Shown here one piece after another: positions 1 to 64,000 of a stretch of DNA of 64,000 nt. A model generated the notes under the pieces. That model had not been told where the DNA came from. It saw only the letters and a list, made by a program, of their open reading frames with translations, and ran no database searches. Every line of letters begins with the position of its first letter. The stretch's first letter is position 1. The stretch spans positions 1 through 64,000 of the forward strand of contig LJUJ01000022.1 in assembly GCA_001303785.1 (NCBI GenBank). Direction: 5' to 3'. Origin of the DNA: Caldifarciminota bacterium SM23_42 (lineage in GTDB: Bacteria > Hydrothermota > Tepidihabitantia > SM23-42). The translations under genes and the position numbers were made by a program.

Positions 1-1
1 A

Positions 2-1018
2 CCCTACTACACAATGAGTGCTGACCTTCAGACCACGGTGTCCAGTGGCAACCTTGCCTCGAACAGTCAGCTCTGGGGTATTGATTGCAACGGTGGTGTC
101 TGCTATGTGTTCTGGTATGATCTTACCGACCTCAGTGTCTGGTATGTGAGCAGCACCGACGGTGTCACCTGGACCACGGCGGCGCAGTGGGGTCTGACCT
201 ATCCGTCACCCTATGCGAGCAATGTATTGGGTCTCCCCCAGATGGCAATTACTGATGCGGGTGATCCGGTACTCGTCTTTGACTTATCCGATGGCAATGA
301 CTTAACCTATCCGTTTAGCTCCAAGGTATATGTGTCGACTGCTTCTGGTGCCACACCGGTTGAGGTGTCGAATGATGGATACGGTGTCTGGTCATATCCG
401 ACTATCGCTGCTGGTGGTGGTGACATTACTGTAGTCATGCAGTGTGCCATGGACACGACATTGATCGACTCGTTTGCCCGCCACGATATATGGACTACTA
501 GTTCGCTAGATGGAGGCTCGACTTGGAGTGCTCCACTGAATCTCACGGATGGTCTTACCGAGCGTCCGGGTTTACCTCAATGTGCCAAGAGAGTCGACGC
601 GACAAATGGTAATTTCTTCTATTTCTACGGTGTGAATCTGGCCGAAGATCATGACCCATACTTCCACTGTAACTATGATCCTGAGGGTTTGGATCCGCAT
701 GCTTGGTATGTTGGGCTGCATCCCTACGGGATTGAGGAGAATGTGGTTGAGACGCCATCCAGATTGGCTCTCGATGTCAGACCGAATCCGGTGTCTCGTC
801 ATACGAGTATTTCGTATGCCTTGACCACGGCAGGTGACGTTTCGCTCCGGATCTTCGATCTCCTGGGTCGTAACGTGAGTACAGTTGAGACAAGTCATAA
901 GAATGCCGGTGTCTATGCGCTCAATCTGGATACCAGCGAGCTTGCCAACGGTACCTACTTCTTGATACTGGATACAGATACGGGTAAGATCACACGTTCT
1001 TTTGTGGTAGTACGTTAA
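2..1018 (+). CDS. Secreted protein with C-terminal sorting domain, 5' partial
   Basis: The frame is open to the left edge of the window: codons for Pro-Tyr-Tyr-Thr precede the first Met at 14. The downstream paralogue has the same YYTMSADL at about its residue 198, so roughly 195 residues are missing here. The visible part is a Trp/Tyr/Asp-rich beta-type region (repeated SxDGxxW-like strands, as in sialidase or BNR-type propellers; that reading is weak). From about position 770 it carries a typical type IX/Por C-terminal sorting domain (VRPNPVSRHTSISY, FDLLGR, NGTYFLIL), which implies export and surface attachment. The molecular function is unknown. It is followed after 49 bp by a diverged paralogue in the same orientation. 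Confidence 0.8.
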   Translation, partial: PYYTMSADLQTTVSSGNLASNSQLWGIDCNGGVCYVFWYDLTDLSVWYVSSTDGVTWTTAAQWGLTYPSPYASNVLGLPQMAITDAGDPVLVFDLSDGNDLTYPFSSKVYVSTASGATPVEVSNDGYGVWSYPTIAAGGGDITVVMQCAMDTTLIDSFARHDIWTTSSLDGGSTWSAPLNLTDGLTERPGLPQCAKRVDATNGNFFYFYGVNLAEDHDPYFHCNYDPEGLDPHAWYVGLHPYGIEENVVETPSRLALDVRPNPVSRHTSISYALTTAGDVSLRIFDLLGRNVSTVETSHKNAGVYALNLDTSELANGTYFLILDTDTGKITRSFVVVR

Positions 1019-1067
1019 ACAAAATACGGCTGCGGCCGGGAGGGATGGGAAGGGAAAAGGGAGGTCT

Positions 1068-2741
1068 ATGCTATCTGTAATATTTGTCGCTGCTCTTATT
1101 GCTTCTTTGACTAGCGTAACATCTCATTCGCACAAAAGGGAATACATGGATGACCAGACAAATTGCATTGCTACGCACCGTGTTTTGCCACAAAGACAAG
1201 GAAATGCGGTGCTCGTTGATTCAGGAACACCCTACTCCGCATGGACGAATATCCAACATTGTCTTGCTTTTGATCCAATTACATCCGGTCTGCAATTTGT
1301 CTGCCGCAACTACGACCCAACCGGGCATATCAATGTGCACCAAACCAATGCGGCATTCTCCCTCTGGGTTCACGATATGCAAATCTACCAGGCCGAGTAC
1401 GGCAATGCCCGTTATCCGGCTTCCATCGCTTCACCTGATGGCCCCTACATCTGCTTTCCGTTTCTGAATCCTCTTACTGGCACCTGGGGTAGTGTGTGTG
1501 CCCAGTACGAGGAAGGTGGTTGGTATTCTAGCTTTTGGGCTTATCCTGTCGATTTAGGAGGCGGTATCGGTTCTCCGAAAAGCATTGGTGCGGAACTACC
1601 AACCGGAGATCTTGTGTTTGTCTTGTATAATGTTGATCATACTATCTCCTACTACACGATGAGCGCTGACCTGAATAACACAGTAGCCAGCGGTATTCTC
1701 GCTTCGAACTGCCAGATCTGGGGTATCGACTGCAACGGTGGTATTTGCTACGTTTTCTGGTATGACCTCACCGATCTTAGTGTCTGGTATAGGACGACGA
1801 CCGATGGAATCGATTGGAGTTTTGCAGCACACTGGGCACTTACCTACCCAACTCCTTTCACACATAATGTTTTGTTTATGCCTCAAATGGCAGTGACCGA
1901 TGAAGGTGACCCTATGCTCATATTCGACTTATATGATTTGGATGATGCATCCTTTCCGTACAATGCCAAAACATACGTGTCTACCGCATCCAGCGACACG
2001 TCAATTCAAGTTTCTGATGACTCCTATGCTACGAGTTGGTACCCTACCATCGCCGCTGGAAGCGAAATTGTAATTCTAATGCATGTGTGGACAAACGGTT
2101 TGGAAGACTCATTGGCGCGCCATGATCTATTTATTCGCGCCTCAAGTGATAATGGAAATAGTTGGAGTCTGCCGGTCAATCTTACCGAGAACGAACCGAA
2201 CAGACCGGGCCTGGCTCAGCTGGCGAAAAGATTTGACCCGGTGGGTAGAAATCTGTGCTACTTCTATGGGATAGATTTGGTTGTCGACTGGGATATTCTA
2301 TGGCAGATTTTTTTCGACATGTATAGGTGACCACCCAGCCCGTGTGCCTGGTATGTAGCCTGGCACCCAATACCTGTAGGTATTGAAGAAAATCAAAGGG
2401 ATGTCCCATCACATGATATCCAAATAGAGGTTTGTCCGAATCCATTTCGACACCAGACAGATATCCGATATCAGATATCGGATATCGCATACAAGAATAT
2501 CAGCGAATCAGCGATAAAGATTTATGATGCTACAGGACGTCTGGTTAAGTCGTTTCGCCTTGTCCCGTCTGAAGGACGAGGACTCTCGTCTCAACGAGGC
2601 GGAGCGCCCGACGCCTCGCGCTCTGCGCTATGGTGGTGTGGTGACGATGATTCTGGTCATGCAGCTCCAGCCGGTGTTTATTTTGTAAGGTTCGAAAATG
2701 GAGAAACACAAGTTGCAAAAAAGATTACGAAATTACAATAG
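1068..2741 (+). pseudogene. Paralogue of the preceding secreted protein, split by an in-frame TGA
   Basis: Starts at ATG 1068 behind a good Shine-Dalgarno (GGGAGGTCT), with a hydrophobic N-terminal signal peptide (LSVIFVAALIASLTSV). The first 420 codons align along their length with the upstream gene. A TGA at 2328-2330 stops the frame, but the same frame continues without another stop to TAG at 2739-2741. That continuation encodes CAWYVAWHP, matching HAWYVGLHP of the paralogue, and then a sorting domain (VCPNPF, IYDATGRLVKSF, PAGVYFVRF). So one substitution, or a sequencing error, separates the exported body from its sorting signal. Without the tail the product would be secreted but not anchored. 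Readthrough is possible but unsupported. Confidence 0.75.
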
Positions 2742-2832
2742 AGATAAATGCAGGAAAACGCATGCATTAGTTATATGCACTCTAGTCTTAGCGAGGATTA
2801 TGTAGATAACAAGTATTAGTGTGTGGAATATG

Positions 2833-3393
2833 CTATTCGCCCTTGATGAGCGAAAACGCCTCAGCACGCGTCGCGGCTGAACGCATGACTCCCCTAATCG
2901 CCGAGGTAACTGTAAGGGTACCTGGTTTTTTTACGCCAATCATCGAGAGACAGAGATGCTCTGCCTCAATCACGACCAATACACCCATTGGCTTCAAATT
3001 CGCCATTAGGAAATCAGCTATTTCGTGGGTCAGTCTTTCCTGTAGTAAAGGACGCTTTGCCATGACATCAATTACCCGCACGAGGCTCGAGAATCCCGTT
3101 ATCTTGTTTTCCTTAGGAATATAGACTATATGCGCCTTACCAAAGAAGGGCAGAAGATGATGTTCACAAACCGAATAGAACGGGATATCCTTGATGATAA
3201 TCATCTCGTCTTCGTTCTTCGTCTTGTAGGTCTTGAGTTCCTTTCTTGGATCTTTGTTTACGCCGGAAAAAATCTCTTCATACATATTCGCGACGCGTTT
3301 TGGGGTGTCTTTTAGTCCCTCGCGCTTCTTGTTTTCACCAATTGCGTCGAGGATTTCAATTACTGCTTTTTCTATTCTTTTTTTGTCGACCAT
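2833..3393 (-). CDS. folE: GTP cyclohydrolase I
   Basis: Converts GTP to 7,8-dihydroneopterin triphosphate, the first step of folate or pterin/queuosine precursor synthesis, in the cytoplasm. 186 residues is normal for the family. It carries the zinc/active-site segment [10 protein letters not shown] (about residues 74-83), the [20 protein letters not shown] region and the second Cys/His cluster [16 protein letters not shown]. The start lies inside ftsH, overlapping its 3' end by 38 bp, so the gene is the last in the tilS-hpt-ftsH-folE cluster and is probably translated by coupling. It ends with TAG. Confidence 0.97.
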
Positions 3394-5215
3394 CTTTAAG
3401 GATCTCGTCTACCTCATCACCTGTCAGTATTTCCTTATCCAAGAGTGTTTCGGCTAATGCCTTCAACTGATCCAAATTCCTTTTCACGATCGACTCGGCG
3501 CTAGTCTCGGCCTCGTCCACGATTCTCTTCACCTCTTCATCGATTTCTCGCGCCGTGGTCTCTGAATAATCACGGTGCATACCGATCTCTCGCCCCAAGA
3601 ATATCTCTTCCTGTTTCTCCCCGTATGTCAGGGGGCCCAACCGGTCACTCATCCCCCACTCACATACCATCTTGCGTGCTAACTTGGTCGCTTTTTCGAT
3701 GTCGTTGCCGGCACCAGTGGAAAGGTCACCCAAGACCAACTTCTCAGCTGCCCTACCGCCGAGCATGAATGCCAACTGGTTCATACAATAGGTTTTGGAA
3801 TAAGTTCTTCGTTCATCGATGGGTAGTGACTGAGTCAATCCAAGGGCCATACCACGCGGGATGATGGTAACCTTATGTATGGGATCCATGCCAGGAAGTG
3901 ACTTGGCAACAAGCACATGTCCGCACTCATGATATGCAGTCAGTTTCTTCTCATCTTCCGAAATAAGCAAGCTCTTGCGCTCAACGCCCATGAGGATCTT
4001 ATCTTTAGCGTCCTCAAATTCGGTCATGCTGATATTCTCTTTATCACGGCGTGCCGCTAATAGTGCAGCCTCATTGACCATATTCGACAAATCAGCCCCG
4101 GAGAATCCCGGAGTGCCACGTGCCAAAACATCAAGGTCGACATTCTCTTGGAGCGGTGTTTTTCGCGTGTGCACCTTCAAAATACCCAAACGCCCTCGGA
4201 TATCAGGCCGGTCAAGAACCACGACACGGTCAAACCTGCCTGGCCTCAAGAGGGCCGGGTCAAGGATGTCCGGGCGATTCGTGGCGGCCATTAGTATGAT
4301 ACCTTCGTTGACCTCGAATCCATCCATCTCCACTAGCAGTTGATTCAATGTCTGCTCGCGCTCATCATGTCCCCCACCGAGTCCAGCACCCCGTAGCCTG
4401 CCTACCGCGTCGATTTCATCGACGAAGATAATACAGGGTGAGTTTCTCTTGGCCTGATCAAACAGATCCCTTACGCGTGATGCGCCTACACCCACGAACA
4501 TCTCCACGAAATCCGAACCACTTATCGAAATGAAAGGCACACCAGCCTCACCGGCAACAGCCCTTGCCATCAGTGTTTTCCCAGTGCCGGGCGGACCAAG
4601 TAGCAAAACGCCCTTTGGTATGCGCCCACCCAACCTGGTGAACTTGCGTGGTGCCTTAAGAAACTCAATTACCTCAGTTAGCTCTTCTTTGGCCTCATCA
4701 ACTCCGGCGACATCCTTAAACGACACATTCAACCTGTTTTCCAGGAGTACCTTAGCGCGGCTGCGGCCAAAACCAAGGGCACGGTTCTGACCCGACTGCA
4801 TCTGTCTGATGAAGAAAATCCACACGCCGATAAGCAGAAGCCAGGGTAGAATACTGACGATGATTCCACCCCATCCAGATTTCTGCTTAACCGTGACTTC
4901 AACGTTGTATTTCACGAGTTCATCAGCGAACTCTGGGTCTTCGAAAGGCATCAGCGTCGTGAACTCAGAAAAAGCGCCCTTATCTTCAAAATCGATGGGT
5001 GTCTGCAACTGCCCCTTGATTGACTTTTCCGTTATTGTGACCTCGGTAACATTCTTTTGTCGCAATTCCTGCAAGAATAGCGAATAAGGAATGTCGACAC
5101 TTTTGCCGCCGCGATTTGAGAATTGAAATACGACGAATAATGGAATCGCGATAATTAGTACCCACATCAGGATTGTCATCAACGTACTACGCTTCGTTGG
5201 TGGTTTATTTATCAT
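3356..5215 (-). CDS. ftsH: ATP-dependent zinc metalloprotease FtsH
   Basis: Membrane-anchored AAA+ protease for quality control of membrane and regulatory proteins. At 619 residues it has the full architecture: TM1 (about 14-30), a short extracytoplasmic domain, TM2 (about 115-133), AAA module with Walker A GPPGTGKT, Walker [13 protein letters not shown] and second region of homology [19 protein letters not shown], then the M41 zinc site HECGH (HEAGH in most homologues, still HExxH). The N-terminus overlaps hpt by 11 bp, with a GGAG eight bases before the ATG. It ends with TGA at the expected C-terminus, which argues that TGA is a normal stop in this genome. Confidence 0.98.
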
Positions 5216-5714
5216 CTAATACTCCTATATATTTCAGATTCCGGTATCGGTTATCATAATCCAAACCGTAACCGACCACAAACACGCCCGGTATCGTAAA
5301 ACCTACATAATTCAAAGGCACATCAACCACGCGTCTTGATTCCTTGCTGAGCAACGAACATACAACAAGACTACGTGGTTTACGCGTACGCAAATTTTCA
5401 AGGATGTAGCTAACCGTTCGTCCAGAGTCGATAATATCCTCAACTAGTATCACATTGCGGTCTTCGATGTTAAGTGATAAATCATGAGTGATTCTCACGA
5501 CCCCACTAGATTCTTTCCCATTATAGCTATGAATTGATAGAAAATCGACCTCAAGCGGAATATCAATTTCCCTGAGCAAATCTGCGAGGAACATGAACGC
5601 GCCTTTCAAGACACCAATGAGTATGGGTTTCTTGTCCCCGTATTCTTCATTGATCTGCCGTCCAATCTCTTCAACCTTTTTCTGGATATCTGCTTCCTTA
5701 ATCAATACGTTCAT
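5205..5714 (-). CDS. hpt: Hypoxanthine phosphoribosyltransferase
   Basis: Purine salvage enzyme that joins hypoxanthine or guanine to PRPP, giving IMP or GMP. 169 residues is a standard length. The PRPP-binding loop [17 protein letters not shown] (about residues 90-106) and the N-terminal [15 protein letters not shown] motif are clear. It overlaps tilS upstream (17 bp) and ftsH downstream (11 bp). The order tilS-hpt-ftsH is conserved in many bacteria, which supports all three assignments. Confidence 0.96.
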
Positions 5715-7068
5715 ATTCCATCACGAGAAAGTTCTTTGTTTTCTTGCTAACAAAACCGCGGTAGGCGCGTGCAATACCCAATATCCACAATATTCCCTTC
5801 TGATCGCATACCAACATCGTGTTTTCGCGCTCGCGCGGGGCAATTCGGTGTTCGCTATAGATTTTTTTCACCTTTTTCTTACCAATCTTTGTTTCAATCA
5901 GATCTCCGACCCTTCTGTTTCTCACATAAAGTGGTAGTTCAATATCTTTGAGGTCAAAAACCTCACGATTTTCCCTAAAACTAGTGGAATCCAACATTCT
6001 GGCAACATTTATACTAAGCTTATAATCGCCAATAACACATCCACGTTTACTAACGTCCAAAGGAACCCTTAGTTGCGCTCGCGGTTTAATGAAACCTATA
6101 GCGATTTCATCCCGTTCACGTTGTGCGTAGAGACCCTTGGGAAGACTGATTCTCTTGCCGCATTCTTTATCTCTTAGACCAATGATTGCGTGGTAATGTT
6201 TACTTTCATACCCGTCAAGACTTCCACGGAGATCCTGTAACGCTTTCATCACAAGCCGAGTCACAATTGACAAATTATATCTCATAATCTTGTTTATGTC
6301 AAGCAACACACAGTCTTTGGCGGCTCTCGCGACCCTCGCGTACACTTTCTCTGCTTTTTTCCAGAGATATTCGTCATCGTGTCTCAAAATTTCCACTTCT
6401 CTTCTTATCGTATCGGGTAATTCAGGATTGATTTTCAGAAGTATCGGCAACACCTTAAGCCTTAACAGGTTGCGCCGATAATCCAATGATAAGTTGGTTT
6501 CATCCACTGCGTAAGATAATCGCTTTGTTCGCAAATAATCCAAAATATCTGCCTTTCTGATATTGATCAATGGTCTCACGAACGGAAGACGCACGGCTGG
6601 AATCGATCGAAATCCCCGCATGCCGCTTCCTCGAACGATGTTAAGCAGGAATGTTTCAACAAAATCATCGAGATTGTGTCCGAGCACAACTCTATCTGCA
6701 CCAGTTCTCCTTAGATATCTGCTGAGGGCGCGGTACCGTGCGGTTCTTGCTGTAGCCTCAATACCTTCTTTCCGTTTACGGACTTTGATATTCAGAATTT
6801 TATGCTTGATCTTGTAACGCGCGGCGTAATCCTTGGTCAATTCCTCCTCATACCTTAATACCCTTTTTGAACGCAAGCCATGGTTCACGTAAACGAGTTC
6901 AAATTCTACTGATCCACCAAACAAATCAACTAACACATCAAGAAGACAAACTGAATCAGGCCCCGCCGAAAAAGCGATGATTATCTTGGCAATCTTGTCG
7001 AACATATGATATTGCTCAATCGTTGCTCTGACTCTATCCACAAGGAATTGGCTCATCGTTACACCCAC
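5698..7068 (-). CDS. tilS: tRNA(Ile)-lysidine synthetase TilS
   Basis: Modifies C34 of the CAU anticodon of tRNA-Ile2 to lysidine, using ATP and lysine, so that AUA codons are read as Ile. 456 residues: N-terminal PP-loop ATPase domain, then a TilS-type substrate-binding region and a C-terminal domain. The P-loop reads FSAGPDSVCLL rather than the usual SGGxDS, a Gly-to-Ala change in a motif that tolerates some variation. Other family motifs are present: YVNHGLR, ATARTARYRAL, LGHNLDDFVET. The GTG at 7068 is preferred as start because a promoter -10 box ends 5 nt before it, giving a leaderless mRNA; an internal ATG four codons on is the alternative. Confidence 0.93.
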   Translation of the reverse strand: MGVTMSQFLVDRVRATIEQYHMFDKIAKIIIAFSAGPDSVCLLDVLVDLFGGSVEFELVYVNHGLRSKRVLRYEEELTKDYAARYKIKHKILNIKVRKRKEGIEATARTARYRALSRYLRRTGADRVVLGHNLDDFVETFLLNIVRGSGMRGFRSIPAVRLPFVRPLINIRKADILDYLRTKRLSYAVDETNLSLDYRRNLLRLKVLPILLKINPELPDTIRREVEILRHDDEYLWKKAEKVYARVARAAKDCVLLDINKIMRYNLSIVTRLVMKALQDLRGSLDGYESKHYHAIIGLRDKECGKRISLPKGLYAQRERDEIAIGFIKPRAQLRVPLDVSKRGCVIGDYKLSINVARMLDSTSFRENREVFDLKDIELPLYVRNRRVGDLIETKIGKKKVKKIYSEHRIAPRERENTMLVCDQKGILWILGIARAYRGFVSKKTKNFLVMEYERID

Positions 7069-7073
7069 AGTTT

Positions 7074-7101
7074 ATTATACATATATCACGTGAATTGACA
7101 A
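7074..7101 (-). promoter_or_regulatory. Promoter of tilS (leaderless)
   Basis: On the minus strand: TTGTCA, 16-nt spacer, TATAAT, then 5 nt to the GTG start of tilS. This lets the tilS-hpt-ftsH-folE cluster be transcribed independently of the hypothetical gene upstream. Confidence 0.75.
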
Positions 7102-7115
7102 CAGTTGTAGGAAAT

Positions 7116-7766
7116 TCAGACTTTTTGACGGATGTCTACGTCAAGTTGTTTCTCAATACGTCTCAGAAGATCCGTCAAATCAGCGATTGTATACAAGTGG
7201 TCAGGCAACTCGCTAAGCATGTTTTCGAGAGCCTGTTTCGACAAATCAATTCCCTTTCTTATCACGCCTATTGTTCCATTCTCTTCCAATTTTGTAATAT
7301 CTTCATCAAGATAATCATCGATGAACCCTGAAACCAACCGACCGGTCTTAGCCGCGATTAATGTATGATACCAAACGAAATCGTCGAAATCCTGTTGTAG
7401 ATTCTCCGGGATACCGATGTGTTCCAACTCCTTAACCAAGACGTTTGCTTCCTTGAAGTACTGATAGGCGAGTCGGTAGATCACATATTCTTCCGGATCG
7501 ACCTCGGGCATTTCTTCATCGCTCGCCCCTTCCAGATCGATGCCTTGTTCCTGTGCGATCTTATGAATCATCTTCTCTGTTTTAGTAAATATTTCTTTCA
7601 AATCATTCATGAATATCTTGGGGTCATAAGGATCTTCGCCCTTCCTATAGTGATCAAGGAGCCTTTCCTGATCATCCTTGTACACGCGACATGTTTCACG
7701 CTTATCGCATCGGTCACAGCGATAATCGCAGTAATTGAACGGAGGGGGTTTAAACGCTTCAGACAT
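7116..7766 (-). CDS. Hypothetical protein with N-terminal cysteine cluster
   Basis: 216 residues, not recognised. Residues about 13-28 hold a tight cysteine cluster (CDYRCDRCDKRETC), suggesting a small zinc- or iron-sulphur-binding knuckle. The rest is acidic and predicted helical, without signal peptide or membrane segments, so it is probably cytosolic. It is the first gene upstream of tilS (47 bp), which has its own promoter, so co-function is uncertain. The start ATG is fixed by a promoter whose -10 box lies 5 nt upstream. Ends with TGA. Confidence 0.8.
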   Translation of the reverse strand: MSEAFKPPPFNYCDYRCDRCDKRETCRVYKDDQERLLDHYRKGEDPYDPKIFMNDLKEIFTKTEKMIHKIAQEQGIDLEGASDEEMPEVDPEEYVIYRLAYQYFKEANVLVKELEHIGIPENLQQDFDDFVWYHTLIAAKTGRLVSGFIDDYLDEDITKLEENGTIGVIRKGIDLSKQALENMLSELPDHLYTIADLTDLLRRIEKQLDVDIRQKV

Positions 7767-7771
7767 AATTC

Positions 7772-7800
7772 AGTATATGCAAGACTATGATGCAAGTCAA
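7772..7800 (-). promoter_or_regulatory. Promoter of the cysteine-cluster gene (leaderless)
   Basis: Minus strand TTGACT, 17-nt spacer, TATACT, then 5 nt (GAATT) to the ATG at 7766. No room for a Shine-Dalgarno. Confidence 0.75.
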
Positions 7801-7847
7801 TGATAGACTAACGGACTGCGCGGATTCTTGAAGCCCTCGGCACAGAT

Positions 7848-9248
7848 TTATCGTGGCATCCAATTTGGATATTCCTTCCGTAGAAACGCGAGGGCATTCC
7901 GGGCCATTTTGTCATCCTTCAACTTCGTCTTGAACAACAAATGGGCACGGTAAATCGCCTTGGGCCTCACCGAGCCACTTTGATAAATACGGATGTACAT
8001 ACCGAAGAGACTCAATGCCTCTTCATAGCGACCATTTTGCTCAAGGAAATTCGCAAGTGTATACAGATTCTTCTCATTAAGTCCCTTTATCCATTCCTTC
8101 TCTTTTATTTCTTCGTAGATTGAAAAGATGATCTCACTATTTGCCTTTCTGAGGGCTATTTCAATGGCCTTATTATACATGGTCAGAGCGTCATCATGAT
8201 TTCCTTGTTCATAATAGAGCCGCGCAAGAACGAGTCGTGCATCCTGATTCTCTCTCTCTTCATGCACAACCTGAAGTAGCATGAGAATCGCGGCATTCGT
8301 ATCACCCGCATCTAACAACCGATTTGCTTCCTTCATTCTGGGTGACAACTTCAGTTTTTCAAAACTGTCTTCGACCATTGGTGTGATGTATTTCTTCTCG
8401 ATTCCGAGAAACCTAAATGAAGCACCCATCGCTGCACCAAACATAAAGCCGCCAATATGCGCCCAGTAAGCGGTGCCGCTTTCCATACTCCAACTGGCAC
8501 CTATGATTTGCTGGATGAACCAAATCGGGAGGGCAATACCAGCATATATTGAAAAAACGCCAACATAGGGTCTTAAGAAGAACCAGATGAAATAGGCGAA
8601 CCGAACTTTGGTCTTGTAACGACGTATCATAAAAGCTCCCATGATTCCTGCAATGGCTCCTGATGCACCGATCAGCGGTGTGGTACTACTCGGAAAGGCC
8701 ATGGCATGGAATCCTCCGGCGACGAGACCACCAACCAAGTAGAGACCCAAGAATACTTTCCAACTCCAATCATCTTCTATATTGCAGCCTACCAACCAGA
8801 GAAAGAGCATGTTGAACAATAAATGAAAGAAATTCGCGTGGATGAATATCGAAGAGAACAGCTTAAGTAAGTTGAATTCCTTGGGTTTGAACCCGAATTG
8901 CTCAAAGACCATCTTTCCATATTTTACTTTGTAATGTTCATAGAGATTCTTCCATTGTCGGTAATCTTCGGTTCCAGGCGGGATTATTTCGCCAGCGAGA
9001 ATACGCTCGCGCACCTTATCATAATCCACTTCCCGCAGCAAACCGGGGTCAGTTTCCAGGAATTGGTAGGCATAGTGCGATTCGATTTCCAACAGGCGCA
9101 TATGAAGCTGCTCCAGCTCTCCCATCTGACCGCTCAGCATCAGACCCGTGATGATCCATATGATAGAATTCAAGACAATCAATCCGATCGTCACATATGG
9201 GAGTCGCCTCACTCCTTCTTCGCTACCGACGGGAATGATGAAAAACAT
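7848..9248 (-). CDS. Rhomboid-family intramembrane serine protease with TPR tail
   Basis: Membrane protease predicted to cleave transmembrane substrates. A long insert follows TM1. The six-helix core holds the catalytic serine in IGASGAIAG (about residue 195), the catalytic His in AHIGGFMFG, and the typical HANFFHLLFNM helix. After the core, about 150 residues form TPR-like helix pairs (RLYYEQGNHDDALTMYNKAI and similar), presumably a cytosolic docking module. The longer frame could begin at a TTG at 9287, but the promoter -35 lies within that extension and the -10 ends 7 nt before the ATG at 9248, so 9248 is chosen; MFFIIPVGSEE also matches usual rhomboid N-termini. Confidence 0.9.
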   Translation of the reverse strand: MFFIIPVGSEEGVRRLPYVTIGLIVLNSIIWIITGLMLSGQMGELEQLHMRLLEIESHYAYQFLETDPGLLREVDYDKVRERILAGEIIPPGTEDYRQWKNLYEHYKVKYGKMVFEQFGFKPKEFNLLKLFSSIFIHANFFHLLFNMLFLWLVGCNIEDDWSWKVFLGLYLVGGLVAGGFHAMAFPSSTTPLIGASGAIAGIMGAFMIRRYKTKVRFAYFIWFFLRPYVGVFSIYAGIALPIWFIQQIIGASWSMESGTAYWAHIGGFMFGAAMGASFRFLGIEKKYITPMVEDSFEKLKLSPRMKEANRLLDAGDTNAAILMLLQVVHEERENQDARLVLARLYYEQGNHDDALTMYNKAIEIALRKANSEIIFSIYEEIKEKEWIKGLNEKNLYTLANFLEQNGRYEEALSLFGMYIRIYQSGSVRPKAIYRAHLLFKTKLKDDKMARNALAFLRKEYPNWMPR

Positions 9249-9255
9249 CAAAGCA

Positions 9256-9284
9256 AATATAATCGAAGTTTGCGAATTTGTCAA
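9256..9284 (-). promoter_or_regulatory. Promoter of the rhomboid gene (leaderless)
   Basis: Minus strand TTGACA, 17-nt spacer, TATATT, 7 nt to ATG 9248. The promoter overlaps a longer in-frame extension, which decides the start codon. Confidence 0.8.
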
Positions 9285-9494
9285 CAAAAATCTTCATTTT
9301 ATATACAAAAAGCCATTTTTTTGCACTGTATCTATAATACGACAAAACTTTGAGCCGTACGCATATGTTCCGCGTGCGTGAGAGTTTGCGCTACATTCTT
9401 GCCATTTTTAGGAGCCGTTATGCACTTCTTCATTAAAGTTCGAGCGTAGTCGAGAACTAGTCTGATGAACTTTTCGACGCCTCACGTCTTCATG

Positions 9495-9558
9495 CGAAAA
9501 GTCAAGAAAATCCAATGATAGCGATGAATATTGACTTTTCGAATTATCGGTGTATAAT
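9495..9558 (+). promoter_or_regulatory. Promoter of the tRNA-Asp locus with overlapping inverted repeat
   Basis: Plus strand TTGACT (9531-9536), 16-nt spacer, TATAAT (9553-9558); transcription should begin near 9565. The -35 lies in the right arm of a perfect 11-bp inverted repeat, CGAAAAGTCAA (9495-9505) and TTGACTTTTCG (9531-9541), 25 bp apart. This could be an operator or a chance pairing of opposed -35 boxes. Confidence 0.7.
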
Positions 9559-9602
9559 GCATACGTATAGTCATAGTTCATTCTCCTTTCGTGGAACGAA
9601 CG

Positions 9603-9675
9603 GGAGTTAGAACGCCTGCCGCTTGTATTACATAACGGTCGGCGTAACAATAAGATGGGGTCGTAGTTCAGCCTG
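9603..9675 (+). repeat. 73-bp direct repeat, copy 1, ending in a tRNA-Asp 5' fragment
   Basis: Identical over 73 bp to 9742-9814. Its last 19 nt (9657-9675) equal the first 19 nt of tRNA-Asp (GGGGTCGTAGTTCAGCCTG), but the tRNA then breaks off. Inside is a hairpin with arms ACGCCTGCCG and CGGTCGGCGT (one mismatch, one G-T). The 15-mer GTTAGAACGCCTGCC near its left end is also part of the intact tRNA. Confidence 0.9.
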
Positions 9676-9741
9676 CCCCGTAACTTCCGAAAGCTCTGCT
9701 TGCGTGAAGTTGACGAGGGTCCTGTCACGCATAGCGGGACA

Positions 9742-9814
9742 GGAGTTAGAACGCCTGCCGCTTGTATTACATAACGGTCGGCGTAACAATAAGATGGGGT
9801 CGTAGTTCAGCCTG
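9742..9814 (+). repeat. 73-bp direct repeat, copy 2, running into the intact tRNA-Asp
   Basis: Perfect copy of 9603-9675 at an offset of 139 bp. Its last 19 nt are the true 5' end of tRNA-Asp. The 66 bp between copies also holds an 11-nt piece of the tRNA anticodon arm (CCTGTCACGCA, 9721-9731), so the spacer is itself partly tRNA-derived. Confidence 0.9.
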
Positions 9815-9870
9815 GTTAGAACGCCTGCCTGTCACGCAGGAGGTCGCGAGTTCAACTCTCGTCGACCCCG
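9796..9870 (+). tRNA. tRNA-Asp (anticodon GTC)
   Basis: 75 nt. Acceptor arms GGGGTCG (9796-9802) and CGACCCC (9863-9869) pair perfectly, with discriminator G at 9870. Anticodon stem CCTGC/GCAGG encloses loop CTGTCAC, with GTC at 9831-9833. T arm GCGAG-TTCAACT-CTCGT. CCA is not encoded. It lies about 230 nt downstream of its promoter, behind two tRNA-derived repeats. All parts of the cloverleaf are intact, so it should be functional. Confidence 0.97.
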
Positions 9871-9947
9871 CTTTCCTAATGGAAAATGATTACAGTGATA
9901 AAAACATTAGATTACAGAGATGCCGTAAAATTGGGAATAACAAAGAC

Positions 9948-10316
9948 ATGAGAATTACTGTCATACTCTCTTTTATCGTATTAATGCTAACGACCTGTTC
10001 ACCGGAAAACATTGGCGCTATCGGCACACCGGTACTTGTTTCGCCTATTAATGGTTCGACTATAACCCAAAACCCGCCGACTCTAACATGGCAGGGTGTC
10101 GCGACCGCTTTGGCATACGATCTGATGCTCGCGGATGATTCTTCGTTTGACTATTCGGGGATTGTAATTGATATCCAATGCCATACAGGCACAGAATATA
10201 CACCAACAAATACACTAGGTGCTGGAACGTATTTCTGGAGGGTACGTGCCCTGGAAGGCGGCTGAGGCGGCGCAGTCGGGGATTGGTCTGATCCCTTCAG
10301 TTTTGTCGTCCCCTAG
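9948..10316 (+). pseudogene. Small lipoprotein with Ig/FN3-like domain, in-frame TGA near the end
   Basis: Starts at ATG 9948 with a lipoprotein-like signal (MRITVILSFIVLMLTTCSP; Cys at about 17), followed by one beta-sandwich domain of the kind that begins TPVLVSPINGSTI and ends AGTYFWRVRALEG. A TGA at 10263-10265 interrupts the last strand. The same frame continues for 16 codons (GGAVGDWSDPFSFVVP) to TAG at 10314, which is exactly how such domains usually end. The TGA sits in a run of GGC codons and could be a single change from GGA. A longer frame reaching back through the tRNA is spurious. Confidence 0.65.
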
Positions 10317-10323
10317 CAACCGT

Positions 10324-10349
10324 GTCATTACGACAATTGTCGTAATGAC
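10324..10349. repeat. Perfect 26-bp palindrome
   Basis: Two 13-bp arms without spacer, GTCATTACGACAA followed directly by its reverse complement, 7 bp after the stop of the FN3-like gene. A second imperfect stem (8-bp arms CGATTATT at 10426 and AATAATCG at 10446) follows. There is no T-tract, so it could be an operator or a bidirectional terminator between convergent genes. The rest of 10317-10533 shows nothing else. Confidence 0.6.
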
Positions 10350-10533
10350 TTAGGGTAAAGTGTCTGTTCAACCAACACAAACTGCTGACTCCTTTTCAGA
10401 TCTCTGTACAGACAAATTGGTCATTCGATTATTTTAGAATTGTCGAATAATCGTACAAATGATGTGAGACTCGGCTAACTGATATTGATGTTTTCGAAAC
10501 GCATGTGTTTTGTCAGTAGAAACTCGCGGGTGA

Positions 10534-11304
10534 TTATCTGGCGAGTAGCCTGAATATTTCCTTCACCAACAAGCTTGAATTTTTCGACGCGTAGATGACA
10601 AAGGACTGAAAATCCACATCTGCTTCTTCATTGGCCAAGTCGCTGAGTGATCGTATGATTACGAATGGAATTTCGTTGACCGTGCAGACTTGAGCCACGG
10701 CGGCGCCTTCCATTTCTACACAATCGGCATGGAAAGTTTCTTCAATCCACAAACGCTTTGCCTCGCTCGATATGAACTGATCCCCCGTAGCAATTCTTCC
10801 CAGAATTATCTTTGGTATATCTTCTTCTCCCCTAATCTCTTCAGGGATTGATTCCAGAACAACAATCTCTGCCGCCTGCAAAGCCAAATCAACGAGCAGG
10901 CTATCTGCGAAAAAGCCCAAGGTATCAAAAGGAATGAAGCGATCCGGCAAAATTTGACCTAAATCATGATGCACAAGATTTTTCGAAATGACAATGTCAC
11001 CGATATTGAGCTGAGGATTTATGCCCCCCGCGACACCGGTGAAAATTATGGCATCTACATCATACTCGGTGATCAATGTTTGGGCGGTCTGTGCTGCTCC
11101 AACCTTCCCGACACCACCCTGCACCACGACGCAGGAAACACCGTATAGGCTACCCATCTCATAAACCGTACCCGCAATGGTGTCATCTCTTTCGACTACC
11201 ATATCTCTGCTGAGCAGTTCCAACTCAACTTCCATGGCGCCCATGACGCCAATCGTTTTTGGCGGCGTGAGCGACATCAAAACAAGAGCAAGGATTGTTA
11301 GCAT
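10534..11304 (-). CDS. 5'-methylthioadenosine/S-adenosylhomocysteine nucleosidase with export-like N-terminus
   Basis: Cleaves MTA and SAH (or a related nucleoside) to adenine and the thioribose. Family motifs are intact: GVMGAMEVELELL with the catalytic Glu, FTGVAGGINPQLNIGDIVIS, DCVEMEGAAVAQV with the ribose-binding MEG, and RSLSDLANEEA with the catalytic Asp. The usual protein starts at the GVMGAME strand, but here about 17 hydrophobic residues (MLTILALVLMSLTPP) precede it, and the ATG has an ideal GGAGG 7 nt upstream. This suggests a periplasmic enzyme, although the n-region lacks a basic residue. 45 bp downstream of a phosphodiesterase gene, probably co-transcribed. Confidence 0.9.
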   Translation of the reverse strand: MLTILALVLMSLTPPKTIGVMGAMEVELELLSRDMVVERDDTIAGTVYEMGSLYGVSCVVVQGGVGKVGAAQTAQTLITEYDVDAIIFTGVAGGINPQLNIGDIVISKNLVHHDLGQILPDRFIPFDTLGFFADSLLVDLALQAAEIVVLESIPEEIRGEEDIPKIILGRIATGDQFISSEAKRLWIEETFHADCVEMEGAAVAQVCTVNEIPFVIIRSLSDLANEEADVDFQSFVIYASKNSSLLVKEIFRLLAR

Positions 11305-11349
11305 TTCATACCTCCGAAAATACTGTCTTACTACGCCATCATCACTTGT

Positions 11350-11883
11350 CTACGGTTTGCGAAATCTCGCTTCCTTAAAGATCGAGTAATCGCGCAGTGC
11401 GAGCACGCGGACCAGCAACTTATCAACGGTCAGCTCAAGACATGCAAAGGTCGGCGGGAAACCTCTTTTGTCTTCGTTCTTCAAATGTCCCGGGTTGATA
11501 AAGATGATACCGGCTTCCTGCTTCACTTCAGGAATATGAGTGTGGCCATATAATACCACATGGACTCTCTGTTCACGAATCAGATCTTCGGGTCTAGGAT
11601 CATCAGGCAGATCATTGGGGTGAGAAGACATGGTGTGACTCAACAAAAATCGCCAACCGCCGACATTTTCTATCCGCCGGTTTGGAATCTTTGTATCCTG
11701 GTATACATCGCTAAACACACCAGGAACCCGTGTGACATCACGCTCACCAACATCATCGATATCAGAATAGTCATCACCCAGGTGAATGAATGTCTCAGCG
11801 CCTTGTCCCTTGAGAAAATCAATTGCCTTGGACAGATTGACTATATGCTTATGTGTATCACTTATTACACCCAATTTCATCAT
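11350..11883 (-). CDS. YfcE/MJ0936-type metallophosphoesterase
   Basis: Cytosolic calcineurin-like phosphodiesterase of 177 residues. Metal ligands are visible in ISDTHKH, HLGDDYSD and YGHTHIPEV. Small proteins of this family hydrolyse phosphodiesters in vitro and have no secure physiological substrate. The start has GGAGG upstream (GGAGGTCGT then ATGATG). Followed after 45 bp by the MTA/SAH nucleosidase. Upstream, 55 bp separate it from the DUF401 gene on the same strand. Confidence 0.88.
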   Translation of the reverse strand: MMKLGVISDTHKHIVNLSKAIDFLKGQGAETFIHLGDDYSDIDDVGERDVTRVPGVFSDVYQDTKIPNRRIENVGGWRFLLSHTMSSHPNDLPDDPRPEDLIREQRVHVVLYGHTHIPEVKQEAGIIFINPGHLKNEDKRGFPPTFACLELTVDKLLVRVLALRDYSIFKEARFRKP

Positions 11884-11938
11884 ACGACCTCCGAATCAAG
11901 AAATCTATGCAGAACCAAAAACAGAATACATTACACAA

Positions 11939-13117
11939 TCAATTCAATACTATCGAGATTAACAACACCAAGGTGAAGATGATTATTGTCGGCGTAAGAA
12001 GCAGTTTCAGAAAATCCCTCATCGAAACGTTGAAGTATTCTAGTGAAACGCCAACGCACGGATGTACCGGGGAGATCACATAGCCAAAAAATATGCTCGT
12101 GTAAATCAAAGCAAATATGACTGGCGTAATTGGACCGAAGGTCAGATAAACCGGGAATATGATTGACGAAGGCAGTAAGACTCTTCCTGTGGCGATGCCC
12201 AAGATGAAACCCGAAACAACACACAGCGTCGCCGGTGACAGCGGAATAGAAGCAATCAAAGTTGCGGCGTTGGATGCTTTGAAAATATTCAAAAAAATGA
12301 ACATCCCGATAATGATGAAAGTAAAATTCCATGGTTTCATCTTACGAGCAATAACCAAGAGATCCAGCTTAACTTTGCTCATCAGACAGGAAAGAAGAAG
12401 AGCCGTGCTCACGCCGATGACCGTAGCCAATTCTTTGATCGGCAGTGTGAAGAACGTCTTAAGTGAGAAATCGAGCACCGGCGCGATCAAGACGATGCAG
12501 AACGGTAGGAGTAGCCCTTTGAGCGAGAACGGCTTCTGGTACTCTATATCGCCTTCAATCTTTCTCACCAAATAAACGTAGCCCAACAAAAGGGCGAAGA
12601 AAAAGGTTGGCAATAGATACAACATTGCAGAGTAGACATTGACGTCGACAATCTTTGCCGATGCAATGAGGGCCGAGCTCAGCGGGTAGATGAGAACAAA
12701 GAGGTGCCGGAACCAGTCGTTTATCGCCACCTTGAGATCACTAGCAACGCCCGCACCACCTTTCTCAAGAATCGGCGCCGAAAGCAAAGCACCGCCCGGC
12801 ATCGGCAATAATCCCATGATGGCCGGCGAGAAAGCCATTAGACCCCTTTTCCCAATACGTAAGTTGTTCACCAAATCATCCATCTGGCCACTCTCTTTCA
12901 TGGTGCCGCCGATCATCGGTATCACACCCATGGCCAAGGCTAACAGCAGAACCGAAACATCCGTCACCGTATACAAAATTCTTTCTAGGATTTGATATGG
13001 TAGCAGTGTAAACAGTCCTAAGATGACTGCACCACAAAAAAGTGCCAAGGGCAAGTTACGGCGCGCCACCAGCAGAATTGCGGCCAGAGAAATGATAAAA
13101 CCCAACCAGGTTAGCAT
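11939..13117 (-). CDS. DUF401-family membrane permease
   Basis: 392 residues, about ten to eleven hydrophobic helices, no signal peptide. The segments GVIPMIGGTMKESGQMDDLV, GLLPMPGGALLSAP and YVISPVHPCVG are the hallmark of the DUF401 family, relatives of the ion transporter superfamily that includes gluconate and citrate permeases. The substrate is not known. It follows the Asd-like gene by 56 bp and probably shares its promoter, so the two may act on related metabolites. No clear Shine-Dalgarno before the ATG. Confidence 0.85.
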   Translation of the reverse strand: MLTWLGFIISLAAILLVARRNLPLALFCGAVILGLFTLLPYQILERILYTVTDVSVLLLALAMGVIPMIGGTMKESGQMDDLVNNLRIGKRGLMAFSPAIMGLLPMPGGALLSAPILEKGGAGVASDLKVAINDWFRHLFVLIYPLSSALIASAKIVDVNVYSAMLYLLPTFFFALLLGYVYLVRKIEGDIEYQKPFSLKGLLLPFCIVLIAPVLDFSLKTFFTLPIKELATVIGVSTALLLSCLMSKVKLDLLVIARKMKPWNFTFIIIGMFIFLNIFKASNAATLIASIPLSPATLCVVSGFILGIATGRVLLPSSIIFPVYLTFGPITPVIFALIYTSIFFGYVISPVHPCVGVSLEYFNVSMRDFLKLLLTPTIIIFTLVLLISIVLN

Positions 13118-13173
13118 GGCTCTGAGAAAATCGGTAAGATAAACATAATCAGATGACTGAAACGGGGGAGTCG

Positions 13174-14163
13174 CTACACCAGTTCTGCAATCTGTACTGC
13201 ATTCAGCGCTGAACCCTTACGAAGGTTATCGGCAACGATCCACATCGCTAAGCCGTTTTGGGCCGTAATGTCTTGTCTAATCCGGCCAACGAAGACCTCG
13301 TCTTTGCCCACAGCATTTTCTAACGTCGGGTATTCTTCATCATGGCTCGCGAGTATTACTCCGGACGCATTCTTAAGAATCTTTTTAGCCTCGGCGGCCG
13401 AGACTGCTTCGACAAAATCTACACTCAGTGCGATGCTGTTACCGCGCTTCACCGGAACCCAAACACATGTTGCCGACACTCCAATGTCATTTTGGCCGAG
13501 AATATCAGGTATCTCCTTCGCCAGGATAGTCTCTTCTTCGGTGCTGCCTTTTTCCATGAAGTCACCTACCTGTGGTATAACATTGTCTCCAATCGTGTAG
13601 GGAAAAACGCTATCTTCAGTCTTCTCAACTGCCATATCCAAAGCAAGGAACTCATATTCATATTCCAACTCATCGAGCGCGTCGTTTCCAAAACAGGAAA
13701 CCGCAGCCAACGCAGTGAAACGCAGATGCTTCAGCGCATGCTTCTTGTGCAGCGGGTAGAGTGCGGTCAGTAATTGTATGGTGATCGGATTTGGATTAGC
13801 AATCACCCCCTTGTGTTCCCCCACGCTGTCGCCGTTGACTTCAGGAATGACATGTAGCACATCATGGGCAAAGCTGAAGGCACCCGAACAATCAATGACA
13901 AGCGCCCTTTTCTTGAATTTCGGAACCAACGCACGGGCCCGCACCTTATCCAAGCAACAAAAGACCAATTCGACTTTGTCCCGGAATGTGCTGTAGTCAG
14001 AAAGCAAATCGATTTGCTTATCCTTGTAGATAATTTTGTCTGTCCTCTTATCATTACCGGCAAGGAAATATACTTCTTCGGTCGGAAAGTTACGCTGCTC
14101 CAGTATGCTTACGAGTTCCCGACCAATCAGACCATCGGCACCCAAAACTGCAACGTTTTTCAT
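13174..14163 (-). CDS. Aspartate-semialdehyde dehydrogenase paralogue lacking catalytic residues
   Basis: 329 residues, full-length ASADH fold with the NADP-binding GADGLIGRELV at the N-terminus and a dimerisation/catalytic domain. The active site is gone: the catalytic-Cys motif NPNCSTIQ is NPNPITIQ; the segment that is STYQAVSGAG in active enzymes reads FTALAAVSCFG, losing the Gln; and the CVRVPVxxGH motif reads CVWVPVKRGN, losing both Arg and His. All four catalytic positions are replaced while the frame and length are intact, as in the USG-1 type paralogues. It should bind a nucleotide but not make aspartate semialdehyde. First gene of a probable two-gene operon with the DUF401 permease. 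Confidence 0.85.
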   Translation of the reverse strand: MKNVAVLGADGLIGRELVSILEQRNFPTEEVYFLAGNDKRTDKIIYKDKQIDLLSDYSTFRDKVELVFCCLDKVRARALVPKFKKRALVIDCSGAFSFAHDVLHVIPEVNGDSVGEHKGVIANPNPITIQLLTALYPLHKKHALKHLRFTALAAVSCFGNDALDELEYEYEFLALDMAVEKTEDSVFPYTIGDNVIPQVGDFMEKGSTEEETILAKEIPDILGQNDIGVSATCVWVPVKRGNSIALSVDFVEAVSAAEAKKILKNASGVILASHDEEYPTLENAVGKDEVFVGRIRQDITAQNGLAMWIVADNLRKGSALNAVQIAELV

Positions 14164-14169
14164 GCCTCA

Positions 14170-14197
14170 ATTATAGGATAAATCACGATTAAGTCAA
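14170..14197 (-). promoter_or_regulatory. Promoter of the Asd-like gene (leaderless)
   Basis: Minus strand TTGACT, 16-nt spacer, consensus TATAAT, then TGAGGC (6 nt) and the ATG at 14163. Confidence 0.85.
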
Positions 14198-14232
14198 TAT
14201 TTGTTACTCTGTTGAAGATTAATGGGCTAAAC

Positions 14233-15288
14233 TTACGGGTTAATAGTCCTCACCGGCATGCTAATCGACCGGAACACCGAACCTTCCGGAGCGATCAGGG
14301 GAGCTGCTTCGGAAAAATCCTCCATTGATAGTCTTGCGATCAATCGAGCGGCGCGATGTAACGAGTCAACCATCAATGGTTGTGGCGGCTGCTGTACCAT
14401 GGAGAATATTTCACCCCTCATGAAAGTGCCGTCGGAATCAAGCAACACCATCAGAATCGGGGCATAGCCTCTTTCCTGAGCGACATTGAATCCCCACGTA
14501 CAGAAGTTACCCAGGCTGTACGCGATGAGCCTGTCTTTATAGATTTCCATTGCACGAGGAACATGAGGACCATGCCCCCATACAAAATCAGCACCGCTGT
14601 CAACTACCGCTCTAGAAAATTCTACCACGTTACCGCGTGGTTGGTCTAGAAAATACTCGAATGTATCATACGTATGGAGATATTTCAGACCTTCGCCTCC
14701 ACCATGAAAAGAGACAATCACGATGTCATGCTGTCTGGCCAGTCCGGCAACCTTGCTTTGTGCAGCTACGATATCGAAGATTAAATCGGTCCCCGGTGAT
14801 GTCGCAAAACATGCAATAGCAATGTTCTTTCCCCTGATCTCAAACTTACCAATCTTGCCTGCTGGACCGCCGAAGGCAATACCGTAATCGGTCAACGTTT
14901 TCTCCGTAGACTCGACGCCGTGTGCACCAAAATCGTTCAGGTGATTGTTGGCGAGATTCAGAAAATCAAACCCAGCATCGACCAGGTGTTGTGCAAAAGG
15001 AGGGGGCATCCGAAATGCATAGACCCTACCCTTGTTTGTCTTTTTTGCACAAACGCCGCCGTCGAGTAGCACTCCTTCAAGATTGCCCACAGTTAAATCG
15101 GCGGATCGCAGATATTCGGTGACTTTCCTGTACAGATCATCACCCTGATTTGGTGGTAGCATGGTTCTTGGATAATCTGAACCCATCATGATGTCGCCTA
15201 CCGCGACCACGGAGATCGGATCAGCACCGGCACTGGGGAATAGCACAAACAGTAATGTAGTGACGAAGAGTGGACGGAGGTTAGTCAA
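14233..15288 (-). CDS. CapA-family metallophosphatase-like protein (PGA_cap), secreted
   Basis: 351 residues with an N-terminal signal peptide (LFVTTLLFVLFPSAGA). The domain is the CapA/PgsA type: VVAVGDIMMGSDY, VGNLEGVL, LNLANNHLNDFGAHG, SFHGGGE and GHGPHVPRAMEIY carry the Asp, Asn and His ligands of a calcineurin-like fold. CapA of Bacillus takes part in poly-gamma-glutamate export, but family members in Gram-negative lineages have other, unknown envelope roles. It overlaps the M23 peptidase gene by 8 bp and is translated after it, which fits a cell-wall or capsule function. Confidence 0.85.
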   Translation of the reverse strand: MTNLRPLFVTTLLFVLFPSAGADPISVVAVGDIMMGSDYPRTMLPPNQGDDLYRKVTEYLRSADLTVGNLEGVLLDGGVCAKKTNKGRVYAFRMPPPFAQHLVDAGFDFLNLANNHLNDFGAHGVESTEKTLTDYGIAFGGPAGKIGKFEIRGKNIAIACFATSPGTDLIFDIVAAQSKVAGLARQHDIVIVSFHGGGEGLKYLHTYDTFEYFLDQPRGNVVEFSRAVVDSGADFVWGHGPHVPRAMEIYKDRLIAYSLGNFCTWGFNVAQERGYAPILMVLLDSDGTFMRGEIFSMVQQPPQPLMVDSLHRAARLIARLSMEDFSEAAPLIAPEGSVFRSISMPVRTINP

Positions 15289-16201
15289 TAATTACGCTTG
15301 AGGTATTGATGTATTTGTAGGGATCGATCTTCATACCTGAAACACGAACTTCATAATGGAGGTGCGGTGATATCGACCGGCCTGTCGAGCCAACCAGAGC
15401 AATTGCTTGCCCCCGATTCACAAGCTCACGGGGTTTAACAATGATTGTCTGGCAGTGCGCGTAGGCGGTTCTGAAACCAAATCCGTGATCAACGACAACA
15501 GTCCAACCGTAGCCGCCGACCCACCCGACAAAGCTAACCACACCATCAGCCGTTGCCAGGATTTTCGTACCCCTGGGCGCACCAATATCAATGCCCCAAT
15601 GCATGCGCACCTTTCTATCAATCGGATCCACACGATAACCATACCCCGAACAAATCCTACGACCTGGAACCGGATGAATCGATGGAACATGAGACCAGAG
15701 ATAGCGGTTATCGTCGATCTGCCCCTCGATTTCACGCAGACTCGTTTTGCGTAAATAGTATTTACCTTTCAAGACATCAATCGATTCATAAATCTCGTCA
15801 ATTATACGTTCGGTATTCTTGCTCACAATATACGGGGAGCGCTCTACCTGTTTTCCACCGATACCCATGGACCAAATATCGGGGTGGATATGCGCCATCT
15901 GCCAATAGGTCCGTTCCCGGTTGTCTTGAGCTACATGTTGGTCAAACAAACCCTGCGCTCGTTTCAAAGAGCTATTCAGAGATTCCAACCGCGCGGTGAG
16001 ATCTTGATTATCACGCTCTACTCGGCTCAGATACAACTTGATGAATGTTGGATGTGTGCCGTTTACAAAAAGAAGTATTGTCGATATTGTAGCCGCGATG
16101 AGTATGCCGGTGATGATGAAAATCGCAAACACGGGTAACTTCAAATGTTTGAGTAAATTACGCTTTTTCGATATGAAGATGATCTCAACCCGGTTTGCCA
16201 T
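15281..16201 (-). CDS. M23-family peptidoglycan endopeptidase (membrane-anchored)
   Basis: 306 residues. A single N-terminal membrane segment (about 22-46) is followed by a coiled coil (RVERDNQDLTARLESLNSSL) and a C-terminal LytM/M23 domain. The zinc site is complete: GYGYRVDPID, MHWGIDIGAPRGT (HxxxD) and SPHLHYEVRV (HxH). Predicted to cut peptide cross-links, or to activate amidases, in the periplasm. First gene of a pair with CapA. Its promoter gives a leaderless mRNA. Confidence 0.93.
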   Translation of the reverse strand: MANRVEIIFISKKRNLLKHLKLPVFAIFIITGILIAATISTILLFVNGTHPTFIKLYLSRVERDNQDLTARLESLNSSLKRAQGLFDQHVAQDNRERTYWQMAHIHPDIWSMGIGGKQVERSPYIVSKNTERIIDEIYESIDVLKGKYYLRKTSLREIEGQIDDNRYLWSHVPSIHPVPGRRICSGYGYRVDPIDRKVRMHWGIDIGAPRGTKILATADGVVSFVGWVGGYGWTVVVDHGFGFRTAYAHCQTIIVKPRELVNRGQAIALVGSTGRSISPHLHYEVRVSGMKIDPYKYINTSSVIID

Positions 16202-16207
16202 TCTGTG

Positions 16208-16235
16208 ATTATATGCAGATATCCCAAATTGTCAA
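16208..16235 (-). promoter_or_regulatory. Promoter of the M23 peptidase gene (leaderless)
   Basis: Minus strand TTGACA, 16-nt spacer, TATAAT, CACAGA (6 nt), ATG 16201. Both hexamers are perfect consensus. It diverges from the uppS promoter 85 bp away. Confidence 0.88.
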
Positions 16236-16319
16236 GAACTTAGTGTATAAAGGTAATCAAATCTTCGATTTACCATGATTTGCAATGTTTTTTCCCGCGC
16301 AAAGTGCAGGCGTGGCTGG

Positions 16320-16347
16320 TTGACAAAACATCCCGTGACGTTATAAT
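16320..16347 (+). promoter_or_regulatory. Promoter of the uppS operon (leaderless)
   Basis: Plus strand TTGACA, 16-nt spacer, TATAAT, AGAGCC (6 nt), then GTG at 16354. Perfect consensus hexamers. It fixes the unusual GTG start. Confidence 0.88.
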
Positions 16348-16353
16348 AGAGCC

Positions 16354-17058
16354 GTGCAGGAACTGGTTCACGTTGCAATAATTATGGATGGCAACGGCCG
16401 ATGGGCCCGAAAGCGCGGACTGCCTAGGGTCGTTGGTCACCGTCAAGGCGTCGAATCGGTAAGAGCGATTGTCAAAACTTCAACCAATATTGGTGTAAAA
16501 TACCTTACTTTGTACACCTTTTCAACAGAAAACTGGCAGCGCCCAAAGGACGAAGTGAACACCTTGATGAATATGCTTGAGGAAATGTTGGTCAAGGAAA
16601 CCCCCGAACTACACGAGAAGGATGTTCGAATCAATGCGATCGGACGCCTAGACGGTCTATACGAAAACGCACAAAACGCCCTGCAGAAATCGCTTGACCT
16701 GACCAGGAACAACCACGGTCTGGTACTAACACTCTGTCTGAATTATGGAAGCCGTGGTGAAATAGTCGATGCACTAAAGAGAATAATAGAAGAAGATAGA
16801 ATACAACACTTAGACCTCAAAGACTTCAACGAAGGGAAGTTTGCGAAATACCTATATGACCCATCGCTGCCCGATCCCGACTTGCTCATCCGTACGGGCG
16901 CCACAAAACGTGAACGAATCTCGAATTTCTTGCTATGGCAAATCGCATACACTGAAGTGTATTTTACGGAAGCGCTTTGGCCTGATTTCCGCGAAAAAGA
17001 GTATATGAAGGCGGTTGAGTCATTCAAGAACAGGGAGCGTCTCTTTGGCCGCGTCTAA
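16354..17058 (+). CDS. uppS: Undecaprenyl diphosphate synthase
   Basis: Cis-prenyltransferase that extends farnesyl diphosphate to the C55 carrier for peptidoglycan and O-antigen synthesis. 234 residues. The family signature IIMDGNGRWARKRG lies at the N-terminus with the catalytic Asp, followed by HRQGVESVR, TLYTFSTENWQRP and the C-terminal DPDLLIRTGATKRISNF-like region, here DPDLLIRTGATKRERISNF. The GTG start is 6 nt after a consensus -10 box, so the mRNA is leaderless. Overlaps cdsA; the usual partner order uppS-cdsA is kept. Confidence 0.96.
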   Translation: MQELVHVAIIMDGNGRWARKRGLPRVVGHRQGVESVRAIVKTSTNIGVKYLTLYTFSTENWQRPKDEVNTLMNMLEEMLVKETPELHEKDVRINAIGRLDGLYENAQNALQKSLDLTRNNHGLVLTLCLNYGSRGEIVDALKRIIEEDRIQHLDLKDFNEGKFAKYLYDPSLPDPDLLIRTGATKRERISNFLLWQIAYTEVYFTEALWPDFREKEYMKAVESFKNRERLFGRV

Positions 17059-17851
17059 AGAATTCAAGAAAAGACTGATAACCGGTACGGCCCTCGTTGT
17101 TTTGATAATTTTCTTTATTTGGCTAGACCGTATCTTCCTGCCCATTCTGATGCTTACCTTCGCGACATTCGCCAATAACGAATACTTCAGATTTTGGCAT
17201 CGCAAGGATATCTATCCGCATACGCTTGCCGTGCTCTTTCCAATCTACGCACTTACGTTACTCACGTACTTCGAAACCCCGCTCCTCTTACCTAGCTTCA
17301 TCCTCTTGCTTTTCGTTTGTGTGCTAGGAATTATGCGCTTTCCTGGGGCGCGCCGGACTCAGAATTTTCTTGCCGAAGTCAGCGCCGGTTTTTTTGGCAT
17401 AATCTACTTATCGATTTTGCCGATCACACTCATTCTCTTGAGAAAAATCAGTTTTGCCATATGTCTCATGCCTCTCGTACTGACGTGGCTTTACGACACT
17501 TTCGCTTATTTTGCCGGAAGCCTCGTCGGAAAACACAAGCTCGCGCCCAAGCTCAGCCCCAGCAAAACGTGGGAAGGAACCATACTCGCCCTTCCCCTGA
17601 CCTTTCCCTTTACCTGGGTCTTGAGCGAATGGTGGTATCCAGATTTTGGTGTCCTTGATTGTGTCATAGTGACGCTTGGCATCGGAATTCTCGGCACGAT
17701 GGGTGATCTTCTCGAGTCCGGTATGAAGCGCGAGGTTGGTTTGAAGGACGCATCAAAAGTCTTCCCAGGTCATGGCGGGTTCCTTGACCGCATTGATTCA
17801 CTCATTTTCAATGTTCCCTTCTTCTATTTCTATATGACATTGGCTGTATGA
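17045..17851 (+). CDS. cdsA: Phosphatidate cytidylyltransferase
   Basis: Makes CDP-diacylglycerol from phosphatidate and CTP in the inner membrane. About eight hydrophobic segments and the family signature near the C-terminus (SGMKREVGLKDASKVFPGHG then GFLDRIDS), plus SPSKTWEG. The longer frame opens at a TTG at 17015, but the TTG at 17045 has GGGAG six bases upstream inside uppS and gives MAASKEFKKRLITG, a usual CdsA start. The stop TGA overlaps the start of rarA as ATGA. Confidence 0.93.
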   Translation: MAASKEFKKRLITGTALVVLIIFFIWLDRIFLPILMLTFATFANNEYFRFWHRKDIYPHTLAVLFPIYALTLLTYFETPLLLPSFILLLFVCVLGIMRFPGARRTQNFLAEVSAGFFGIIYLSILPITLILLRKISFAICLMPLVLTWLYDTFAYFAGSLVGKHKLAPKLSPSKTWEGTILALPLTFPFTWVLSEWWYPDFGVLDCVIVTLGIGILGTMGDLLESGMKREVGLKDASKVFPGHGGFLDRIDSLIFNVPFFYFYMTLAV

Positions 17852-19056
17852 CCGAAAAGACACCGCTTGCTGACCGCATGCGCCCCGAGGAGTTCGAAGA
17901 GATTCTCGGCCAGGAACACCTGCTGGGCAGCGGTCGACCAATACAACGGCAGGTCGAGGAAGGGAGGCTGTTCTCGATGGTTCTGTTCGGACCGCCCGGC
18001 AGTGGCAAAACGACGATTGCTCGACTCCTGGCGAGACGATTTGCGGCTGATTTTGTATCGTTTAGCGCTGCCACGAGCGGCATTGTCGAAATCAAGAAGT
18101 TCATGGAACAAGCTGCCAAGCGCAAGCAGCTATACCGCCGGGAGACAATAATATTCATCGATGAAATTCACCGCTTTAACCGCGCGCAACAGGATGCTTT
18201 CTTACCATACTTGGAAAAGGGAACGATAACCCTGATCGGAGCAACTACAGAAAATCCATCCTTTGAACTGAACTCGAGCCTGCTCTCCCGCGTAAAAGTC
18301 TATATGCTCTACCCATTATCCTTAGAAGATATCAAATCGATACTACAGAATGCATTGGTGTCGAACAAAGGACTGACGGGTAAGTTCCATTTGGATAAAG
18401 AAACATTAGATTTTATCGCCAATATCTCAGATGGCGATGCACGCGTCGCCTTGAATGCACTGGAACTCTCAAGCCTGGCCACAAAGACAGCTGACATTAG
18501 TCTGAAAACAGCCGAGGAGGTCGTCCAGCGTAAGGCATTACGTTATGATAAATCGGGCGAGGAACACTACAATCTCATCTCTGCCCTTCACAAGTCTTTA
18601 CGTGGGTCAAATGCAGACGCTGCATTGTATTGGCTGGCCAGAATGCTAGAAGCAGGAGAAGATCCTCTATACATCGCTCGGAGACTCGTCCGCTTTGCAG
18701 TCGAAGATGTCGGCATAGCAGACGCGCAGGCCTTGGTAATTGCCGTTGCCGCAAAAGATGCGATTGATTTCATTGGTCGTCCAGAAGGCGACCTGGCACT
18801 TGCCGAATGCGTGGCGTATCTTGCCCGTGCGCCAAAAAGCAATAAGTTATATGTTGCCTACGAAGGTGCAAAGAGAGACGCCCTAAAGACTCAAGCCGAA
18901 CCAGTTCCACTACACATTCGGAATGCACCCACCGGTCTGATGAAAAAATTGGGATATGGTAAAGGATACAAATATCCTCACGACTATCCCGATGTCAAGG
19001 TCGAACAAGAATATATGCCGAAGCGCCTGCGGGGCAAGAAATATCTCAAAGAATAG
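17848..19056 (+). CDS. rarA: Replication-associated recombination protein A (RarA/MgsA), AAA+ ATPase
   Basis: 402 residues. AAA+ clamp-loader-like ATPase that acts at stalled replication forks. Walker A is [15 protein letters not shown], Walker B is [18 protein letters not shown], sensor 1 is [20 protein letters not shown], and the C-terminal tetramerisation region has [19 protein letters not shown] and YKYPHDY. Starts in a 4-bp ATGA overlap with cdsA and is followed after 15 bp by the reductase gene, so four genes form one operon from the 16320 promoter. Confidence 0.95.
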
Positions 19057-19071
19057 TCGACTACTCAATCC

Positions 19072-20214
19072 ATGAACGAAAGCTTTGATTTAATCATTAT
19101 TGGAGCAGGGCCAGCTGGTTCTGCTGCCGCTTTCACTGCGGCTCAAGAGGGTGTATCGGTTCTAGTACTCGAAGAACATCCAAAAATCGGTGTACCCCTA
19201 GCCTGTGCAGAAGGGCTATCACGCAGTACGATTGAGGGATACCTTCAAATCCAGCCGGATTGGGTTGCCCAGCATCTGGCCGGTTCGATCGTTAGAAGCC
19301 CTCAGGGAGGCGAATTCACAATAGAATATCCTGATGTTGGTTGGATACTCGACCGCAAGAAATTTGACCCCGCACTGGCTGCGATCGCTGAAACGCACGG
19401 CGCCGTCCTCAAGAAATCAGTACGCGCGATCGGCATACAAGACAACGAAGTCATCGTCGAGGAAGATGGCGCGACCAATAAATATTTGTTTAGGTATGTC
19501 ATCGGCGCCGATGGCATCACCTCTAGGGTCGGACGCTGGATGGGTATTGATACACGATTAAGCACCGGGGAAATCGAGGTTTGTGCCGAGTATATGATAA
19601 GCAATATAAGCGTAAACCCCCAATATGCCTATCTTATTTTCGGTAGCAAATATGCTCCAGGTGGTTATGCCTGGGTGTTTCCAAAATCAGAGCATGCGGC
19701 CAATGTCGGCCTAGGGTTGTCTCCTTCAAAGACAAAGGAGAACGCCAAGTCGTTTCTCGACCGCTGGATCGAAGAGGAATTCCCTGACGGGCAGATCGAA
19801 GAGAGAGTATTTGGCGGCGTTCCGGCGAAGATCCTGAAAAGATTCTCTGGTAACAATTTCTGCTTGGTCGGCGATGCCGGACGTTTTGCCGATCCACTCT
19901 CTGGCGCAGGAATTGCCAATGGCATAAAATCAGGAGTCATTGCCGCCAGAAATGCAGTAAGAATACTGAAGGGACAAAAATCTAGGCTGGAAAGCGAAAT
20001 GAAGGCCGAGATTTTGGATGAGATAAGATGGCACCACCGCGTACGCAGCGTCTATATGAAGCTGAGCGATGATGATTTCAAAGACATTTTCGAGATCGCA
20101 GAGAAGATATTCGGCGGGGTGACCATCACCGATATAAATACCCACCAGCTTGTAAAACACATACTCCTCTCTTGCCCACGCCTACTTAAACTTGGGTTCA
20201 AATTGCTGTTCTGA
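19072..20214 (+). CDS. Geranylgeranyl reductase-family FAD oxidoreductase
   Basis: 380 residues. N-terminal Rossmann FAD site IIGAGPAGSAAAFTAAQEG, middle segment GADGITSRVGRWMG, and the GDAGRFADPLSGAGIANGIK motif that binds the flavin diphosphate. The family reduces isoprenoid double bonds, in chlorophyll side chains, archaeal lipids or quinones. Its place behind uppS suggests a polyprenyl substrate, which is inference. Last gene of the uppS operon. Ends with TGA. Confidence 0.85.
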   Translation: MNESFDLIIIGAGPAGSAAAFTAAQEGVSVLVLEEHPKIGVPLACAEGLSRSTIEGYLQIQPDWVAQHLAGSIVRSPQGGEFTIEYPDVGWILDRKKFDPALAAIAETHGAVLKKSVRAIGIQDNEVIVEEDGATNKYLFRYVIGADGITSRVGRWMGIDTRLSTGEIEVCAEYMISNISVNPQYAYLIFGSKYAPGGYAWVFPKSEHAANVGLGLSPSKTKENAKSFLDRWIEEEFPDGQIEERVFGGVPAKILKRFSGNNFCLVGDAGRFADPLSGAGIANGIKSGVIAARNAVRILKGQKSRLESEMKAEILDEIRWHHRVRSVYMKLSDDDFKDIFEIAEKIFGGVTITDINTHQLVKHILLSCPRLLKLGFKLLF

Positions 20215-20245
20215 ATTCTACTCAGGTAGGCAACTGTAGTATGAT

Positions 20246-20692
20246 TTACTTACCCTTCTTCTCTTTATTAGTACTTTCCCTTTTCTTATCTTGTTCTTTA
20301 TTCGTGGTCTTTTGTGCTGGTTTACTTGGTGTTCTCTCTCTTTGTTTCGTTTCAACCTTCGGTTTTGTTTCGACTCGCTTAACATCTTTTCTATCGAGTA
20401 AGTCCTTATGCTTTGATTTCTTTGTCTTGATGTTCTGAAAATCATCCTCACGCCGATCATTCACCCCATTTGAGTTCTTATCCTGAAATTGATCCTGTTG
20501 CCGCTCTCGCTTCTCAATGGAGAAGGGCTTCGTTGTTCTTTTCTCCGGAATATCACTCTGCGCCTTAGTTTCCTGTTTCGCCTCAACTCTGATTTGAGAC
20601 TTGTTGTCTTCTGCAGAACTCGCTTGGCGTGGAACTTGTTTGATTGCAAACACCATGCTTGCCAAACACAAAAGTAGTATGATTCTCTTCAT
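20246..20692 (-). CDS. Secreted highly charged disordered protein
   Basis: Not recognised. Start chosen at ATG 20692, which has a TGAGGT site and a clear signal peptide (MKRIILLLCLASMVFA). The mature part is about 130 residues, almost all Lys, Glu, Arg, Gln, Thr and Asp, hence disordered and very basic at the end (KKRESTNKEKKGK). One stretch, DKNSNGVNDRRED, resembles a calcium-binding thrombospondin type 3/EF-loop repeat. The composition resembles the tail of the Tyr/Trp-rich protein two genes upstream. It has its own promoter overlapping the end of the DUF4384 gene. A GTG 12 nt further upstream is an alternative start. Confidence 0.7.
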   Translation of the reverse strand: MKRIILLLCLASMVFAIKQVPRQASSAEDNKSQIRVEAKQETKAQSDIPEKRTTKPFSIEKRERQQDQFQDKNSNGVNDRREDDFQNIKTKKSKHKDLLDRKDVKRVETKPKVETKQRERTPSKPAQKTTNKEQDKKRESTNKEKKGK

Positions 20693-20707
20693 TTTGTACC
20701 TCACAAA

Positions 20708-20735
20708 ATTATAAACAAATAACTATTCATGTCAA
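20708..20735 (-). promoter_or_regulatory. Promoter of the charged secreted protein gene
   Basis: Minus strand TTGACA, 16-nt spacer, TATAAT; then a short leader with TGAGGT before the ATG at 20692. The -35 overlaps the stop of the gene upstream. Confidence 0.8.
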
Positions 20736-21352
20736 TAACCGCTTAATCGCACAAACACCTTACGATTCTCTCCACCAACAAGGCTTACGCTCCGCTCCAG
20801 AGGTCGATACCCAACTTTCTTGATTTCGACAAAATATTCACCGGGTCTCAAGACAATACCGCGCGGCGTCTTTCCGACGTACTCTCTCAACCCTGATTCC
20901 GCCTCAGTAATATAGATGCGACACTTGTCAGGTGTAGAAACGATAATCAATTCTGCGGGCTCAAGTTCCTTGATTTCGATTTCGATCATCTCGGTTACGA
21001 TGTCAGGTCCCTCGTCGTTAAGTGCCGGCAATCGCTCCGGAGAAGCCATTGCGATCATTGTTTCAACACCTTCAGGGCCACTAACTATGTAATCATAGTC
21101 GGCGGATTGTGCTGGTATTTGGTAGGTTTGCCCACCCCTTATCCATCCGTCTTCGTTCTCAGGGGGGAAGACTCGGCTGACTCCTCCCCCCTGTTCTATG
21201 TCATATAATGCGACATAGCAATCCTGGCTTGCGGAGAAATATATGAAGAGGTTGTCGCCTGGATGGTAGACCCTGTCTTGCCGGTCTACCCACAGCGAGA
21301 CTTCCAGAGGATTGCTAGCCGCAATTAATGACAAAAGAATAACCAGTGACAT
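20732..21352 (-). CDS. Secreted DUF4384-domain protein with PEGA-like C-terminus
   Basis: 206 residues with an N-terminal signal (MSLVILLSLIAASNPLE). The first domain is DUF4384-like: LWVDRQDRVYHPGDNLFIYF, SASQDCYVALYDIEQGG and RVFPPENEDGWI. The last about 70 residues look like a PEGA beta domain (GLREYVGKTPRGIVLRPGEYFVEIKKVGYRP). Both are extracytoplasmic modules of unknown ligand. It starts 2 nt after the Tyr/Trp-rich gene with GAGGT upstream, so it belongs to the sigma-54 operon. Confidence 0.82.
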   Translation of the reverse strand: MSLVILLSLIAASNPLEVSLWVDRQDRVYHPGDNLFIYFSASQDCYVALYDIEQGGGVSRVFPPENEDGWIRGGQTYQIPAQSADYDYIVSGPEGVETMIAMASPERLPALNDEGPDIVTEMIEIEIKELEPAELIIVSTPDKCRIYITEAESGLREYVGKTPRGIVLRPGEYFVEIKKVGYRPLERSVSLVGGENRKVFVRLSGY

Positions 21353-21354
21353 GA

Positions 21355-22425
21355 TTACCTCTCAGGACGAGAAGTGTAGTTTCGATCAGGTTCTTTTCTT
21401 TGCGGAGCGGAGTACTTCTTCCCGGATTGCGTAGGCTGTCTTGATACAGTCTTGCTTTCTTTTTTCTCTGGTTTGCTAACCTTTGGCTTCTCACGTTCTG
21501 GAGCATCGGTTGTTTTACTATCTCGATTTCGAGTTTTTTCAACGCGTGGTTCTGGTGTACTCTTTTGTCTCTCTTCAGTACGCGTCACACGTTCGCTAGA
21601 ACGCACTTGAGGTTCCTTAGAACGAACAACCGATTCATTGCGTGCCTTGGTTTCGCTCTTGTCTACCTTCTTAATACGAGAAGCAGCGCTTTTTGATACC
21701 GGTTCATATTTTATATCCGTGGATCTCTGTTTGGTCACCTTTTGAATACCACCAGCACTCTTAGTGTCCACTGATCGTGCAGAAGTCGTACCCTTTGTCA
21801 GTTGATTTATATCAATATTCTTACCGGTTATACCATGCTGCCTGTCTTTTTCAACAATTTCCCGGTTCACCTTCGCAACATGCTGCATGCGCATCTGTTC
21901 TAGATTCCCGCTGCGCTGTTCTTTTTCCACTCTGGTATACAAATCCGGATCTTGCTGCCGCACGAGTGTCCTAACCTGTTCCTCTCGGTATGGCACATTT
22001 ATTTCACGCGGTGGTTTTTCAGGAAGATATATGCCGTGTGTTCTCGATTTGACTCTAAGGGTAGCATACGAATAAGGCAAGCGGTATCGAACGCGCCGCC
22101 CGTAGCGTGGTCTGTACCACCAGTATCCATGATCATACCACACCACATAGAAGCCGGAATAGTAGAAATCCCAGGAGAAGTGATGACACCAATGACAGCG
22201 CCACCAAAACCAATCCCACCACCATGGATACCACCATGGGAAATAGCCACAGTAGTATCCGTATGGTCTATAAACCCAATAGCCGTCATAATAATAACCA
22301 TCGTACCAGTATTCATCATAGCCGTAATCACCGTTGTAATCATAGTCATAATAAATGAAATTAACGTCGCCTGCGAATAACGGTATGACGGCAAACATGA
22401 GTACCAAAAATAATAGGCGTTTCAT
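21355..22425 (-). CDS. Secreted Tyr/Trp/Gly-rich protein with charged disordered tail
   Basis: Not assigned to a family with confidence. Start at ATG 22425 behind AGGAGG, with signal peptide MKRLLFLVLMFAVIPLFAG; an upstream in-frame extension lies in the neighbour's coding end and is ignored. Residues about 20-115 are extremely aromatic (YYDYDYNGDYGYDEYWYDG and a run of W, Y, P, C and H), as in YXWXGXW-type or nematic surface proteins. The remaining two thirds are Lys/Arg/Glu/Thr/Ser-rich and disordered. Aromatic-rich secreted proteins can form cross-linked or beta-rich envelope material; that is only an analogy. Two nucleotides separate its start from the lipoprotein stop. Confidence 0.75.
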   Translation of the reverse strand: MKRLLFLVLMFAVIPLFAGDVNFIYYDYDYNGDYGYDEYWYDGYYYDGYWVYRPYGYYCGYFPWWYPWWWDWFWWRCHWCHHFSWDFYYSGFYVVWYDHGYWWYRPRYGRRVRYRLPYSYATLRVKSRTHGIYLPEKPPREINVPYREEQVRTLVRQQDPDLYTRVEKEQRSGNLEQMRMQHVAKVNREIVEKDRQHGITGKNIDINQLTKGTTSARSVDTKSAGGIQKVTKQRSTDIKYEPVSKSAASRIKKVDKSETKARNESVVRSKEPQVRSSERVTRTEERQKSTPEPRVEKTRNRDSKTTDAPEREKPKVSKPEKKESKTVSRQPTQSGKKYSAPQRKEPDRNYTSRPER

Positions 22426-22426
22426 T

Positions 22427-23203
22427 TTAACCTCCTGTGCCCATGACCAACTCCGGATTACCCGGATCAATCTGATAAGCCCAGTCAAACATCACAGAGT
22501 ACGTACCAATTGCGGTAACGCGGAACTTGGCATAGTGGTTGTCCCACGTATGGATGATGTACGTATGCCCCACAATCGCCTCAACCTTACCGGTCAATGA
22601 CCAGCCCTCTTGCGGCGCATAGGTTATTTCATCCAAGGACGAGGTGTAGCCAAAATCCTGGATCAAACCGGCCGGATGTCCGATATAAAAGTAGTACGCG
22701 TGATCATTCTGGTCATAACCATAATAGAAGTCACAGTGTGGGGCGTCATAAGGAACAACCGAGTAAGCACTGAATTGCCAACCTGCGAAATCGGGATACT
22801 CGGTGTAGTCGAAAATCTGTTCCCCGTAGCCTTCGGGCCGCGGCGTATCATAGACAATTTCATGGGAAAGTTCGCTCTCGTTACCTTCGTAGTCAAAAGC
22901 AGTAATCGCATAGTAATAAGTTGCGCCATTGACTAAACCGAAATCCAAGAAATAATCCAAATTGGTCTCGCCGATTTCGTAGTAAAGGCCAAAAGCTTCG
23001 GCACTCCGGTATATCCGATAGCCGGCAAGATCCGGTTCCGTGTTCTGATACCAGACAAGAAGTACTTCCTCATCACCAGTTATCGAACGCAAACCTCGAG
23101 GAATGGCAGGCGGTTCGTTATCAATACAATCATGTGTACAGCCGGCCAGCCCAAGTAAACATCCGATGATGAGTACGTTTGAGAATTTTCTTAGTTTTTT
23201 CAT
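22427..23203 (-). CDS. Lipoprotein with fibronectin type III domain
   Basis: 258 residues. Lipobox LLGLAGC places the lipidated Cys at about residue 22. One FN3 domain follows (PPAIPRGLRSITGDEEVLLV, WYQNTEPDLAGYRIYRS, GATYYYAITAFDYEGNES). The C-terminal 120 residues are aromatic and beta-rich without a known match. First gene of an operon driven by a sigma-54-type promoter; the leader is about 14 nt with an AGAGGTG ribosome site. The next two genes follow without gaps. Confidence 0.82.
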   Translation of the reverse strand: MKKLRKFSNVLIIGCLLGLAGCTHDCIDNEPPAIPRGLRSITGDEEVLLVWYQNTEPDLAGYRIYRSAEAFGLYYEIGETNLDYFLDFGLVNGATYYYAITAFDYEGNESELSHEIVYDTPRPEGYGEQIFDYTEYPDFAGWQFSAYSVVPYDAPHCDFYYGYDQNDHAYYFYIGHPAGLIQDFGYTSSLDEITYAPQEGWSLTGKVEAIVGHTYIIHTWDNHYAKFRVTAIGTYSVMFDWAYQIDPGNPELVMGTGG

Positions 23204-23226
23204 CTTTCACCTCTGCCCCCTTATTA

Positions 23227-23243
23227 TGCAATCGGCGTGCCAG
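23227..23243 (-). promoter_or_regulatory. Sigma-54 (RpoN) promoter of the surface-protein operon
   Basis: On the minus strand CTGGCACGCCGATTGCA: the -24 GG and -12 GC doublets are exactly 10 nt apart, and all other consensus positions (TGGCACG, TTGCA) match. The start should fall in the G-run about 23217, 14 nt before the ATG at 23203. No sigma-70-type promoter competes well in the same stretch. Confidence 0.85.
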
Positions 23244-23281
23244 GTAAAACTCACTATATTGCGAGCTAAACTAAAAAACCC

Positions 23282-23318
23282 TGCACAAGAATTGTGATTC
23301 ATGCACAAAAATTGTGCA
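23282..23318. promoter_or_regulatory. Tandem palindromes, probable enhancer-binding-protein sites
   Basis: Two related palindromes: CACAA-GAA-TTGTG (23284-23296) and TGCACAA-AAA-TTGTGCA (23302-23318). Their centres (23290 and 23310) are 20 bp apart, about two helix turns, and lie about 73 and 93 bp upstream of the predicted sigma-54 start, the usual place for activator binding. Confidence 0.7.
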
Positions 23319-23335
23319 GTCTTACATGGCTAGAC

Positions 23336-23450
23336 AAAACCAACCTATCGTAGATCATCCCAGGAGGGCCATATTTTGTCAACTTTCAGCGTGGAAAATA
23401 GCCTATTTGGAGATTTCTTGATGTTTCTTGTTAACTTTTGAATATTTGTG
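23336..23450 (+). repeat. Dispersed intergenic repeat, copy A
   Basis: Shares the order CAACCTATCGTAGATC, CCCAGGAGGG, a CAACTTTC-GTGGAAA-TAGCC stretch, TATTTGG and a later AACTTTTGA with 30626-30752. Copies are imperfect, roughly 75-80% by eye. The rest of 23451-23930 holds no gene that can be supported. Confidence 0.7.
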
Positions 23451-23931
23451 ATGGCAGAACCGGGAATTCCATGCTTATAATGCCGTAGGGTTCTTTGCTC
23501 GATATTTTCACACGGCAGGGTAGATAGAGCGACGGACTTCCATCTCTGTCTCGAAGGTATCGAGACATCGATATCGAGAGAGAATCCGATTCAGGCATTT
23601 TTGACATCCTCTGAGATCACGGCGAGAATCGCACAAAAGTAAGCCAGGTAACGCTTTGCACCCCTGTCCCGAGGAATCGAGGGGATTCTGCCAATTGCTG
23701 GTCCCACGAATTATTGCATCAATTGATGCCTGGAATTCACGAGGATACACGCTTCCTATCATACCAAGAAGAACAACGAAGAAGCGGTAGAATTCTGCCT
23801 AGTATTTCGTGCTATCGGTAGATACAAGAGAGTGGTGTATACATCAGCGGATACGCACAACAGGTTGTATTCAACACGGCGTGAGGTTTCGTTTGCAGCA
23901 TCAGCGATCGTCGGGAAGGGGGATTCGAGGC

Positions 23932-23992
23932 CTCCATTGAGTTTTTGGTTCCTTATAGAAAACTCAATGGAGAAAAGGGGGTGTCCCCCTTT
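23932..23992 (-). terminator. Double hairpin, probable terminator of the VCBS surface gene
   Basis: A perfect 14-bp inverted repeat (CTCCATTGAGTTTT at 23932-23945 and its complement at 23959-23972) lies next to an 8-bp hairpin (AAAGGGGG-TGT-CCCCCTTT, 23974-23992). Read on the minus strand the small hairpin ends in CCCCCTTTT, like a Rho-independent terminator for the gene that stops at 24082. Confidence 0.55.
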
Positions 23993-24081
23993 GCACCCAT
24001 ATGTTTTGGTACAAATCTGGCACAAGAAAAAAGAAGGGAGTGACTGACCAAATCTCTCCCCTTGTGCAACGCTAGTGAATC

Positions 24082-27000
24082 TTACCTTATCAGCAGTAAT
24101 TTTTCAGTAGCACTGTAATCCCCAGCCTGTAGTTTCAGGAAGTAGACACCGCTAGGAACCTTTCTGTCCAAATTATCAGCACCATCCCAGGAAATGACTG
24201 TAGGCACTAAGCAGTAATCACTAGGCAGTGAAAATTGTTTCACCAAGCGACCAGAGACTTCGTAGATTTTAAGTGATGGTGTTTCACGATTCTTAATAGT
24301 TTGGTAACCCAATCTAATACTTACTGTTCTGCAAAATGGGTTTGGATAGACTTCAAGGAATATCGCAACATTGGATTGCTTATTTTCTTCAATACCTACA
24401 CCTGTATTGTACAGTATCGTTACGTTATTTGAATTGTAGTTCGCACATGCTATATCTAGAGCACCGTCAAGATCAAAATCAGCAGACATGATCCCCCAAG
24501 GGCTATTGCCGACTGTATAGGTCGCAAGACTGTCAAATGTTCCATCGCCCATATTCAATAACACAGCCACAGTATTTGTGCCGTAATTACTTGCCGTTAG
24601 ATCGATATCTCCATCGCCATCAAAATCACCTCCGTGGAGAGCCCTTGTATTGGTTCCAGTAGTATAGCCGATAGGGCTTGCATATGTACAATCATTACTA
24701 TATACTGCGGTTGGATTATCACCTACTGTATAATTTACTAACCCAGGAAAATTCCCGTCACCATCATTCAACAATATCGAAATATCGTCATTACCTGCAT
24801 TCGTAACACCAAGATCCAAGTCACCATCATTATCAACATCCTTTACTGCTACACCGCGTGCCCATGTTCCGGCAGTATAGGTGTATGGTCCAGCATAACT
24901 CCCATCCCCGTTGTTCAGCATCACCCGGACATTATTACCAGAACCCCATCCGTCGGTCATCACAAGATCAATATCACCATCAGTATCAACATCACCACCA
25001 GACAAATTTTGCCCGAGCGTAGCTGGTGCATATGTGGCAAATACTGTAAACACACCGTTTCCATTGTTCTTGAGGATGACCAAGTGTGACGTACCAGGTT
25101 CGTTATGGGCAGAAGCCAAGTCTATATCGCCGTCGCTGTCAAAATCTGCGCCATATAGAGCTATCGGGTCACCTTGGACCGAGGTATAAGCAGGTGCTGC
25201 AAAAGTACCGTCACCATTGTTGAGCAGGACGACAACACTATTTGGATTAGAAGTTACAGCAATGTCGATATCCCAGTCACTGTCAAAATCAGCCACGAAT
25301 ATACCGCGCGGTTCATTACCAGGTACAAAATTGAGTGGATTTCCGAATGTCCCATCTGATTGGGTTGAGACTTCGGAGGTGAAATCCCAGACAAAACCCC
25401 CGAGATAAGGGCCAACAAGTGATTGAATATCTTTTGTAAGAACTGCAGTAACTACTTCGCCGTCAACAAAATCAGCAGCAGGATCAAGACTTACAGTTGA
25501 TGTTGCACTATTATAACCGATCATACCCATGTGAAATCCTGACTGACTACCATGAGCAATGAATGTTGAATCATTGAGAGTTGTAGAATCGACCTCAAGA
25601 TTGAACGTTGCTGATACATCGCTCGCCAGTGAAACGTCTAATTGATTCTGCATGGGGTCTGTCGTTGTGACGTTAAGCGCACTCTCATTGAGCAATATGG
25701 CGATACTGTCAACATCATGACTTATCGAAGCCAAATCAAGATCGTAGTCATTATCAAAGTCAGCATAGATCACAGAAGATGGTGATGTGCCTGTAGCGTA
25801 CTCAATGGCGGGTTCAAATCCGCCAGAGGCATTACCAAGAAGTACTGAAACATCATTGGAAAGGAGATTTGCTACTGCAAGATCGAGTTCTCCATCTCCA
25901 TTGAAATCAGCTGAGCACAAACCCATTGGTTCATCGCCAACAGAGTAGTGTACAGTTGAACCAAATGTGCCATCGCCATTGCCGAGTAGTCGAGATACGT
26001 TGTCAGAGTCGTAATTGGTAACTGCCAGATCAATATTACCATCACCATTGAGTTCAGATATACACAACGCCCAAGGTGTTGTCCCCACAGCATAATGGCT
26101 GGCTGGAGAAAAATTACCATCACCGTCACCCAATAGAATTGATACATTATTGGAATTGGCGTTTGCAGTAGCAATGTCACAATCACCGTCATTGTCAAAA
26201 TCACCACTTACCACGGTTAGCGGCATGTCACCGACCGCGTGTTGCGTGGGTGGATTAAAAGAACCATCACCATTACCTATCAATATTGAAACGCTGTCAG
26301 CATACATATTGGCAGCAACAAGATCAAAGTGCCCATCTCCATTGAAGTCTCCACCAAACACTGCATGTGGTGACGAACTGGCTCCGTAATTCCCACCAAG
26401 GGTGAACGTTCCATCACCGTTACCTAGAAGAATTGTGGCGTTAGCAGAACCCTGATTTACTGTTGCGAGATCAAGATTGCCGTCCTCATTGAAATCAGAT
26501 GCACATATTCCTTCGGGTTGTGTACCTACATCATAATTTACCGCCGATTGAAACGACCCATCACCGTTGCCTATGAAGATAGTAACATCGTTCGAAATGG
26601 TATTGGCTACTGCGATATCAATGTAACCATCCGCATTTAAATCAGCGGCTGCTTCAGTTATTGGATGAGTACCGGATTCGTATTCCGATGACAATACAAA
26701 CATACCTGATCCACTGTCCACACGCGTGACAAATTGCCACACAAACCCTGAAAGCGAATCACCTGATGCAGACTGAATACCGCTAGTCAGTATCATAGTA
26801 CCCCATTCTCCACGTTCAAACCCTGCATCAGGATTGATGGTAATCATCCGGGCAAGACTTTCATAGGTGATGACACCCTCGTGCTGCCCAGTCAGATGTC
26901 CACTAAGCCTTACTGTATTTGCATTAAAGCTTGCTGGATTCATATCAATATTGAACATGGCAGAGACGTCGGTCGTATCAATGACGTTCACCTCATTCTG

Positions 27001-27906
27001 CATAGGTATGGTGAGTTCAACAACTGGAAAATCAGCGGTTGCTCCTGGCCCACCATACGCACCCATATCATTTCTTGTGCCATCCGGATCATTATACTGA
27101 GGTAATGGATTACCTGAGTCAATACACGGAGATCCTGGTTGCAGATGATAATCATCGTTCGGCTCATCTACATAAAGGGGGTCGATAGATATACTACCTT
27201 GCCCCGACGAACAATAGTGATAATTTTGACCGTTATTCCACACATCGTTGTATGAGAGATCAGTAGGGATACTGGAATTAACGCAACCTATCCCATACGT
27301 GGTGTTTCCTGTGACGATGTTATTCATAATGGTGGGCAGGTATCCGCCGCTATCATATATGCCGATGTTATTATTTGCAATTGTGTTATTAATTATATCC
27401 GATGCTGAACTTACACCTATCCCGGTGTACGTATTATCTATAACCACATTATTGTGCAAAAATGCCGCTGACTGATTCCACATGACGATACCCTGGTCAT
27501 TGCCTTCGACTCGATTATTGCAAATCTCTGGTGCGGCACCGCTATTGCAGAAGATACCTCCACCACCTGGCATACTTCCACCATTGCTGGCACCGGTAAT
27601 TGTGAATGCTTGAAGCTTTGTGGTGTTCGTAATGTCGTTACCAACAGCTGTCACCACGTCACCCGGGTCGTTACCGCCATCGATTATTGATACGCCTTCT
27701 CCTGCTCCCTTTACGACTACTTCAGCCTTCAGTGCTATCTCTTCATAATATGTTCCTGGCGCAACCAAAACTACATCACCGGCATTTGCTGCGTCTATTC
27801 CTGCCTGTATAGTTGGATAATCACCAGGAACGTGTATTACATCCGCAAAAATATATCCGGTTGGAAGTATTACCAGCGAAATGCATACTAAGATGGATTT
27901 ATTCAT
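24082..27906 (-). CDS. Giant secreted beta-helix/VCBS-repeat surface protein with sorting domain
   Basis: 1,274 residues from ATG 27906, chosen for its GGAGG and signal peptide (MNKSILVCISLVILPTG). Order of modules: a right-handed parallel beta-helix (VPGDYPTIQAGIDAANAGD, about 25-270), a Big_5/SbsA Ig-like domain, about eight FG-GAP/VCBS repeats with DxDGDxDxxxAN calcium loops, a second Big_5-like domain (DVSATFNLEVDSTTL), six or more further FG-GAP repeats, then a type IX C-terminal sorting domain (YPNPFCRTVSIRL, KIYEVSGRLVKQF, SGVYFLKLQ). Probably a surface adhesin or matrix protein. One repeat near residue 1,090 is shortened (VYSNDCTYASPIGY). The DNA is more AT-rich than the housekeeping genes. 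Confidence 0.9.
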   Translation of the reverse strand: MNKSILVCISLVILPTGYIFADVIHVPGDYPTIQAGIDAANAGDVVLVAPGTYYEEIALKAEVVVKGAGEGVSIIDGGNDPGDVVTAVGNDITNTTKLQAFTITGASNGGSMPGGGGIFCNSGAAPEICNNRVEGNDQGIVMWNQSAAFLHNNVVIDNTYTGIGVSSASDIINNTIANNNIGIYDSGGYLPTIMNNIVTGNTTYGIGCVNSSIPTDLSYNDVWNNGQNYHYCSSGQGSISIDPLYVDEPNDDYHLQPGSPCIDSGNPLPQYNDPDGTRNDMGAYGGPGATADFPVVELTIPMQNEVNVIDTTDVSAMFNIDMNPASFNANTVRLSGHLTGQHEGVITYESLARMITINPDAGFERGEWGTMILTSGIQSASGDSLSGFVWQFVTRVDSGSGMFVLSSEYESGTHPITEAAADLNADGYIDIAVANTISNDVTIFIGNGDGSFQSAVNYDVGTQPEGICASDFNEDGNLDLATVNQGSANATILLGNGDGTFTLGGNYGASSSPHAVFGGDFNGDGHFDLVAANMYADSVSILIGNGDGSFNPPTQHAVGDMPLTVVSGDFDNDGDCDIATANANSNNVSILLGDGDGNFSPASHYAVGTTPWALCISELNGDGNIDLAVTNYDSDNVSRLLGNGDGTFGSTVHYSVGDEPMGLCSADFNGDGELDLAVANLLSNDVSVLLGNASGGFEPAIEYATGTSPSSVIYADFDNDYDLDLASISHDVDSIAILLNESALNVTTTDPMQNQLDVSLASDVSATFNLEVDSTTLNDSTFIAHGSQSGFHMGMIGYNSATSTVSLDPAADFVDGEVVTAVLTKDIQSLVGPYLGGFVWDFTSEVSTQSDGTFGNPLNFVPGNEPRGIFVADFDSDWDIDIAVTSNPNSVVVLLNNGDGTFAAPAYTSVQGDPIALYGADFDSDGDIDLASAHNEPGTSHLVILKNNGNGVFTVFATYAPATLGQNLSGGDVDTDGDIDLVMTDGWGSGNNVRVMLNNGDGSYAGPYTYTAGTWARGVAVKDVDNDGDLDLGVTNAGNDDISILLNDGDGNFPGLVNYTVGDNPTAVYSNDCTYASPIGYTTGTNTRALHGGDFDGDGDIDLTASNYGTNTVAVLLNMGDGTFDSLATYTVGNSPWGIMSADFDLDGALDIACANYNSNNVTILYNTGVGIEENKQSNVAIFLEVYPNPFCRTVSIRLGYQTIKNRETPSLKIYEVSGRLVKQFSLPSDYCLVPTVISWDGADNLDRKVPSGVYFLKLQAGDYSATEKLLLIR

Positions 27907-27922
27907 TACTGCCTCCGTGTTT

Positions 27923-27951
27923 ATTGTATAGCTAACAATTAGTGGTGTCAA
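27923..27951 (-). promoter_or_regulatory. Promoter of the VCBS surface gene
   Basis: Minus strand TTGACA, 17-nt spacer, TACAAT, then AAACAC and GGAGG before the ATG at 27906: a leadered mRNA with Shine-Dalgarno. Confidence 0.75.
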
Positions 27952-28369
27952 CAGTCTTATGTGACTGCCAACAGATATCGTTATCACTTCTCGAGGAATG
28001 AAAAGAAGGCACTAATCAGAACAGAAACGCTTGATTAGAATCCGAAGTTTACTGAAATGATGCCAATATTGACGTTGAGGCAACTGGTTGTCTAGATCTG
28101 CGGATTATGAGTCCGCAACGGCTAGCTCGTAATAGGGCGATGGACTCGCAGCCCGTCAAGCTTATGAATATGTTAGTAAAGATATAAGAATTCAATACTT
28201 TGCTAGACACACTCCATCGATGAAGTTACATGTGCCAGAGCTGTGCCAAATTTTCACTCCAGTCTATAAGATATACATCCAAAATATGGACAAAAATAAT
28301 TAATTCTTATGTATAATTCTCACCATCTTATATAATATGGCTAAGAGGGCTATAAATTTACTTAATCAC
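27952..28369. other. Gene-free AT-rich region
   Basis: No supported gene in about 420 bp. The only notable structure is a hairpin at 28099-28117 that reads on the minus strand as an anticodon arm with loop CTCATAA (anticodon CAT), but acceptor, D and T arms cannot be built around it. Confidence 0.5.
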
Positions 28370-28397
28370 TTGACACCGTACCTGGACAAGCTATGAT
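28370..28397 (+). promoter_or_regulatory. Promoter of the subtilase pseudogene (leaderless)
   Basis: TTGACA, 16-nt spacer, TATGAT, TATCAA (6 nt), ATG 28404. Confidence 0.75.
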
Positions 28398-28403
28398 TAT
28401 CAA

Positions 28404-30607
28404 ATGAAGTTTTGCGTATTGGTTTTAGTAATCGTGTACCTCGGTGCTACAGATATTCATAGACACAGCTCTGTAAAACAGTGTCCAGTATTCCCTGATG
28501 AGAATTCGACCGTCATTTCCTTTTCGAATGGCATTGTCTTCGACACAAGAAACGGAGAACCTGATTTGCCAGAAAATATGAGTATTTCCAACAATCAAAT
28601 TGAAGGGTATTATCTAATCCAATTAAAAGGTCCAATCTTCAAGGAATATGTCGATGAAATAAGAACAATCGGTCTCAAGGTCATTGGTTATATTCCAAAA
28701 TATACACTGATCGTGTATGGCGGACATGATGGAATATTGGCTGCCAAAGAAAAGGCCTTTGTTCAATGGACGGGAATATTTCAACCAGCTTATAAATTAA
28801 CTAAAGAGTTATTCGATGCTAAAGGACATGACCATGTAGTGATTCAAACATCTCCGATCGAATCTGTGACGGAAATTGCAGAGCAAATACGAAAACTTGG
28901 GTTTGAGGTTATAAGAATCATCGATCATGATTTATGTAAAACAATTGATGTTTATATTGATCTTGAGCGAGTCGATAAGATTGCTCAGATTACAGGTGTA
29001 TTGTGGATACAGCTCTGGACCGAGCCGACATTTTGTAATGACAACTGTCAATGGGTCACTCAAACTGGGTGGTATTCGTCAGTACCATCCAACCCAGGTG
29101 CAAGGCGAGTATGGTTCAGTGGAGTGGTAGGTGCTGGAGTTGTGCTAAGCACTACTGACTCTGCACGGCTGCAGGGAATGATACAACACTTGGCAATAGT
29201 GATTATGATGGCATGGCAAAACAGGCAAAGATATATTTCATCGACGTTGTCAACCCTACATCTTTTGTTATTCCTTATAATTTAGCCGCAATGTATGATA
29301 CAATTCATCTTGGTCGTGGACTTCCTTATACTATTCTACAGCATTCGGGGAGCTGGGGATGGGGTAATGCAAGTGGTGCTTATTGTATACCTGATGCAGC
29401 AACTGATGCGTATTCCTATGCTCATCCTGACTTTTTAAACATTTACGCTGCCGGTAATGAGTCATCAAGTTACAGGATCAGAAACCCCGGTATTGCCAAA
29501 AATTTAATTACTGTAGGTGCAACTCAGAATAGCACTTCTTCGAATTTGATTGCATCGTTTTCAAGCCGAGGACCTGCAGAAGATCAGAGAATAAAACCTA
29601 CTCTCATGGCACCTGGTCAAGATATTTGGTCAGCATATTACGCGGGTACAAGTGGCTACATGAGTGGCAATGGCACAAGTATGGCTACGCCTGCAGTAAA
29701 TGGTTCAGTTGCTTTGATGCGTCAGTACTTGCTGGCTGGTTATTATCCATCAGGGTGTGCAAATCCTGATGATTCGATTAAATATCAAAGTGCTGCATTA
29801 CTCAGAGCCATGGCGATTGTATCATGCGATCCTAATGTGAGTGGTTGGAGTATTCCAAATTACAATACAGGCTGGGGTCGGATCGATGTTGATAGTGTGC
29901 TCTATTTTTCTGGTGACAGTCGCAAATCTATAATACTTGATGATACCGTTGGTATAAACACGGGCCAGTCAATTATAGATTCTTTTATTGTTAACTCTCA
30001 GATTCCATTGCGTGTTAGTTTAGTATGGACGGATACTGCAGCAGCACCCAATGCCAATCCTACACTTGTAAATGACCTTGACTTAGAGCTCATAGCTCCT
30101 GATGCGACTTACTACCACGGTAACCAATATTCAGGTGGTCAGTCAATATCCAATCCAAGCGATCGGGATCGTGTTAATGTTGAGGAGTGTTGTAGAGTTG
30201 ATGTTCCTCAAACAGGGACATGGAGAATAGCTGTTATTGGCCAACAGGTTGTTTTTGGAGATCAATCCTTTGCCTACGTCATTACAGGTGGAATTGAACC
30301 GATAGTCGGTATTACAGAAAAAGATTTTACACTTGGGCAAAATGCCACAAAACTTGGTTTATGTGTTTATCCAAATTTAGTTAGAAAAGAATGTATAATA
30401 AGATACGTTTTACCTCAACAGAATAAGGTTAACGTATCAATGTATGACGCAACGGGAAAATTAATTGAGACAATTGTAAATGAAATTCAAGATAATGGTA
30501 CTCATTTTCAGCCAATCAGATTTGTAGATTTAGCCCAGGGTGTTTATTTTATTAAGCTCATTGCGGGCGAACAGTCGATTGTCGAGAAACTTGTTTTTCT
30601 TAGATAA
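28404..30607 (+). pseudogene. Decayed S8 subtilisin-like protease with sorting domain
   Basis: Two frames of one gene. The first (from 28404) has a signal peptide and a long prodomain, then GAGVVLSTTDS, where the Asp of the catalytic triad stands in TTDTG of homologues. The second frame reads (G)TAAGNDTTLGNSDYDGMAK at about 29170, the end of the HGT(H/A)AG loop, then IYFIDV, AAGNESS, GNGTSMATPAVNG with the catalytic Ser, a P-domain-like region and a sorting domain (VYPNLVRKECII, MYDATGKLIETI, GVYFIKLI). Between DS and GT some 40-50 residues with the catalytic His are missing and the frame shifts, at about 29158-29175. No complete protease can be made. AT-rich like its neighbour. Confidence 0.85.
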
Positions 30608-30625
30608 AGCACAAAGGTCGACCAC

Positions 30626-30752
30626 AAACCAACCTGTCGTAGATCCTCCCAGGAGGGCTATATTATACTAACTTTCGATAGTGGAAATAGCCGATATTTG
30701 GCAATTTTTTGTATGTTACGTAGGTTATTGATATTCTTTGTCAACTTTTGAT
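30626..30752 (+). repeat. Dispersed intergenic repeat, copy B
   Basis: Begins 18 bp after the subtilase stop. Core blocks CAACCTGTCGTAGATC, CCTCCCAGGAGGG and GTGGAAATAGCC match copy A at 23336. CCTCC-CA-GGAGG is a small hairpin. The remaining bases to 30884 show nothing recognisable. Confidence 0.7.
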
Positions 30753-30884
30753 CTGTGGGAACGGACGTGGACTTCTCAACCCAGTGCTCTCTCCGTTCTC
30801 TCTGAGTCCTTTTCTGTCCCCTGAAGCTATGTCCAAAGCCTACCCTCGTGGCGTAACCGCCCGCAGTATTGCCTTACTCCGTTG

Positions 30885-31325
30885 CTATTCGAGCTCGATC
30901 TCTACCGGATAACTGACCGGGCCGAGAATTGTGTTTATATACGCCCTCGCTTCAACTCGGTAAGCGGCTGTCTTGAGTTGCATTGCCTCTACCAATGCCT
31001 GTCCAATCTTGTTGTATTCCAGAGTGATCGTAGTGGCGAATTGCTTTGATTGCTTGGCTGGTATACTGATTGCATTGCCTGTTGTGCCCGAAAAAACATC
31101 CATACTATTCACGTAGAAAGTATAGACGAATTTATCGAGCAAGGCATCAATACTATTCGGGTTGTCCACCTTAATATCAAAGTCGACTTTCACGCTTGAA
31201 AAGGTGAAATTGTAGGGCCTGACAGAAACGAGAAAGAACTTGCACTCCTTTATGGCCACCCGTTGTTGAACTGCCGTACAGGATAGAAACAGACAAATCA
31301 TGAAAAGATATATGCTCTTGATCAT
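30885..31325 (-). CDS. LEA14-like (LEA type 2) lipoprotein
   Basis: 146 residues. Signal with lipobox (FMICLFLSC; Cys at about 16). The rest is one LEA-2/WHy beta-sandwich: SSVKVDFDIKVDNPNSIDAL, FVYTFYVNSMDVFSG, IPAKQSKQFATTITLEY. Such domains occur in bacterial periplasmic lipoproteins of unknown function. Divergent from the P5C dehydrogenase operon. The start is fixed by a -10 box 6 nt upstream. Confidence 0.83.
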   Translation of the reverse strand: MIKSIYLFMICLFLSCTAVQQRVAIKECKFFLVSVRPYNFTFSSVKVDFDIKVDNPNSIDALLDKFVYTFYVNSMDVFSGTTGNAISIPAKQSKQFATTITLEYNKIGQALVEAMQLKTAAYRVEARAYINTILGPVSYPVEIELE

Positions 31326-31331
31326 GATATT

Positions 31332-31359
31332 ACTATACCCACACTAGGAGCAAAGTCAA
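31332..31359 (-). promoter_or_regulatory. Promoter of the LEA14-like gene (leaderless)
   Basis: Minus strand TTGACT, 16-nt spacer, TATAGT, AATATC (6 nt), ATG 31325. Confidence 0.8.
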
Positions 31360-31437
31360 GAATGAAGCCGTGTGCGTGCGAATGATTAAGCGATAATGAA
31401 TCAATCGCTTGATAATTCGGGATTCGCCCATATTTGC

Positions 31438-31465
31438 TTGACTTCAGAATATCCGTGACTATAAT
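31438..31465 (+). promoter_or_regulatory. Promoter of the P5C dehydrogenase-glnA operon
   Basis: TTGACT, 16-nt spacer, TATAAT, then GGACATGAAGGAGGATTG and the ATG at 31484. The leader holds AAGGAGGA. A four-codon frame (Met-Lys-Glu-Asp-stop, 31470-31484) covers the ribosome site and ends as TGATG on the real start. Confidence 0.8.
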
Positions 31466-31483
31466 GGACATGAAGGAGGATTG

Positions 31484-33088
31484 ATGAAAGCATTCAAAAC
31501 TGAAAAATACAACGATTTTACCAAAGCAGCAAATCGACAGAAGATGGAAAAAGCGATTGCCCAGGTTGAATCCAAATTCGGCAAAGAATACAGTATAATA
31601 ATCGGCGGTGAAAGGATTAGATTAGACAGCAAATTTTATTCATATAACCCTTCAAAAAAGGGTGAAGTTATCGGGACCTTTCAGAAGGCAGACGAGCCGA
31701 CGGCCGAGCGCGCCATGCAAGTCGCTCTTGAGACTTTCGAATCCTGGCGATATACCCCAGCCAAAACCAGGGCAAACTATCTATTTAAAATGGCAAATAT
31801 CATGCGCAGGCGGCGTTTTGAGCTGAACGCTTGGATGGTTCTTGAAGAAGGCAAGAACTGGCTTGAAGCCGACGCCGACGTTGCCGAGGCAATTGATTTT
31901 TGTGACTATTATGCACTTGAGGCTTTAAGATATGATGAAGGACCAAAGCTCTACAAATTCCCGGGGGAAATCAACAAACAGGTCTACATTCCACTCGGAG
32001 TAGGTATTGTAATCCCGCCCTGGAATTTTCCATTGGCAATCTTAACCGGCATGACAACCGCGGCTTTCGTCAGCGGCAACACCGTTATTCTGAAACCATC
32101 AAGTGATTCGCCGGGAATTGCCGCCATGTTTATGGAGATTGTGGAAGAGGCAAAGGTGCCCGTGGGTGTTGTCAATTTTCTAACCGGACCCGGGGCTATA
32201 GCAGGTGATTATCTGGTCCGACATCCAAAAACGCGATTCGTTGCATTTACCGGCTCAAAACCTGTTGGCCTGCGTATCGTTGAGCAAGCTGGTAAAACAC
32301 AACCTGGTCAGATATGGATAAAGAGGGTTGTCGCTGAAATGGGTGGAAAGGATTTGATTATTGTGGATTCAGAGGCTGATATCGACAGTGCTGTAGCAGG
32401 CGTCAGAACTTCAGCATTCGGATTTCAAGGTCAGAAATGTTCTGCTTGCTCACGCTTGATCCTTGATGATAAAGTCTACGATAAGTTCATGAAGAAATTC
32501 ATCCCCACTGTTGAGGCAATAACAGTTGGTCCAACCAAAGATCCTGGTAATTACATGGGGCCTGTAATCAATGAATCTGCTTATAATTCGATACTTGAAT
32601 ATATCAAGATCGGAAAATCCGAAGGAACGTTGGTCTGCGGTGGTGAACCAGCGCCGGGTAATGGATGGTTCATAAGACCGACCGTTATTACAGATATTGA
32701 AAGCCGCCATAGGGTCTTCCAGGAAGAGATTTTTGGCCCAGTACTCGGCGTCACACGAGCGAGAGACTTTAGCCATGCGGTACAGCTAGCCAATGACTCC
32801 GAATACGGACTCACTGGTGCAGTGTATACGAAGAATAAAAACAAAATAGAAAAGGCAAAGCGCGAAGTTTTTGTCGGCAATCTCTATATTAACCGCAAAT
32901 GCACTGGTGCCCTGGTTGGCATCCAGCCGTTTGGCGGCTTCAACATGTCCGGGACTGACTCTAAAGCTGGCGGACCTGACTATCTCATGCTTTTCACACA
33001 GGCAAAAGCGATCGCTGAATACGTTGGAGCCAAGAAGAAAAGCAAGAAAACTACGCGTCGAACCGCCAAGAGGAAACGGAGAAAATAA
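31484..33088 (+). CDS. 1-pyrroline-5-carboxylate (glutamate semialdehyde) dehydrogenase
   Basis: 534 residues, aldehyde dehydrogenase superfamily, closest by eye to the RocA/PutA-C type that oxidises glutamate semialdehyde to glutamate with NAD. Key sites: IPPWNFPLAILTGM, AFTGSKPVGLRI, catalytic Glu in VVAEMGGKD, catalytic Cys in GFQGQKCSACSR, and the C-terminal QPFGGFNMSGTDSKAGGPDY. The last about 15 residues form an unusual Lys/Arg tail (KKKSKKTTRRTAKRKRRK). ATG 31484 is chosen for its AAGGAGGA; a TTG just before is the alternative. Its stop overlaps the glnA start (TAATG), linking proline/arginine breakdown to glutamine synthesis. Confidence 0.92.
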   Translation: MKAFKTEKYNDFTKAANRQKMEKAIAQVESKFGKEYSIIIGGERIRLDSKFYSYNPSKKGEVIGTFQKADEPTAERAMQVALETFESWRYTPAKTRANYLFKMANIMRRRRFELNAWMVLEEGKNWLEADADVAEAIDFCDYYALEALRYDEGPKLYKFPGEINKQVYIPLGVGIVIPPWNFPLAILTGMTTAAFVSGNTVILKPSSDSPGIAAMFMEIVEEAKVPVGVVNFLTGPGAIAGDYLVRHPKTRFVAFTGSKPVGLRIVEQAGKTQPGQIWIKRVVAEMGGKDLIIVDSEADIDSAVAGVRTSAFGFQGQKCSACSRLILDDKVYDKFMKKFIPTVEAITVGPTKDPGNYMGPVINESAYNSILEYIKIGKSEGTLVCGGEPAPGNGWFIRPTVITDIESRHRVFQEEIFGPVLGVTRARDFSHAVQLANDSEYGLTGAVYTKNKNKIEKAKREVFVGNLYINRKCTGALVGIQPFGGFNMSGTDSKAGGPDYLMLFTQAKAIAEYVGAKKKSKKTTRRTAKRKRRK

Positions 33089-34404
33089 TGATCGACCCAA
33101 TCTTCAAGAAAATAGAAAAAAAGAAAATAAAATTCATTGACCTCTGGTTTTCTGATGTACTTGGTTCAGTCAAAAGTGAAACGATTCCTGTCCAGCATCT
33201 GAAGAAAACTCTAAAAGAAGGTATTTGGTTTGACGGCTCATCGGTTGAGGGCTTTGGACGCATCTTTGAGAGTGACATGTATCTTGTACCAGATCCAGCA
33301 ACATTTGCGATCATTCCGAGGGACGAAGAGAGAACCGCACGCTTCATATGCGATGTCTACGCACCAGACCACAGACCCGCACCAGTTGATCCACGGTCAA
33401 TACTGAAAGCCAACCTTGGTAAGTTGCACAAGGAGGGAATGGAATTCTACGTAGGGGCTGAACTTGAATTCTACCTGTTCAAGCGAGACGGTGATACCGT
33501 ACTCACCCTTCCCCACGACCGGGTTGGCTATTTTGACCTGGGCGGTGACCTGGCATTGAAGATACGAAAAACAATGTGTGATCGCCTTCAGGAATTCGGC
33601 ATCGAAGTCGAAGCCGGACATCACGAAGTTGGTAAGGGTCAACACGAAATTGACCTCCTGTACGCAAACGCTCTGACGCTGGCCGACAACATTCTAACGG
33701 CACGTATGGTAATCAAACAGGTCGCCGAAGAATATGGCCTCTACGCTACCTTCATGCCTAAACCCATATTCGGAGCAGCCGGCAACGGGATGCACATTCA
33801 TCAAAGTATCTTCAGAAACAAGAAAAACCTTTTTGCTGACTCCAGAGACAGTTATGGGCTTTCTGACCTGGCCTACGGCTATCTGGCGGGCGTACTAAAA
33901 TCCATGAAAGAGATAAGCGTCATTACCTCACCATTGGTCAACTCTTACAAGCGGCTCGTGTCCGGATTTGAAGCACCCGTGTATATATGCTGGGGACGCA
34001 TGAATCGTTCCGCGTTGATCCGCGTTCCAAAAATAAGTCGTCAGAAGTTCAACAGCACGCGTGTCGAACTCCGTTCCTGCGATCCATCAGCAAACCCGTA
34101 TCTCGTGTTCGCCACCGTACTCAGGGCGGGTCTAGAAGGAATCAACAACAAGAACAAACCTCCGAAGCCGGTCGAGGAGAATGTATACAAGCTCGAAACC
34201 AATGTGTTAAAGGATAAGGGTATTGACCTTCTACCGCGTTCACTTTGGGAAGCGTTGGAATACTACAGCCAAAGCAAAGTTGCAAAAAGTGCGCTTGGTG
34301 AAATGCTCTTCCAGAGGTACTACGACATAAAGCTCAAAGAATGGGATGAATATTCAATTCAGGTATCCAAATGGGAGGTCGATAAATACCTGGAGCTGTA
34401 TTAA
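33088..34404 (+). CDS. glnA: Glutamine synthetase type I
   Basis: Makes glutamine from glutamate, ammonia and ATP. 438 residues, the short GSI-alpha size. Motifs: FDGSSVEGFGRIFESDMYL, GAELEFYLF, HHEVGKGQHEID, GNGMHIHQSI, NSYKRLVSGFEAP, NRSALIRVP and RSCDPSANPYL. The adenylylation loop typical of GSI-beta (NLYDLPPEE-type Tyr) is not seen, which suggests control by feedback or by partner proteins. One-base overlap with the dehydrogenase gene puts product and next substrate in a single operon. Confidence 0.96.
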   Translation: MIDPIFKKIEKKKIKFIDLWFSDVLGSVKSETIPVQHLKKTLKEGIWFDGSSVEGFGRIFESDMYLVPDPATFAIIPRDEERTARFICDVYAPDHRPAPVDPRSILKANLGKLHKEGMEFYVGAELEFYLFKRDGDTVLTLPHDRVGYFDLGGDLALKIRKTMCDRLQEFGIEVEAGHHEVGKGQHEIDLLYANALTLADNILTARMVIKQVAEEYGLYATFMPKPIFGAAGNGMHIHQSIFRNKKNLFADSRDSYGLSDLAYGYLAGVLKSMKEISVITSPLVNSYKRLVSGFEAPVYICWGRMNRSALIRVPKISRQKFNSTRVELRSCDPSANPYLVFATVLRAGLEGINNKNKPPKPVEENVYKLETNVLKDKGIDLLPRSLWEALEYYSQSKVAKSALGEMLFQRYYDIKLKEWDEYSIQVSKWEVDKYLELY

Positions 34405-34437
34405 CTCGATGATTACGGCGATACGAATGAATAATGG

Positions 34438-34473
34438 ACGTGGCAGCTCGAAAGGGGCTGCCACGTTTTTTTT
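34438..34473 (+). terminator. Rho-independent terminator after glnA
   Basis: Perfect 10-bp stem ACGTGGCAGC (34438-34447) and GCTGCCACGT (34457-34466), 9-nt loop, run of eight T. The best terminator in the window. Confidence 0.95.
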
Positions 34474-34531
34474 ATTCATTATATTATCTATAATGAATGC
34501 TGGGTGTTTCTGTAAAATCAGCAGCGAATAG

Positions 34532-35101
34532 TTAAAAACGTTGACCGAATTTGTTACATGATACAATCTCACCGAGTGCCTTGCGCGGTCTCGGGGGTAT
34601 GCCGCCAATCGATGCCTTGCTTGACCGTTCGGCCGGATAACCAAGTACTAGCAGCGCCACGATCTTATATTTGCGAGGCAGTGCTAACAACCTTTGCAGT
34701 CTCGACTCTCCAAACCACCCCACCCAGCAAGTACCGATTCCCAGCTCGGTAGCGGCTAGAGTCATATGGGTCATCGCAATCGACACATCTATGAGATGAT
34801 TCTTATGACCCGCGAGCTGTGCGATGACATGAGTGAAAGCCTTGCTATAACAACCGATTATGACCAAAGGAGCATCCTTGATAAACGTGACGATACGCCG
34901 CGTTCCAACCGGCACGGTTCTTGGTATCTGCTTAATTATCGAGGGATCATCGACAACCACAAAATGCCAGGCTTGACGATTACTCGAGGAAGGTGCAAGC
35001 CTTCCTGCCTCTAAAATCTGTAGTATTCTCGCACGCTCTATCTTCTGTGTGGAGAATCTTCTGACACTCCTGCGCCACTGTATCGCCTTAAAAACATCCA
35101 T
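34532..35101 (-). CDS. Nitroreductase-family flavoprotein
   Basis: 189 residues. FMN-dependent NAD(P)H oxidoreductase fold: RRSVRRFSTQKIERA at the N-terminus, LAPSSSNRQAWHFVVV, AMTHMTLAATELGIGTCWVGWF and ALLVLGYPAE. The substrate is unknown; family members reduce nitro groups, quinones or flavin-linked substrates. An AGGAG lies 11 nt before the ATG. It is separated from the rnf genes by a decayed regulator. No clear promoter was found. Confidence 0.9.
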   Translation of the reverse strand: MDVFKAIQWRRSVRRFSTQKIERARILQILEAGRLAPSSSNRQAWHFVVVDDPSIIKQIPRTVPVGTRRIVTFIKDAPLVIIGCYSKAFTHVIAQLAGHKNHLIDVSIAMTHMTLAATELGIGTCWVGWFGESRLQRLLALPRKYKIVALLVLGYPAERSSKASIGGIPPRPRKALGEIVSCNKFGQRF

Positions 35102-35182
35102 AATTATGGTACTCCTTCGAAAGATCGATCATATCATTCACTCTGCGACAACATGCCTTGCCATAAATACCTGTTTTCTGGC

Positions 35183-35202
35183 ATTCTGGTAATTACCAGA
35201 AT
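35183..35202. promoter_or_regulatory. Perfect 20-bp palindrome, possible operator
   Basis: ATTCTGGTAATTACCAGAAT reads the same on both strands. It lies between the nitroreductase start and the end of the decayed ArsR-like gene. The preceding 15-mer TTCTGGCATTCTGGT (35176-35190) recurs at 35477-35491, on the other side of the pseudogene. Confidence 0.6.
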
Positions 35203-35208
35203 AGGAGA

Positions 35209-35443
35209 CTACCATTTCTTGACCCGCATCTTCTCTACAAACCCTTCGATACAATTCAAAACTTTAAGCAGGATAGGATCCTTCAAGAAATATATCTTCC
35301 GATTATCTGCAGTATTGTACCCGACCAAGTCAATCTTACGCAGATTTCGCAAGTATCTTCAGTATTTCGTAAGCTGTAGGATTGCCTAAGACTCGACAGA
35401 ATCTGGAGGCACGATAATGAGTCTCCAACATCTTCCTTCTCAT
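35209..35443 (-). pseudogene. ArsR-like winged-helix regulator with internal deletion
   Basis: From ATG 35443 the frame gives a normal start (MRRKMLETHYRASRF, CRVLGNPTAYEILKIL) and stops at TAA after about 35 codons. A second frame then gives the wing and C-terminal helix of the same family (RKIDLVGYNTADNRKIYFLK, LLKVLNCIEGFVEKM, RVKKW) to TAG at 35209. About 30 residues between them, the DNA-recognition helix-turn-helix, are missing and the frame is shifted. The promoter is intact. Confidence 0.75.
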
Positions 35444-35448
35444 ATTGT

Positions 35449-35476
35449 ATTATATGAATTCACAACATCTTGTCAA
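35449..35476 (-). promoter_or_regulatory. Promoter of the decayed ArsR-like gene (leaderless)
   Basis: Minus strand TTGACA, 16-nt spacer, TATAAT, 5 nt to ATG 35443. The -35 overlaps the stop codon of rnfA. Confidence 0.8.
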
Positions 35477-36057
35477 TTCTGGCATTCTGGTCCAGTAAAA
35501 CCCAGGAAGGCAAGAGCCATGAGGCTCGCCGCGATGAATGAAATGGGATAACCCTTGAGCGCGGGATTGATCGGCGCAAGATCGAGGCGTTCACGGATTG
35601 CGGCGAAGACGATGATAACCAACGTGAAGCCCAGACCAGTGCCGATCGCAAAGACCGTACCGTTAAGCAGACTAAATCTATTGTCGATGTTAAGGAATGT
35701 TACCCCAAGGATCGCACAATTTGTGGTGATCAATGGTAAATAGATACCGAGGGCATTATAAAGTGCCCGGTACGATTTCTTAAGAAACATCTCGACCAGC
35801 TGAACGAGCGATGCAATGGTCAGAATGAAGATTGCGGTCCTTAAGAACACCAGATTCAACGGCAGCAGAATCACGTTGAAAACGATCCATGTAATCCAGG
35901 CCGCCAGGGTCATTACAAATATGACCGCCATGCCCATGCCGGTTGCAGTCTCGACCGTGCTCGAGACCCCGAAAAACGGGCAAAGACCTAAGAAACGCAT
36001 CAGGACGATGTTGTTAACGAGAAACGCAGCAAGGAAGATGAGTGCCGGGCTCTTCAT
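35473..36057 (-). CDS. rnfA: Rnf electron-transport complex subunit A
   Basis: 194 residues, six membrane helices. With RnfE it forms the inverted-topology membrane pair of the Rnf (NQR-like) ferredoxin:NAD oxidoreductase that pumps Na+ or H+. Motifs: NNIVLMRFLGLCPFFGVS (with the Cys in LCPFFG), GIYLPLITTNCAILGV (second conserved Cys) and GTGLGFTLVIIVFAAIRERL. Overlaps rnfE by 5 bp. It is the last rnf gene here; rnfB, usually next, is missing. Confidence 0.95.
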   Translation of the reverse strand: MKSPALIFLAAFLVNNIVLMRFLGLCPFFGVSSTVETATGMGMAVIFVMTLAAWITWIVFNVILLPLNLVFLRTAIFILTIASLVQLVEMFLKKSYRALYNALGIYLPLITTNCAILGVTFLNIDNRFSLLNGTVFAIGTGLGFTLVIIVFAAIRERLDLAPINPALKGYPISFIAASLMALAFLGFTGPECQN

Positions 36058-36656
36058 CTCAACTCCTTCTTAACATATTTGTTTATCAATGCCTTCAAAA
36101 TGCCAATCACTAAAAACGCGCCAGGTGACATGATCATGAAAATAACCGGCGCCTTCTGGAAGCTCTCACCAAAAACGCTCATACCCAGGAATGTGCCGTT
36201 GCCGAGTACTTCCCTTAAGGTACCCATAACAGTAAGCGCCAGTGTGAAACCCAGTCCAGTACCCAAACCATCGAGTACTGAATCGAGGACTGAGCTTTTC
36301 GAAGCATATGCCTCGGCCCTACCCAATATCATGCAATTGACAACGATCAGCGGCACGAACACACCGAGTGCTCGGTATAGATCGGGCTGAAAAGCCTGCA
36401 TCATGTAGTCGATTATCGTTACAAAGGTTGAAATGATAAGAATAAAAATAGGGATTCTAACCTCATTAGGAATATTCTTCCTTAATATGGAAATGAGTAA
36501 ATTGGAGAAAACCAACACAAAGGTTGCGGCCAGTCCCATGCCAAACCCATCGCGTACCGTACTCGAAGTAGCTAATGCCGGACAGAGTCCGATCATGAGC
36601 ACGAATACTGCATTATCCTTTACCAGACCACGCGTGAAAATATGGAGTTTAGTCAC
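36054..36656 (-). CDS. rnfE: Rnf complex subunit E
   Basis: 200 residues, six membrane helices, homologous to RnfA. Contains KDNAVFVLMIGLCPALATSS and ALGVFVPLIVVNCMILGRAE, each with the conserved Cys that binds the intramembrane iron-sulphur centre, and DGLGTGLGFTLALTVMGTLR. Overlaps rnfG and rnfA by 4 bp, so translation is coupled. Confidence 0.95.
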   Translation of the reverse strand: MTKLHIFTRGLVKDNAVFVLMIGLCPALATSSTVRDGFGMGLAATFVLVFSNLLISILRKNIPNEVRIPIFILIISTFVTIIDYMMQAFQPDLYRALGVFVPLIVVNCMILGRAEAYASKSSVLDSVLDGLGTGLGFTLALTVMGTLREVLGNGTFLGMSVFGESFQKAPVIFMIMSPGAFLVIGILKALINKYVKKELR

Positions 36657-37465
36657 TCGACATACTCCTTGAACCTATCAATGTAACCATCCACGGCATC
36701 GATCAATGCTTGTGATGATACCGTCGCACCACTAATCGCCTCGGGTGCACCCGCCTTGAATCCTTCAAGGAATTCCGCGTCTCGTATCAACTCACCGATA
36801 CCGTCGGTCTCTTTCGAATACAATACCGTAATACCAGTGACACGCGCCGCCTTACTATAGCCAACCATGAATTCTATGCGATCCAGATAACCCTGAGTCA
36901 CGCCGACAAAGACAATTCCGAGCGTGTCCGAATCCCGCAAGGCGTACCAAAGCGTATCCGCAATGATCTCGCTGAAACCGCCCGCTTGTGGAAAAACATC
37001 CATCGGGTCACATGCCGACGCCACATATGTTGCATAATGTGCCAAGTTAACATCAGCCAGGCACTTATCCTTGAATTGATCCGTGAAGTCAGGTTCGGTG
37101 ATCTTAGCACCCAAACCAGGTGTTTCAACAAGACCCTCGGCTGCGCTGGCAATTCTTATGCCCGTGATCACGCCCTCGGTGTCGAGCCCTACGGTTATCG
37201 GAATGGGGCCACCGTAACCCTGCGGGAATACGCGAAATACGATACCTAATTTGTTATCCGACGAATCCAATGCCTCCCAGAGTGTATCCGGTATGACCTC
37301 GACATACTTGTGCGCACTCATCACCTCTTCCAGACCGCTCAGTGTCAGCCTGGCCTGGGTATCCGCGATACGCGGCGCCGTGAAAGCATAGACGAACGAC
37401 AGGATGACTGCACATGATACTGCAACAACGAATAAGGTAATCACCATCTGCCGCGTGCCGGTCAT
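36653..37465 (-). CDS. rnfG: Rnf complex subunit G with duplicated FMN-binding-like domain
   Basis: 270 residues, where usual RnfG has about 190-215. After one N-terminal membrane helix comes a first FMN-binding-like unit (FPQGYGGPIPITVGLDTEG, ETPGLGAKITEPDFTDQF) that lacks the flavin-attachment motif. A second unit follows (VTQGYLDRIEFMVGYSKAAR, KETDGIGELIRDAEFLEGF) ending in EAISGATVSSQALIDAV, whose Thr should carry covalent FMN. So the ETPGLG...F module is duplicated and only the second keeps the SGAT attachment site. Overlaps rnfD and rnfE by 4 bp. Confidence 0.9.
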   Translation of the reverse strand: MTGTRQMVITLFVVAVSCAVILSFVYAFTAPRIADTQARLTLSGLEEVMSAHKYVEVIPDTLWEALDSSDNKLGIVFRVFPQGYGGPIPITVGLDTEGVITGIRIASAAEGLVETPGLGAKITEPDFTDQFKDKCLADVNLAHYATYVASACDPMDVFPQAGGFSEIIADTLWYALRDSDTLGIVFVGVTQGYLDRIEFMVGYSKAARVTGITVLYSKETDGIGELIRDAEFLEGFKAGAPEAISGATVSSQALIDAVDGYIDRFKEYVE

Positions 37466-38481
37466 TTCTTCACCCCCTTCTTTGACAACTCACCAAATAC
37501 ACGCTCCTTGGTTAACCGATCAATCAATGGCGTAAATACATTCATAAGGAGGATCGAATAGGAGACGCCTTCAGGATATCCTCCCCAGATTCTAATGATA
37601 ACCGTAATTACACCACATCCGATACCGAATATCCACCTGCCCTTCTTGGTGACCGGCGAAGTGACCCAGTCAGTTGCCATGAAAAAAGCACCGAGTAAAA
37701 GGCCGCCGGCAAAGAGGTGGAATAACACACTACCCTGAGTTGGCAATAACCATACAAGTAGTACGAAGCTGCCGAGATAGCCAACAACTATCCGGTAGTC
37801 AACGATTCTCAAAAAGATCAAGAACAAACCGCCGATAAGCAAGAAGAGCGCTGACGTCTCGCCGATGCATCCGCCTATCCTACCAAAGAAGATATCCCGT
37901 ATCGTATCAAAATCGTTCAACTGTCTGATAATGATCTCGGGATTACCATAGTTAGCGGGATTCTTCAACAAGCTCAGCGGTGTCGCCGTCGTAATGCCAT
38001 CGATGCCTGACAGCGTACCACCTACAGGGGTCAGCCATTCTTTGGTCATCAATGAAGGCCATGAAGCCATCAAGAACGCACGACCGGCTAGAGCGGGGTT
38101 GATGAAGTTATAGCCCAATCCACCGAAAAGCTGTTTGGCAAAGATGATGGCAAAGGCACTACCAACTGCGGGCAACCACCATGGAACACCAGGCGGCAGA
38201 TTGAAGGCGAGTAAGAGCCCGGTTAGAATTGCACTTCCATCGGCTATCGTTATTTTCTTACCCAACATCCGCTGCATCAACGCCTCGCAACCAACTGCAA
38301 AAAGAATGCTGATGATGGTAATCAGTAATACCCGCAAACCGAATAAGTAAGTAGCAAAGATGAGCGCGGGTAGCAGGGCAATAGTTACGACACGCATTGC
38401 CAGACTGGTTTTGCGCGTCGCCCTAATATGTGGTGAAGCCGAAACAATCAACATCTCACTCACTGTTTCGATTTTCTCCAT
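37462..38481 (-). CDS. rnfD: Rnf complex subunit D
   Basis: 339 residues, about ten membrane helices. The covalent-FMN motif DGITTATPLSLL and the segments ADGSAILTGLLLAFNLPP, FGGLGYNFINPALAGRAFL and AGGLLLGAFFMATDWVTSP are typical of RnfD/NqrB. Overlaps rnfC by 22 bp and rnfG by 4 bp. Confidence 0.96.
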   Translation of the reverse strand: MEKIETVSEMLIVSASPHIRATRKTSLAMRVVTIALLPALIFATYLFGLRVLLITIISILFAVGCEALMQRMLGKKITIADGSAILTGLLLAFNLPPGVPWWLPAVGSAFAIIFAKQLFGGLGYNFINPALAGRAFLMASWPSLMTKEWLTPVGGTLSGIDGITTATPLSLLKNPANYGNPEIIIRQLNDFDTIRDIFFGRIGGCIGETSALFLLIGGLFLIFLRIVDYRIVVGYLGSFVLLVWLLPTQGSVLFHLFAGGLLLGAFFMATDWVTSPVTKKGRWIFGIGCGVITVIIRIWGGYPEGVSYSILLMNVFTPLIDRLTKERVFGELSKKGVKK

Positions 38482-39752
38482 ACCTCGCTCTTTCCATACT
38501 TAAAGTAATGCACGAGCGGAATACAGGCCGGACACACATAAGCACAGCAACCACACTCGATGCAATCAAGTACGCCATAACTCTTAGCCATATCGAAATT
38601 CTTGTTTCTCACGTGACTACAGATCTCAGTCGGCATGAGTCCCATGGGGCAGGCATCAACACAACTTGCACAGCGCACACAAGGACCCTCTTCAACCATC
38701 TTCGCTTGTTGCCAAACAAGAATACCCGATGTACCTTTGATCACCGGTACGTTAGCCGCGTACTGGGCAATGCCCATCATCGGTCCTCCGAATATTAGTC
38801 TCTTGGGTGAACCGACATAGCCACCACAGTATTCGATGACATCACTAACTGGTGTGCCGACGCGGACCAAAATATTCTTCTGCCGTTTTACTCCGTCTCC
38901 GGCAACGGTTAATACACGATCGATAAGCGGCTTGCGAAACTTGACCGCCAAGAGTGCCGCGTAGCAGGTACCGACATTATGCACCACACACCCGACATCC
39001 ATAGGGAGACCACCCCGTGGCACTTCGCGTTTCAAAATCGCTTTAATCAACTGCTTCTCGGCTCCTTGAGGATATTTGGTCTTCAATTGCACGACCTCAA
39101 CGCCCGTTTTTCTAAACAATTCGCCGGCATCCCGCTTGTTATCTTCGATTGCGAAAATAAGAGTGCGTGCATCGAGCACTCTCTGAAACAGTTGTGCGCC
39201 TTCGATGATTTGTGCCGTGTATTCAAGCATCAACCGGTGGTCGGCAGTGAGCACAGGTTCGCATTCGCAGCCGTTTATTATCAAGGTATCAATTTTCTTT
39301 TCTTTGGGCGGTGATAATTTCACATGCGTAGGAAACGCGGCGCCACCCAAACCAACGATACCGGCCTCTTTGACTGCATCGAGTATTTGCGTCCGTGTCA
39401 ATTTGTCAGTATCTTGATCGGTTTGTAAATCACCGATCCAATCCTCGCTGTTATTGGACTCAATCACGCAAGCCAATGAAGTACCGACAATCGGATGCGG
39501 GTGTTCAACAATACCCAAGACTTTGCCGGAAATGCTGGCATGCACTGAAGCCGATATGAAACCGTCGAGCTCACCGATTCTTGTGCCGATCTTAACCTCG
39601 TCGTCCTTTTGAACCAAGGGTTTTGCAGGTTTACCAGTATGTTGAGAAAACGGGATGTAGACTTTCTTTGGTGCCGGCATCACCTCAATGGCACGGTCTT
39701 CGGTATTCTTGTCTTCAGGTGGATGTACGCCACCGGCGAATCTCGTTAGCAT
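38460..39752 (-). CDS. rnfC: Rnf complex subunit C
   Basis: 430 residues. Soluble NADH-binding subunit: N-terminal FAGGVHPPEDK, FMN/NADH domain with GIVGLGGAAFPTHVKL and INGCECEPVLTADHRLML, SLBB-like region, and two 4Fe-4S clusters at the C-terminus (CVRCASCVDACP and CIECGCCAYVCP). First gene of the operon, with a leaderless promoter. Confidence 0.96.
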   Translation of the reverse strand: MLTRFAGGVHPPEDKNTEDRAIEVMPAPKKVYIPFSQHTGKPAKPLVQKDDEVKIGTRIGELDGFISASVHASISGKVLGIVEHPHPIVGTSLACVIESNNSEDWIGDLQTDQDTDKLTRTQILDAVKEAGIVGLGGAAFPTHVKLSPPKEKKIDTLIINGCECEPVLTADHRLMLEYTAQIIEGAQLFQRVLDARTLIFAIEDNKRDAGELFRKTGVEVVQLKTKYPQGAEKQLIKAILKREVPRGGLPMDVGCVVHNVGTCYAALLAVKFRKPLIDRVLTVAGDGVKRQKNILVRVGTPVSDVIEYCGGYVGSPKRLIFGGPMMGIAQYAANVPVIKGTSGILVWQQAKMVEEGPCVRCASCVDACPMGLMPTEICSHVRNKNFDMAKSYGVLDCIECGCCAYVCPACIPLVHYFKYGKSEVWRKSKQ

Positions 39753-39759
39753 AGCCTCA

Positions 39760-39787
39760 AGTATATTCAGAATCGCTTTTTCGTCAA
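39760..39787 (-). promoter_or_regulatory. Promoter of the rnf operon (leaderless)
   Basis: Minus strand TTGACG, 16-nt spacer, TATACT, TGAGGCT (7 nt), ATG 39752. Confidence 0.75.
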
Positions 39788-39821
39788 GAAAAACCTGGTC
39801 AGAATTGGATTGTTTTATAGA

Positions 39822-40742
39822 TTAAGGGGTAAGAATATAGCCGGTAAAGTTTAGAACCGCGTTGCCACCTATTTTTATACGATATATCTGGCCGCGCGTC
39901 GTCTCGAGGTGCACATATACTTTACCTTGTTTCTGTTGCAAGTGTCCCTGTTCAATGATTATCCGCGAGAAATTCACGGCTTCGATCATCTTGTGCTTCA
40001 TCAGATAGCAACCTAACGTGCCAGCCGCCAAACCCGATATTGGATTTTCATTGGTACCTGTCGACGGACTGAAGTGACGCATGAATGCCGTACTCTCGAC
40101 ATCAAATGTCTGCCGACAAAAAACAATAATGCCACTGATCCCGAGACGCACACAGAAGCTATCCATCAACGAAAAGTTCGGCACAATGTTCCTCATGTCT
40201 TTCAAGGAACGCAAGGGAACAACCATGTCATAGAAACCAGTAGAAATAACATCCATGGGTAAGCCGGCAGACGTCACGTCCGTTTGATTCAAGCTTAGAA
40301 AACGTGCCACCAGCGCCGGATTCACTTCGAGATCAAGATATGTCGGTTTAGTTAAGGTGATGGTCGCCCGGGTTATCCTGTCACCTTCGACTCTCAGATC
40401 AACGGGATTAATGCCGGCCTTCGTACGCTGTTTCATTATCGTCTCAGGTTCCCTAAGCTTCAGTACTCCCTCGCCGCTCAGGGCAAAATAGGTGGCGATA
40501 GCCGCATGGCTGGAGAAATTTGTTTCTTTCTTACCGTTAAAGAAACGAAGGGAAATATCCGCTTCATGGGTCGATTCGGAACATACGAATGCGGTATCAG
40601 AAGTTGGATTCAGATCCGAGGCAATGGTTTGCATTTCAGAGTCTATTAAATCTTCGGCTCCGAGCACCACCCATGCTGGATTCCCACCGTAAGGCAACGC
40701 AGTAAATGCACTCAACCTCTTCGCCTTAATCCAACTCGGCAT
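39822..40742 (-). CDS. PhzF-family epimerase/isomerase-like protein
   Basis: 306 residues, two-lobed diaminopimelate-epimerase-like fold. N-terminal lobe FTALPYGGNPAWVVL and LNPTSDTAFV; C-terminal lobe RHFSPSTGTNENPISGLAAG then TLGCYL. In PhzF the catalytic Glu lies in NLSE(S/T)xF and a conserved Asp in EDP(V)TGSA; here the equivalent places read SDTAF and ENPISGLA, so Glu to Asp and Asp to Asn. The GHP motif reads SHA. Activity may differ or be lost. Family members outside phenazine clusters have no known substrate. Single gene with a leaderless promoter. Confidence 0.82.
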   Translation of the reverse strand: MPSWIKAKRLSAFTALPYGGNPAWVVLGAEDLIDSEMQTIASDLNPTSDTAFVCSESTHEADISLRFFNGKKETNFSSHAAIATYFALSGEGVLKLREPETIMKQRTKAGINPVDLRVEGDRITRATITLTKPTYLDLEVNPALVARFLSLNQTDVTSAGLPMDVISTGFYDMVVPLRSLKDMRNIVPNFSLMDSFCVRLGISGIIVFCRQTFDVESTAFMRHFSPSTGTNENPISGLAAGTLGCYLMKHKMIEAVNFSRIIIEQGHLQQKQGKVYVHLETTRGQIYRIKIGGNAVLNFTGYILTP

Positions 40743-40747
40743 AGAAA

Positions 40748-40775
40748 ATCTTACATATATTTATTACGTTGTCAA
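40748..40775 (-). promoter_or_regulatory. Promoter of the PhzF-like gene (leaderless)
   Basis: Minus strand TTGACA, 16-nt spacer, TAAGAT, 5 nt, ATG 40742. Confidence 0.7.
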
Positions 40776-40842
40776 TAATACGCAGGTCGGAAATGCACAC
40801 GGCTATCAAATGTCTGCACGCTGAATGGTTCAATCGTGATGA

Positions 40843-41727
40843 TTACTCTTTGTCTGAATGCTCTTCTATTTTTTTCTTCAAGTACTGCTTTAATAATGGA
40901 TGATTTTCTCGTTCCAATGCTTCAATCAAAAGCGGTTCCGTAAGAACATCGTAGACCGCTTTTCTTGTAGCCGGCGATACCGATTGAACGTATCCGTCAA
41001 TTCCATATTCGATATCCAAGTCGGTAAGAGCGTAGATCATAAAGTAGTCTTTGATGTCGTTACCGCTCAATTCTTCGGCAAGCCAAGCCTCACCGAAACC
41101 CACCCTCTTAATGCCAGACAAAGCAGCGTATCGAACCCCATAGAAATCGTCTTCCAAGCCATGGAGTAAGTAATGTAGTTCATACTCGGTGGCTATCTCG
41201 CCGAGCGCGTAGTACGCAGATTTCCTGACCAATGCAACGGTATCATCTAAACCTTCTATGACATAGGGTAATATCCTATAGGATTTTGATTTACCCAATG
41301 CAGTGAAGGCACCGGAACGGACTGTCCATGCTCGGTCGCTGCTGAAGTGTGCAACCGGTTCGATTATCTGCTCACTTCCTATTTCGCCTAATACCCACAA
41401 TGATTGTTTCAAACTACGCGCTTCAGCATCGCTACCCCGATAATCCATCTTACTAGTGATCCATTTTATTGCGGGCGTGCCAATTTCTTGCAAGATGTTC
41501 TTCAAGGTATGACGTTCGACCGACGATTTTGTATCGAATTTTGAAACAAGAAATGCCAACACCGTATCAGCCGTGCTGGGATGCTTGCCCAAACTCACGA
41601 ATTCTTCAACTGCCGAGTCTTTCACGATCTGAAAACTCACCAATCGTGTCGTGGCCTTATCATAGAGTACTTCCAAATCGATGTTAATATCGACAATAAA
41701 CAGAAGAATCACCACCATTGTCTTCAC
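40843..41727 (-). CDS. Exported HEAT-repeat protein
   Basis: 294 residues. N-terminal hydrophobic segment (TMVVILLFIVDINI), then about five HEAT/PBS-lyase-like repeats (SLWVLGEIGSEQIIEPVAHF, TVRSGAFTALGKSKSYRILP, LVRKSAYYALGEIATEYELH, GVRYAALSGIKRVGFGEAWL). These form alpha-solenoids for protein binding. The frame opens with GTG at 41727; an ATG three codons on, MVVILLF, is an equally good start. Lies 18 bp after the GND-repeat gene, so probably one operon and a possible partner. Confidence 0.75.
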   Translation of the reverse strand: MKTMVVILLFIVDINIDLEVLYDKATTRLVSFQIVKDSAVEEFVSLGKHPSTADTVLAFLVSKFDTKSSVERHTLKNILQEIGTPAIKWITSKMDYRGSDAEARSLKQSLWVLGEIGSEQIIEPVAHFSSDRAWTVRSGAFTALGKSKSYRILPYVIEGLDDTVALVRKSAYYALGEIATEYELHYLLHGLEDDFYGVRYAALSGIKRVGFGEAWLAEELSGNDIKDYFMIYALTDLDIEYGIDGYVQSVSPATRKAVYDVLTEPLLIEALERENHPLLKQYLKKKIEEHSDKE

Positions 41728-41745
41728 GCTCCAGATGAAAACAGC

Positions 41746-43461
41746 TCATTGCCAATCAATGCCTATCCCATACTCACCCTTTAGCCAGAAAGAAGCATCC
41801 ACACCTGATGCATGAGAATCGCTTCCCAGCAAATCGATAAGCACGCCGATGCTGCCATACTCACGGCGGAAATTGCCGTAGCCTTGCGTGTTATTCAAGC
41901 GCTTCACCGCATATGTATCTGCCCCTTCCTCATCAACCAACAAGCCGATGCCATTGGCATTACCAGCGCCCTGACTCAAGTCGTAGGCAGCATATGTGTC
42001 ATCTCCATGGCGGTCATAGAGCAATCCCAAAGCAAGATCATGCCCGCATCCCTGGGATACACCCTTGGCAACGTAGTTGTCGTCACCGCTCTCATCAATC
42101 AACAGACCGAGCGCAATGTGAACTCCGGAACCCTGCGTATACTGATAGGCGACGTAATCATCATTGCCGCCCACCTCGACAATTGCACCAATGCCGTACC
42201 AGTAGCTTGCCCCCTGTCCGAAAACGTCACAAGAATAATAGTCGTTGCCCTCTTCTTCCAACAGAATGCCGATGCCGGCAGATAGATCAGGACGGAACCC
42301 GATGCTGAACCCCTGCGACATAGAGACATAGTGATCGAGGTATCTAATCTCATCCAAGTATTTTTTTCGCGTAATGTACATATCATTGCCATTTCTATCA
42401 CCGAGAATCCCGATGCCATAAGTCGAGCCTACACCCTGCGCATACAACGCGCCCTCGTAGATGTCGTTGCCATTCTCATCTCTCAGAATACCGATGCCAA
42501 AACCACCAGCACCCTGAGTGAAGGTATCACCGCGGTAGCGATCATTGCCGGCGCAATCAATTAATATACCGACCCCGAAGACACCTGCCCCGATCGAGAA
42601 ACTCTGTCCATCGTATGTGTCATCACCATTAATGTCGATTAGAATCGAAACGCCAAATCTCCCGCAGGCAAGAGAGTAATCATCACCGAGGTAGGTATCA
42701 TTCCCCGATTCGTCGCGGATCACACGAATGTGTCCCTTCTGTCCGCTGCAATGGTATGTATCATCCCCGCCCACGTCGATGATTATTGCAAAATCGTTTT
42801 CATAGATATTTGTTCCAGAATCCCCGATGATAATCTTGCCAAAACTGAAATCCCCGTAGTATAATACTTTGCCCGAAACGCCACTGACTGTCTCGACCGA
42901 AGTCCCCAATTGGAACTCGGCCAGTGAAAAATCTTCCAGCGCCCTCAGCACGCTAAGCGCGGCGCTAAAGATATTCTCATAGGAGATTTCATCACCATAT
43001 TCGTGCAACATGCTCACCAACGAATAGTATTCTTCTTCATATGCCTTTTCTTCCTCAATCGAGCCGGTGGGTTCAGGTGCAAAGACGATGAGTCGCTCGA
43101 ATGTCTGATCAATATCATGCTGCTTATTCACCAATGCGTCAGATATTTGCTCGTTGCAACGATCGAGGCAGTCAAGGAAGTCTGCGTCACGGGTTTTTAT
43201 ATCCAAACCGTACAGTCGCCCTAATTCTCTCAACGAATTTCTCGACGGGGGTTCCCAGAAATTGTGTTTGAACGTGAGTAGAAAATCAACTGATTCTAAA
43301 GGGCGCTGTAACAGGGAATCAACTATGGCAAAGCGGTACGGATCACGACTCGTGTAATCGTTACGCAATGATAAATCATCACTCCTGAGACCAATGAATG
43401 CCAGACTCGAATCTAGATATGGATTGAAAGAATGGCTGACCAAGAGCAATAAGAACAGCAC
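41746..43461 (-). CDS. Secreted protein with about eleven GND-Y...QGAG repeats
   Basis: Not recognised as a named family. Start at GTG 43461, 5 nt after a -10 box, giving signal peptide MLFLLLLVSHSF; the frame also has TTG codons just upstream. Residues up to about 215 are helical. From there to the end runs a repeat of about 26-30 residues with consensus G-GILID--GND-Y-G----QGAG-FG: for example FGVGILIDCAGNDRYRGDTF, then QGAGGFGIGILRDENGNDIY. The regular GND turns and alternating hydrophobics suggest a beta-helix or beta-solenoid, perhaps with metal-binding Asp ladders. Next gene is a HEAT-repeat protein. Confidence 0.8.
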   Translation of the reverse strand: MLFLLLLVSHSFNPYLDSSLAFIGLRSDDLSLRNDYTSRDPYRFAIVDSLLQRPLESVDFLLTFKHNFWEPPSRNSLRELGRLYGLDIKTRDADFLDCLDRCNEQISDALVNKQHDIDQTFERLIVFAPEPTGSIEEEKAYEEEYYSLVSMLHEYGDEISYENIFSAALSVLRALEDFSLAEFQLGTSVETVSGVSGKVLYYGDFSFGKIIIGDSGTNIYENDFAIIIDVGGDDTYHCSGQKGHIRVIRDESGNDTYLGDDYSLACGRFGVSILIDINGDDTYDGQSFSIGAGVFGVGILIDCAGNDRYRGDTFTQGAGGFGIGILRDENGNDIYEGALYAQGVGSTYGIGILGDRNGNDMYITRKKYLDEIRYLDHYVSMSQGFSIGFRPDLSAGIGILLEEEGNDYYSCDVFGQGASYWYGIGAIVEVGGNDDYVAYQYTQGSGVHIALGLLIDESGDDNYVAKGVSQGCGHDLALGLLYDRHGDDTYAAYDLSQGAGNANGIGLLVDEEGADTYAVKRLNNTQGYGNFRREYGSIGVLIDLLGSDSHASGVDASFWLKGEYGIGIDWQ

Positions 43462-43466
43462 CAACA

Positions 43467-43494
43467 ATTATACAAACCTCGCAGTTGAAATCAA
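43467..43494 (-). promoter_or_regulatory. Promoter of the GND-repeat gene (leaderless)
   Basis: Minus strand TTGATT, 16-nt spacer, TATAAT, TGTTG (5 nt), GTG 43461. It decides between the TTG, TTG and GTG candidates at the start of the frame. Confidence 0.7.
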
Positions 43495-43596
43495 GATTGA
43501 CTCGGTGCGGTTAGTCAGTTCGGGAGCATACTTCTTAATGGCAGCTTTTGAAAAAGAAACGATCGCCAAAAAGGTGATTTTAATTACGGATTAGCA

Positions 43597-44808
43597 CTAC
43601 CTTAGTTCTAAGAGCAGACGGTCTGCGGCATCATCCAATGCTTGTTTGGGGCTTCTCTCCAGCCTCATCGCCTCTTCCATGGCTTCGTTGAGGTATATGC
43701 GGCCGGCAAACCACTCCTTGACTTTCGGCTCGGTACGAGCAAAATCAAGCTCGGTAATGATCCTTTCGTACTCAGGGTTCTCTGCCAAGAACTTTCTGAA
43801 TGCCTCGGTCTTGGTAGCACTGCGCCTCGTTGGTAGATAGTAACTAGCCTCGGTCCAACGTACCTGGTTCTCGGGTTCCAAGAACCAGCTAATGAATTTC
43901 CATGCCAGTGCCCTCTGGGCCTCGGTTGCCCTCCTGAACATCCCCACGTTTGTACCGGCAATAACGATGGCCCTCGACTCACCTTGAGGAAACGGAGCGA
44001 CCCCCATCTGGAACGGTGTTTTTCCCTTCATGAATGCCCACGAAACAACCGAGGCCGGAATCATCGCGACATTGCCAGAGAGGAACTCGTCCTGTCTCTG
44101 AAATCCAGGACTCAGATAGAAGAGACTGTCCAGTACCAAGTCTACCAGATATTCAATGATTTGAATACCGGCCGGTGAATTAAAGCAGGGTTGATTTTCA
44201 TCCTCGTCAAAGAGCACACCACCACGTTGGTAAAGCATTGATGAAAAATACCAGACATCAATAGGCCATGACGTGGGCCAAATGCCCCCGGTTTTGATGT
44301 GTTGACAGACATTCTTGAAATCCTGCCAGTTGTCAGGAAACGAATTAAAACCATATTCTCTCAGCACGTCAGCATTGTAGTAAAACACTGGGACGCTCTT
44401 ATTGAACGGCAACGTCACCAGCACCGTATCATAGGTGTTGTCCTCAATGAAGACCGGATAGAAGTCCTGTAAATTGAAATCGACTTCACGCTTAACGAAT
44501 TCGCCCAAGGGTATCAAGTCGCCTGCGTGCAGAAATTGATCGGTCCATGATTCATACATCTGAGCAATAACCGGTGGGGTGTTTGAGGATATTGCGCCCA
44601 TGAGCTTTTGTGCCAAGACGTCGTAGGAGCCCATGTGAACCGAACGCACTTTGCCTTCAGGATGCAGCCTGTTGAAATCGCTGATCAATTCATCGAGTCG
44701 TTTTCCGAGCGGGCCACCCATAACATGCCAGAAGTCGACGACTACCTCGCCTTCTTTCTCACAGCCAACAAGAAAAGCGAGCACAAGGCACAACAATAAT
44801 ACCTTCAA
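43597..44808 (-). CDS. ABC-type solute-binding lipoprotein, orphan
   Basis: 403 residues, family 1 extracellular solute-binding protein, similar in outline to UgpB/MalE (sugars, glycerol-3-phosphate). Lipobox AFLVGCEK (Cys at about 16). Typical segments: VDFWHVMGGPLGKRLDELI, PPVIAQMYESWTDQFLHAGD, NKSVPVFYYNADVLREYGF, GTNVGMFRRA and WKFISWFLEPENQVRW. No permease or ATPase gene is near, so it either works with a remote transporter or has another role. The start TTG at 44808 has no Shine-Dalgarno. Confidence 0.88.
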   Translation of the reverse strand: MKVLLLCLVLAFLVGCEKEGEVVVDFWHVMGGPLGKRLDELISDFNRLHPEGKVRSVHMGSYDVLAQKLMGAISSNTPPVIAQMYESWTDQFLHAGDLIPLGEFVKREVDFNLQDFYPVFIEDNTYDTVLVTLPFNKSVPVFYYNADVLREYGFNSFPDNWQDFKNVCQHIKTGGIWPTSWPIDVWYFSSMLYQRGGVLFDEDENQPCFNSPAGIQIIEYLVDLVLDSLFYLSPGFQRQDEFLSGNVAMIPASVVSWAFMKGKTPFQMGVAPFPQGESRAIVIAGTNVGMFRRATEAQRALAWKFISWFLEPENQVRWTEASYYLPTRRSATKTEAFRKFLAENPEYERIITELDFARTEPKVKEWFAGRIYLNEAMEEAMRLERSPKQALDDAADRLLLELR

Positions 44809-44852
44809 TACATGCCTAGTCTAAAGCGTACAATAGATTACAGAGTGTGTTA

Positions 44853-47648
44853 TTACCAGTCTGGGCTGAGCGTCAGATAGAAGATCCACTTGGAGCGGTT
44901 ATCTTCATCATAGTACCAGCCGCTCAGATTGTGGGCGCGCGCAAAATCCATCCTGAATATGAAGTACATGAACGAGAACCGCAAGCCGGCACCGACGCCC
45001 ATTTTGAGATCCTTGAGGCGAAAATCGTTTTCGGTCTCCCAAATCTTGAAGGTATCCGTATAGACGGCCGCAAAGTCGGTGAAGAGAACACCCCGTAGGT
45101 TCCTGAATTCCAAAGGTAGGGGAAAAGCAATATTCAAGCGATCAATAAATGGAAATCTGTATTCAAGATTCAAGAGCCCTATTCTCGAGCCGGTAAAGGC
45201 ATAGCTATCATATCCGCGTAGCGAATAAGGACCACCTATCGACCAGTAATCGAGGTCCTCTCCATAGCTACCCGCGAGCACGAGTCGTGCTGCAAAACTC
45301 GACCGAGGGGAGAGCGCAAAGTACCTACGGTAGTCAACCGTTACCGTCTTGATGTCTCTGTCGCTGAATACTGTAGCATAGGCACCTATTTGGAAACGCC
45401 TTCCATCGTGCGGACCCAGGACACCCCACTTGACATTGTCGAAGACAAAGGCAATCCTAGGGTACATTATATCGTAATGACTCTCCATCGACCAACTGGA
45501 GTAGTAGAGCGGGAAGTAGTCGAGCCATCTCGTTTCGTACAATCGATAGGCATAAAAACCCAGCTCAAGCCTAAAGACGCGGTTGAACGGATACTGAATA
45601 CTGCCACCGAGTCCCAGATAGCGCCAAATCAGCAAGTCATAGCGATCCGAAAAATAGTTTAGATATTGAAAGACGCCAACACCGTAATCGATCCTCTTTT
45701 TCAGATACCAGTAATTGACGAAGATGTCTGAGCTTGTCAGACTACCATATAGATTAGATGCGAATTGAATATGGTGGTTGCCCAGTATGTCACTGAAACC
45801 TATTTGGGCAAGTCCAGACAAACCCAGGTCGGTCAGGTATGCCGCACTCGCCGTGAAATAATCAACGGTGAATCGCGGTCTGTACCCTCTCACATTGTCT
45901 TGATCTAATACCTCTGGTATGTAGTAATCCTCGCTCGCGACCTCAGTGCTTTCAGCCTGCGCGTAGTCATCCATTTCATCAAGGGGGTCCTTTACCACAC
46001 ATATGTCGTATCCGTAGTTGTTGTAGTAAGAAAAAGCAATTTTGTTGCCATCTTTTGACAGTGACGGATAATAGACGCCGGTGAAGACATTGGTACGTTT
46101 AGTTATTCGTTCCTCCTCCAGAGAGTAGTAGTATAGATTATAGGCTGAGTCGTAATCTGCGACAAAGTATACGTTACCCTCAGGAGTAAATACGGGTGTC
46201 GCCATATACTTCGCTCGGGGTGTCAGTCTGGTCATCACACCATTCTGATAGAGAAATAGCGCACGACTGCCGTAGTAGTATTCTTGGTTGGGATCGGGTC
46301 GGTCTGATACGAAAACAATCATATCATCAGACATCATATCGGGATGCCCATCCGAATAGATGTCGTCGGTAACCTTCTCAACGATACCGGTTTCGATATC
46401 ACACACATAAATATCTGAATATGAATCCTTGAGCCCAGTAAACACAATCTTTCTGCCGTCGAGACTGAATTTGGGCGCATAGATTCCATTCAGATCGAAT
46501 TGCAGTCGCTTGTACACACGCCCGTTCTTCGCATGCAATATGTACAGAATATCGCTGCCGCGGGATGTCGCAGCAAAGGTAATAAACTCGCCGTCACGCG
46601 ACCATGACAAACCGCCTTCATAAAGATGTAGCCCCTCATAACCAGAAGCATATGCCGATTTTACCAGCTTACGGATTATTTTTCCGTCGATTGCGGAAAT
46701 GATGAAGATCTGTGCGGTTCCAGAACGATCGCTAATGAAAGCTATCTTATCTCCGCTTGGAGACATCGCCGTCGAAACATTGTAGATGGAATTTGTTCTT
46801 CGGTGATCATAGATAACGCGCGCATATTCCTCAAATTCCTCTAATTCATCCACTTCGGGCCAATATTGTGTCTGATAGTACCTGAGCCAACGTTCATTGA
46901 ATTCTTCGGGAGTAACACCAAAGGCGGCCATGAATGCCCCTTCTACATTTCGCTTCACCTTCATGAGATGTAGGAATTCCCCGACCTTCTCACGACCGTA
47001 TTTTTCAGCCACGTATCTATAGAATGCTTGACCTTCTTTGTAGACTATCCACCCACCGTAGCGCTCAAGGATATAGATAGGTACGAGCTTATTATTCATG
47101 ACCAGATCTCTTATGAAAATATCAGTATCAACATCCCAGCCTAATGACATGAATTCGCAGTGCCCTTCGAAAACCCACAGCGGAACGGTGTAGAGTATAT
47201 TCCCGCTGAAAACAGCCTCCATGCGCGACGGGAAGAAGATCGCAAATTGAAAGACATGGGTTAATTCGTGCACCAGCACGTGCCGGAAATCTTCATAATC
47301 GCCGGTGAACGGAACGACCATACGGTTTTTGATGATTTCAGAGAACCCACCGGTAGCTTCTCCTATCAGTTCGAGAGTAATATTTGTTTGTGAGAAGTCA
47401 TTCGGCGAATTATAGAGGACGGCTGGTATTTTATGTTCAATGTTGACGCCGAGATCCTCACTAAGCATTGCATAACCATCTTCCAGAACACCTTCGGCAA
47501 AGGCGGCAAGTTCGTCACACCCCTGATAGAAAAAGATATCGAAATGTTCACTACGCAAGACCTGAAAATTGAAGTTCTTATATTGAACCTTGTTCTGGCC
47601 AAAGTACTGGCTGAAGATCATTAGTCCAAAAACTAATATCGTATTCAT
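44853..47648 (-). CDS. Peptidase MA-like metalloprotease, beta-propeller and Omp85-like barrel in one chain
   Basis: 931 residues. Residues 1-15 form a signal peptide. A zinc-protease domain follows with VHELTHVFQF (HExxH) at about 125 and WVFEGHCEFMSLGW supplying the third ligand. Residues about 280-590 hold six PD40/TolB-like propeller blades (STAMSPSGDKIAFISDRSGT, PKFSLDGRKIVFTGLKDS, PSLSKDGNKIAFSYYNN). The last about 330 residues are beta-barrel-like, with the Omp85/D15 signature GGPYSLRGYDSYAFTGSRI and end in an aromatic residue (LTLSPDW). Predicted to sit in the outer membrane with protease and propeller on one side. Start set by a leaderless consensus promoter. Confidence 0.88.
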   Translation of the reverse strand: MNTILVFGLMIFSQYFGQNKVQYKNFNFQVLRSEHFDIFFYQGCDELAAFAEGVLEDGYAMLSEDLGVNIEHKIPAVLYNSPNDFSQTNITLELIGEATGGFSEIIKNRMVVPFTGDYEDFRHVLVHELTHVFQFAIFFPSRMEAVFSGNILYTVPLWVFEGHCEFMSLGWDVDTDIFIRDLVMNNKLVPIYILERYGGWIVYKEGQAFYRYVAEKYGREKVGEFLHLMKVKRNVEGAFMAAFGVTPEEFNERWLRYYQTQYWPEVDELEEFEEYARVIYDHRRTNSIYNVSTAMSPSGDKIAFISDRSGTAQIFIISAIDGKIIRKLVKSAYASGYEGLHLYEGGLSWSRDGEFITFAATSRGSDILYILHAKNGRVYKRLQFDLNGIYAPKFSLDGRKIVFTGLKDSYSDIYVCDIETGIVEKVTDDIYSDGHPDMMSDDMIVFVSDRPDPNQEYYYGSRALFLYQNGVMTRLTPRAKYMATPVFTPEGNVYFVADYDSAYNLYYYSLEEERITKRTNVFTGVYYPSLSKDGNKIAFSYYNNYGYDICVVKDPLDEMDDYAQAESTEVASEDYYIPEVLDQDNVRGYRPRFTVDYFTASAAYLTDLGLSGLAQIGFSDILGNHHIQFASNLYGSLTSSDIFVNYWYLKKRIDYGVGVFQYLNYFSDRYDLLIWRYLGLGGSIQYPFNRVFRLELGFYAYRLYETRWLDYFPLYYSSWSMESHYDIMYPRIAFVFDNVKWGVLGPHDGRRFQIGAYATVFSDRDIKTVTVDYRRYFALSPRSSFAARLVLAGSYGEDLDYWSIGGPYSLRGYDSYAFTGSRIGLLNLEYRFPFIDRLNIAFPLPLEFRNLRGVLFTDFAAVYTDTFKIWETENDFRLKDLKMGVGAGLRFSFMYFIFRMDFARAHNLSGWYYDEDNRSKWIFYLTLSPDW

Positions 47649-47653
47649 AACTA

Positions 47654-47681
47654 ATTATAATCACAGACCTTCGAGTGTCAA
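47654..47681 (-). promoter_or_regulatory. Promoter of the protease-barrel gene (leaderless)
   Basis: Minus strand TTGACA, 16-nt spacer, TATAAT, TAGTT (5 nt), ATG 47648. Perfect consensus hexamers. Confidence 0.88.
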
Positions 47682-47905
47682 CCGGCGTTGACCAGGATGA
47701 GAGAGCTGCTTTCAATGCCTCAGTTTCCCATACGCAGCTCATTGGGCAGAGTGCATATGTTTTCCCCTTCCTGAATATTTAGACCCGAAAGCGTCACGAA
47801 AACTTGCGCATTATACCCTCTAGCAGTCTACACTCGCCGCGACACTCTGACGACACGAGCATAGTAATGTTATGGCTATGTCTGAGGGCTTGCGCCCTCT
47901 CTTTG

Positions 47906-47934
47906 TTGACACCGCCTGCAATCATACTTATAAT
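47906..47934 (+). promoter_or_regulatory. Promoter upstream of the lpxH-like gene
   Basis: TTGACA, 17-nt spacer, TATAAT on the plus strand, 200 bp before the lpxH-like start. Transcription should begin near 47941. Confidence 0.8.
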
Positions 47935-47947
47935 CAAAGCTGATGGG

Positions 47948-48127
47948 ATGAAGGCGCTGCACTTGTTCAGAAGTGAAGAGGAGGAAAAGCCAATGTCAGG
48001 TAGTGGGATAGGTGATTCGTTTCAGGTACGAGCAACACGATTCAGCTGCACGTCGACGTATTGCGGACAAAATGCAAAGCGTTCCGCCCGACTCGAGCAT
48101 CAGGTTAGCAGAATGAACCGTTATTGA
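47948..48127 (+). CDS. Possible small leader ORF before the lpxH-like gene
   Basis: 59 codons from an ATG 13 nt after the -10 box, ending TGA 4 nt before the next ATG. No Shine-Dalgarno. The peptide (MKALHLFRSEEEEKPMSG...) matches nothing known. Position and coupling make it a candidate leader peptide or simply a 5' UTR with an open frame; about 180 nt of untranslated leader would otherwise be left. Confidence 0.35.
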   Translation: MKALHLFRSEEEEKPMSGSGIGDSFQVRATRFSCTSTYCGQNAKRSARLEHQVSRMNRY

Positions 48128-48131
48128 AACA

Positions 48132-48824
48132 ATGCACGTCTTCATAAGCGACGCTCACATCCGCACCGACAAAAGCCACCGTTGCCAGATGCTGGTGAAG
48201 TTTCTTCATGACATGCGTCCACGTCTTACAGATCTCTATATCCTGGGTGATTTGTTCGAATTTTGGTTCGAATATAATCTCGTCTTCCCCAAAGACTATT
48301 TCGCGCCACTGGCCGCATTATACAACCTAATACAAGGAGGAAAGCGAATCCACTACATACTAGGCAACCATGAGGTTACAATCGGCAATTTTCTGAAGAA
48401 TTTCGGCTTCATCGTACATCATGAACCAACAATCTTCACGATTGAGGGCAAACGCGTGCTCCTTGCCCACGGGAATAGAATCGACCGACGTCTATGGACA
48501 AACGTATGGGAAGCCCTACTCAATTCGAAATTCAACCACATGTTATACCGCTTGTTGCATCCGGACATCGGCATCTTACTTGCTCAAAGCATTGCTCATC
48601 TCTCACGCAAACAGCATCGAAGTCATGGAATAATGAGCATGCTTGAGAACTATGCGCGGCGCAGACTGCGGGATGTTGATGTCGTGATCCTCGCACACTC
48701 ACACGAACCAATATTCAAGAAATTCCCGGGAAACAAGTATTACATCAATGCAGGAGATTGGATAAAACACTTCTCCTACGTGATGATTGATGGGAACAAA
48801 ATCTCGCTCGAGTATTACCAATGA
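48132..48824 (+). CDS. UDP-2,3-diacylglucosamine hydrolase-like metallophosphoesterase
   Basis: 230 residues, calcineurin-like fold of the LpxH group, which cleaves UDP-2,3-diacylglucosamine to lipid X in lipid A synthesis at the inner membrane. Motifs: FISDAHIRTD (D-x-H), YILGDLFEFWFEY, YILGNHEVTIG, LLAHGNRID and ILAHSHEPIF. YYINAGDWIKHFSY near the end is typical for LpxH. Family assignment is firm; the exact substrate is inferred. No Shine-Dalgarno; translation may couple to the small ORF that ends 4 nt upstream. Confidence 0.85.
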   Translation: MHVFISDAHIRTDKSHRCQMLVKFLHDMRPRLTDLYILGDLFEFWFEYNLVFPKDYFAPLAALYNLIQGGKRIHYILGNHEVTIGNFLKNFGFIVHHEPTIFTIEGKRVLLAHGNRIDRRLWTNVWEALLNSKFNHMLYRLLHPDIGILLAQSIAHLSRKQHRSHGIMSMLENYARRRLRDVDVVILAHSHEPIFKKFPGNKYYINAGDWIKHFSYVMIDGNKISLEYYQ

Positions 48825-48896
48825 AACGGTCGACCCGGTACCAACCGGCCTTCGATCTTTGGCTACTTAGGTTTCTCCACCGCCCAAGAAAAAGTA

Positions 48897-49787
48897 TCAC
48901 GAGAATAATGCTCGAAAAACTTTCTTGAGGCGGTAACGTCGCGTGTTGATCGATTTGATAGTGTCTATGCTGTGGATTGCCGCCTGACGGCCCCGCTCAA
49001 TCAAGACATCGACCGAAGAGAAATCTGCCCAATGGAACTCGGTCACGTTGGGTTGGATAACCAAATCTGCTAGAGCCAAGATCCTTTGATCAAGATGATA
49101 CTTCATAAAAGAATATGAACGCTGGTTGATTTGGAATCCAGTATTGGGCATACCATCATAGTTCGGACGCTTGCTCAGGTATATAGCGACCACGTTGTCG
49201 GCTCCAATACTCCGCACCGGTCCGACGGGAATATTATCGATGACACCGCCATCAACAAAGATACGTTGCTCTTGGACAAAAGGTGGGAATATTCCAGGAA
49301 TCGCACAGCTGGCCCAGACCGCATCGGCAAGTAGGCCGTGCTTGAACACAATTTCCTCACCAGACTGAATATCCAGTGCGTTGCAGGCAAAATTGATCTC
49401 ACAATCCTCAAAGCTGGTCGTTCCGAACATATCGTAGTAGATCTTCTTGGTCGCGTCGTACTTACTGTGTGATTTCTTGAACAACAAAGACCCAAGGTAG
49501 AATTTCTCGAAGAGCTCATTTCTGAACCGTTCGAAGATATTCTCGGCACTGGTGTAGAATTTATCGAGTTCCAGATCCTTGAATTCCTCGGATGCAATCA
49601 TCTGCCTGGCTCTCTCCTGCAATCCGGTGGCTGAACCCTGTGAGCAATAAAGCGCGCCCACCAACGCACCGATTGACGTGCCGGCAACGTACCGTGGCTT
49701 GATGTCATACTCTTCAAGGACTTCCAGGACTCCAATATGAGCCAGACCCTTTGCCCCACCACCACCCAAGGCAACACCAAAACTCAT
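48897..49787 (-). CDS. Patatin-like phospholipase (RssA/NTE type)
   Basis: 296 residues. Ser-Asp dyad lipase: oxyanion loop ALGGGGAKGLAHIGVLE, nucleophile elbow YVAGTSIGALVGALY, and the Asp in FVDGGVIDNIPVGPVRSIGA. No signal peptide or membrane segment, so it is probably cytosolic or peripheral. Overlaps the GGDEF gene by 4 bp and is translated after it. Physiological lipid substrate unknown. Confidence 0.92.
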   Translation of the reverse strand: MSFGVALGGGGAKGLAHIGVLEVLEEYDIKPRYVAGTSIGALVGALYCSQGSATGLQERARQMIASEEFKDLELDKFYTSAENIFERFRNELFEKFYLGSLLFKKSHSKYDATKKIYYDMFGTTSFEDCEINFACNALDIQSGEEIVFKHGLLADAVWASCAIPGIFPPFVQEQRIFVDGGVIDNIPVGPVRSIGADNVVAIYLSKRPNYDGMPNTGFQINQRSYSFMKYHLDQRILALADLVIQPNVTEFHWADFSSVDVLIERGRQAAIHSIDTIKSINTRRYRLKKVFRALFS

Positions 49788-51739
49788 TGACGCTTCATGG
49801 TTTGGGCGATGATGATACGATCGCGACCTTGTTCCTTGGCTACATAAAGAGCGCGATCCGCCTTTTCGATCAACTCGACTCTCGTCTTGGCGTCATTCGG
49901 ATAATGGGCAATACCGACGCTCACCGTGAAACTGATTTTGGTCTGGTCAACACTCACTTCGGATTTCAGTAGCTGGTCCTTCATGCGCACCGCTCGATCC
50001 ATCGCCTTCTTCAGTGAGCACTTCGGCATGATGATTGCAAATTCCTCACCACCATACCGCGCCGCGACGCCGATCTGTGAGATCAAGCGACCCAGGAATT
50101 TCAGTACCTTGTCGCCTGCTTGGTGTCCGTATGTATCGTTGATCTTCTTGAAATGATCGATATCGAGTAGAACGAGCACTAATTCATCCACACTGGCAAT
50201 TTGTGCCTCGAGGATTTCCTGGAAGTGACGGTGGTTGTAAAGATCGGTGAGGCCGTCGCGAATCGAGAGTTCCTTCACCTTGTCGTAGAGAGTCGCTCTT
50301 TGCCAGGCCAGGGATAACTGATATGAAAGGATGTTAAGTATTCGCACATCGTCTTCATTGAATCGCTTACGCCGGTGGTCTTCAAGCCAGATTACACCGA
50401 GCAGCTCATCATCCTGCTGAATCGGAACACCGACAAAAGAAACGTTCGGCGTTTTCACGTCCTTCCTGAACACGACCAGATTACCCTTGTTTAAATCATC
50501 CTTAATAATGGAATTCTTATGCCGCGCGACAAAACCCACGAGTCCGTCATCCAAAGGAAATTTTGTTCTTTCCTTGATACGGGTCGAAACAATCACTTCA
50601 CCACGATTATCGAACTCATCGATTTTCGCAATGGAAACATCGTCACAAGGCATGAAGTGTTTGAATGCCTGTACTGTGTCCGACAGGATTTCACTTAGAT
50701 CCAATCTCTTATGCAGTTTCTCTGCCAGCTCGGCAATCGAAGAAAGATGCTGCACATCGTAGCGTGCCTTTTCATAGAGTCTCAGCATCGCCAATAAAAG
50801 ACCAGCGGTCGTCGCCGCCTCGTCAAAAATTCCCTTGTCTTTCTCTTGGAAAGAACCGACTGCCCGGTCTATCGCCAGCACGCCGACCACCTTGTCGATC
50901 AGTAATATCGGGGCGATCATCACCGAATTTATCTCCACGGGTCCGCGGTAATACCCGAGTTCTTCAGGACGCTGCAGGTATTCTTTGATCAAAATCGATT
51001 TACGTTCCGCTATTGCCCGCCGGTACAATCCAGATTGCGTGTCGACGACTGTCTCGGGCACGAAAAGCTCCGAGTGCGAAAAACCCTGCACGAGTACTAT
51101 CTTATCTTCGTTAAGGGCGAATATTGCCGTGGTATGAGCATTAAGGATATTGTGAATGAATTTCACGAAGTACAGTAGGGGACGCTCAATACCTTTGTGC
51201 CGGTCGATCTCGCCTATCGATGTCTTTATCTTATCCGATTCATAAGCCGCCGGAGCAAAGAATTGATCTCGGGTCTCATACCTCAAGAGTGAACGGGACG
51301 TGCGGCTTTCACGCCCTTGCATGAGGTCGATTACATAGCCGATGATCATCACCGCAACCACAAGAAGCACGATCGGAAACACCTCCATTTTGCGCACGAG
51401 CAAGCCTGAAGACAATTCGACACTAATGATGGTTAGCGCAACAATCCAGTAATTACGGATTTCATCTTTGAACCCGATGAGTAAGAAAGCGATAGCGTAG
51501 AAAAGAAAAAGAGGCGATAACAGACCGCCGGTGAGCTGAACCATCAGGTTAAGAGCCATACCGGCAACAATGGTGTAAAAAAATTGTATTTTCTTCAGTG
51601 AAATGTACGCCATGTAGTACGCGGTGACGATGAAGAGAAAGAGATAGATGTAAGGGGCCCCAAGCTCGCGGTTCAGGATACCCACGCCACTGAGAATAGC
51701 GTACAGAATTGCCAATATGTAAAATATCTTTATTCCCAT
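49784..51739 (-). CDS. Membrane GAF-GAF-GGDEF diguanylate cyclase
   Basis: 651 residues. About five N-terminal membrane helices (to about 125), two GAF-like sensor domains (about 165-315 and 340-480; TIGEI-like start, VLAIDRAVGSF, SFVGVPIQQDDELLGVIWLE) and a C-terminal GGDEF domain whose active site reads ARYGGEEFAII. GGEEF is a functional variant. The upstream inhibitory I-site RxxD is absent (ISQIGVAARYGG), so c-di-GMP feedback is not expected. No EAL, HD-GYP or PilZ gene is near. Overlaps guaA by 10 bp, so supply of GMP and use of GTP lie in one operon. Confidence 0.92.
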   Translation of the reverse strand: MGIKIFYILAILYAILSGVGILNRELGAPYIYLFLFIVTAYYMAYISLKKIQFFYTIVAGMALNLMVQLTGGLLSPLFLFYAIAFLLIGFKDEIRNYWIVALTIISVELSSGLLVRKMEVFPIVLLVVAVMIIGYVIDLMQGRESRTSRSLLRYETRDQFFAPAAYESDKIKTSIGEIDRHKGIERPLLYFVKFIHNILNAHTTAIFALNEDKIVLVQGFSHSELFVPETVVDTQSGLYRRAIAERKSILIKEYLQRPEELGYYRGPVEINSVMIAPILLIDKVVGVLAIDRAVGSFQEKDKGIFDEAATTAGLLLAMLRLYEKARYDVQHLSSIAELAEKLHKRLDLSEILSDTVQAFKHFMPCDDVSIAKIDEFDNRGEVIVSTRIKERTKFPLDDGLVGFVARHKNSIIKDDLNKGNLVVFRKDVKTPNVSFVGVPIQQDDELLGVIWLEDHRRKRFNEDDVRILNILSYQLSLAWQRATLYDKVKELSIRDGLTDLYNHRHFQEILEAQIASVDELVLVLLDIDHFKKINDTYGHQAGDKVLKFLGRLISQIGVAARYGGEEFAIIMPKCSLKKAMDRAVRMKDQLLKSEVSVDQTKISFTVSVGIAHYPNDAKTRVELIEKADRALYVAKEQGRDRIIIAQTMKRQ

Positions 51740-53238
51740 TCGATCGTCGCGGGTGGTTTTGAAGTTATGTCGAAGACCACCCGATTGATCCCCTTCACCT
51801 CGTTCACGATTCTGCGTGCAACGCGATTAAGGAAAGCATGGGGCAACCGAACCCAATCTGCCGTCATACCATCATCGCTGTATACCGCTCTTATCGCACA
51901 TACCGAATCATAGGTCCTTTTATCACCCATTACCCCCACGCTGCCCAGCGGCAGGAGCACTGTAAAAATCTGCCATATATCTTGATAGTCTTCTAGCTGG
52001 TGTGCTTCCTCCAACAGTATTCTGTCTGCCTGACGCAACATCCTCAGGCGCAACGGATTCACGGCACCAACGATTCTCACCGCAAGACCGGGGCCGGGAA
52101 AGGGTTTTCGCTCAATGAAGGAACGCGGTAATTTGAGATATTTAGCAATCACCCGTACCTCGTCCTTGAAGAGCATTCTGAGGGGTTCGATGATTTTCAA
52201 CCTCATTTTCTTGGGCAGCCCACCAACATTATGGTGACTCTTGATGACATCTGCCGGGCCTATCCCGCGACCCGATTCGATGACGTCCGGGTACAGGGTA
52301 CCCTGAACCAAATATTTCACATTACTTGCTCGACGCGCCTCAGCTTCAAAAATTCTGATAAACTCATGTCCGATTATCTTTCTTTTCTTCTCCGCATCCC
52401 TCACATTTCTTAACTTGGATAAGAATCTCGCACGTGCATCGACGACTCGCAGATTAATAATTGTCCTAAGGTTCTCCATCACCTCTTCCCGCTCGTTCAT
52501 TCTCAAGACGCCGTTATCGACGAACACGCCAATGAGATTCTTCCCCATCGCGCGCGCCGCTATCGTAGCCGCCACCGTAGAATCAATCCCGCCGCTGATC
52601 GCACAAATCGCCCGGTCACGACCCACGGTCTCTCTAATATGCGTAACCTCTTCGTCCACCAACCGATGCATGGACCAGGTCTTTCTCGCTCGGCATATCT
52701 TGAAAAGATAATTATCGATTATCTGTTGACCATATTCTGTATGCCGAACCTCAGGATGAAACTGCAGACCATAGAAGTGTCCGGCATGAAAAGCCGCAAT
52801 GGGTGTGGTTTCGGTTGCGCCGATCACACGCGCGCCCGGCGGAACACGAACTACGGTATCGCCGTGACTCATCCAAACGCGAGAGTGTCTCGGAACGTCG
52901 GTGAAGAGGATATTCTTACGCCGCGTCAAATATGCCAAACCATACTCTTGCGTTTTGCTGCGATGGACCTTGCCCCCCAGTATCTGTGCGGCGAGTTGCA
53001 TTCCATAGCAAATACCTAATGTGGGTAAACCGAAGGAGAGGATACGACGGTAGTTGTCCGTAGGTACATCGTATACGCTACCCGGACCCCCGGACAGGAT
53101 TATTCCCTCAACATTCTTGTCCTTGAGCGCCGAAAAATCATCTGAGCAACTGATGATTTCTGAATAGACCTTGAGTTCCCGAATGCGGCGAGCGATGAGT
53201 TGCGTATATTGTGAACCAAAATCAATAACTACAATCAT
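51730..53238 (-). CDS. guaA: GMP synthase (glutamine-hydrolysing)
   Basis: Converts XMP to GMP with glutamine and ATP. 502 residues: class I amidotransferase domain with LGICYGMQLAAQILGG (catalytic Cys) and GLQFHPEVRHTEYG (His-Glu), PP-loop ATPase domain with AISGGIDSTVAATIA, and the C-terminal dimerisation domain (RKPFPGPGLAVRIVG, DITSKPPATIEWE). Begins 21 bp after the HEAT-repeat gene and shares its promoter. Confidence 0.97.
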   Translation of the reverse strand: MIVVIDFGSQYTQLIARRIRELKVYSEIISCSDDFSALKDKNVEGIILSGGPGSVYDVPTDNYRRILSFGLPTLGICYGMQLAAQILGGKVHRSKTQEYGLAYLTRRKNILFTDVPRHSRVWMSHGDTVVRVPPGARVIGATETTPIAAFHAGHFYGLQFHPEVRHTEYGQQIIDNYLFKICRARKTWSMHRLVDEEVTHIRETVGRDRAICAISGGIDSTVAATIAARAMGKNLIGVFVDNGVLRMNEREEVMENLRTIINLRVVDARARFLSKLRNVRDAEKKRKIIGHEFIRIFEAEARRASNVKYLVQGTLYPDVIESGRGIGPADVIKSHHNVGGLPKKMRLKIIEPLRMLFKDEVRVIAKYLKLPRSFIERKPFPGPGLAVRIVGAVNPLRLRMLRQADRILLEEAHQLEDYQDIWQIFTVLLPLGSVGVMGDKRTYDSVCAIRAVYSDDGMTADWVRLPHAFLNRVARRIVNEVKGINRVVFDITSKPPATIEWE

Positions 53239-53259
53239 AAACGATTTAGGATCGATGCA

Positions 53260-55278
53260 TCAACCGATTCTTCTCAGAGCGGCAGCTGCAAAATTGGCCA
53301 ATGTCTTGTCTTTCGACTTCTGTAGGTCAAGCAGAATCATCTTAGCATTGTCCCCATCCAGTTTAGTTAATGCGCTCACGCCTAATTCCTTTATTTCCTT
53401 GGCCGGCGCATCATCCCTCCACTCGAGGCGCTTCAGCAAATCGCCAATCCAATTCATCGCCTCGAATACTTTCTTCTCGTCGATGATTTTCAACAGCTCG
53501 ACATATACCTCATCACCCGTTTCGCTTAGTCCGGGCAATAGATCAATAACTTCTTCGGCGTCGAGGAACTTTCTCAACCCACGCAATGCCTCACCCTTAA
53601 CCTGCACCGATTTATCGTTCAGTGCCTTCACGAGACCGTCTCTATAGTTCAGCTTACCCCACGTCCTCACTAGTTCAAGGCGCACGCGTTGGTCTTCGTC
53701 CCGAAGCATCCTCTCCAGGTGCGTCACGACACCTGGATCACCGATCTCACCAAAGATGCGCACGATATTTCTCCTCAAGTACCACTCGCGGGCGTCCAAG
53801 TTGATTCTCAAAACCTCGATGCTCGGTTCGCCGATGTTCTTCAGCACATCAACTAACTTCATGCGTACGGAGAAATCCTCGGCATCACGAAGAAACTGAA
53901 TCGCCTGATTGACCGCATGGCGGCCAAATCCCTGGATCGCAGAACGCACCTCAGGATACAAACCGCTCTCCCAGAGGAATGAAAAGAGCATGGGCAGCAC
54001 AGATGGATTGCCGGTTGCACTCAAGAATTTCACAATCTCTCTACGTAGATCGAGCGATAGCCCGGCACGGCCCGAAATATTGCCAAATGGCTCGACCAAT
54101 TTTTCACATAGATCTCGCTGCTCGTGCTTCGTCAAAGCAGCATACAAATCCTGCAAGTCTTTCATCACCTGGCTGATTGCTTCATCAACGGCTTCCTGCT
54201 CTATGGCAACCGAAATTCTCAATATGATGGGCGTAGCCATGTCGAATTTCTTGTCAACAACTAAGCGCCGGGCGAGTTTAATTAGTGATTTTAAAGCCTC
54301 GACCCGGAGCCCTGCGTCGTGTGTCTCCAGAGCATTATAGTAAGGTTGAACTAAAACTTTAATGTCTTCTTCTGTCAAGGCTGCGGCAACATCATCGTCG
54401 AGTATGTTTATGCTAGCATTAGTTAGGTACTCATAGATATTTATCTGCTTCTTCTTCAAGTTGGGCACCATTTCTGTGAATTTCTCTTTTTCGATCACAC
54501 CCATCACCTTAGTGATACAATCCTTTCGCCCTTGCCTCTCCCAGTTGGTAATCAGTTCAACAAGTGTCTCGGCCTTCAGCCTAGACATTAAGGTAAGCAC
54601 GAAAGATTTCATCTGTACATCTTGAAGAAGTGCAACCCGCTTCTCGAGCGGCAATAGATCAACCACTCCTGACAACGCTTCGCTATACGAATGCCAATCG
54701 CCTTTAGATACTTCTTCAATATCGTTCAATACGATTGCGAAGGGTCCTCTCGACTCAGAGACAGCACCGTGCCTGCGTACGATTTCCATCAGCGTCCGGA
54801 TTGCTTCGATGATTTCTTCGTGCGTCTTGGTACTGGTGTCCTTTTTCATCACGCTTGCCGCCGGCGTACGATTTATCATAATGCTTTCCGTGCCCTGGGC
54901 CTTCAGCATCTTTGCCGCGTCGCCATGCTCCCCTAGCTGCGCCTGCAGACTGGCAAGCACAGAATACAGGTGGGCGATATCGTCGTGTTTCACCGCCGAG
55001 GTAAAGCTGATGCTGGTGATGTCTTTTCTTCTCAAATTGTCGACCAAGGAAATCAGGGCAGGGTTTTTGCCAATCTCTAGTCTTACATCCTGACACACGA
55101 CCCCATCTTCGGCAAGGGTGATGGAGAATTTCGAATGCTCGGCACAAATCCTGGTGAGCACGGACATCGCTCTGCTTACGGCCCTATCAAATACCGGATG
55201 TCCGGTGGGATAGGATCGAGCCGCTTTGAAACCAACCGCGAGTTCCTTAATCAGTTCCATTACTAGCAACTGATCCAT
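53260..55278 (-). CDS. Large HEAT-repeat protein
   Basis: 672 residues from ATG 55278, chosen because a -10 box ends 5 nt upstream; an in-frame extension of 13 codons overlaps that promoter and is rejected. No signal peptide or membrane helix. The first about 150 residues (MELIKELAVGFKAARSYPTG, HPVFDRAVSRAMSVL) resemble a cytosolic N-terminal domain found with HD-GYP or HEAT proteins. The rest is an alpha-solenoid with HEAT motifs near the end (WYLRRNIVRIFGEIGDPGVV, EDQRVRLELVRTWGKLNYRD). Function unknown. Co-transcribed with guaA and the GGDEF gene, so a signalling scaffold is possible. Confidence 0.78.
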   Translation of the reverse strand: MDQLLVMELIKELAVGFKAARSYPTGHPVFDRAVSRAMSVLTRICAEHSKFSITLAEDGVVCQDVRLEIGKNPALISLVDNLRRKDITSISFTSAVKHDDIAHLYSVLASLQAQLGEHGDAAKMLKAQGTESIMINRTPAASVMKKDTSTKTHEEIIEAIRTLMEIVRRHGAVSESRGPFAIVLNDIEEVSKGDWHSYSEALSGVVDLLPLEKRVALLQDVQMKSFVLTLMSRLKAETLVELITNWERQGRKDCITKVMGVIEKEKFTEMVPNLKKKQINIYEYLTNASINILDDDVAAALTEEDIKVLVQPYYNALETHDAGLRVEALKSLIKLARRLVVDKKFDMATPIILRISVAIEQEAVDEAISQVMKDLQDLYAALTKHEQRDLCEKLVEPFGNISGRAGLSLDLRREIVKFLSATGNPSVLPMLFSFLWESGLYPEVRSAIQGFGRHAVNQAIQFLRDAEDFSVRMKLVDVLKNIGEPSIEVLRINLDAREWYLRRNIVRIFGEIGDPGVVTHLERMLRDEDQRVRLELVRTWGKLNYRDGLVKALNDKSVQVKGEALRGLRKFLDAEEVIDLLPGLSETGDEVYVELLKIIDEKKVFEAMNWIGDLLKRLEWRDDAPAKEIKELGVSALTKLDGDNAKMILLDLQKSKDKTLANFAAAALRRIG

Positions 55279-55283
55279 ACTTA

Positions 55284-55311
55284 AATATATCCTATTTCTT
55301 ATGTTTGTCAA
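55284..55311 (-). promoter_or_regulatory. Promoter of the HEAT-guaA-GGDEF-patatin operon (leaderless)
   Basis: Minus strand TTGACA, 16-nt spacer, TATATT, TAAGT (5 nt), ATG 55278. No other good promoter is seen before the following three genes. Confidence 0.82.
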
Positions 55312-55322
55312 CAACAAAACCC

Positions 55323-55350
55323 TTGAAAGTAAAGAAAAGCGATGTATAAT
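55323..55350 (+). promoter_or_regulatory. Promoter of the nucleotide-sugar dehydrogenase gene
   Basis: TTGAAA, 16-nt spacer, TATAAT, about 38 nt to the ATG with GGGAG upstream: a leadered transcript. Divergent from the HEAT-gene promoter. Confidence 0.75.
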
Positions 55351-55388
55351 ATCAACACTGGATTGACCATCCGAAAAAGGGAGTCTCT

Positions 55389-56693
55389 ATGCTTAGGAAT
55401 CTGATTACATCAAAAAAGGCCCGCATCGGCATCATTGGTTTAGGTTATGTAGGTCTACCCTTGGCCATTGAGATCGCGACCAAGGGTTTTAAGATAATTG
55501 GTATCGATATCGATAAGGACCGCGTGAGTAGCATCAATAAGGGCGTTTCATTTATCAGCGACGTTGAGTCGGCCGAGTTAAAGAAATATGTGCGAAAGAA
55601 TTTGATCCGAGCCACCACTGAACAACGCCAGCTTAAGCACTGTGACATCATCTTGATCTGCGTTCCGACACCAGTTAGTGTCAACAAGGAGCCAGACTTA
55701 ACGCCGGTCATCAAAAGCACACACTGGATAAGGGATAACTTACGGGCCAATCAACTTGTAATCCTTAAGAGCACAACCTATCCGGAAACAACCGATCGCG
55801 TACTACTACCCATCCTGGAAGAGTCCGGCCTCAAGGTCGGCCGCGACTTCTTCCTCGCGTTCTGCCCGGAAAGGATCGACCCGGGCAACAAAAGATACGG
55901 TGTTGCCAATACGCCGGTAATCATTGGCGGTGTGACCAAGAAATGTACCCGATTAGCGGCTTTCTTCTACAAGCAGTTCGTCGATGAAGTACACCCAGTA
56001 TCCTCACCACGCGCCGCTGAAATGACCAAGCTGCTGGAAAACACTTTCCGGAATGTAAATATCGCCTTGGTCAATGAATTTGCCCAACTCTGCGAACGCA
56101 TGGGCGGTATCAACATATGGGAAGTAATCGAGGCGGCAAGGACAAAACCTTTCGGCTTCATGCCGTTCTATCCTGGCCCAGGAGTGGGCGGTCATTGCAT
56201 ACCAATTGATCCGTATTATCTTTCCTGGAAGGCACGAGAGTACGATTTTCACACTGTATTCATCGAGTTGTCCGCAAGAATCAATGAGGAAATGCCGTAC
56301 TTCGCAGTTAACAAGACGATCGAAGTCTTGAGTCGATCTGGAGTCTGTCCGAACAAGGCGAAAGTATTGATTCTGGGTATGGCGTTCAAGCGTGACATAT
56401 CCGACCTTAGACATTCGCCCGCCATCAAAGTTTTTCAAATCATCGAGTCGCGCGTTGGTCAAGTGAAATATCACGACCCCCACCTACCAGAAATAGACGT
56501 TGATCACCGCAAGATCAGGTCAGTTAAGCTGACCCCGAGAGAGATCAAGAAGTACGACATCGTGTTGATTATGACCGACCACTCGGCATATGATTACGAA
56601 ATGATTGTCAAGAATGCCCGTCTCATTGTCGACACCAGGAATGCGGTAAAAGACGGACCTCGGGTGTTTAAGCTAGGTGCAGGCATAAGCTGA
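55389..56693 (+). CDS. UDP-N-acetyl-hexosamine dehydrogenase (WbpA/WecC type)
   Basis: 434 residues. Oxidises the C6 of a UDP-HexNAc to the uronate for surface polysaccharide. N-terminal Rossmann site IGIIGLGYVGLPLAIEIA, ILICVPTPV, FCPERIDPG, central helix AEMTKLLENTFRNVNIALVN, and the catalytic-Cys motif PGVGGHCIPIDPYYL. A second Rossmann domain starts at KVLILGMAFKRDISDLR. Whether the substrate is UDP-GlcNAc or UDP-ManNAc cannot be told. No other polysaccharide genes are near. Confidence 0.93.
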   Translation: MLRNLITSKKARIGIIGLGYVGLPLAIEIATKGFKIIGIDIDKDRVSSINKGVSFISDVESAELKKYVRKNLIRATTEQRQLKHCDIILICVPTPVSVNKEPDLTPVIKSTHWIRDNLRANQLVILKSTTYPETTDRVLLPILEESGLKVGRDFFLAFCPERIDPGNKRYGVANTPVIIGGVTKKCTRLAAFFYKQFVDEVHPVSSPRAAEMTKLLENTFRNVNIALVNEFAQLCERMGGINIWEVIEAARTKPFGFMPFYPGPGVGGHCIPIDPYYLSWKAREYDFHTVFIELSARINEEMPYFAVNKTIEVLSRSGVCPNKAKVLILGMAFKRDISDLRHSPAIKVFQIIESRVGQVKYHDPHLPEIDVDHRKIRSVKLTPREIKKYDIVLIMTDHSAYDYEMIVKNARLIVDTRNAVKDGPRVFKLGAGIS

Positions 56694-56766
56694 TTTGCCG
56701 CAGACCGCGAACCTGTCGCTGCTGACAAAACTAACGTATCCCCTAAAAGACGGCCAAAAAAACGTT

Positions 56767-56794
56767 CCGGCCGCGACCCGCAGGTCGCGACCGG
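56767..56794. terminator. Strong GC-rich hairpin after the sugar dehydrogenase gene
   Basis: Stem CCGG-C-CGCGACC with loop CGCA and GGTCGCG-A-CCGG: 11 pairs with one mismatch. No T-tract follows, so termination is only probable. Confidence 0.5.
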
Positions 56795-56864
56795 GAGGGG
56801 AAATGAATCTATTAATTTGACAACAGATTCAATGTACTAGTTTATTATAATCAAATCGCCCAAA

Positions 56865-57182
56865 ATGTCAAGAGGCACACACATATACGTTGACGTTAGA
56901 CGGTTTGGAAAAGCGATTCGTTGTTCGAACTGCGGTTCCGCAAAACTCTCCATTCATCGTCTAAGTACACCGAAGAACGAAACCATCTCACCTTGCGAAC
57001 CCGAATACCCACGCAAGAGCATTTTATCGATCCACGAACAAGTCTTGTTGAGACAATTTTGCGCGCTTCATCTTGCGCACACTGAAAACCTCGCCCTCCG
57101 CAAAGTCTCGCAGGACTTCCTTTGCCCTGCGAATAACCGAATCTGGCAATCCGGCGAGTCGGGCAACTTGAATACCGTATGA
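56865..57182 (+). other. Possible transposase-like zinc-ribbon remnant
   Basis: An open frame of 105 codons, 13 nt after a TATAAT, begins MSRGTHIYVDVRRFGKAIRC with a CSNCG knuckle, like the N-terminus of ISL3-type transposases. After about 30 residues the similarity ends and the frame runs antisense into the end of mutS, so at most 56865-56960 is a remnant. No inverted repeats or catalytic domain are seen. Confidence 0.25.
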
Positions 57183-59468
57183 CTGATCACTCGGACCCGG
57201 GCTTAGCTTGCGCAGAAATATTACTTCATCGCCCCATTCTTTCACTAGGAAATTGTGGTTCTTAACGCCACGTAGAAAATCTTCGATTCTGGTTAACTCG
57301 TGGAAGTGCGTCGCGAAGAGCGTGCGGGGCTTCTTGTTACCGTGCAAGTATTCAACCACCGACCAGGCCAAAGCCAAGCCATCGTAAGTAGACGTTCCTC
57401 GACCAACTTCATCAAGAATGACCAGACTCGCGTCAGAAACATTATTCAAGATGTTTGCGGTTTCCATCATTTCGGCGAGAAAGGTGCTCACCCCACGCGA
57501 TATGTCATCACTGGCTCCGATTCGTGTGAAGATTTTATCAACCACGCCGATCGAGGCTTCTTTGGCGGGTACAAAACTACCTAACTGAGCCATGATTGTG
57601 ATCAATGCGACCTGACGCAGATATGTCGATTTCCCGGCCATGTTGGGCCCGGTTATAATCAAAATTTGATTACGTTCTCGATCAAGATACGTGTCATTTG
57701 GTATAAAGGAACCTTTTTCGAGAATTCTCTCGACGACCGGGTGGCGTCCATCGGTGATAACGGTTTTTCGATCATTAGTAATAACTGGCCTCGAGTAATT
57801 GTTGATTGCCGCACCGTGTGCAAATGCCTGCAGCATGTCTAGCAAAGCCAGGGCCCTGGTTGTCTCGAGAATCTCATTACTCCGTCTCGATACTTGTTCC
57901 CTCACCTTCACATACAAATCGTATTCAAGGTTTTTTGTCTCTTCCTCAGCACCGAGAATTTTGTCCTCAAACTCCTTCAATTCCGGAGTGTAGTATCTCT
58001 CGGCATTGGTCAAAGTCTGCTTTCTGATGTAATCGGGCGGGACCAAACGAAGATTCGCTTTGGTAACCTCAATGAAATAACCAAAGACCGTATTATACGA
58101 AAGCTTGAGGGAGGTGATACCGGTTTTCTTCCTCTGGGACTCTTCGTACCCTAACAACCATTTCTTGCCGCCCCGAGCAACTTCTCGTAAATCATCCAAC
58201 TCTTTCGAGTAGCCTTCTCTTATTATCCCGCCTTCATCCATCGTGGCCGGCGGGCTGTCCACGATGGCCTCTTCCACGAGCTCGACGACTTCATCGAAAC
58301 TACCGATGCGCTCATGAATTTCGGTAATCATACTGCTATCGCATGCCTCGATGAAATCTTTCACCTTCGGATACATAATCAACGATTCCTTCAAGGCAAC
58401 CATTTCCCGAGGCAATACTCTTTGACACGCGAGCCGGGCAGTTATTCGCTCGACATCCTGTATCGACTCAAGAACGCTCCTCATTTCTTCACGCAGATAT
58501 TCTCGACTCTTCAATTCCTCAACGCCATCGAGTCGCCGTTCGATTTGCTCGACATGAAGCAACGGTTCAAACACCTCTCGTCGCAGCAGTCTTTTCCCGA
58601 ATGGAGTTATGCAATGATCCATTATTCCCAGCAGCGTTTTTGTCTGCTCGCCGTGAACGTTCTCAACGACCTCCAGATTACGTCTTGTCGTGGAATCAAG
58701 ATAAAGCGTATCACGAGTCTCGAGCAATGATATCCTATCGATGTGTGAGAGCGATGATTTCTGATTCTCGGCAAGGTAATAGAGCAGCGCACCGGCGGCA
58801 CCAATACCAAGTTTTCTTTCCTCGATGCCAAAACCATCCAATGTTACCACACGAAAATGATCCAGCAACTTCTTGTAGGCGATCTCGTGGACAAAATGAT
58901 AACCATCTAGTTGGGTCAACGGTAGTTCAATATCAAGTTCAACACCTTCCGGGATTATGACTTCTTTCGCTTCTCGACGTAGTAATATCTCGGACAGTTG
59001 ATCAGATGCCACCTCACCGCACGAGAATTCGCCGCTTGTTAGGTCACAAAAGGCAACACCGATGCGTTTTTCATCGGGAAGACAAGCGGCTAGAAAAAGC
59101 GACTTGGTTTCATCCAACAGTGATGGCCTCAAGACAGTACCGGGAGTGATCACCTCCACTACATCGCGGGCAACTAATTTCTTACCCTTGGTTGCCGGTT
59201 CCAGCTGTTCACAAATCGCCACTTTGAGACCTTGCTTCACGAGTTTGGCAATATAGTTCTCGGCGGCTTTTATCGGCACGCCGGCAAGGGGCACCCTCAC
59301 ACCCTTGCTGATCGTCTTTGATGTGAGTGTGATGCCTAAACATGAACTGGCTAGTTTCGCATCATCGTAGTAGAATTCGTAAAAATCCCCCACCCTGAAT
59401 AGCAATAATACATCCTTATACTTATTTTTGATTTTCTGATACTGTTCAAGCAGTGGGGTTAGATGCAT
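57024..59468 (-). CDS. mutS: DNA mismatch repair protein MutS
   Basis: 814 residues. Binds mismatches and starts repair. Domain I begins TPLLEQYQKIKNKYKDVLLL and has GDFYEFYYDDA, the Phe-x-Glu wedge that stacks on the mismatch. Connector and lever domains follow. The ATPase has ITGPNMAGKSTYLRQVALI, the Walker B LVILDEVGRGTSTYDGLALA and FATHFHELTRIE. A short C-terminal tail with KEVLRDF. No clear promoter; 77 bp after the SPOR gene, so probably the last gene of the lapA operon. Confidence 0.97.
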   Translation of the reverse strand: MHLTPLLEQYQKIKNKYKDVLLLFRVGDFYEFYYDDAKLASSCLGITLTSKTISKGVRVPLAGVPIKAAENYIAKLVKQGLKVAICEQLEPATKGKKLVARDVVEVITPGTVLRPSLLDETKSLFLAACLPDEKRIGVAFCDLTSGEFSCGEVASDQLSEILLRREAKEVIIPEGVELDIELPLTQLDGYHFVHEIAYKKLLDHFRVVTLDGFGIEERKLGIGAAGALLYYLAENQKSSLSHIDRISLLETRDTLYLDSTTRRNLEVVENVHGEQTKTLLGIMDHCITPFGKRLLRREVFEPLLHVEQIERRLDGVEELKSREYLREEMRSVLESIQDVERITARLACQRVLPREMVALKESLIMYPKVKDFIEACDSSMITEIHERIGSFDEVVELVEEAIVDSPPATMDEGGIIREGYSKELDDLREVARGGKKWLLGYEESQRKKTGITSLKLSYNTVFGYFIEVTKANLRLVPPDYIRKQTLTNAERYYTPELKEFEDKILGAEEETKNLEYDLYVKVREQVSRRSNEILETTRALALLDMLQAFAHGAAINNYSRPVITNDRKTVITDGRHPVVERILEKGSFIPNDTYLDRERNQILIITGPNMAGKSTYLRQVALITIMAQLGSFVPAKEASIGVVDKIFTRIGASDDISRGVSTFLAEMMETANILNNVSDASLVILDEVGRGTSTYDGLALAWSVVEYLHGNKKPRTLFATHFHELTRIEDFLRGVKNHNFLVKEWGDEVIFLRKLSPGPSDQSYGIQVARLAGLPDSVIRRAKEVLRDFAEGEVFSVRKMKRAKLSQQDLFVDR

Positions 59469-59545
59469 GAATTTTTTTATCGGAATTTTAATACGCTGGT
59501 GTGGGTCACCGACTCCATTGCCCGCGACTTCCTGTCTTCTCTATC

Positions 59546-60301
59546 TCAAGAACCCCGCACCACATTACCCTTCAGTCCCAACGAATCAAGTTTCAGCATA
59601 TGTTCTTTAGCCTGTTCGAGACTAAGGAAGCGACCAGTCCACACACGGTAGTACGTCTGGCCCTTGACCATTGCTTCGACGATTCTAACCTGGAGCCCTT
59701 TATCGCGTAAGGAGGCAGCGTATTTCTCGGCGTTTTCTTTCTTACTGTACGAGCCCAGCTGTATTGTATAATACTCCTGTGTAACATCCTTCTGCTGAGT
59801 GATGTTCGCCGCGCGTTCACTCCATACCGATTTCGGATAGGAATTCTGTAATGCGCTTAAGATACCCTCACCCTCCTTAGTCTTATCAACACCGATGAGT
59901 GAAATGCCCTGCCAGAACATGATCTCGTCGCGGTATTCAGTTTCCGGGTACTGCTTTAAGAGTCTATTCAAAATACCGACAGCCGTCGCGAAATTCTTAC
60001 GTGCGATATTGATCTTCGCGATCTCCAGGTATGATATGTCTGCATAACGAGATTGCGGATGATCGTTGACTACTCGATAGTAGTAATGTGTTGCAGAATC
60101 GGGATTGAGTGACAATCTTCCCAAGTAGTAATAGACTTCACCAATACGCGGATGATCCGCATCTTCTTTCAATTCATAAAATATGTCTTTAGCCCGGCTG
60201 AATTGAAAAGCGTTGAATAAACGTATTGCCTCATCTATGTCCTGACTGAACAAGATGCAAGGTATTATAAGACAGGCGAAAATGATTCTATTGCGTGGCA
60301 T
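59546..60301 (-). CDS. Periplasmic TPR protein with SPOR domain
   Basis: 251 residues. Signal peptide (MPRNRIIFACLIIPCILFS), four or so TPR-like helix pairs (AIRLFNAFQFSRAKDIFYEL, YYYLGRLSLNPDSATHYYYR), then a C-terminal SPOR domain (YYTIQLGSYSKKENAEKYAA, YYRVWTGRFLSLEQA). SPOR domains bind glycan strands stripped of stem peptides, usually at the division septum. Start overlaps the end of lapB by 37 bp. Confidence 0.88.
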   Translation of the reverse strand: MPRNRIIFACLIIPCILFSQDIDEAIRLFNAFQFSRAKDIFYELKEDADHPRIGEVYYYLGRLSLNPDSATHYYYRVVNDHPQSRYADISYLEIAKINIARKNFATAVGILNRLLKQYPETEYRDEIMFWQGISLIGVDKTKEGEGILSALQNSYPKSVWSERAANITQQKDVTQEYYTIQLGSYSKKENAEKYAASLRDKGLQVRIVEAMVKGQTYYRVWTGRFLSLEQAKEHMLKLDSLGLKGNVVRGS

Positions 60302-61395
60302 TTCTCACATAGGAATGAAAAATCTGCCCTCATGTTACCACAATTGTGGCATCTAAATTCCTGTCGCCAAAGCGCCGCTTCGATTTCATCGAGGGCGCTC
60401 AAAGTTGTTTCATCAACAGTCTTCAATTTCAACAAACGGATCTTGGGCAGAACGCTTCGCGGAAACAACTCAGATAGTTTCAGGTATACGTCCTCAGCAG
60501 CCTCGAGGTCATTTTTCTTCTCATATAAATTGGCCAGGGCGAAGCCGACCGAGAAGTTCTTAGGATATTTAGCCGCTATTTTCTCGTATATCGGAATTAT
60601 ATCGTTGAATGAACCCAATTCAAAACTAACCTTCTCAAAGTGAGGAATGATCAGGAACGCACATTCAGGATGTTCATTAATTATCTTCTGATAGTACTCA
60701 CGCGCTTTCCTCAGATCATCTTTCCTCTCGAAAAAATTACCCATGTAGTACGTACCGGTTATTGAATCGGAGGCTAATCTCAGCGACTTCTTGAGCAGGT
60801 TGAAAACTTCTTTCTCGCTCTCCTCGTCTTCGCCGAGCAATTTGTCCATCTTATTCTTCGCTAGCGCAGCGTAGTAAAAGGCGAGACGATTGTCGTCTTT
60901 TGGTTTAAACTTACCTTCTTCATAAATAGTTATGCAGTCATTGTAGCTCTTCATATCTTCGTATATCTGGAGAATCGTCTCGTAGGCATGCTTATCTTTC
61001 TTGTCGATTTTCAGAATTTCTTTCAAAAACGAGATCGCCCTGTTCGGCCGGTTGGCATCGAGCGCATCCTGGGCTAGTGCATAGTACAATTTTTTCTCTT
61101 CATGTCTCTTCAGGGTCGGACGAGCCGTGAGTGACTGGTGAATTTGCATGGCGCGCGACACATCTCCCCGCTTGCGGTATAAATCACCCAATCGCAAATA
61201 CGCATCAAAAAGATCAGAATCCACGTTGACGGCTTCCTTTAGTCGTTTCATCGCGAGTTCCTCGTTATTATCGAGCAATGCGATAAGGGATTCGAGGTAA
61301 GGATGATAGCCAGTTTTTTTCGCTTTTCCTGGGTAAAAGAACAGGTACAATATGATTGCGATAAGGGCAATGACAATAATAATTAACATGGTCAT
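60265..61395 (-). CDS. lapB: LapB/YciM-like TPR protein with C-terminal metal knuckle
   Basis: 376 residues. One N-terminal membrane helix, nine or so TPR repeats (DAYLRLGDLYRKRGDVSRAM and others), and a C-terminal rubredoxin-like metal site CHNCGN...CEKCHA. This is the layout of E. coli LapB, which tunes LPS synthesis by controlling LpxC turnover through FtsH. LapA lies directly upstream (4-bp overlap), as in E. coli. Its partner in that model, FtsH, is also encoded in this window. Confidence 0.88.
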   Translation of the reverse strand: MTMLIIIVIALIAIILYLFFYPGKAKKTGYHPYLESLIALLDNNEELAMKRLKEAVNVDSDLFDAYLRLGDLYRKRGDVSRAMQIHQSLTARPTLKRHEEKKLYYALAQDALDANRPNRAISFLKEILKIDKKDKHAYETILQIYEDMKSYNDCITIYEEGKFKPKDDNRLAFYYAALAKNKMDKLLGEDEESEKEVFNLLKKSLRLASDSITGTYYMGNFFERKDDLRKAREYYQKIINEHPECAFLIIPHFEKVSFELGSFNDIIPIYEKIAAKYPKNFSVGFALANLYEKKNDLEAAEDVYLKLSELFPRSVLPKIRLLKLKTVDETTLSALDEIEAALWRQEFRCHNCGNMRADFSFLCEKCHAIESFSPVL

Positions 61396-61688
61396 TTTTC
61401 TTCCTCCAGTGGTAGATTTCTCAAGGCGTCGAGTTCTTTCTTCAAACCTCTGTTTTCTCTGTTCATTCTGTATAGACTCGTCCGTAGTACAACCTCATCC
61501 GCGAGAGCAAAAACAAGAACAAAGACCATGCCTGCAACAAATGCGTAGAAACACACCATAGCCAACGAAATATCAATAAATCTATAGCCGAATATATCCA
61601 AATCTACCCTTGTCTGGGAGTTTAGCACCATGAACCCAATCATAAAGCCAACTACGAGGATTACAAATATCAATCCTAAGAATCTCAT
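61392..61688 (-). CDS. lapA: LapA-like membrane protein (DUF1049)
   Basis: 98 residues, two membrane helices (FLGLIFVILVVGFMIGFMV and SLAMVCFYAFVAGMVFVLVF) joined by the typical NSQTRVDLDIFGY loop, and a basic coiled tail (SLYRMNRENRGLKKELDALR). Matches LapA/DUF1049 in size and plan. First gene of lapA-lapB-SPOR(-mutS) with an AAGGAGGT ribosome site. Confidence 0.88.
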   Translation of the reverse strand: MRFLGLIFVILVVGFMIGFMVLNSQTRVDLDIFGYRFIDISLAMVCFYAFVAGMVFVLVFALADEVVLRTSLYRMNRENRGLKKELDALRNLPLEEEK

Positions 61689-61703
61689 TGAACCTCCTTT
61701 TCA

Positions 61704-61731
61704 ATAATATTCATATTAGTATACTTGTCAA
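61704..61731 (-). promoter_or_regulatory. Promoter of the lapA operon
   Basis: Minus strand TTGACA, 16-nt spacer, TATTAT, then a short leader with AAGGAGGT before ATG 61688. Confidence 0.8.
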
Positions 61732-61794
61732 CAAGATAGTTCTCGAAACACACTCATGTGTGCCGCTATTTGTTCCACGCTTCAGACTGCATGC

Positions 61795-61822
61795 TTGACC
61801 TTTCATTCAATGTGGTTATCAT
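61795..61822 (+). promoter_or_regulatory. Promoter of ddl (leaderless)
   Basis: TTGACC, 16-nt spacer, TATCAT, TTGGC (5 nt), ATG 61828. It lies inside a longer open frame and so decides the start. Confidence 0.72.
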
Positions 61823-61827
61823 TTGGC

Positions 61828-62751
61828 ATGAACAGAGAACGCAGGCGATTCAAGAACAAACTTATCGGCGTTCTGCACGGTGGTTGGTCGTCGGAGCGTG
61901 ATATCTCGCTGGCTTCAGGCACCTGCGTCATGCAGGCTCTTAAAAGACAAGGGTTTAAAGTCAAATCCATCGATGTTGACCGCAATGTCGTCAAGAAACT
62001 CAAAGGCATCGACGTCGCATTCATCGCTCTCCATGGCCGGCCTGGCGAGGATGGTACGATTCAAGGCGTACTCGATTTCATGGGAATTCCTTACACCGGA
62101 TCGGGCGTCATCGGCTCGGCGATCGGCATGGATAAAATAGTATCCAAACGTATCTTTGACGCAGTCGGCATACCGACGCCAAAGTATTACTATCAAGAAC
62201 AGATGGACGTGGGCGAAGCCATCTCGAACTTGGACTTCCCTATCGTGGTCAAGCCAAGAGCTGAAGGTTCCAGTGTCGGCGTCACCATTGCGGAGAACAA
62301 GAAAGAGCTCAACAAGGCAATTAAGAAAGCACGCCGCTATGCAGACTTTTTCTTCGAACAATACATTGATGGTATGATGGCAACCTGTGGCATCATCAAT
62401 GATGTGCCGATGCCCGTTCTCGAGATTGCGCCGAAGAGGAGAAAGTTCTACGACTACAAATCCAAATACACCAAAGGAATGACCGAGTATATAGTGCCGG
62501 CTCGTATACCGAAAGAGCAATATAAAATGACCCAGCGCTACGCTCTCGCCGCGCACCGTTCAATAAGTGCCCACGGTTTTTCACGCGTCGATTTCGTCCT
62601 AGACGTAAATCACAACCCCTATGTTTTGGAAGTGAATACAATACCCGGACTCCTGGCAGAATCGAATTTGCCGCTCGAGGCACGCGCGATCGGCCTCGGC
62701 TATGATGAACTGATATTCGAAATTCTGAAAACATCACTCGTCAGATTTTGA
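61828..62751 (+). CDS. ddl: D-alanine--D-alanine ligase
   Basis: 307 residues from ATG 61828; the 24-codon upstream extension is promoter. ATP-grasp enzyme of peptidoglycan precursor synthesis. Motifs: GVLHGGWSSERDISLASG, ALHGRPGEDGTIQGVLDFMG, YTGSGVIGSAIGMDK, IVVKPRAEGSSVGVTIAENK, FSRVDFVLDVNHNPYVLEVN and NTIPGLLAESNLP. Ends with TGA at the expected C-terminus. Followed at 33 bp by a nucleotidyltransferase gene. Confidence 0.95.
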   Translation: MNRERRRFKNKLIGVLHGGWSSERDISLASGTCVMQALKRQGFKVKSIDVDRNVVKKLKGIDVAFIALHGRPGEDGTIQGVLDFMGIPYTGSGVIGSAIGMDKIVSKRIFDAVGIPTPKYYYQEQMDVGEAISNLDFPIVVKPRAEGSSVGVTIAENKKELNKAIKKARRYADFFFEQYIDGMMATCGIINDVPMPVLEIAPKRRKFYDYKSKYTKGMTEYIVPARIPKEQYKMTQRYALAAHRSISAHGFSRVDFVLDVNHNPYVLEVNTIPGLLAESNLPLEARAIGLGYDELIFEILKTSLVRF

Positions 62752-62784
62752 GTTCATTCTTTTTTATATTACCAGATTCGTAAT

Positions 62785-63609
62785 TTGAAAAAATACCGAC
62801 AACCCAAAAGCAATAAAGAACCAATTGGCTTGAAAAAGCATACCCATGCCCAACGCACCGAGCTCTTGCGAACCGTCGTATTGCCGATGTTGCGAAAGGA
62901 GCTCGGCAATAATCTGATCGCCATCGCTGCTGACGGTTCGTACGCACGCGACGAAGACACCGGTTATTCGGACCTGGAACTCATGATTTTTGTCAAAGAT
63001 AATGCCGAGCTACCACGAGGATTTAGTAAAATTTATGACGGCATGCTCGTCGAAGGGCTGTTCATCACCGAACACGAATACCACAAAACCGTTCACGAAC
63101 CAAACAAAGATTGGTACATTGCTGGCTCAGATACGTTATTACCCGTAATGAATCGGTCCTTTGTGCGGCGACTGCAGAAATATCAGACAAAGAATCTTGC
63201 CCAGAAGTGCGACAACATTGCTCGGGAAATGTTGTATGAACTGCAGGAATCTTTTGGTAAACTATTCACCGCAATCGACACCCGTAATCGAGAAAACCTC
63301 TTCCCTATTCTGTCGGATGCAGTAATGGTTGTTCTCAAGCTCCTCGCATATATTAACCGTAAGCCATATGCGTCACTGAATTCCTTCATGAGCGAGGCCA
63401 GGAAATTCAAACACAAGCCACGTGGTCTTGATGAATTCCTCCGCCTCATTATTGAAGGAGAATACAAGAACATGAAAACACTCGAAAAGAGTGCCAAGAA
63501 ACTGTATACAGCGATCGAAGTTTATTTCAAGAATCGCTATGAGGACAAGATATATGATGACGATCTGTTAACCATATATCGAAAACAAAAAACTACTAAA
63601 AGGAGGTAG
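62785..63609 (+). CDS. Nucleotidyltransferase-fold protein (KNTase-like)
   Basis: 274 residues. Pol-beta-type nucleotidyltransferase: AADGSYARDEDTGYSDLELM holds the GS and the D-x-E metal ligands. The helical C-terminal half resembles kanamycin nucleotidyltransferase, so it may adenylylate a small molecule; a resistance role is not shown. The frame opens at TTG 62785 without a Shine-Dalgarno or good alternative. The SPFH-like gene follows after 2 bp. Confidence 0.75.
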   Translation: MKKYRQPKSNKEPIGLKKHTHAQRTELLRTVVLPMLRKELGNNLIAIAADGSYARDEDTGYSDLELMIFVKDNAELPRGFSKIYDGMLVEGLFITEHEYHKTVHEPNKDWYIAGSDTLLPVMNRSFVRRLQKYQTKNLAQKCDNIAREMLYELQESFGKLFTAIDTRNRENLFPILSDAVMVVLKLLAYINRKPYASLNSFMSEARKFKHKPRGLDEFLRLIIEGEYKNMKTLEKSAKKLYTAIEVYFKNRYEDKIYDDDLLTIYRKQKTTKRR

Positions 63610-63611
63610 TC

Positions 63612-64000
63612 ATGTTTATATTGGGGATTCTTATCATTGTTGGCTTGTTTGTCTTTAGAGCAACCTATAAGGTCAGGCCTGACGATCTCCGCATACAGGA
63701 AAAGCTGAGGACGCGGGGCTATGCCACGCTTGGTGCTGCCGTGGCAGCGGCAGTGCTAATCATCGCTTCGATAATTCGTATCGTACCACCGGGTTCGGTC
63801 GGCCTTTGTTAATCTTGAAATCATGACGGTGAGGACACAGGCATACACGATGTCGATTGCCATAGAAGAGGGTCAAAGAAGAGGCGATGATGCGATCGCG
63901 GCCCTGACCAAAGACGGATTGGAGGTGAAGATGGACCTGACCGTATGGTATCATCTGGTGGCCTCTGAGGCCGCCACTGTCTTCCAGAAAATCGGCAGTG
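63612..64000 (+). pseudogene. SPFH/prohibitin-family gene with internal deletion, 3' partial
   Basis: Begins at ATG 63612 behind AAAAGGAGGT. The first frame gives an N-terminal helix, a second membrane helix and IIRIVPPGSVG, the normal start of an SPFH domain, then stops at TAA 63810. Another frame, from 63805, continues with FVNLEIMTVRTQAYTMSIAI, KDGLEVKMDLTVWYHLV and FQKIGS to the window edge, the core of a prohibitin-like domain. About 25-30 residues (the VGVVxxFGKV...GLHFVNP part) are missing at the join. The rest of the gene lies beyond 64000. Confidence 0.72.

Follow-up and report, generated by a model that had tools for sequence, protein, structure and literature searches.

Is an asd gene that has lost most of its active site a decaying relic, an enzyme of another kind or a protein that is kept for a role without catalysis? 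The genome of Caldifarciminota bacterium SM23_42 raises this question in the first 64,000 positions of contig LJUJ01000022.1 (forward strand; together the window), where a full-length relative of aspartate-semialdehyde dehydrogenase (ASADH) is encoded beside a DUF401 membrane protein (Table 1). An earlier note on this DNA had described the gene as a dead, USG-1-type paralogue with an intact frame and a consensus promoter.

Loss of Catalytic Residues in an ASADH Fold

Alignment with about 25 ASADHs, from 24 loci and from the T. thermophilus and S. pneumoniae crystal structures, placed the catalytic columns. Cys135, Arg102, Gln162, Lys243, Arg267 and His274 (E. coli numbering) are replaced by Pro, Ser, Ala, Ile, Trp and Asn, respectively (C126P, R97S, Q153A, K213I, R235W and H242N in the window protein), and only Asn134 and Glu240 of the active site are kept. 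The protein therefore has neither the catalytic Cys, Gln and His of a functional ASADH nor its substrate and phosphate ligands Arg102, Lys243 and Arg267. Alignment and reading frame agree with the replacements of Cys, Gln, Arg and His in an intact frame that were noted before, and add the loss of Arg102 and Lys243. No catalytic Cys or His was recovered elsewhere by alignment with many homologues, and the predicted structure superposes on ASADH (TM 0.94-0.95). In H. influenzae ASADH, single mutants retain very little activity (C136S <0.01%, H277N 1%, R270K 0.1%, R103L 0.07%, K246R 3.3%), and E. coli R267L retains 9.5% (PMC3276109). The equivalents of H. influenzae C136, H277, R270 and R103 are all replaced together in the window protein. 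Trp235 is present in all eight genomes of the genus, but the His274 position holds N, T, S, G or H and the Arg102 position S, I, N or G.

Table 1. Features of the asd-DUF401 locus in the window.
Feature	Position	Strand	Remark
Catalytically dead ASADH orthologue, 329 aa	13174..14163	-	Semialdhyde_dh + Semialdhyde_dhC; ATG start, no stops
DUF401 transporter-like membrane protein	11939..13117	-	PF04165, TIGR00529-like; 56 bp downstream of asd; likely co-transcribed
Promoter TTGACT-16-TATAAT	14170..14197	-	11/12 consensus matches; six bases ahead of ATG
Cys, codon 69	13957..13959	-	New invariant of dead clade (Gly/Ser in live); end of Rossmann strand 66-69
Cys, codon 92	13888..13890	-	New invariant of dead clade (Asn in all live orthologues); just past next Rossmann strand 88-91
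Pro, codon 126 (CCG)	13786..13788	-	Replaces catalytic Cys (E. coli C135); alignment
Ala, codon 153 (GCT)	13705..13707	-	Replaces catalytic Gln (E. coli Q162); alignment
Trp, codon 235 (TGG)	13459..13461	-	Replaces substrate-binding Arg (E. coli R267); alignment
Asn, codon 242 (AAC)	13438..13440	-	Replaces catalytic His (E. coli H274); alignment

Nucleotide binding had been thought to be kept. The GxxGxxG motif is indeed intact in the window protein, but its second Gly is gone in six of the eight genus members. The loop that contacts the NADP 2'-phosphate (residues 34-42) is 23% conserved in the genus versus 82% in live orthologues, and reads AGNDKRTD in the window protein versus ASERSEG in live orthologues, so it no longer fits that of a functional ASADH. 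Judged from these motifs, nucleotide binding is probably absent in most of the genus.

The overall architecture resembles that of active ASADHs (asd_B/PRK14874; PDB 2qz9, 2r00, 2gyy, 2yv3). Both Pfam ASADH domains are matched end to end (128.5 and 65 bits), the protein scores 292.8 bits against NCBIfam PRK14874 (cutoff 223), and the C-terminal segment DNLRKG-ALNAVQIAE is present. An AF2 model (mean pLDDT 93.5, pTM 0.92) had as its input the window protein aligned to 29 relatives; since this alignment leans on live relatives, the model is a predicted structure that indicates compatibility with the ASADH fold. Foldseek against the PDB gave TM values of 0.90-0.95 to ASADHs, with Vibrio cholerae ASADH2 as best match (0.94-0.95). 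The protein is thus predicted to keep the two-domain ASADH fold. Elsewhere in the window, a tRNA-Asp (GTC) at 9796-9871 overlaps a 167-aa ORF (9762-10265), whose first part is therefore not protein-coding.

A Sole Orthologue, Not a USG-1 Paralogue

The window genome is 97% complete and its single PF02774 match is the gene at 13174-14163; no second canonical asd was found in it with PF02774, PF01118 or an active WOR-3 Asd as query. In a survey of the family, 22 of 23 genomes contained Asd, apparently in single copy; additional hits stem from genes that are cut by a contig end or a break, and in one fragmented genome two contigs each carry a similar gene. The gene order M23 peptidase, CapA, in some genomes a third gene, asd and DUF401 is common to the window genus and to sister genera with an active Asd. 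Being single-copy and at the same locus as the active asd of these genera, the dead gene is an orthologue that changed in place, which contradicts its earlier description as a paralogue.

All eight genomes of this genus of uncultured WOR-3 bacteria, each from a different species, carry a dead Asd as their only copy, and these proteins form one clade (support 100/100) on a long stem (0.48). The catalytic columns are intact in all 59 other genomes of the phylum from which Asd was extracted. Sequencing error, which had been named as a possible refutation, can be dismissed because the other seven genomes of the genus, of which four are single-contig, show a loss of the same kind. The Asd of another genus, G007, has Cys replaced by Ser and has lost Asn, Lys, Arg267 and His, and it retains Gln and Arg102. 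G007 and the dead clade may be sister groups, with support of 97/92 in one tree and 76/85 for one group in another, so that one loss of catalysis or two both fit. This partly dead gene (L136:7038-8201; C to S, H to D, R to C) contains a run of N that masks its C-terminus and the adjoining gene. G007 was considered as a case of DUF401 loss, but this was withdrawn, because the N run hides both the last part of asd and the sequence after it.

The nearest parallel to the dead WOR-3 Asd is USG-1 of Proteobacteria. Members such as E. coli Usg (PRK08040) and the P. aeruginosa protein 2hjs (PRK05671) likewise combine replaced catalytic residues with an ASADH fold and an intact frame. E. coli Usg has changes of its own (C to S, Q to I, R102 to A, R267 to Q, N to D) and, unlike the window protein, keeps the His. 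USG-1 belongs to the pdxB-usg-truA operon and is a paralogue that coexists with an active asd, whereas the window asd has no active asd beside it. The window protein is 51% identical to live WOR-3 Asd versus 32% to Usg, and it falls below the cutoffs of both USG-1 models (PRK08040, 170.9 versus 273 bits; PRK05671, 200 versus 284 bits). A tree test rejected the grouping of the window clade with E. coli Usg (AU p 5.9e-5). The dead WOR-3 Asd is therefore an independent case without a duplicate, and the USG-1 label was mistaken: USG-1 is also dead, but is a separate proteobacterial lineage.

Loss of the Aspartate Pathway

The metabolic setting also differs from that of an active ASADH. Family searches in draft and single-contig genomes, on which the absences given here rest, detected DapB and threonine synthase (ThrC) in none of the eight genus genomes, including the window genome. 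Full-length aspartate kinase (LysC) was likewise found in none of the eight, where only ACT-domain or kinase fragments occur. All three are common in live genera. DapB and LysC were also not found by family searches in G007. The DapA-like protein of the genus, read in four genomes, is without the canonical threonine and tyrosine positions of the DapA that is encoded next to DapB in live genera. LysA-like matches below the cutoff occur in three of the eight genus members and none in the window genome.

Homoserine dehydrogenase, in contrast, is encoded in all eight genomes. At the four genus loci read, its gene shares an operon with those for homoserine kinase, the DapA-like protein, an aldehyde dehydrogenase and a sodium-dependent (SNF) transporter. 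With neither aspartate kinase nor threonine synthase detected in the genus, this operon suggests homoserine uptake or catabolism. The same operon (L138:2568-11076, on contig C6 of the window organism's own genome; L139, L140 and L142) also contains a cyclase and, in most cases, an outer-membrane-like protein. Loss of the cell wall was considered as a cause of the pathway loss and rejected, as the genus keeps Mur ligases and MurE (L217, contig C24 of the own genome) has the DAP-type DNPR motif. Since peptidoglycan genes are kept although the searches recovered neither LysC nor DapB nor a canonical DapA, DAP or a substitute would come from outside or be made by an unrecognised route.

Selection on the Dead Gene

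The earlier note held that the gene is not a fresh pseudogene, and the substitution pattern bears this out. No internal stops occur in the dead asd of the eight genus genomes, whereas neutral evolution at 0.3 substitutions per site would produce about 7. Nei-Gojobori dN/dS for three pairs was 0.150, 0.155 and 0.092 (binomial P <= 5e-15), with dS near saturation in two of the three. These ratios are close to those of live asd pairs (0.11-0.21) and of the neighbouring genes, and far from 1. Mean identity within the genus is 59% for dead Asd versus 76.9% for DUF401, compared with 70% versus 72% in live genera. The dead Asd thus diverges faster than DUF401, as expected for constraint that is relaxed but not gone.

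The constraint has also shifted along the protein. Beyond a permutation limit, the dead orthologues surpass the live ones in the conservation of stretches within residues 165-177 and 280-293, and they fall significantly below them in the NADP loop (30-41). The C-terminal segment 303-329 is still 88% conserved in the dead clade. Eight residues (C69, V74, C92, E209, W235, R240, E282 and S318) do not vary within the dead clade and are not found at the corresponding sites of the live orthologues compared. C69 and C92 stand where two successive Rossmann strands end and, by analogy with ASADH, would adjoin the old cofactor cleft.

Promoter and the DUF401 Neighbour

The consensus promoter that had been noted is confirmed, and a near-identical one stands at the same distance from all eight dead genes, the live genes examined and the G007 gene. 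Its -10 box ends six bases from the start codon in the window and in 13 other genomes, that is, in all orthologues examined. This spacing implies that the asd mRNA may be leaderless. The promoter probably also drives DUF401, and therefore its conservation cannot be attributed solely to asd.

The DUF401 neighbour matches its Pfam family over the full length (residues 9-390, 112.9 bits, gathering score 24) but falls below the cutoff of TIGR00529 (AF0261). No relative of solved structure was found by sequence, and a search for published work on ASADH pseudoenzymes, on the function of DUF401 or on lysine biosynthesis in WOR-3 gave nothing useful. DUF401 adjoins the dead asd in all eight genus members. 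Most live genera of the family also have it next to their asd, and it was not seen there in the sister family of the order. The pairing is therefore older than the loss of catalysis and alone is no pointer to a new role. A regulatory or binding function, as suggested in the earlier note, is nevertheless the leading idea.

A Probable Role Without Catalysis

That the window gene encodes a retained, selected protein that is not an ASADH is highly probable, and exaptation of the asd orthologue is well supported. We put the probability at roughly 55% that, once the pathway had been lost, it was exapted for binding or as a scaffold without catalysis, most likely as a partner of the adjacent DUF401 transporter. 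The starting point would be the vertically inherited, single-copy asd of the lineage. The trunk of the aspartate family (LysC, DapA, DapB, ThrC) would have been lost in the genus before or along with ASADH chemistry. Chemistry and NADP-binding determinants would then have gone while the folded protein was kept for a second, catalysis-free role. In this role the protein may bind another protein or a small ligand, and most likely would serve the probably co-transcribed transporter as a sensor subunit or a cytosolic partner. The acting parts could be the retained C-terminal segment, the newly constrained stretches 165-177 and 280-293 and a reshaped pocket (W235, R240, C69/C92). We infer DUF401 as the partner; it is the natural candidate as it is adjacent in all eight genomes, probably in one transcription unit, and stays well conserved after the pathway loss. 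Linkage and promoter are, however, older than the loss, and their persistence could be inertia. The full version, in which asd was converted in place, without duplication, into a non-catalytic DUF401 subunit or sensor with a W235/R240 pocket and a C69/C92 pair after pathway loss, is accordingly offered as tentative.

The chief rival is an enzyme with a new active site, for example thiols C69/C92 with E209, W235 and R240, that catalyzes another reaction. By sequence position the new invariants fall at the old cofactor and substrate cleft, including the two strand-end cysteines, and W235 and R240 are in and just past the old substrate-binding strand. We nevertheless regard a new enzyme as rather unlikely, because the genus shows free variation at the former His, Arg102 and Asn positions, the NADP loop has dropped to 23% conservation and no operon partner points to a substrate. 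Continued ASADH activity through other residues is extremely unlikely; the PRK14874 score above cutoff would fit it, but nucleophile, general base and carboxylate and phosphate ligands are gone with inconsistent replacements, LysC, the maker of its substrate, was not found, and the published single mutants are already nearly inactive.

If asd were an unneeded, slowly decaying relic, its frame might survive between the shared promoter and DUF401 for reasons of polarity or translation. The relaxed rate (59% versus 77% identity) and the lost catalytic columns agree with this. Such a relic is still improbable given the absence of stops and the stretches that are more conserved than in live enzymes, and dN/dS of 0.09-0.155 is too low for selection against stops alone. 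Alternatively, a non-catalytic moonlighting role of the active enzyme with a partner other than DUF401 may have been retained, e.g., in cell-envelope assembly of the M23/CapA/asd locus. The synteny of M23, CapA, asd and DUF401 across genera and the retention of the C-terminal and several C-domain segments would suit this, but there is no independent link, and the proximity of CapA and M23 is likewise inherited, so we consider it quite improbable. A non-catalytic binding or scaffold role, most likely with DUF401, remains our preferred reading.

Implications

The dead WOR-3 Asd is an ASADH-fold pseudoenzyme that is unusual as the sole orthologue. Pseudoenzymes are usually explained by a duplication after which one copy loses catalysis, whereas here the only orthologue lost it genus-wide. 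As the PRK14874 cutoff is passed, automatic annotation calls these genomes asd-positive, probably wrongly. The rest of the pathway is lost, yet the dead Asd is under purifying selection, which points to a binding or structural role separated from the chemistry. With nine dead and dozens of live orthologues, the family provides a natural mutant series for finding that role, and it may offer a handle on DUF401 transporters.
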